Positions 1-15,680 of a stretch of 15,680 bases of DNA are shown here, in pieces (position 1 is the stretch's first letter; each line of letters starts with the position of its first letter). The notes beneath the pieces were generated by a model. That model was not told where the DNA came from and ran no database searches. It saw only the letters and a list, made by a program, of their open reading frames with translations. The translations under genes were made by a program, and so were the position numbers. Source of the DNA: Candidatus Odyssella thessalonicensis (GTDB lineage: Bacteria; Pseudomonadota; Alphaproteobacteria; Bin65); the NCBI GenBank assembly GCA_005240015.1, contig SBBV01000304.1, forward strand, positions 1-15,680. Reading direction: 5' to 3'.

Positions 1-197
1 ATGCGCGGCATCTCCGGCGCGACGCGGCAAGGGATGCCGAGCGCCTCGTAGCGCGCGCGGACCGGCCCGTCGCGCCGGCACCAGACCTCGGCCGCCACTG
101 CGCCGGGCGCCATGTGGCTGAGCGACTCGTAAAGGCTGCGCGACGATCCGCCGAATCCGCCCTCGATGTCGAGGCAAAGCGCTCGCATCTCACTCAT
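1..197 (-). CDS. Glycosyltransferase, GT4-like, N-terminal fragment (3' part outside window)
   Basis: Only the first 65 codons are visible; the reading frame is open to the window edge. The start is the ATG at 197-195, which overlaps the stop of the upstream WbqC-family gene as ATGA; an ATG three codons later (188-186) is an alternative. The visible protein begins MSEMRALCLDIEGGFGGSSR and continues SLYESLSHMAP. A hydrophobic beta strand followed by a glycine-rich turn (GGFGGSSRSL, about residues 13-22) and a helix is the usual opening of the GT-B glycosyltransferases of family 4, which build glycans in the cytoplasm from nucleotide-sugar donors. The later piece, EVWCRRDGPVRARYEALGIPCR, fits the second strand and helix of that domain. 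It is the last gene of the run seen here and probably adds a sugar to the glycan. The donor-binding half is not visible, so sugar and linkage cannot be inferred, and the family call is tentative. Confidence 0.7.
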   Translation of the reverse strand, partial: MSEMRALCLDIEGGFGGSSRSLYESLSHMAPGAVAAEVWCRRDGPVRARYEALGIPCRVAPEMPR

Positions 198-892
198 GCC
201 CGCACGGCCCTGCACGCCAGCAGGCCCGCTGTGCGCTCCCATCCTAGACGAAACAGAGCGTCGAAGATGGAGAGACCCGGCACGAAATTTGAGTGGCCTT
301 GATCATAGATTGGGTGAACGAAATCACTATAGATCAAGGCCACGCCGGCGGCCGCAAATTTCGCGGGATCCTGATACTTGTCGCCGCCTCGGCCCGAGAG
401 ATAAACCGCGCCCTCGCCGCAAGCCCGCACGAGCGCGATCAGGCGATCGTCCCCCTTGGCTACATCGGCCCCTAGCGTGGAGGCGCGGCGCAACACGGCG
501 CGCAGGCCGAGCCGCTCGGCTAACACCGCGATGAGCGATTCGTTGCTGGCCGCGAGATCGGTGGCCGGCAGTGCGGAATAGCGCTCCGCCAGCCAGGGCC
601 ATATGTCGCGGAAGGCTGGCGCATCGGCATACAGTGCCTTCAGCGTCTCGCAATGGACGCGCGGCCATGTTGCGTTAGCCGCGCGAACACGATTGATGGG
701 ATCACCGAAGCGATAGGTCACGGGAACGGTGAGCCAGCGCCCCGCGCCGCCGACGTCGATTTGAACGCGATTGGTGTAGCTGTTCTTCGAGTACTGCGCA
801 TCGTCGAGCAGCACGAATATATCGGCGCGTGCCATCTTCGCGAAATAGCCGAGCCACGGGATGTAGTTCGGCTGATGGATGGCGACGATCAT
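194..892 (-). CDS. WbqC-family protein
   Basis: 232-residue protein, the usual length for the WbqC family of O-antigen and exopolysaccharide loci. The diagnostic N-terminal block is clear: HQPNYIPWLGYF at residues 6-17, then ADIFVLLDDAQYSKNSYTNR at about 23-42. Later come YLSGRGGDKY (about 164-173) and the C-terminal FVPGLSIFDALF block (about 203-214). The biochemical role of the family is not well settled. Members sit in sugar-modification clusters, often beside acyltransferases, and are thought to act on sugar nucleotides or acyl/aminoacyl decorations. The start is the ATG at 892, which forms an ATGA overlap with the end of the GNAT gene upstream; a longer open frame extends further upstream but lies inside that GNAT gene. 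The stop overlaps the ATG of the glycosyltransferase downstream. Tight coupling to the GNAT and deacetylase genes suggests a part in the same decoration step; that is inference. Confidence 0.88.
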   Translation of the reverse strand: MIVAIHQPNYIPWLGYFAKMARADIFVLLDDAQYSKNSYTNRVQIDVGGAGRWLTVPVTYRFGDPINRVRAANATWPRVHCETLKALYADAPAFRDIWPWLAERYSALPATDLAASNESLIAVLAERLGLRAVLRRASTLGADVAKGDDRLIALVRACGEGAVYLSGRGGDKYQDPAKFAAAGVALIYSDFVHPIYDQGHSNFVPGLSIFDALFRLGWERTAGLLACRAVRA

Positions 893-1341
893 GCGCGCTC
901 GGACAACGAGCACGAGAGCACGTGATAGCCCCGCTCCTGCGCCACGATCCGGAAGCCGAAGCGCGCGTAGAACATATGGCCGCGGCTGTTCTCGAGCGCG
1001 ACCTTGAGGCTGAGGCTCGAGCATCCGGCCGAGCGGCATCGCCGCTTCAGGGCGATCATCAATTCTGCTCCGCTTCCCGCGCCGCGCCGATCGGCGGCGA
1101 GCATGAAATGGTGGAGATGTGCCAGCGCAGGGCCCTTCTCCGAAGCGATGGCATAGCCGATGGGCCTCGGCCCATCCCAAGCGGCCAGCGAGAGCTCCCA
1201 TTTCCGCGGCAGCTCGAGCAGGAAGTGTTTGGCCTGCCAATACTCACCGGGAACGTCGCGCGCGATCGCTACGAAATCTTCGATGCAGGCGGCAACGTCT
1301 TTGCGGGTCAGAGGTGCGATGCGCACCCGGTTGCCGGTCAT
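889..1341 (-). CDS. GNAT-family N-acetyltransferase
   Basis: 150-residue protein of the GNAT fold, which moves an acyl group from acyl-CoA to an amine. The acetyl-CoA pyrophosphate loop is visible as RRGAGSG (about residues 85-91, the R/QxxGxG/A motif), preceded by a strand (HLHHFMLAAD). The C-terminal ALENSRGHMFYARFGF (about 115-130) is the typical strand-helix-strand ending of the family. The start is the ATG at 1341, overlapping the TGA of the deacetylase-like gene upstream as ATGA; an in-frame start 11 codons earlier would lie inside that gene. The substrate cannot be read from sequence. Because it directly follows a polysaccharide-deacetylase-like gene and precedes a WbqC-family gene, a plausible role is re-acylating an amino sugar after deacetylation, or acylating a 4-amino sugar nucleotide. 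Confidence 0.85.
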   Translation of the reverse strand: MTGNRVRIAPLTRKDVAACIEDFVAIARDVPGEYWQAKHFLLELPRKWELSLAAWDGPRPIGYAIASEKGPALAHLHHFMLAADRRGAGSGAELMIALKRRCRSAGCSSLSLKVALENSRGHMFYARFGFRIVAQERGYHVLSCSLSERA

Positions 1342-2639
1342 GCGGCCGCCTCGTCCAGGACGCGCTTCAGCCAAGCCCAGCGGCGCGCTTCATGCTGACC
1401 GGTGTGGAAGAGGACCGCGAACGTGCCGCCATAGCGTCGGCACATGTCGGCCGCCCACAGCGTATCGGCGACCGCACGCTCGAGCGGCAGATCCGCATAC
1501 TTGCCGCCGAAAAGGCTGAACTCCATGGCCGCCGTAGAGAGCTGCACGAGCGGAAGCGCGCGCCTTGCAATGAGATCGTAGGTCTGGTGCGGCCGGCACG
1601 TGCCCGTGCGGAAGCCAACCGCCTCGGGATAGGCCGGCGTGCAATCGAGCACCATGCCCGCCTCAGACCAGATGCGCGGCGTTGCCGCGGCGTCGTAGCG
1701 CAGCACATGCTGGCGGCCCTCGCGCACCTCGCCCCCGATCACGCGCTCGAGGCCGTCGCGCTGGCGACGCCATTCCTCGGGATCCGTGGCGGTCTCGAAG
1801 CCGGCGTGGAAGCCGATCGCATGCCCGCGTCCGCGAATCTCGCCGGCAAGACGTGCCAGCGTCTGCCGCATGGTCGCGGCATAGGGGCTGTCCCTTGGGT
1901 CGGACGACGGGCCCATGAAGTAGAAATGACTCCGGATGCCGCGCTGCTCGGCCCAATCCATCAGGCGGCGCGAGGAGTGCCACGGCTCGCCGCCGAAATA
2001 GGCCGCACGGATGCGCGAGAGCGCGGCGCCCGGCCGGCCGCGCTTCAGCACATCGCCGGCGGCCCAGCGCATGGGCTCCCATACGCGATGATAGCCCTTC
2101 AGCATGTCGACATCGTGCGTGAGCTTGACGGCGTAGCGCATGCGCAGCGGAGGCTCGGATCGCCCGGTCAGGGCGGCCGCGAGATCGTGCGCGGCGCGAT
2201 CCGCCCAAGGATGAAGCCGCCCGCCGTCGGCCGGGAACAGCGCGGCGGAGAGCGGGAAGCGACCGTATCGGTCGCGCGCCGGATGATCCCGCTCCTCGAG
2301 CCGCGTGAGCAGCATGAAGATGAGGCCGAGCGCGTCGTAACCGAGTGTGCGCCCGTTGGACGGAGGCCGCAGCCCGCCGCCCGGGCGAACCGCCGTGGCA
2401 AGTGCGTCGACGAGCGGGCGGATGCCGCTGGAATCAACGTGCACGCAACCAGGGAACAGCACCGCCGGCACTGCGATCACGTCGGTTGGTGCCCCCGCGC
2501 CGTAGTGCAGCACGCGCTCGGCATCTCTCGCGCGCTGTACGTGGTAGGCAGCGTCGAGAAATCCGCAAGCGAATTCGAGCTCGGGCCGGAAGGCTTCGAG
2601 CGCGGGCGCGAGCGAGAGCCGGTAACGGACGTCAGCCAT
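1338..2639 (-). CDS. Polysaccharide deacetylase-like protein (NodB-like fold with N-terminal extension)
   Basis: 433 residues if the ATG at 2639 is used; a TTG three codons upstream is possible but less likely. The C-terminal half carries motifs of carbohydrate esterase 4-like proteins found in exopolysaccharide loci: LTHDVD (about residues 173-178, metal-binding Asp/His region), IGFHAGF (about 275-281, with a candidate ligand His), RQHVLRYD (about 309-316), GFRTGTCRPH (about 342-351) and LFHTG (about 410-414). The first 160 or so residues form an extra domain typical of the longer members of this group. No signal peptide or membrane segment is obvious, so it may act in the cytoplasm on a sugar nucleotide or lipid-linked intermediate rather than on exported polymer. 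Expected activity is metal-dependent removal of an N- or O-acetyl group. The start overlaps the AsnB-like gene upstream by 8 bases, and the stop forms ATGA with the GNAT gene downstream. Confidence 0.82.
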   Translation of the reverse strand: MADVRYRLSLAPALEAFRPELEFACGFLDAAYHVQRARDAERVLHYGAGAPTDVIAVPAVLFPGCVHVDSSGIRPLVDALATAVRPGGGLRPPSNGRTLGYDALGLIFMLLTRLEERDHPARDRYGRFPLSAALFPADGGRLHPWADRAAHDLAAALTGRSEPPLRMRYAVKLTHDVDMLKGYHRVWEPMRWAAGDVLKRGRPGAALSRIRAAYFGGEPWHSSRRLMDWAEQRGIRSHFYFMGPSSDPRDSPYAATMRQTLARLAGEIRGRGHAIGFHAGFETATDPEEWRRQRDGLERVIGGEVREGRQHVLRYDAAATPRIWSEAGMVLDCTPAYPEAVGFRTGTCRPHQTYDLIARRALPLVQLSTAAMEFSLFGGKYADLPLERAVADTLWAADMCRRYGGTFAVLFHTGQHEARRWAWLKRVLDEAAA

Positions 2640-4488
2640 GCCCGGCAATACCGAAGAGGCGCACCCAAGCCTCGTGCGTCAGCAATTGGCGCAGCAACTT
2701 GGTGTGCCTGGCGCGGCCATCGAGATGCTCGTCGATGCGCGCGCGCAGCTGGTCGTTGTCAAACAGGCCGAAGCCGAGCGCGTCGAGATTGTCGCGGGTC
2801 GCGAGGAAGCGCGCGCGGTGCCCGGGATCGTCGCGGAAGAGGCCGGGAATGTCCTGCCACGAGCCGGCCGAATGCATGGCACTCGGCACGTCGGGTCGCG
2901 CGGCCAGGCCGAGGCGGCGCAGGCCGCCGCGGAGAAGCAGCGCCGCAATCTCCAGCCAGGGATGGAGATCGGCGCCAAAATGCGTGTTCGCATTGTTGAG
3001 CTGCGCCAGGGCCGGCGAGGCGGCGCGCAGCGCGAGCTGTACCGGCCGGCCGGCGCAGCGCCAGGCCGGCGGCATGCGCAGGTAGACGTCCATGACTTCG
3101 GCGTCGAACGCCGGCAGGCGCAGATTGGCCGCCGCGCGCACGCTCATCATCCCGGTGAACGCGTAGTGCTTGCTGACGGCATGGAGGATGAACGCATCCC
3201 AGGCGTTATAGGGATCATCCGAGTGGAGCCAGGGCTCCAGCACCGTCTGCATCGCGTCTTCCTGGCTCTTCCACCAGCGCTCGCGCCAGGCGGGTGCCAC
3301 GATCCGTTCGATGGTCTTGCGCGGCGGTCCCTGGCGGAGGTTGTAGAGCACGTCGGCGCCCGTCGGGCGCCGGGGAATCCGGCGCAGCACGGGCAAGCGC
3401 GTGCGCGAGCCGCCGAGCTCCAGGAAGCGCGACGGCAGGTAGTAGCCGCGCAAGGTGTAATCGAGCCCGTGCCCGCTGAGGAGCGTGTCGCAGTTGGCGC
3501 GCACCGGCGGCAGGAAGACCGAGAACTGCGTCGAGGCCGGATAGAGCCCGTTGCTCTCGATCACGGTGTCGTCGTGGACCGCGAGCGTGTCCTCGGGCGC
3601 CACCACGGCGGCGTGATGCTCGGCGCCGCACAGCTGCGCCACGGATCGGGCCAGCTTCAGCTCGGGATTGTCCGCGAAGCTCGCCGTCGTCCAGCAGGTG
3701 AGGCTGCCCCTGGGGGCCGCGCCCAGCACCCAGCGGCTGTCGACGCCGCCCGAGAGCAGCAAGCCGGCGCGCCCGCCATTGACCGCGCGCTGCACGGCCG
3801 CGCGCATCGCCGCGTCGAGCACGGCGCTGCACTCGCCGCGGGCGAAATCGGGCTTGCGCCACTCGAGCTCCCAGTAGCGACGCTCGTGCGCGCCCGCGCG
3901 GTCGATCTCCCAGATGCACGCCGCCGGCAGCGCCTCGACGCCGGCGACCGAGGTGTAGCGACCAACCGTCCGCTGCATCGTGAACAGCTGTGCGAGCGCG
4001 TCGCGATCGGCCTTCTTCGGGATGCGCGCGTCGCCGAGCATCACGTAGATCATCGTGCCGAAGACGGTCTCGCCGTCGGCACGCCATACGTGCAGCGGAT
4101 AGAGCGCGTGGCGGTCGGTGATCAGTGTGAGGCGATGCGCCGGCGCATCGTAGATCGCGGCGCAGAATTGGCCGTTGGCCAGCGCGAGCCGATCGAGCCT
4201 GCCGTTGCGATAGAGATCGAGGATGAGCGGCGCCGGATCGTATTCGTCGGCGCCGGCCCGCGCCGAGAGCTCGTGCGCGTTGTAGATGTCGCCGAGCGTC
4301 GCCACCGCGACGCCCGCCTCGCCGGCAAGGCCGCGCTTGGCGTCGTGACGGTGCGCGGCGCGCCCGAGCGCGGCACCCTGCCCGGCCGGCGCATGGATGG
4401 CGTAGCCGGCACGGTGGCGCTTGACCAGCGCCGCGAGATCCGCGGGCGCGCCGGGGTCGCGCCGATAGACGCCGAACAATCCGATCAT
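2632..4488 (-). CDS. Asparagine synthase-like amidotransferase with an inactivated glutaminase domain
   Basis: 618 residues, in the AsnB size range. The class II glutaminase-like N-terminal domain is recognisable (IGLFGVY at 2-8, LGDIYNA at 65-71, FCAAIYD at 108-114, DRHALYPL at 125-132), but the nucleophile Cys2 of the usual MCGIFG start is Ile (codon ATC) and the NGEIYN-type motif reads LGDIYN. Glutamine hydrolysis is therefore unlikely. The synthetase domain keeps the ATP-binding P-loop LSGGVDSR (245-252), and LLSGHGLDY (about 336-344) stands where AsnB has its SGDGGDE-like motif. The protein probably activates a carboxylate as an acyl-AMP and forms an amide with free ammonia or another amine. 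Homologues in O-antigen loci amidate uronic acids. The ATG at 4488 follows the FkbM gene by 18 bases; no upstream start in that gap would restore the Cys. The stop overlaps the deacetylase-like gene by 8 bases. Confidence 0.88.
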   Translation of the reverse strand: MIGLFGVYRRDPGAPADLAALVKRHRAGYAIHAPAGQGAALGRAAHRHDAKRGLAGEAGVAVATLGDIYNAHELSARAGADEYDPAPLILDLYRNGRLDRLALANGQFCAAIYDAPAHRLTLITDRHALYPLHVWRADGETVFGTMIYVMLGDARIPKKADRDALAQLFTMQRTVGRYTSVAGVEALPAACIWEIDRAGAHERRYWELEWRKPDFARGECSAVLDAAMRAAVQRAVNGGRAGLLLSGGVDSRWVLGAAPRGSLTCWTTASFADNPELKLARSVAQLCGAEHHAAVVAPEDTLAVHDDTVIESNGLYPASTQFSVFLPPVRANCDTLLSGHGLDYTLRGYYLPSRFLELGGSRTRLPVLRRIPRRPTGADVLYNLRQGPPRKTIERIVAPAWRERWWKSQEDAMQTVLEPWLHSDDPYNAWDAFILHAVSKHYAFTGMMSVRAAANLRLPAFDAEVMDVYLRMPPAWRCAGRPVQLALRAASPALAQLNNANTHFGADLHPWLEIAALLLRGGLRRLGLAARPDVPSAMHSAGSWQDIPGLFRDDPGHRARFLATRDNLDALGFGLFDNDQLRARIDEHLDGRARHTKLLRQLLTHEAWVRLFGIAGHG

Positions 4489-4506
4489 GGCGGGCTTTCG
4501 CCGCCC

Positions 4507-5490
4507 CTATTTCCGCTCTTGCGGCAGAGCCATCACGTTGCCGCGCGGGCCGACGAACACGTCGTAGCCGGCCCGCTCGATCACGGGACGGATCAGGTCG
4601 GCGATGCGCTGCCCGCCGCGCGAATACCAGCCGGCGGCGCGGATGCGCGGGCGCAGGCGCGCGAGCGTGTCGGCGGCGCCGGCGAGCGCCTCCACCTCGG
4701 CGCCGTTCAAGGTGAGGCTCAGCATGTCGAGCCGCGCGAGATTCTGGTCGGCGACGAGGCCGTCGATGGTCAAGGTCGGCACCTTCTCGCGCCGGTCGCC
4801 CTGCTGAACTTCGGCAACGAGGCTGTTGCCCTGAGCGAACGTCGTCTCGAGATCGAGTTCGGTGACACTGTTCCAGACGCCGCGATGCAGCGGCACGACG
4901 TTAGCGGCCTGGTTCGCCTCGATGTTGCGTTTCAAGAGCGCGTGGCACTCGCCACTGGCTTCGACGGCGAAGACGCGGCCCTCCGGCGCGTCGCGCGCAA
5001 TGCGGATCGCGCCGAACCCCAGGAACGCGCCGCAATCGACGACGACGTCGCCGCGGCCCGGGCGGAACGCGCGCATGAGCCGCTCGCGAACCGCGGAATC
5101 CTGCTGCGCGATGTTGTCCTTGTGCTGGCCGTGAAAGCCGTGCAGCCGCTCGAGGCCGTAGCCCTGCGGTCCGAGGTCGGGCCGCATGTGCGGATAGAGC
5201 CAGCGCGTGATGTAGTCCTTGACGATCCGGAAATGCCCGCGCGGCAGGCCGGGCGGCAGCGCCGGACGCAGCAGATCGTAGAGATCGGCGTTCTTGGGCT
5301 CGGTTCCGAATCCGAAAAGGCGCAGATTCTCGTCGGGCACCGCGAGCCAGGGCGTATTGCCGTCGCTGCCGAGCTTCACGCGCGGCATCAGCGCGGCGAT
5401 CGTTTCGATCAGCGCGGCGTGGCGGCGATAGTGACGCTGGCGGTAGCCCGGAACCAGCGACTTCAGGCGCGGCGGTATGAAATTGAGCAT
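4507..5490 (-). CDS. FkbM-family methyltransferase
   Basis: 327 residues. The central to C-terminal part is an S-adenosylmethionine-dependent Rossmann-type methyltransferase: VVVDCGAFLGFG (about residues 149-160) is the SAM-binding glycine-rich motif I, and VFAVEA (about 173-178) ends strand 2 with the acidic residue that normally binds the SAM ribose. VPTLTIDGL (about 237-245) and LDMLSLTLNGAEVEALAGA (about 254-272) match the FkbM C-terminal blocks. The second usually reads DxxKxDxEGxE, but here SLTLNGAE replaces the Lys/Asp/Glu pattern. FkbM proteins methylate hydroxyls on sugars or natural products, so the likely role is O-methylation of a sugar in this glycan. The N-terminal 130 residues (with KDYITRWLYPHMRPD at about 91-105) are an extension of unknown role. 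The start is the ATG at 5490, four bases after the stop of the sulfotransferase gene. Confidence 0.87.
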   Translation of the reverse strand: MLNFIPPRLKSLVPGYRQRHYRRHAALIETIAALMPRVKLGSDGNTPWLAVPDENLRLFGFGTEPKNADLYDLLRPALPPGLPRGHFRIVKDYITRWLYPHMRPDLGPQGYGLERLHGFHGQHKDNIAQQDSAVRERLMRAFRPGRGDVVVDCGAFLGFGAIRIARDAPEGRVFAVEASGECHALLKRNIEANQAANVVPLHRGVWNSVTELDLETTFAQGNSLVAEVQQGDRREKVPTLTIDGLVADQNLARLDMLSLTLNGAEVEALAGAADTLARLRPRIRAAGWYSRGGQRIADLIRPVIERAGYDVFVGPRGNVMALPQERK

Positions 5491-5494
5491 GATC

Positions 5495-6343
5495 TCAGGC
5501 GGCGGCGCGCGGGCGGTAGGTCTTGAGATAGCCGAGCCGATCGATGACGCCGCCCGGCAGGCGGTTCATGAAGCGCTCGAACACCTGCACATCCTCGGCG
5601 GTGACGAGGGTGGCGCCGCGCCCCGCCGCGGCGTTGGTGTTCTTGACGGGCACGTGCGTGAGCGGAGTGTGCGCAAGACCGAGCGCGCGGAAGACGGCGG
5701 CCATGCTTTCGGCATGATTGAGGTCGCGCGTCGGGACCTCGACCGCGTGCGTGACCTGGCCGGAATCGCGCAGCGCAAGGTAGCGCAGATACATCTCGCA
5801 CCAGGCCCAGAGATAGAGCTCGCCCTTGCCGAGCGTCTTGGGGTCCAGGCGCAGATGATTGCGCGCCGCGTCGGTCGGCGGATTGTCCTTCCAGAAATTC
5901 TTGTCGCGATTGAGGAAGCTGCGCATGTTGAGCAGCGGATCGCGCAGCAGGATCACGAGGTCGAAGCGCGGCACGAGCCGCGCGAAGCCGATGTGGAGCC
6001 CGCGCGCGAAGAATTTGCTCACGTCGACATAGATGCTCTTGCCGGCGCGCGCGAGCCAGCGCTCGGCCATCGCCAGGCGCTTGCCCGCCACGCGCTCGAT
6101 ATAGGCGTCATCGCCGGCGACGAACGCGCGCAGCACGCGCCCGCGCCCCAACAGCTCGTCGGTCTCGATGAAGCGCCGGCGGAAGTGGCGCTCGAGGTCG
6201 CCCAAGGCACCCGGCAGCCGGGTGCGCGCATGCGGCTGCTCGAACGCCGCATAGGCCTCGGGCACGTGGCGATTGACCCAGTCGGCGAACGAGGCTTGGC
6301 CGCAGCGGCCGGTCGCCACGGTGAAGATGTAGCGTTCGGCCAT
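5495..6343 (-). CDS. Sulfotransferase-like protein (divergent PAPS-binding P-loop)
   Basis: 282 residues. The N-terminus has a strand then a P-loop-like motif, TVATGRCGQASFADW (about residues 8-22), in the position of the 5'-phosphosulfate-binding loop of PAPS sulfotransferases. LVILLRDPLLNMRSFLNRD (about 130-148) matches the 3'-phosphate-binding block RDPxxxxxS of the same superfamily. YVDVSKFFARGL (about 106-117) fits the segment in between. It would transfer sulfate from PAPS to a sugar hydroxyl or amine. The loop reads GRCGQASF where many relatives have GRSGTTF/L, so it is a divergent member and the substrate is unknown. No PAPS-forming genes are in the window. The ATG at 6343 lies four bases after the stop of the GT-A gene, behind a purine-rich AAAGAAA stretch that may serve as ribosome-binding site. 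Confidence 0.75.
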   Translation of the reverse strand: MAERYIFTVATGRCGQASFADWVNRHVPEAYAAFEQPHARTRLPGALGDLERHFRRRFIETDELLGRGRVLRAFVAGDDAYIERVAGKRLAMAERWLARAGKSIYVDVSKFFARGLHIGFARLVPRFDLVILLRDPLLNMRSFLNRDKNFWKDNPPTDAARNHLRLDPKTLGKGELYLWAWCEMYLRYLALRDSGQVTHAVEVPTRDLNHAESMAAVFRALGLAHTPLTHVPVKNTNAAAGRGATLVTAEDVQVFERFMNRLPGGVIDRLGYLKTYRPRAAA

Positions 6344-6347
6344 CGGT

Positions 6348-7046
6348 CTATTTCTTTGCGTTGCCGGCGTAGAGCATGCGGTCGCGTTCGGCGAACCAGA
6401 GATCGGCGTAGCCGCACTTCTCGAAACCCGGGATGTAGGGCCCGCCGATCGTGTAGTGGATGCTCGAAAGCTCGCCCAGCGGCGCGGCCGGATCGTAGTC
6501 GACGAGATGGTTCCAGCGGTGCGGCAGCGCGCCGATGAGATCGTCGTCGCCGAGCCATTCGAAGCGGTGCAGCGCGAGCCCGCTCGCGGTGTTGACGTAG
6601 TCCGCGGTGAGCGCCGTGCACTTGGCGCAGTTGAGCAGCATCACGCTCGACCAGTTCTTCTTCTCATACTGGCTCTGCGGCTCGTTCAGGAACTTGCGCG
6701 TTTCCTGCGGCACGTGGCTGTGCTTGACCACCATGACCGCGTAGCGCTCGTCGCGCAGCGCCCAGAGCTTGGCGATGTCGTCGAGCATCAGCATGTCGCA
6801 ATCCATGAACAGCGCCCAGCCCTTGAAGCCGGCGAGGCTCGGCACCAGGAAGCGCGAGAACGAAAAATCGGTCGACTGCAGCGGATGGCGCTCGCGGCGC
6901 ATCTGCCGCTTCAGCTGCGAGAGCATGAGCGGCGCGATCGTGACCGGCACCGAGGCACGGGCATGGATGCTGTGGGCGAGGACGCTGAAGGCCACGGCTT
7001 CGCGCGGATCGTAGCCGATGAAGACGCGGATCGGTTCGGACGACAT
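6348..7046 (-). CDS. GT-A glycosyltransferase, family 8-like
   Basis: 232 residues. IRVFIGYDPREAVAFSVLAH (about residues 6-25) is the opening of a GT-A nucleotide-binding fold, and ALFMDCDMLML (about 78-88) holds a DxD-type motif (DCD, 82-84), which coordinates the metal and the donor diphosphate. NWSSVMLLNC (about 131-140) and SIHYTIGGPYIPGF (about 195-208) correspond to the acceptor-side segments and the late metal-ligand histidine seen in family 8-like transferases. It would act in the cytoplasm, adding a hexose or similar residue to a growing glycan or a protein; donor and acceptor are not deducible. The ATG at 7046 was chosen because the conserved fold starts six residues later and because it follows the upstream stop by 22 bases, the largest gap in the window. 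Confidence 0.83.
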   Translation of the reverse strand: MSSEPIRVFIGYDPREAVAFSVLAHSIHARASVPVTIAPLMLSQLKRQMRRERHPLQSTDFSFSRFLVPSLAGFKGWALFMDCDMLMLDDIAKLWALRDERYAVMVVKHSHVPQETRKFLNEPQSQYEKKNWSSVMLLNCAKCTALTADYVNTASGLALHRFEWLGDDDLIGALPHRWNHLVDYDPAAPLGELSSIHYTIGGPYIPGFEKCGYADLWFAERDRMLYAGNAKK

Positions 7047-7068
7047 TGCTCGGGTTCGCTTGCGGGCG

Positions 7069-8649
7069 TTAGGCGGCGCCGGCGGTGAGGCGGCGGAAAT
7101 AGCCGGGATCGGCCTCGCGCGGCGCTTCGTTGATGGCGGCGGCAAGCGCGCCGGCATCGACGCGGAGGCGATTCTGCGCATCGGCGCGCACCGGCACGAT
7201 GCGGCACCGCGCCTCGATCGCCGGCCGCACCGCGGGGTTGATGGCGTAGAAGCGATCGATCAGCACCACGGGCCGGCGCGTGCAGAGCGCCTCGACGAAG
7301 GTGGTCGAGGTCGGCGCGTCGAACAGAAAGACATCGGCGTCGTCGAGATGCTCCTCGAAGCGGCGGTAGGAGGTGGACGCCAGCGCCTCGATCGGATTGA
7401 GTTTGCCGACAAAGTGCCCTTCCGGATGCGGCTTGCAGAGGAGATCGATGTCGAGCTTTTGGAGCTGCTCGACGAGATGCATCTGGAAATCCCAGTACAC
7501 CACGTCGGGCAGGCCGGCGAGCGGAAATTGGCGCAGGCCGCGATACGGGTGGCCGACATAGATCACGCGCTTGCGCGCGCCGGTGGGCGCGGTGGAATCG
7601 CGGAAGCAGCGGCGGAACAGCGGCTCGCCGCCTTCGCCGACGATCTCGACGCCGTTGACGAGCGCGGCCAGGGCCGCCGCCTCGGTGGCGGCGAGGAGCC
7701 GCGCCATTTCCCGCGTGGCCATGTGAAAGCGCGACGCCGTGCTCAGCTCGATGAGAGCTGTGGAACCCGGAAGCTGCGCCACGGCCGTGGCTCCGCCGTG
7801 GTCGAACACATCGACCTCGCCGCCGCGCCGGCGCAGTTCGGCCGCGACCACGCGCGTCGCATAGGCGCCGTTGGTGCCGCTCCAGATGCGCTTCGGCAGC
7901 CGCGCGCCGTGCAGAGCCGCCACATCCGCCGCCACGCGGGCCAGGGCATTGCCGAGGCGCGCGCGGAACGCTTCGCGCAGCCGCTGGCGATAGGTTTCTC
8001 CGAGTTCCGGGACGAGCGGCAGCAAGGCGTCGAGCGCTCGGTCGACGAGGTTCGCCGCGTCGCGCGCCGCCGGCGCTCCGCGGCTGCGCGCGTCGGAAAC
8101 GACGTTGGCGGCGTGGCGGTAGGCGATGCGCCGCCGCGCGGCCGCTTGGCGCAGCAGATGATTGTGGCTGACGGCGATCGCCTCGGGCGCTGCGAGCGCG
8201 AGCGGCAGCCGCCACGCCGGCGTCCAGGTTGCCGCGCGCGCGATTCCGCGCAGAAACGCAAGCGGCGCCGGCTTCACGCCGAAGGGCCCGCGATATTCGA
8301 GCGGCTTGAAGCCGCGGCTGCCGGCGGCGAGCAGCGGCATTTCCGGCGGCCCGCCGCGCAGCTCGAGGCCGAGCTTGCTCGCCCGCTCGCACGCCCACGC
8401 CGACTCGACCAACGACATGAAGCCGTTGCCGAAGAGGCCGGCGGCCACGATCGCGATCTGGCGCTCGTCCGGATCCGCCAGCGACCCGGCGAAGCCCAGG
8501 ATCGCGCCCGGAACGCGCGCGCCCACGGCGACCATCTCGGCCTGCGCCAGCGGCCAATGGAGTCTTTCCCGCCAATCCGCGATGCGCGCGACATCGTCGT
8601 AGACGAACGGCGCGATCCCGCTCTTCACGTCTGCGGCCGCCACGTTCAT
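7069..8649 (-). CDS. Putative GT-B-like transferase of unrecognised family (capsule/teichoic-type motifs)
   Basis: 526 residues; I do not recognise a named family over the full length. The C-terminal half resembles KpsS/TagF-like GT-B transferases: FDHGG (about residues 282-286) where those proteins have a conserved HG, KRVIYVGHPYRG (about 360-371) as the strand opening the second Rossmann domain, LLCKPHPEGH (about 403-412) and FDAPTSTTFVEALCTRRPVV (about 443-462), which follows the PSS..EA..xxxP nucleotide-binding pattern. The N-terminal 250 residues, including SHNHLLRQ (about 161-168), are less familiar. It starts with ATGA over the stop of the third oxidoreductase and is the first transferase-like gene after the CMP-nonulosonate genes. 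That makes it a candidate nonulosonate (sialyl-like) transferase, but a Kdo, phospho-polyol or other transferase is equally possible. Confidence 0.65.
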   Translation of the reverse strand: MNVAAADVKSGIAPFVYDDVARIADWRERLHWPLAQAEMVAVGARVPGAILGFAGSLADPDERQIAIVAAGLFGNGFMSLVESAWACERASKLGLELRGGPPEMPLLAAGSRGFKPLEYRGPFGVKPAPLAFLRGIARAATWTPAWRLPLALAAPEAIAVSHNHLLRQAAARRRIAYRHAANVVSDARSRGAPAARDAANLVDRALDALLPLVPELGETYRQRLREAFRARLGNALARVAADVAALHGARLPKRIWSGTNGAYATRVVAAELRRRGGEVDVFDHGGATAVAQLPGSTALIELSTASRFHMATREMARLLAATEAAALAALVNGVEIVGEGGEPLFRRCFRDSTAPTGARKRVIYVGHPYRGLRQFPLAGLPDVVYWDFQMHLVEQLQKLDIDLLCKPHPEGHFVGKLNPIEALASTSYRRFEEHLDDADVFLFDAPTSTTFVEALCTRRPVVLIDRFYAINPAVRPAIEARCRIVPVRADAQNRLRVDAGALAAAINEAPREADPGYFRRLTAGAA

Positions 8650-9635
8650 GCGCGCGCCCGCTGCGCCGGCGCCTCGAGCGCGATCGCGCGGCCGCCGGTG
8701 CCCGCGAGAATCTGCGCATAGGCGGCCATCCGCTCGGCATGCACCTCGATCGGCAGCAGCGCCTCGGCTCCCTCGCCGCCGAGGAATGCCGACAATTGCC
8801 GGAACAGGCCGGGCTTGAACCGCGTGTCGAGGTCGTCGGCAGGCGCGACGCCCTCCACCGTCATCTGCCCGACCCGCTGGAGGCGCAGCTCCTCGAGCGG
8901 CTGCAGGAAAAGGCGGTGCTTGCGCGTCACGATCTCGACGCCCCAGCGGCCCGGGCCGGTCCAGTCGGCGTGGTAGCTGAAGATGGCGCCGTCACGCGTG
9001 CGGCCCGCACCGGCAAAGATCGCGCCCGCCGGATGCCAGTCGAGCGCGCCGCCGACTTCGGCGGCGAGCGAAGCCGGCGCGCCGGCGAGAAAGAAGGCCA
9101 GGTCGAGTACGTGAGTCGAATTGGCGAAGAACCAATGCGGCTTGATCTCGGGCGCGATCGCGGCGCCGGCGATGTAGCCCGCGCGTTCGGTGAACTCGAA
9201 ACGGCACGACGTGGCGCCGCCGTCGGCCGCGATGATCTCGCGCGCACACCGCACGGAAGCGTAGTAGCGCCGATTGTAGGCGACGAAAACGCGGGCGCGG
9301 GCGCGCGCCGCTTCGGCGGCCAGCGCGCTTGCTCCCGCGGGAGTCATCGCCGCCGGTTTCTCGACCAGGATTTCGCGCACGCCGCGGCGGATCAGCATCC
9401 GGGTCGTTTCCTCGAGGCTCGGCACGTCGACGGCGACGATGGCACGCCGCGGCCTCTCGGCGAGCGCCGCCTCGATGCCGCCGATGCGCGGCTCGACGCC
9501 GATCTCGGCGGCGAACTGCCTTGCCGACGCGGCGCCGCGTCCGTAGACCGCGAAAGGCACGCCCATCGCCTGCAGCACCTTGGCGTGCGCGCGCGCCATG
9601 GCGCCGCAGCCGACCAAGGCGAGCGGCGCGCTCAT
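8646..9635 (-). CDS. Gfo/Idh/MocA-family oxidoreductase (third of three)
   Basis: 329 residues, a typical length. The NAD(P)-binding Rossmann motif is LVGCGAMARAHAKVL (about residues 7-21), the EKP motif of the family is intact (ILVEKPAAM, 89-97) with its catalytic lysine, and ANSTHVLDLAFFLAG (about 171-185) supplies the active-site His in the C-terminal sheet domain. Enzymes of this family oxidise or reduce sugar or sugar-nucleotide hydroxyls, often at C3, sometimes as part of an epimerisation or deoxygenation. The starting ATG at 9635 overlaps the TGA of the second oxidoreductase, and the stop overlaps the ATG of the GT-B-like gene. It clearly differs in sequence from its two companions, which argues against a recent tandem duplication. 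The substrate is unknown; a nonulosonate, its CMP form or a separate UDP-sugar are all possible. Confidence 0.87.
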   Translation of the reverse strand: MSAPLALVGCGAMARAHAKVLQAMGVPFAVYGRGAASARQFAAEIGVEPRIGGIEAALAERPRRAIVAVDVPSLEETTRMLIRRGVREILVEKPAAMTPAGASALAAEAARARARVFVAYNRRYYASVRCAREIIAADGGATSCRFEFTERAGYIAGAAIAPEIKPHWFFANSTHVLDLAFFLAGAPASLAAEVGGALDWHPAGAIFAGAGRTRDGAIFSYHADWTGPGRWGVEIVTRKHRLFLQPLEELRLQRVGQMTVEGVAPADDLDTRFKPGLFRQLSAFLGGEGAEALLPIEVHAERMAAYAQILAGTGGRAIALEAPAQRARA

Positions 9636-10606
9636 GTGATCGGGCATGCCGCGCGCGCCCCGTCCGCGCCGAACCAGTGGCGATTGTAGACGGCGAGGAG
9701 ATTCAAATGATCCTTTGCCGACTCCTCGAGCGTCGGCAGCACCGATGTGCCGCGCTCGAGGATTTCCCCGTAAGCCTCGGTCATGGCGCTCACGTCGAGG
9801 CCCTCGAAATCGGCCTCGCGCCAGGCCCAGCCGGTTTCGGCCGACGCGCACCACGCCTTGCGCTCGACCTCGCGCACGATCCAGTGCAGCTCCGGCGTGA
9901 AGAACTGGATCACGAATGGCAGCTTGCTCGTGCGATGCGAAGCGAGCGTCACGCGCCGCCCTTCCGCGCCGGCGCCGCGCAGAATGCCGGAGAGCTCGCG
10001 GAACTCGGCGCGGCGGCTGGCCATCGGTTCGCGGTCGATGCCGCTGCCGTCGTAGTCCGAGACATGCACGCCGGTGAGATAGGCATAGATGTCGATGTAG
10101 TGGATGGCGTTCGAGGCGAGCCGGAAATCCGGCCCCAGCGCCTGCATCTCGAGCCGGCGGTCGCCGGCGAGCTGCCGCTTGAGCGCCTGATAGCCGGGCC
10201 AGGCACGGCGCACGAGATTGACCCAGCAGCGCGCGCTGGATGCCGCGAGACGCTCGCCGACCGCGGCGTAATCGTCGGCGCGCTGGAACAGGAATTTCTC
10301 GAGGACGAGATGGCGCACGCGGGCACGTTCCAGCAGCGCTTCCACGGTCGCCCGCCGCGTATCGGCGCACGTCGCCACCAATGCCAGATCGATCGTATCG
10401 GGCAACGACCGAATCCGGTCGCCGTAGACGATCCGGGCCCGCGCGACCGAGCCAAGCTCCGCGACTCGCTCGCGTGCCCGCGCCAGCGCCGTCGGGACCG
10501 GATCGATCGCATGGATCGTGGCCGGCCGATCGAGCCTGGCGAGCGCCTGGAGCACACGGCTGCCGATGTTGCCGCAGCCGATCACGGCGATCGCGGACTC
10601 GGTCAT
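9632..10606 (-). CDS. Gfo/Idh/MocA-like oxidoreductase with altered EKP motif (second of three)
   Basis: 324 residues. IAVIGCGNIGSRVLQAL (about residues 5-21) is a clear Rossmann dinucleotide loop. LVATCADTRRATVEALLERA (about 76-95) and LVLEKFLFQ (about 100-108) align with the family, but the EKP signature reads EKF: the catalytic Lys (about 104) stays and the Pro is replaced by Phe. SNAIHYIDIYAYLTG (about 165-179) matches the family's active-site His block. The C-terminal half (QFFTPELHWIVREVERK, about 234-250; WAWREADFEG, about 260-269) is unlike ordinary sugar dehydrogenases. It lies directly behind neuA with an ATGA overlap, so it probably acts on the same sugar or an immediate derivative. 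The product may be an oxidised, reduced or epimerised sugar; the reaction is not inferable. Confidence 0.83.
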   Translation of the reverse strand: MTESAIAVIGCGNIGSRVLQALARLDRPATIHAIDPVPTALARARERVAELGSVARARIVYGDRIRSLPDTIDLALVATCADTRRATVEALLERARVRHLVLEKFLFQRADDYAAVGERLAASSARCWVNLVRRAWPGYQALKRQLAGDRRLEMQALGPDFRLASNAIHYIDIYAYLTGVHVSDYDGSGIDREPMASRRAEFRELSGILRGAGAEGRRVTLASHRTSKLPFVIQFFTPELHWIVREVERKAWCASAETGWAWREADFEGLDVSAMTEAYGEILERGTSVLPTLEESAKDHLNLLAVYNRHWFGADGARAACPIT

Positions 10607-11313
10607 GCCGCGTGTGCCCCGCTGCTCATGCGCTGCATCAGGAACTCGACGAGCGCAAAATCGAGCTCGGTGTCGATGTCGAGCGAGCGCTCGCGCGGCA
10701 TCTCGAACAGCTTGGTCTCGGGCATGAGCACGCTGTCCGAGGCGAAGAAGGTCGCGCGCGGCCACACGTAGATCGAGGCGTTGCAGTCGTAGCAGGCCGG
10801 CGAATCCTGCCGCCGCACGATGCCGGTCCCGGGCTTCGACAGCTGCACGAAGCCCGCCGGCGTCGCCTCGACGAGATTGAAATAGGGCGAGCGGTGCGCC
10901 GGGCAGCCGGTGATGACGTTGCTGCAGCCGCCCGACTCCTGCAGCGCCACCGCGCCGGCGATGTCCTCGATCGTGCGCAGCGGCGCCGTCGCGTCGAGAT
11001 CGACCATGAGGTCGAAGGCCATGCCGGTCCTCTGCTCGACCGTCGTCACGCAATGCTGGATCGCGGGCAGCTTCGCGGCCCGATCGCTTGCCATCGCGTC
11101 GGGACGCTTGACGAGGTGCTCGACCCCCGCGCGGCCGGCGACGGCGAGGATTTCGTCGGAATCGCTGCTGACGGCGAGCGTCGCGAACAGCCCGCTGCGA
11201 CGCGCCTGCTCGATCGAATGCACGATCAGCGGCTTGCCCAGGAGTGGGCGGATGTTCTTGTTGGGCACGCCCTTGGAGCCGCCGCGGGCGCAGATCGTGC
11301 AGAGGCGCAGCAT
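10603..11313 (-). CDS. neuA: CMP-nonulosonate (N-acylneuraminate/legionaminate-type) cytidylyltransferase
   Basis: 236 residues, the usual length of single-domain NeuA/LegF enzymes. The CTP-binding signature ARGGSKGVPNKN is at 9-20, followed by LLGKPLIVHSI (about 24-34). RPDAMASDRAAK (70-81), DLDATAPLR (105-113, where many NeuA proteins have LLQPTSPLR), CNASIYVWPR (about 177-186) and DIDTELDF (212-219, metal and sugar binding) complete the family pattern. It converts CTP and a nonulosonic acid to the CMP-sugar, the activated donor for transferases, in the cytoplasm. The ATG at 11313 was chosen because the CTP loop begins a few residues later; the open frame continues 68 codons upstream, but inside the previous gene. 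It sits 16 bases behind one oxidoreductase gene and overlaps the next by ATGA. Substrate specificity (Neu5Ac, legionaminic acid or a variant) is not certain. Confidence 0.9.
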   Translation of the reverse strand: MLRLCTICARGGSKGVPNKNIRPLLGKPLIVHSIEQARRSGLFATLAVSSDSDEILAVAGRAGVEHLVKRPDAMASDRAAKLPAIQHCVTTVEQRTGMAFDLMVDLDATAPLRTIEDIAGAVALQESGGCSNVITGCPAHRSPYFNLVEATPAGFVQLSKPGTGIVRRQDSPACYDCNASIYVWPRATFFASDSVLMPETKLFEMPRERSLDIDTELDFALVEFLMQRMSSGAHAA

Positions 11314-11329
11314 CAGGCGGCAGGCCCCG

Positions 11330-12253
11330 TCATGCGGCCTCGAGCCAGCGCTTCTCGGCCGCCGCGCGCTCGACGGCGTCGATGAGGCGCAGCACGGCGT
11401 AGCCCTCGGCGTAGGTGCAGGCGGCACCCGGGCGCCCCGAGAGAATGGCAGCGTGCTGGCGGCGATAGCTCTCCTCGCGCTCCACCTCGATGCGCTCGGG
11501 AGTCTTGCCGTCGCCATGCGAGAAAGTGCTGGTGAAGAACTCCACCGCCGCCGAATCGTCGCGCGCGTTCACGGCGATCTGCCGGCGCGGCGCATGGTCG
11601 ATATAGGAGAGTGTCACGCTCACCTGCGGGCAGCGCTCGCATTCGATGAGGATGCTCCAGCGGTCGTCGGCATCGATGCCGAGCGCGCCGCTGGCTCCGC
11701 CCAGCGCGGTCACGCGCCGCCACGGGCCGAACAGCCAGAGCGCGTAGTCGAGCTCGTGCGAGAGATCGCGCAGCACGCCGCCGCCCAGCGCCTTCTGCGA
11801 CGAATAGGAAAGGCGGAAGTCGCGCTGCGGCCGCCACGTCGCGAGGTGCTGGCCGACATGGATCGACGCCGCCACCAGCGCGCGGCCGTCGATCCAATCG
11901 CGCAGCTGCAGCAGCAGCGGGTGGAAGCGCAGATTGTAGGCGACGTAGACGCCCGCCGCGGCGCGTTCGTCGTCCGCGGTGACGTCGTGAAACAGCGGCT
12001 TTTCGACCAGCACCGTGCCGCCGAAGCCCTGCGCCTCGAGCGCACGGAAGGTCAGGCGATGCAGCGACGTTTCGTTCGCGATTACGGCGTAGTCGGGCCG
12101 GAATTCTGTCAGCGCCGCCCCGAGTTCGCGATAGGGCCGACGGTGCTCGATATCGCGCCGGCTCACCACCGCGACCTCGTGGCCGAGGCCCTCGAGCACG
12201 CGCACGTGGCGCTGGCCGATCGAGCCGTAGCCGATGACGAGCGCGCGGGTCAT
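11330..12253 (-). CDS. Gfo/Idh/MocA-family oxidoreductase (first of three)
   Basis: 307 residues. LVIGYGSIGQRHVRVL (about residues 5-20) is the Rossmann loop, GTVLVEKPLF (about 79-88) holds the intact EKP motif, VYVAYNLRFHP (about 102-112) is the following conserved strand, and LGGGVLRDLSHELDYALWLFG (about 156-176) gives the conserved Asp and His of the C-terminal domain. All features expected of an active NAD(P)-dependent sugar oxidoreductase are present. The ATG at 12253 overlaps the neuD-like stop as ATGA; a longer frame upstream is a shadow within that gene. Its place between the neuD-like and neuA-like genes ties it to nonulosonate formation. It may modify the precursor before CMP activation or supply another sugar nucleotide; oxidoreductases of this family also make 3-keto intermediates for amino-uronic acids (WbpB/WlbA type), but no partner aminotransferase is visible here. 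Confidence 0.9.
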   Translation of the reverse strand: MTRALVIGYGSIGQRHVRVLEGLGHEVAVVSRRDIEHRRPYRELGAALTEFRPDYAVIANETSLHRLTFRALEAQGFGGTVLVEKPLFHDVTADDERAAAGVYVAYNLRFHPLLLQLRDWIDGRALVAASIHVGQHLATWRPQRDFRLSYSSQKALGGGVLRDLSHELDYALWLFGPWRRVTALGGASGALGIDADDRWSILIECERCPQVSVTLSYIDHAPRRQIAVNARDDSAAVEFFTSTFSHGDGKTPERIEVEREESYRRQHAAILSGRPGAACTYAEGYAVLRLIDAVERAAAEKRWLEAA

Positions 12254-12900
12254 CCGCCGGTTCGCTCGGGCAAGGTGCGGCTCGCCGGCGTCACGAGCCG
12301 CGTCTCGTCGGGCACGTCGCGCGTGACCACGGCGCCGGCGCCGATCAGGCAGTTGCGCCCGAGCTTCACCGACTGGATCACCGCCGCCGCGACGCCGATA
12401 TGCGTGCCGTCGCCGACCACGACGCCGCCCGAGAGCGTGGCGCCGGGCGCGATGTGCACGTGGTCGCCGATGCGGCAATCATGATCGACGCGCGCGCCGG
12501 TGTTAACGATCGCGTCGCGCCCCACCGCCGTGCCGGACTGGATGATGGCGCCGGCCATGATCTGGGCGCCCTCGTCGAGCGTCACGTCGTCGGCGACGAT
12601 CGCCGCGGGGTGCACGACCGCGGCGAAGCGGTAGCCGCGCCGGCTGAACGTCTCGAACACGTGGCGCCGCGCCTGGGTCGACTGGGTCGAGCCCACGCCG
12701 TTGACGAGATCGACCTGGGCCGGCGCGTAGGCGGCCACCGCCTCGTCGTCGCCGAGCACCGCGATGCCGAACGGACCGGCGCTGCCCTGGGGCAAGGCCG
12801 GATCGCAAATGCCGAGCATCGAGACGCCGCGGCGGCGCAGCGCATCCATCACCACGCGCGCGTGGCCGCCGCCGCCGATCACGATGACGGGCTTGGTCAT
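12250..12900 (-). CDS. neuD: NeuD/PglD-type sugar acetyltransferase (left-handed beta-helix)
   Basis: 216 residues, the normal size for the NeuD/PglD group. The N-terminal Rossmann-like sugar-nucleotide domain opens with VIVIGGGGHARVVMDAL (about 5-21). From about residue 95 onward hexapeptide repeats form a left-handed beta-helix (IVADDVTLDEGAQIMAGAII, then IGDHVHIAPGATLSGGVVVG), with NTGARVDHDC (133-142) carrying the His-Asp catalytic pair. Members use acetyl-CoA to acetylate either a 4-amino group on a UDP-sugar (PglD) or a sialic acid hydroxyl (NeuD-type in sialic acid loci). Which applies is open: next to neuB it might supply the second N-acetyl group of a di-N-acetylated (legionaminic-type) nonulosonate. 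The ATG forms ATGA with the neuB stop, and its own stop forms ATGA with the next gene. Confidence 0.9.
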   Translation of the reverse strand: MTKPVIVIGGGGHARVVMDALRRRGVSMLGICDPALPQGSAGPFGIAVLGDDEAVAAYAPAQVDLVNGVGSTQSTQARRHVFETFSRRGYRFAAVVHPAAIVADDVTLDEGAQIMAGAIIQSGTAVGRDAIVNTGARVDHDCRIGDHVHIAPGATLSGGVVVGDGTHIGVAAAVIQSVKLGRNCLIGAGAVVTRDVPDETRLVTPASRTLPERTGG

Positions 12901-13979
12901 GCCTCGAGCTGCTCGTCCTTGGCGAAGTCGCGCTTGGCGCGCGTGCCGATCAGCGACCAGGCGAGCATCGGCGAGAGCCCGCCGCCAGGCCGCTTGGCGT
13001 CGATCATCACCGCGTCGAACACTTCGCCTTGCCGGATCGCGCGCGCGGCCACGAGACTGCGTCGTGCGATTGGAATGTTCGGAGCCTCGGACGGCGTCGG
13101 CGCCTTCTCGGGCGAACCCAGCGCCTCCGACGCCGCGCGGATGCCGTCGACCATCGCCTTGAGATCAGCGGGCTCCAGCGACGCGCGGTGGTCGGGGCCC
13201 GGCAGCGTGCGATCGAGCGTGAAGTGCTTTTCGATGGCGACCGCACCCAGCGCCGCGGCGGCGATCGGCACCGCAATGCCCTCGGTGTGATCCGAATAGC
13301 CGACCGGCAGGCCGAAGCGCTCGCGCATCGTCGCCATGGCGCGCAGGTTCACGTCGGCGAGCGGCGCCGGGTATTCGGTAGTGCAGTGGAGCAGGGTCAC
13401 CTTCTCCGTGAGCGCCGCACGCCCCGCCGCCGTGGCGTAAGCCGCGCGACACTTTTCGAGCGACGGCAGCTCGTTGGCCCGCGTGAGGCCGAACGCGATC
13501 ACGCCGAGCGCCGTCTCGATCTCGTCGAGCGTGCTCATGCCGGTCGAGACGATCAGCGGTAGCCCAGTGCGCGCGGCCTCGATCAGCAGCAGCGCATTGG
13601 TGATCTCGCCCGAAGGCACCTTCAAGCGCTTCAAGCCGATGTCGTTGCCGGCGAGGAAGCGCAGCGAATCGAGATCGAACGGCGTCGACATGAACTCGAT
13701 GTTGCGGGCGGCGGCGTGCGCGGCGAGCCGGCGGAACACGTCATCGCCGAGCTCGAGCTTCCGGATCATGTCGATCTGCGAGCCACTCTCGCCGGTGTTG
13801 GCCGCCTGATAGGCCGCCTTGGGCGCGGCCGCGGTCACCACCTTGTCGGTGCGGAAGGTCTGGAACTTCACCGCATCGGCGCCCGCCTCGGCGGCGGCAT
13901 CGATCAGCCGGAACGCCATCTCGGGCGAGCCGTTGTGGTTCACCCCGGCTTCGGCAATGACGAACACGCGCTCAGCCAC
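12897..13979 (-). CDS. neuB: Nonulosonic acid synthase (NeuB/LegI-type)
   Basis: 360 residues: a TIM-barrel synthase domain followed by a C-terminal antifreeze-like SAF domain, as in NeuB and LegI. It condenses phosphoenolpyruvate with a six-carbon amino sugar (ManNAc or 2,4-diacetamido-2,4,6-trideoxymannose) to the nine-carbon acid. Visible motifs: EAGVNHNG (10-17), VKFQTF (37-42), KVPSGEITN (120-128), LHCTTEYPAP (197-206), GYSDHTEG (227-234), EKHFTLD (250-256) and GPDHRASL (261-268), which hold the PEP, metal and sugar contacts. The SAF domain includes RRSLVAARAIRQGEVF (306-321) and KRPGGGLSP (329-337). The start is GTG at 13979-13977, supported by the GAGGTG Shine-Dalgarno match just upstream and an 8-base overlap with neuC. 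The family is certain; the choice between neuraminate and legionaminate is not. Confidence 0.94.
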   Translation of the reverse strand: MAERVFVIAEAGVNHNGSPEMAFRLIDAAAEAGADAVKFQTFRTDKVVTAAAPKAAYQAANTGESGSQIDMIRKLELGDDVFRRLAAHAAARNIEFMSTPFDLDSLRFLAGNDIGLKRLKVPSGEITNALLLIEAARTGLPLIVSTGMSTLDEIETALGVIAFGLTRANELPSLEKCRAAYATAAGRAALTEKVTLLHCTTEYPAPLADVNLRAMATMRERFGLPVGYSDHTEGIAVPIAAAALGAVAIEKHFTLDRTLPGPDHRASLEPADLKAMVDGIRAASEALGSPEKAPTPSEAPNIPIARRSLVAARAIRQGEVFDAVMIDAKRPGGGLSPMLAWSLIGTRAKRDFAKDEQLEA

Positions 13980-15153
13980 GCGCCACCTCGAGATCGCGGA
14001 AGGACTTCCGCAACAGCGCTCTGGGGTCGCCCATGCGTTTCAGGATGCCGACGATGCGCTCGGCGGCATGGCCGTCCCCATACGGGTTGGCCACTCTGCC
14101 GATGCGCATCGCGAAGGCCTTGGCGATGGCGCGGCGGATCGCTCCCGCCTCGACCGGGCAATCGATCACCGTCCTGGCGCGAAGGCGCCCGGCCTGGCGG
14201 CTGCCGATGTTGACCGCCGGCTTCTTGAGCGATGGCGCCTCGAGCAGCCCCGATGAGGAATTCCCGACGACGGCATCGCAAACCGCCATCGCGCTCAAGT
14301 AGCGCCTGTGGCCCAGCGACGCGAAAGCTGCCGCGTTGGCATGACCCCTGACGAACTTGTCGAGCATCGCGATGAGCGCGCGGCCTTCCGGATCCGCATT
14401 GGGCTTCGTGAAAAGCAGGCCGACGTCAGGGCCGAGTGCCGCCAGCGCCTCGAGCAGCACCGCGAATTGCCGCGTCGACGGCGCGCGGTCGAGCGTCACC
14501 GGATGAAATGTGACGAGCAGATTGCGCTTCCTAAAGCCGAAGCCGAGATCGCGCTCGAGCGCGCCGCGCGGCAGGAGCTTCATCGTGCGCAAGCTGTCAA
14601 GCCCGGGATCGCCCACGGCGAAGACCCGGCGCGGCTCCTCGCCCATCTGGCGCACCCGCCCCGCCGATTCTTTCGATGCGGTGAAATGCAAGTGCGCCAT
14701 CTTGGTGATCGCGTGCCGGATCGCGTCGTCGAACGCGCCCTCGGTGACGTCGCCGCCCGACAGGTGGGCAATGGGAATGCCCATGACGAGCGCCGTGCTC
14801 GCGGCCGCCAGCGCCTCGAAGCGGTCGCCGAGCAGCATGACGAGATCCGGGGCCAGGCGCCGGTACGCGCCGACGAAGCCGACCATGCCGATACCCATCG
14901 ATTTGGCGGCGGCGGCGGGCGTGTCGCCGGGCTGCAGCATGCGCACCTTGGCGTCGATGCGGAAGCCGTCGGCTTCAATCTCGCGATAGGTGAAGCCGAA
15001 TTCCGGCGCCAGATGCATCGCCGAAGCGACGACGCTGAGATCGAAGGCGCGATCGCGTTTCAGCGCCGCCATCACCGCGCGCAGCAGGCCGTACTCGGCG
15101 CGCGTGCCTGTGACGACGCAGACGCGCAAAGGCTTACGCGCTCGCCCTGCCAT
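13972..15153 (-). CDS. neuC: UDP-HexNAc hydrolysing 2-epimerase (NeuC/LegG-type)
   Basis: 393 residues, typical of the hydrolysing epimerases that turn UDP-GlcNAc into ManNAc (NeuC), or the 2,4-diacetamido analogue into its manno form (LegG), releasing UDP. The N-terminal half begins VCVVTGTRAEYGLL (about 11-24), then DLVMLLGDRFEALAAA (about 103-118) and HLSGGDVTEGAFDDAIRHAI (about 130-149), the family's most conserved block. The C-terminal Rossmann half has LLVTFHPVT (212-220), VVGNSSSGLLEAP (295-307) and NPYGDGHAAERI (356-367), which contact UDP. The ATG at 15153 was chosen because homology starts right after it; open frame continues upstream only inside the GNAT gene, which overlaps the start by 20 bases. 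The product is the substrate of the neuB-type gene that follows. Confidence 0.92.
   Translation of the reverse strand: MAGRARKPLRVCVVTGTRAEYGLLRAVMAALKRDRAFDLSVVASAMHLAPEFGFTYREIEADGFRIDAKVRMLQPGDTPAAAAKSMGIGMVGFVGAYRRLAPDLVMLLGDRFEALAAASTALVMGIPIAHLSGGDVTEGAFDDAIRHAITKMAHLHFTASKESAGRVRQMGEEPRRVFAVGDPGLDSLRTMKLLPRGALERDLGFGFRKRNLLVTFHPVTLDRAPSTRQFAVLLEALAALGPDVGLLFTKPNADPEGRALIAMLDKFVRGHANAAAFASLGHRRYLSAMAVCDAVVGNSSSGLLEAPSLKKPAVNIGSRQAGRLRARTVIDCPVEAGAIRRAIAKAFAMRIGRVANPYGDGHAAERIVGILKRMGDPRALLRKSFRDLEVARG
13984..13989 (-). promoter_or_regulatory. Shine-Dalgarno site for the neuB GTG start
   Basis: On the minus strand GAGGTG lies four bases before the GTG codon at 13979-13977. It is inside the last codons of neuC (encoding Glu-Val of the C-terminus) and supports both the GTG start and translational coupling of neuB to neuC. 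It is one of few recognisable ribosome-binding sites in this run; most other starts appear to depend on overlap with the preceding stop. Confidence 0.6.
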
Positions 15154-15680
15154 CGTAGACCCAGCAATATTGCCGAATCGGGCCATTGCCGAACGGCATG
15201 TCGTAGGTGCGCGCGGCCTTGCCTTCGTCGCGACGAAAGCCGGCGGCCTCGAACGCGCGCACGCCAGCCACGTTCTCGGCGAAGAGCCAGCAGCGGATCT
15301 CGTTCTTGGCACCGCCCGCCCGGATCAGCGCCATCACCTGGCGGAGCAGGTTGCTGCCGAGCCCGCGGCCCGTTTCGCGCGCGCTGATGCCGACGGTGAT
15401 CTCCACACCGTCGGCGAGATCGTCGACATAGGTGTAGCCGAGCACCTGGCCTTCGTACTCGGCGAAATAGACCCGGCGCGTGCTGCCCGGCGCGTGCTGC
15501 GCCGCGAACCACCCGCTCATGCGGTGCCACTCCGGCGGGCGGTCGTGGCCGGACCACACGATATTGTCGACGTCGCATTTCAAGCGGAAGAAATCGGCGA
15601 AATCGGCCGGCGTCGCGCGCCGCAGCGTGATCGGTTTCGAGCCGATCTCGGGCGCGGCCGGGAAACGGTAGGAAAGGAAG
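15134..15680 (-). CDS. GNAT-family acetyltransferase, N-terminus outside window
   Basis: About 181 residues are visible and the frame is open to the right edge, so the start is not seen; a TTG at 15583 is in frame, but conserved sequence extends before it, so it is not the true start. The visible part begins with a short leader, then ITLRRATPADFADFFRL, the usual first strand and helix of a GNAT domain. DNIVWSGHDRPPEW follows, then RRVYFAEYEGQVLGYTYVDD, the acetyl-CoA loop RETGRGLGSNLL, and the C-terminal NVAGVRAFEAAGFRRDEGK block. It transfers an acyl group, probably to an amino sugar. Its position directly before the neuC-type gene (20-base overlap) makes it a candidate for the 4-N-acetylation step of a legionaminic-type pathway (LegH role), but it could also acylate a different sugar. 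Whether more domains lie upstream cannot be known from this window. Confidence 0.85.
   Translation of the reverse strand, partial: FLSYRFPAAPEIGSKPITLRRATPADFADFFRLKCDVDNIVWSGHDRPPEWHRMSGWFAAQHAPGSTRRVYFAEYEGQVLGYTYVDDLADGVEITVGISARETGRGLGSNLLRQVMALIRAGGAKNEIRCWLFAENVAGVRAFEAAGFRRDEGKAARTYDMPFGNGPIRQYCWVYDGRASA

What the first reader, a model, noticed from the sequence alone, without database searches (positions are those of the whole stretch)
8646..12253. Three different Gfo/Idh/MocA oxidoreductases interleaved with neuA in a nonulosonic acid gene run
Seen: genes at 11330-12253, 9632-10606 and 8646-9635 each have a Rossmann loop and an EKP-like motif but little mutual similarity, and neuA (10603-11313) lies between the first and second. 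Known: standard Neu5Ac and legionaminic pathways need NeuC/B/A-type enzymes plus a dehydratase and aminotransferase, not three dehydrogenases. Inference: the set may make an unusual nonulosonic acid (for example epimerised, deoxy or keto at one position) or a second, uncommon donor sugar for the same glycan. This is the best candidate here for an undescribed sugar pathway.
Basis: partly seen in the sequence, partly recalled or inferred. Interest (0 to 1): 0.72.

Follow-up and report, generated by a model that had tools for sequence, protein, structure and literature searches.

The report
Legionaminic-type sugar operon, extra dehydrogenase pair
This is part of a bacterial gene set for a sialic-acid-like surface sugar; one of its three dehydrogenases is a usual companion of such sets, while the other two form a widely conserved but so far unassigned pair that probably changes the shape of that sugar.

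Summary
In detail: three Gfo/Idh/MocA-type proteins lie around neuA in one tightly coupled operon. They are not an odd trio. ox1 resembles the PtmF-type oxidoreductase that sits before the CMP-transferase in legionaminic-acid (Leg) type clusters of E. coli and Plesiomonas. ox2 and ox3 are a separate two-gene module. A scan with ox2 gave 80 loci; ox3 is adjacent in 72 of 80, and the families recurring most with the pair are Leg-type nonulosonate genes. The commonest order is PtmE-PtmF-NeuA-PtmA-ox2-ox3 (14 loci); the window lacks PtmE and PtmA. In reverse, 7 of 398 genomes have ox3; an ox2-like gene is next to it in 6 (three weakly scored) and 5.5 kb away in one. LegC and a LegB-like gene lie elsewhere in the same genome, so the sugar is probably Leg-type, not Neu5Ac. 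Best reading: ox1 with NeuA goes with an epimerised Leg, and ox2-ox3 oxidise and re-reduce another centre; the carbon is not shown (C4 is my guess). I found no paper assigning the pair (open-access library only).

The parts
15134..15679 (-). GNAT acetyltransferase, open at the contig edge
   Evidence: Pfam Acetyltransf_3/_1; window is G000:C11:1-15680
13972..15150 (-). NeuC/LegG-type hydrolysing NDP-sugar 2-epimerase (start codon chosen by me)
   Evidence: TIGR03568 441 bits over cut-off 235.9
12897..13979 (-). NeuB/LegI nonulosonate synthase
   Evidence: TIGR03569 463.6 bits over cut-off 399.65; PF03102
12250..12900 (-). NeuD/LegH-type sugar acetyltransferase
   Evidence: TIGR03570 221 bits over cut-off 160.8
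11330..12253 (-). ox1, PtmF-type Gfo/Idh/MocA oxidoreductase
   Evidence: PF01408, PF22725, PF02894; 44% to the protein at the same place in CP099622, 30-32% to the Gfo protein of two E. coli Leg-type clusters
10603..11313 (-). NeuA/LegF CMP-nonulosonate transferase, in the part of the NeuA tree that goes with PtmF
   Evidence: PF02348; tree of 57 NeuA
9632..10606 (-). ox2, first member of the conserved redox pair
   Evidence: PF01408; family of 80 loci; E103, K104, H169, H300 invariant in alignment A2
8646..9635 (-). ox3, second member of the pair
7069..8649 (-). 526-aa protein of no known family, coupled to ox3; perhaps a glycosyltransferase (my guess; the gene after ox3 in Vibrio hepatarius is of a polysialyltransferase family)
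   Evidence: no Pfam/NCBIfam hit; best PDB hit E 0.89; L089 neighbour PF07388; 4-nt overlap

Best explanation
The window carries most of a Leg-type nonulosonate operon of a surface polysaccharide. NeuC, NeuB and NeuD build the nine-carbon acid from a LegB/LegC-made precursor. ox1 is the PtmF-type oxidoreductase whose work is tied to the CMP-transferase NeuA: the sugar that NeuA activates is probably an epimerised Leg (8-epi-Leg is the best guess). ox2 and ox3 are a second, separable module: two different Gfo/Idh/MocA enzymes, probably a complex or a relay, that oxidise one hydroxyl of the nonulosonate (free or CMP-bound) to a ketone and reduce it again, giving an epimer (or leaving a keto or otherwise altered centre). 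Shown: homology, operon structure, conserved order, co-occurrence, conserved catalytic-type residues. Inferred: the substrate, the epimerisation, the carbon (C4 for ox2-ox3 is a guess), the order of steps.
For: ox1 matches the PtmF place and is similar in sequence. PtmF and PtmA co-occur (33 both, 4 and 4 single, 39 neither of 80 loci, Fisher 1e-13). PtmF-NeuA has the highest distance correlation of the 36 gene pairs compared (r 0.87, 27 loci), and on a tree of 57 NeuA one side of a 98/97-supported branch holds 30 of 35 rows with PtmF (window, E. coli O61 and ECZP248 among them) and the other 18 of 22 without it (E. coli O161 among them); 6 label changes against 18.3 in shuffles, 0 of 500 as low. 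E. coli O61 has PtmF and PtmA; in O161 no frame matches either. I recall O61 as 8-epi-Leg and O161 as Leg. ElaA, a putative oxidoreductase, serves 8-epi-Leg in A. baumannii, and EpaA (cytidylyltransferase + aldo-keto reductase) with EpaB (short-chain dehydrogenase) 8-epimerise Pse by NMR. ox2-ox3: adjacent in 72 of 80 loci, from 18 named phyla, two loci archaeal. Reverse search: 7 of 398 genomes have ox3 (E 1e-30 or better); an ox2-like frame adjoins it in 6, clearly in 3 (own genome, G535, G405; 144 bits or more) and weakly in 3 (37-48 bits), and lies 5.5 kb away in G107 (119 bits). Of 55 loci of 18 kb or more, NeuB lies in 51; no other sugar pathway recurred. In 18 of 50 long loci with NeuB, ox2 and ox3 the pair occurs with neither PtmF nor PtmA, and once as its own unit divergent from the Leg operon, so it is separable. 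LegC (TIGR04181 510 bits, cut-off 420) is in the same genome. Precedent: RgNanOx, a Gfo/Idh/MocA enzyme, oxidises and re-reduces C4 of a nonulosonate ring.
Confidence: 0.55

Rival explanations
1. PtmF (ox1) works early, in making the GDP-sugar precursor, and only ox2-ox3 act late.
For: The Plesiomonas paper places ptmA in the GDP-GlcNAc segment of the Campylobacter pathway.
Against: Distance correlation of PtmF is highest with NeuA (r 0.87), lower with PtmE (0.63); NeuA grouping follows PtmF presence; Leg-type clusters without PtmF exist (E. coli O161; 18 of 50 long loci have neither PtmF nor PtmA).
Confidence: 0.25
2. ox2-ox3 make a second, non-nonulosonate donor sugar or act on another residue of the glycan.
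For: The fold matches of ox3 include NDP-sugar and free-sugar dehydrogenases; the window also holds a deacetylase-like and other polysaccharide genes.
Against: In 83 loci the recurrent partners are ox3 77, NeuB 64, NeuC 61, NeuA 61, PtmE 57, LegC 55; very diverse families could be missed by that clustering.
Confidence: 0.2
3. Plain Neu5Ac operon with unrelated dehydrogenases beside it.
For: NeuB and NeuC pass the N-acetylneuraminate models; the same product names stand on NeuB and NeuC of E. coli clusters with LegB and LegC.
Against: LegC over cut-off and a LegB-like gene in the same genome; Leg genes around the pair elsewhere.
Confidence: 0.05
4. The pair has lost catalysis and serves as a structural or regulatory partner.
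For: ox2 lacks the proline of EKP and ends in a conserved tetrapeptide, as if its tail were bound.
Against: Glu-Lys and a histidine are invariant in both alignments, nucleotide-loop glycines invariant or nearly so.
Confidence: 0.05

Closest known systems
PtmF / WeiH-type oxidoreductase of Leg-type clusters (P. shigelloides, C. coli, E. coli)
   Same: ox1: family, place between NeuD and NeuA, 30-44% identity to proteins at that place
   Different: no PtmE before it and no PtmA after NeuA in the window
A. baumannii elaABC, aciABCD and phage epaAB nonulosonate epimerisation modules (PMC9676051, PMC5595891, PMC12053666; passages read)
   Same: extra redox genes that change the configuration of Leg or Pse; EpaA holds a CMP-transferase domain
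RgNanOx / YjhC (PMC7535918; passages read)
   Same: Gfo/Idh/MocA enzyme with transient oxidation at C4 of a nonulosonate; both are among the fold matches of ox3
   Different: catabolic, acts on 2,7-anhydro-Neu5Ac; 13-14% identity to ox3 in the structural alignment
WlbA / GnnA UDP-sugar 3-dehydrogenases
   Different: other substrates (UDP-GlcNAcA, UDP-GlcNAc), from the entries' titles

Membership tests
Gfo/Idh/MocA oxidoreductases | N-terminal PF01408 Rossmann domain over cut-off | tested here: met
   ox1 26.2, ox2 32.4, ox3 45.6 bits, cut-off 24
Gfo/Idh/MocA oxidoreductases | catalytic-type Glu-Lys(-Pro) and downstream His | tested here: met
   invariant E-K and a His in A2, A3 and A4; Pro absent in ox2 (EKF); ox2's His lies inside the scan pattern
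Gfo/Idh/MocA oxidoreductases | two-domain fold | tested here: met
PtmF-type oxidoreductase | sequence kinship to the oxidoreductase at the PtmF place of Leg-type clusters | tested here: met
   44% over 277 aa (E 2e-74) to CP099622; 30% (E 2e-26) and 32% (E 7e-24) to E. coli O61 and ECZP248; PtmF of Campylobacter or Plesiomonas itself was not at hand
PtmF-type oxidoreductase | place just before NeuA | tested here: met
   commonest order in 80 loci
PtmF-type oxidoreductase | PtmA partner (usual, not strictly defining) | tested here: inconclusive
   none found in the operon; a generic SDR on C23; genome 74% complete
Legionaminic acid pathway | NeuC/LegG and NeuB/LegI | tested here: met
Legionaminic acid pathway | LegC aminotransferase in the genome | tested here: met
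   C542, TIGR04181 510 bits, cut-off 420
Legionaminic acid pathway | LegB dehydratase in the genome | tested here: inconclusive
   C330, 49% to a LegB, TIGR04180 408 bits, cut-off 475
Known epimerisation modules (Ela/Aci/Epa) | sequence homology to Ela, Aci or Epa proteins | not tested
   their sequences were not in reach
Known epimerisation modules (Ela/Aci/Epa) | changed configuration of the nonulosonate | not testable with these tools
   needs NMR or mass spectrometry
NanOx | 2,7-anhydro-Neu5Ac activity | not testable with these tools
   needs an assay; the genomic context of the pair is biosynthetic

The most novel reading that the evidence does not exclude
ox2-ox3 is an undescribed two-enzyme epimerase of Leg-type nonulosonic acids, spread over at least 18 phyla incl. 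archaea, that makes an isomer whose genes have never been assigned (4-epi-Leg, known from Shewanella japonica and non-1 Legionella lipopolysaccharides, or a new isomer), acting together with the PtmF-NeuA step so that this operon makes a doubly changed Leg.
Probability: 0.35. Interest if true: 0.72.

Novelty: new variant of a known kind. Interest (0 to 1): 0.5.

Why it matters
Nonulosonic acids shape flagella, capsules and O-antigens, and their stereoisomers decide how phages and hosts see a cell. As far as I know, genes are assigned for only part of the known isomers. A conserved, portable gene pair that goes with Leg synthesis in many phyla gives a direct test of which isomer it makes, and would sharpen prediction of surface sugars from genomes.

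Tried and rejected
Neu5Ac reading: held unlikely for the LegC and LegB-like genes in the genome. Second donor sugar: weakened by the neighbourhood clustering. ox2-ox3 as the 8-epimerase itself: less likely, because E. coli O61 (recalled as 8-epi-Leg) shows no ox2-ox3 in its locus and the pair coexists with PtmF-PtmA in many loci. ox2-ox3 in E. coli: a Vibrio NeuA-ox2-ox3 DNA query matched 9 of 5426 genomes, over 81 bases at the PtmE end, not in the pair. Prevalence by ox2: of 289 genomes of the class, 26 match the profile at 1e-3 but only 3 (own, G025, G107) better than 1e-40; the rest are 1e-13 or weaker and look like other family members. C4 as the site: only a lead. 4-epi-Leg is reported in S. 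japonica KMM 3601 and non-1 L. pneumophila (PMC3210612, passages), and the Sg6/Sg12 O-antigen locus has two neighbouring 'dehydrogenase' genes poorly matched in Sg1 (PMC3694923, passages and section 10 part 1), but I could not see their sequences, that locus looks otherwise different (PseG-like gene), and PMC3766260 (passages) uses the talo name for the Leg intermediate itself. Contig-end overlap with the window: one search covered C542 and C527 whole but not the last 1,586 bases of C330 and 198 of C23; repeated with all four whole, no overlap of 15 bases or more. Distance correlation: ox2-ox3 (r 0.64) is not higher than ox2-NeuB (0.71), so it does not show that the pair travels apart from NeuB. 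The NeuA tree took 52 of the 59 loci with a NeuA hit (length 190-330 aa) plus five added rows (window, three E. coli, CP099622) and has several long branches. PDB sequence searches gave weak, generic or no matches. The ox3 fold list ranks many sugar dehydrogenases together and names no substrate. An ox2 model failed. Papers or searches of no use here.
Full report
What is there. The window is contig 11 (1-15680) of a 3.52-Mb, 624-contig genome bin, 74% complete. On the minus strand, from the contig edge inward, the genes are a GNAT acetyltransferase, NeuC, NeuB, NeuD, ox1, NeuA, ox2, ox3 and a 526-aa protein of no family, followed by further polysaccharide-type genes. From NeuC to the 526-aa gene every junction overlaps by 4 to 8 nt except ox1/NeuA (16-nt gap), so this looks like one translationally coupled operon. 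All three ox proteins pass the Gfo/Idh/MocA domain cut-off and are only distantly alike.

ox1. In the Leg cluster of Plesiomonas shigelloides the order is LegG-LegI-LegH-PtmE-PtmF-LegF-PtmA, with PtmF called an oxidoreductase and with matches in V. fischeri, E. coli (WeiH) and C. coli (PMC4481668, passages). The same order is annotated in E. coli ECZP248, in FDAARGOS_1277 and in an E. coli with O61 wzx/wzy, where the PtmF place is a Gfo/Idh/MocA protein; I name it PtmF by that place. ox1 is 30-32% identical to the ECZP248 and O61 proteins and 44% to the protein at that place on a Sphingomonadaceae plasmid. So one of the three dehydrogenases is an expected member of such clusters.

ox2-ox3. ox2 had 25 proteins at E 1e-3 in the large protein search, of 8000 candidates scored. 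A profile scan of named genomes confirmed 120 relatives, of which the best 80 loci were kept. By phmmer best hit, ox3 is adjacent on the same strand in 72 of 80 (68 after ox2, 4 before it), present but apart in 2, and not found in 6, two of which end within 2 bases of ox2. 78 of the 80 loci have a named phylum, 18 phyla in all, and two loci are archaeal. In the 55 loci of at least 18 kb, NeuB occurs in 51, NeuC 48, LegB 45, NeuA 45, LegC 44, PtmE 44, NeuD 39, PtmF 30, PtmA 29; best hits from 25 bits up were counted, so LegB and LegC include some other sugar dehydratases and aminotransferases. An unguided clustering of all frames in 83 loci found no other family in more than 24 loci; at least the largest of these is a frame antisense to LegB and LegC, and very diverse families could be missed. 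The commonest order before the pair is PtmE-PtmF-NeuA-PtmA-ox2-ox3 (14 loci). The window shows this order without PtmE and PtmA. A reverse test with ox3 on 398 genomes of the phylum gave 7 with a match at 1e-30 or better. In the own genome, G535 and G405 ox2 is next to it and clear (144 bits or more); in G559, G479 and G648 the neighbour's best match is ox2 but weak (37-48 bits, ox3 itself 79-99); in G107 ox2 (119 bits) lies about 5.5 kb away on the other strand. Six of the seven have NeuB within about 10 kb; G648 shows only NeuA, LegC and weak NeuD matches. By ox2, 3 of 289 genomes of the class match better than 1e-40, and none of the other 10 genomes of the order has it, which suggests gain by transfer. 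In 18 of 50 long loci the pair goes with neither PtmF nor PtmA, and in one class relative it is a separate unit divergent from LegB-LegC-NeuC-NeuB-NeuD-PtmE-NeuA. The pair is thus a module of its own, tied to Leg-type synthesis.

The sugar. LegC (over its curated cut-off) and a LegB-like dehydratase (under it) lie on contigs C542 and C330 of the same genome, a PtmE-like nucleotidyltransferase on C527. None of these ends overlaps the window, so their being in the same locus is not shown. They make a Leg-type diamino nonulosonate far likelier than Neu5Ac.

What ox1 does. PtmF and PtmA co-occur (33/4/4/39 of 80; 28 of 29 clear PtmF loci have PtmA). Of the 36 pairs of genes compared, PtmF and NeuA show the most similar divergence (r 0.87). 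On a tree of 57 NeuA proteins (52 of 59 loci with NeuA, plus five added rows) the label 'PtmF in the locus' needs 6 changes against a shuffled mean of 18.3 (0 of 500 as low); the window and E. coli O61 fall in the PtmF-linked part (30 of 35 rows), E. coli O161 in the other (18 of 22 without PtmF; its four exceptions are weak PtmF calls of 44-76 bits). The root is by midpoint, for drawing only. No frame of the O161 locus matches PtmF or PtmA. From memory, not read here, O61 antigen holds 8-epi-Leg and O161 Leg. In A. baumannii, lgaABCDEF plus elaABC is assigned to 8-epi-Leg and ElaA is a putative oxidoreductase (PMC9676051, passages), and EpaA-EpaB were shown by NMR to 8-epimerise Pse (PMC12053666, abstract and passages). 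I infer that PtmF, with PtmA where present, changes the configuration of the sugar that NeuA activates. Against this stands the published placing of PtmA in the GDP-sugar segment, Leg reported from species with PtmF and PtmA, and the lack of PtmA in the window.

Known or new. The kind of thing, a redox add-on module of a nonulosonate pathway, is known from Acinetobacter. This Gfo/Idh/MocA pair is not described in what I could read; the searches were in an open-access library, plus passages of 14 papers, so a description in a subscription journal is possible. [quoted passage not shown]

Verdict. The finding is real, one of its three dehydrogenases is ordinary, and the other two point to a widely conserved, unassigned sugar-tailoring pair that is directly testable.

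Noticed in passing
window 9632-10606 and 80 homologues: ox2 homologues end in a conserved tetrapeptide at the exact C-terminus: CPIT in 43 of 80, Pro-[Ile/Val/Leu]-Thr in 59 of 80. Purpose unknown.
   Followed up: partly
protein P0177; L014:9132-9995; L035:13178-13846: An ox3 homologue of 558 aa carries a GDSL/SGNH hydrolase domain as well (PF13472), and a GDSL-type gene family recurs in 16 of 83 ox2 loci.
   Followed up: no
window 7069-8649: 526-aa protein without any family match, coupled to ox3; the gene after ox3 in Vibrio hepatarius is of a polysialyltransferase family (PF07388).
   Followed up: partly
   Followed up: no
L128 (own contig C542): LegC is followed by a 344-aa protein without a family and an Acetyltransf_6/FemAB-like gene; E. 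coli O161 also has a FemAB-family gene after LegC.
   Followed up: no
L019, L035, L112 and others: PtmG-HisH-HisF-like acetamidino genes stand downstream of ox2-ox3; their families recur in 10-12 of 83 loci.
   Followed up: partly
L140 (own contig C23): A PtmA-like short-chain dehydrogenase lies beside a GNAT gene related to the window's GNAT at 15134-15679; could be the missing PtmA or a generic enzyme.
   Followed up: partly
window 5495-6343: Protein with no Pfam or NCBIfam hit that looks to me like a sulfotransferase by eye.
   Followed up: no
L110 (E. coli ECZP248): The PtmA-like gene is split into two frames, while it is one frame in FDAARGOS_1277.
   Followed up: no
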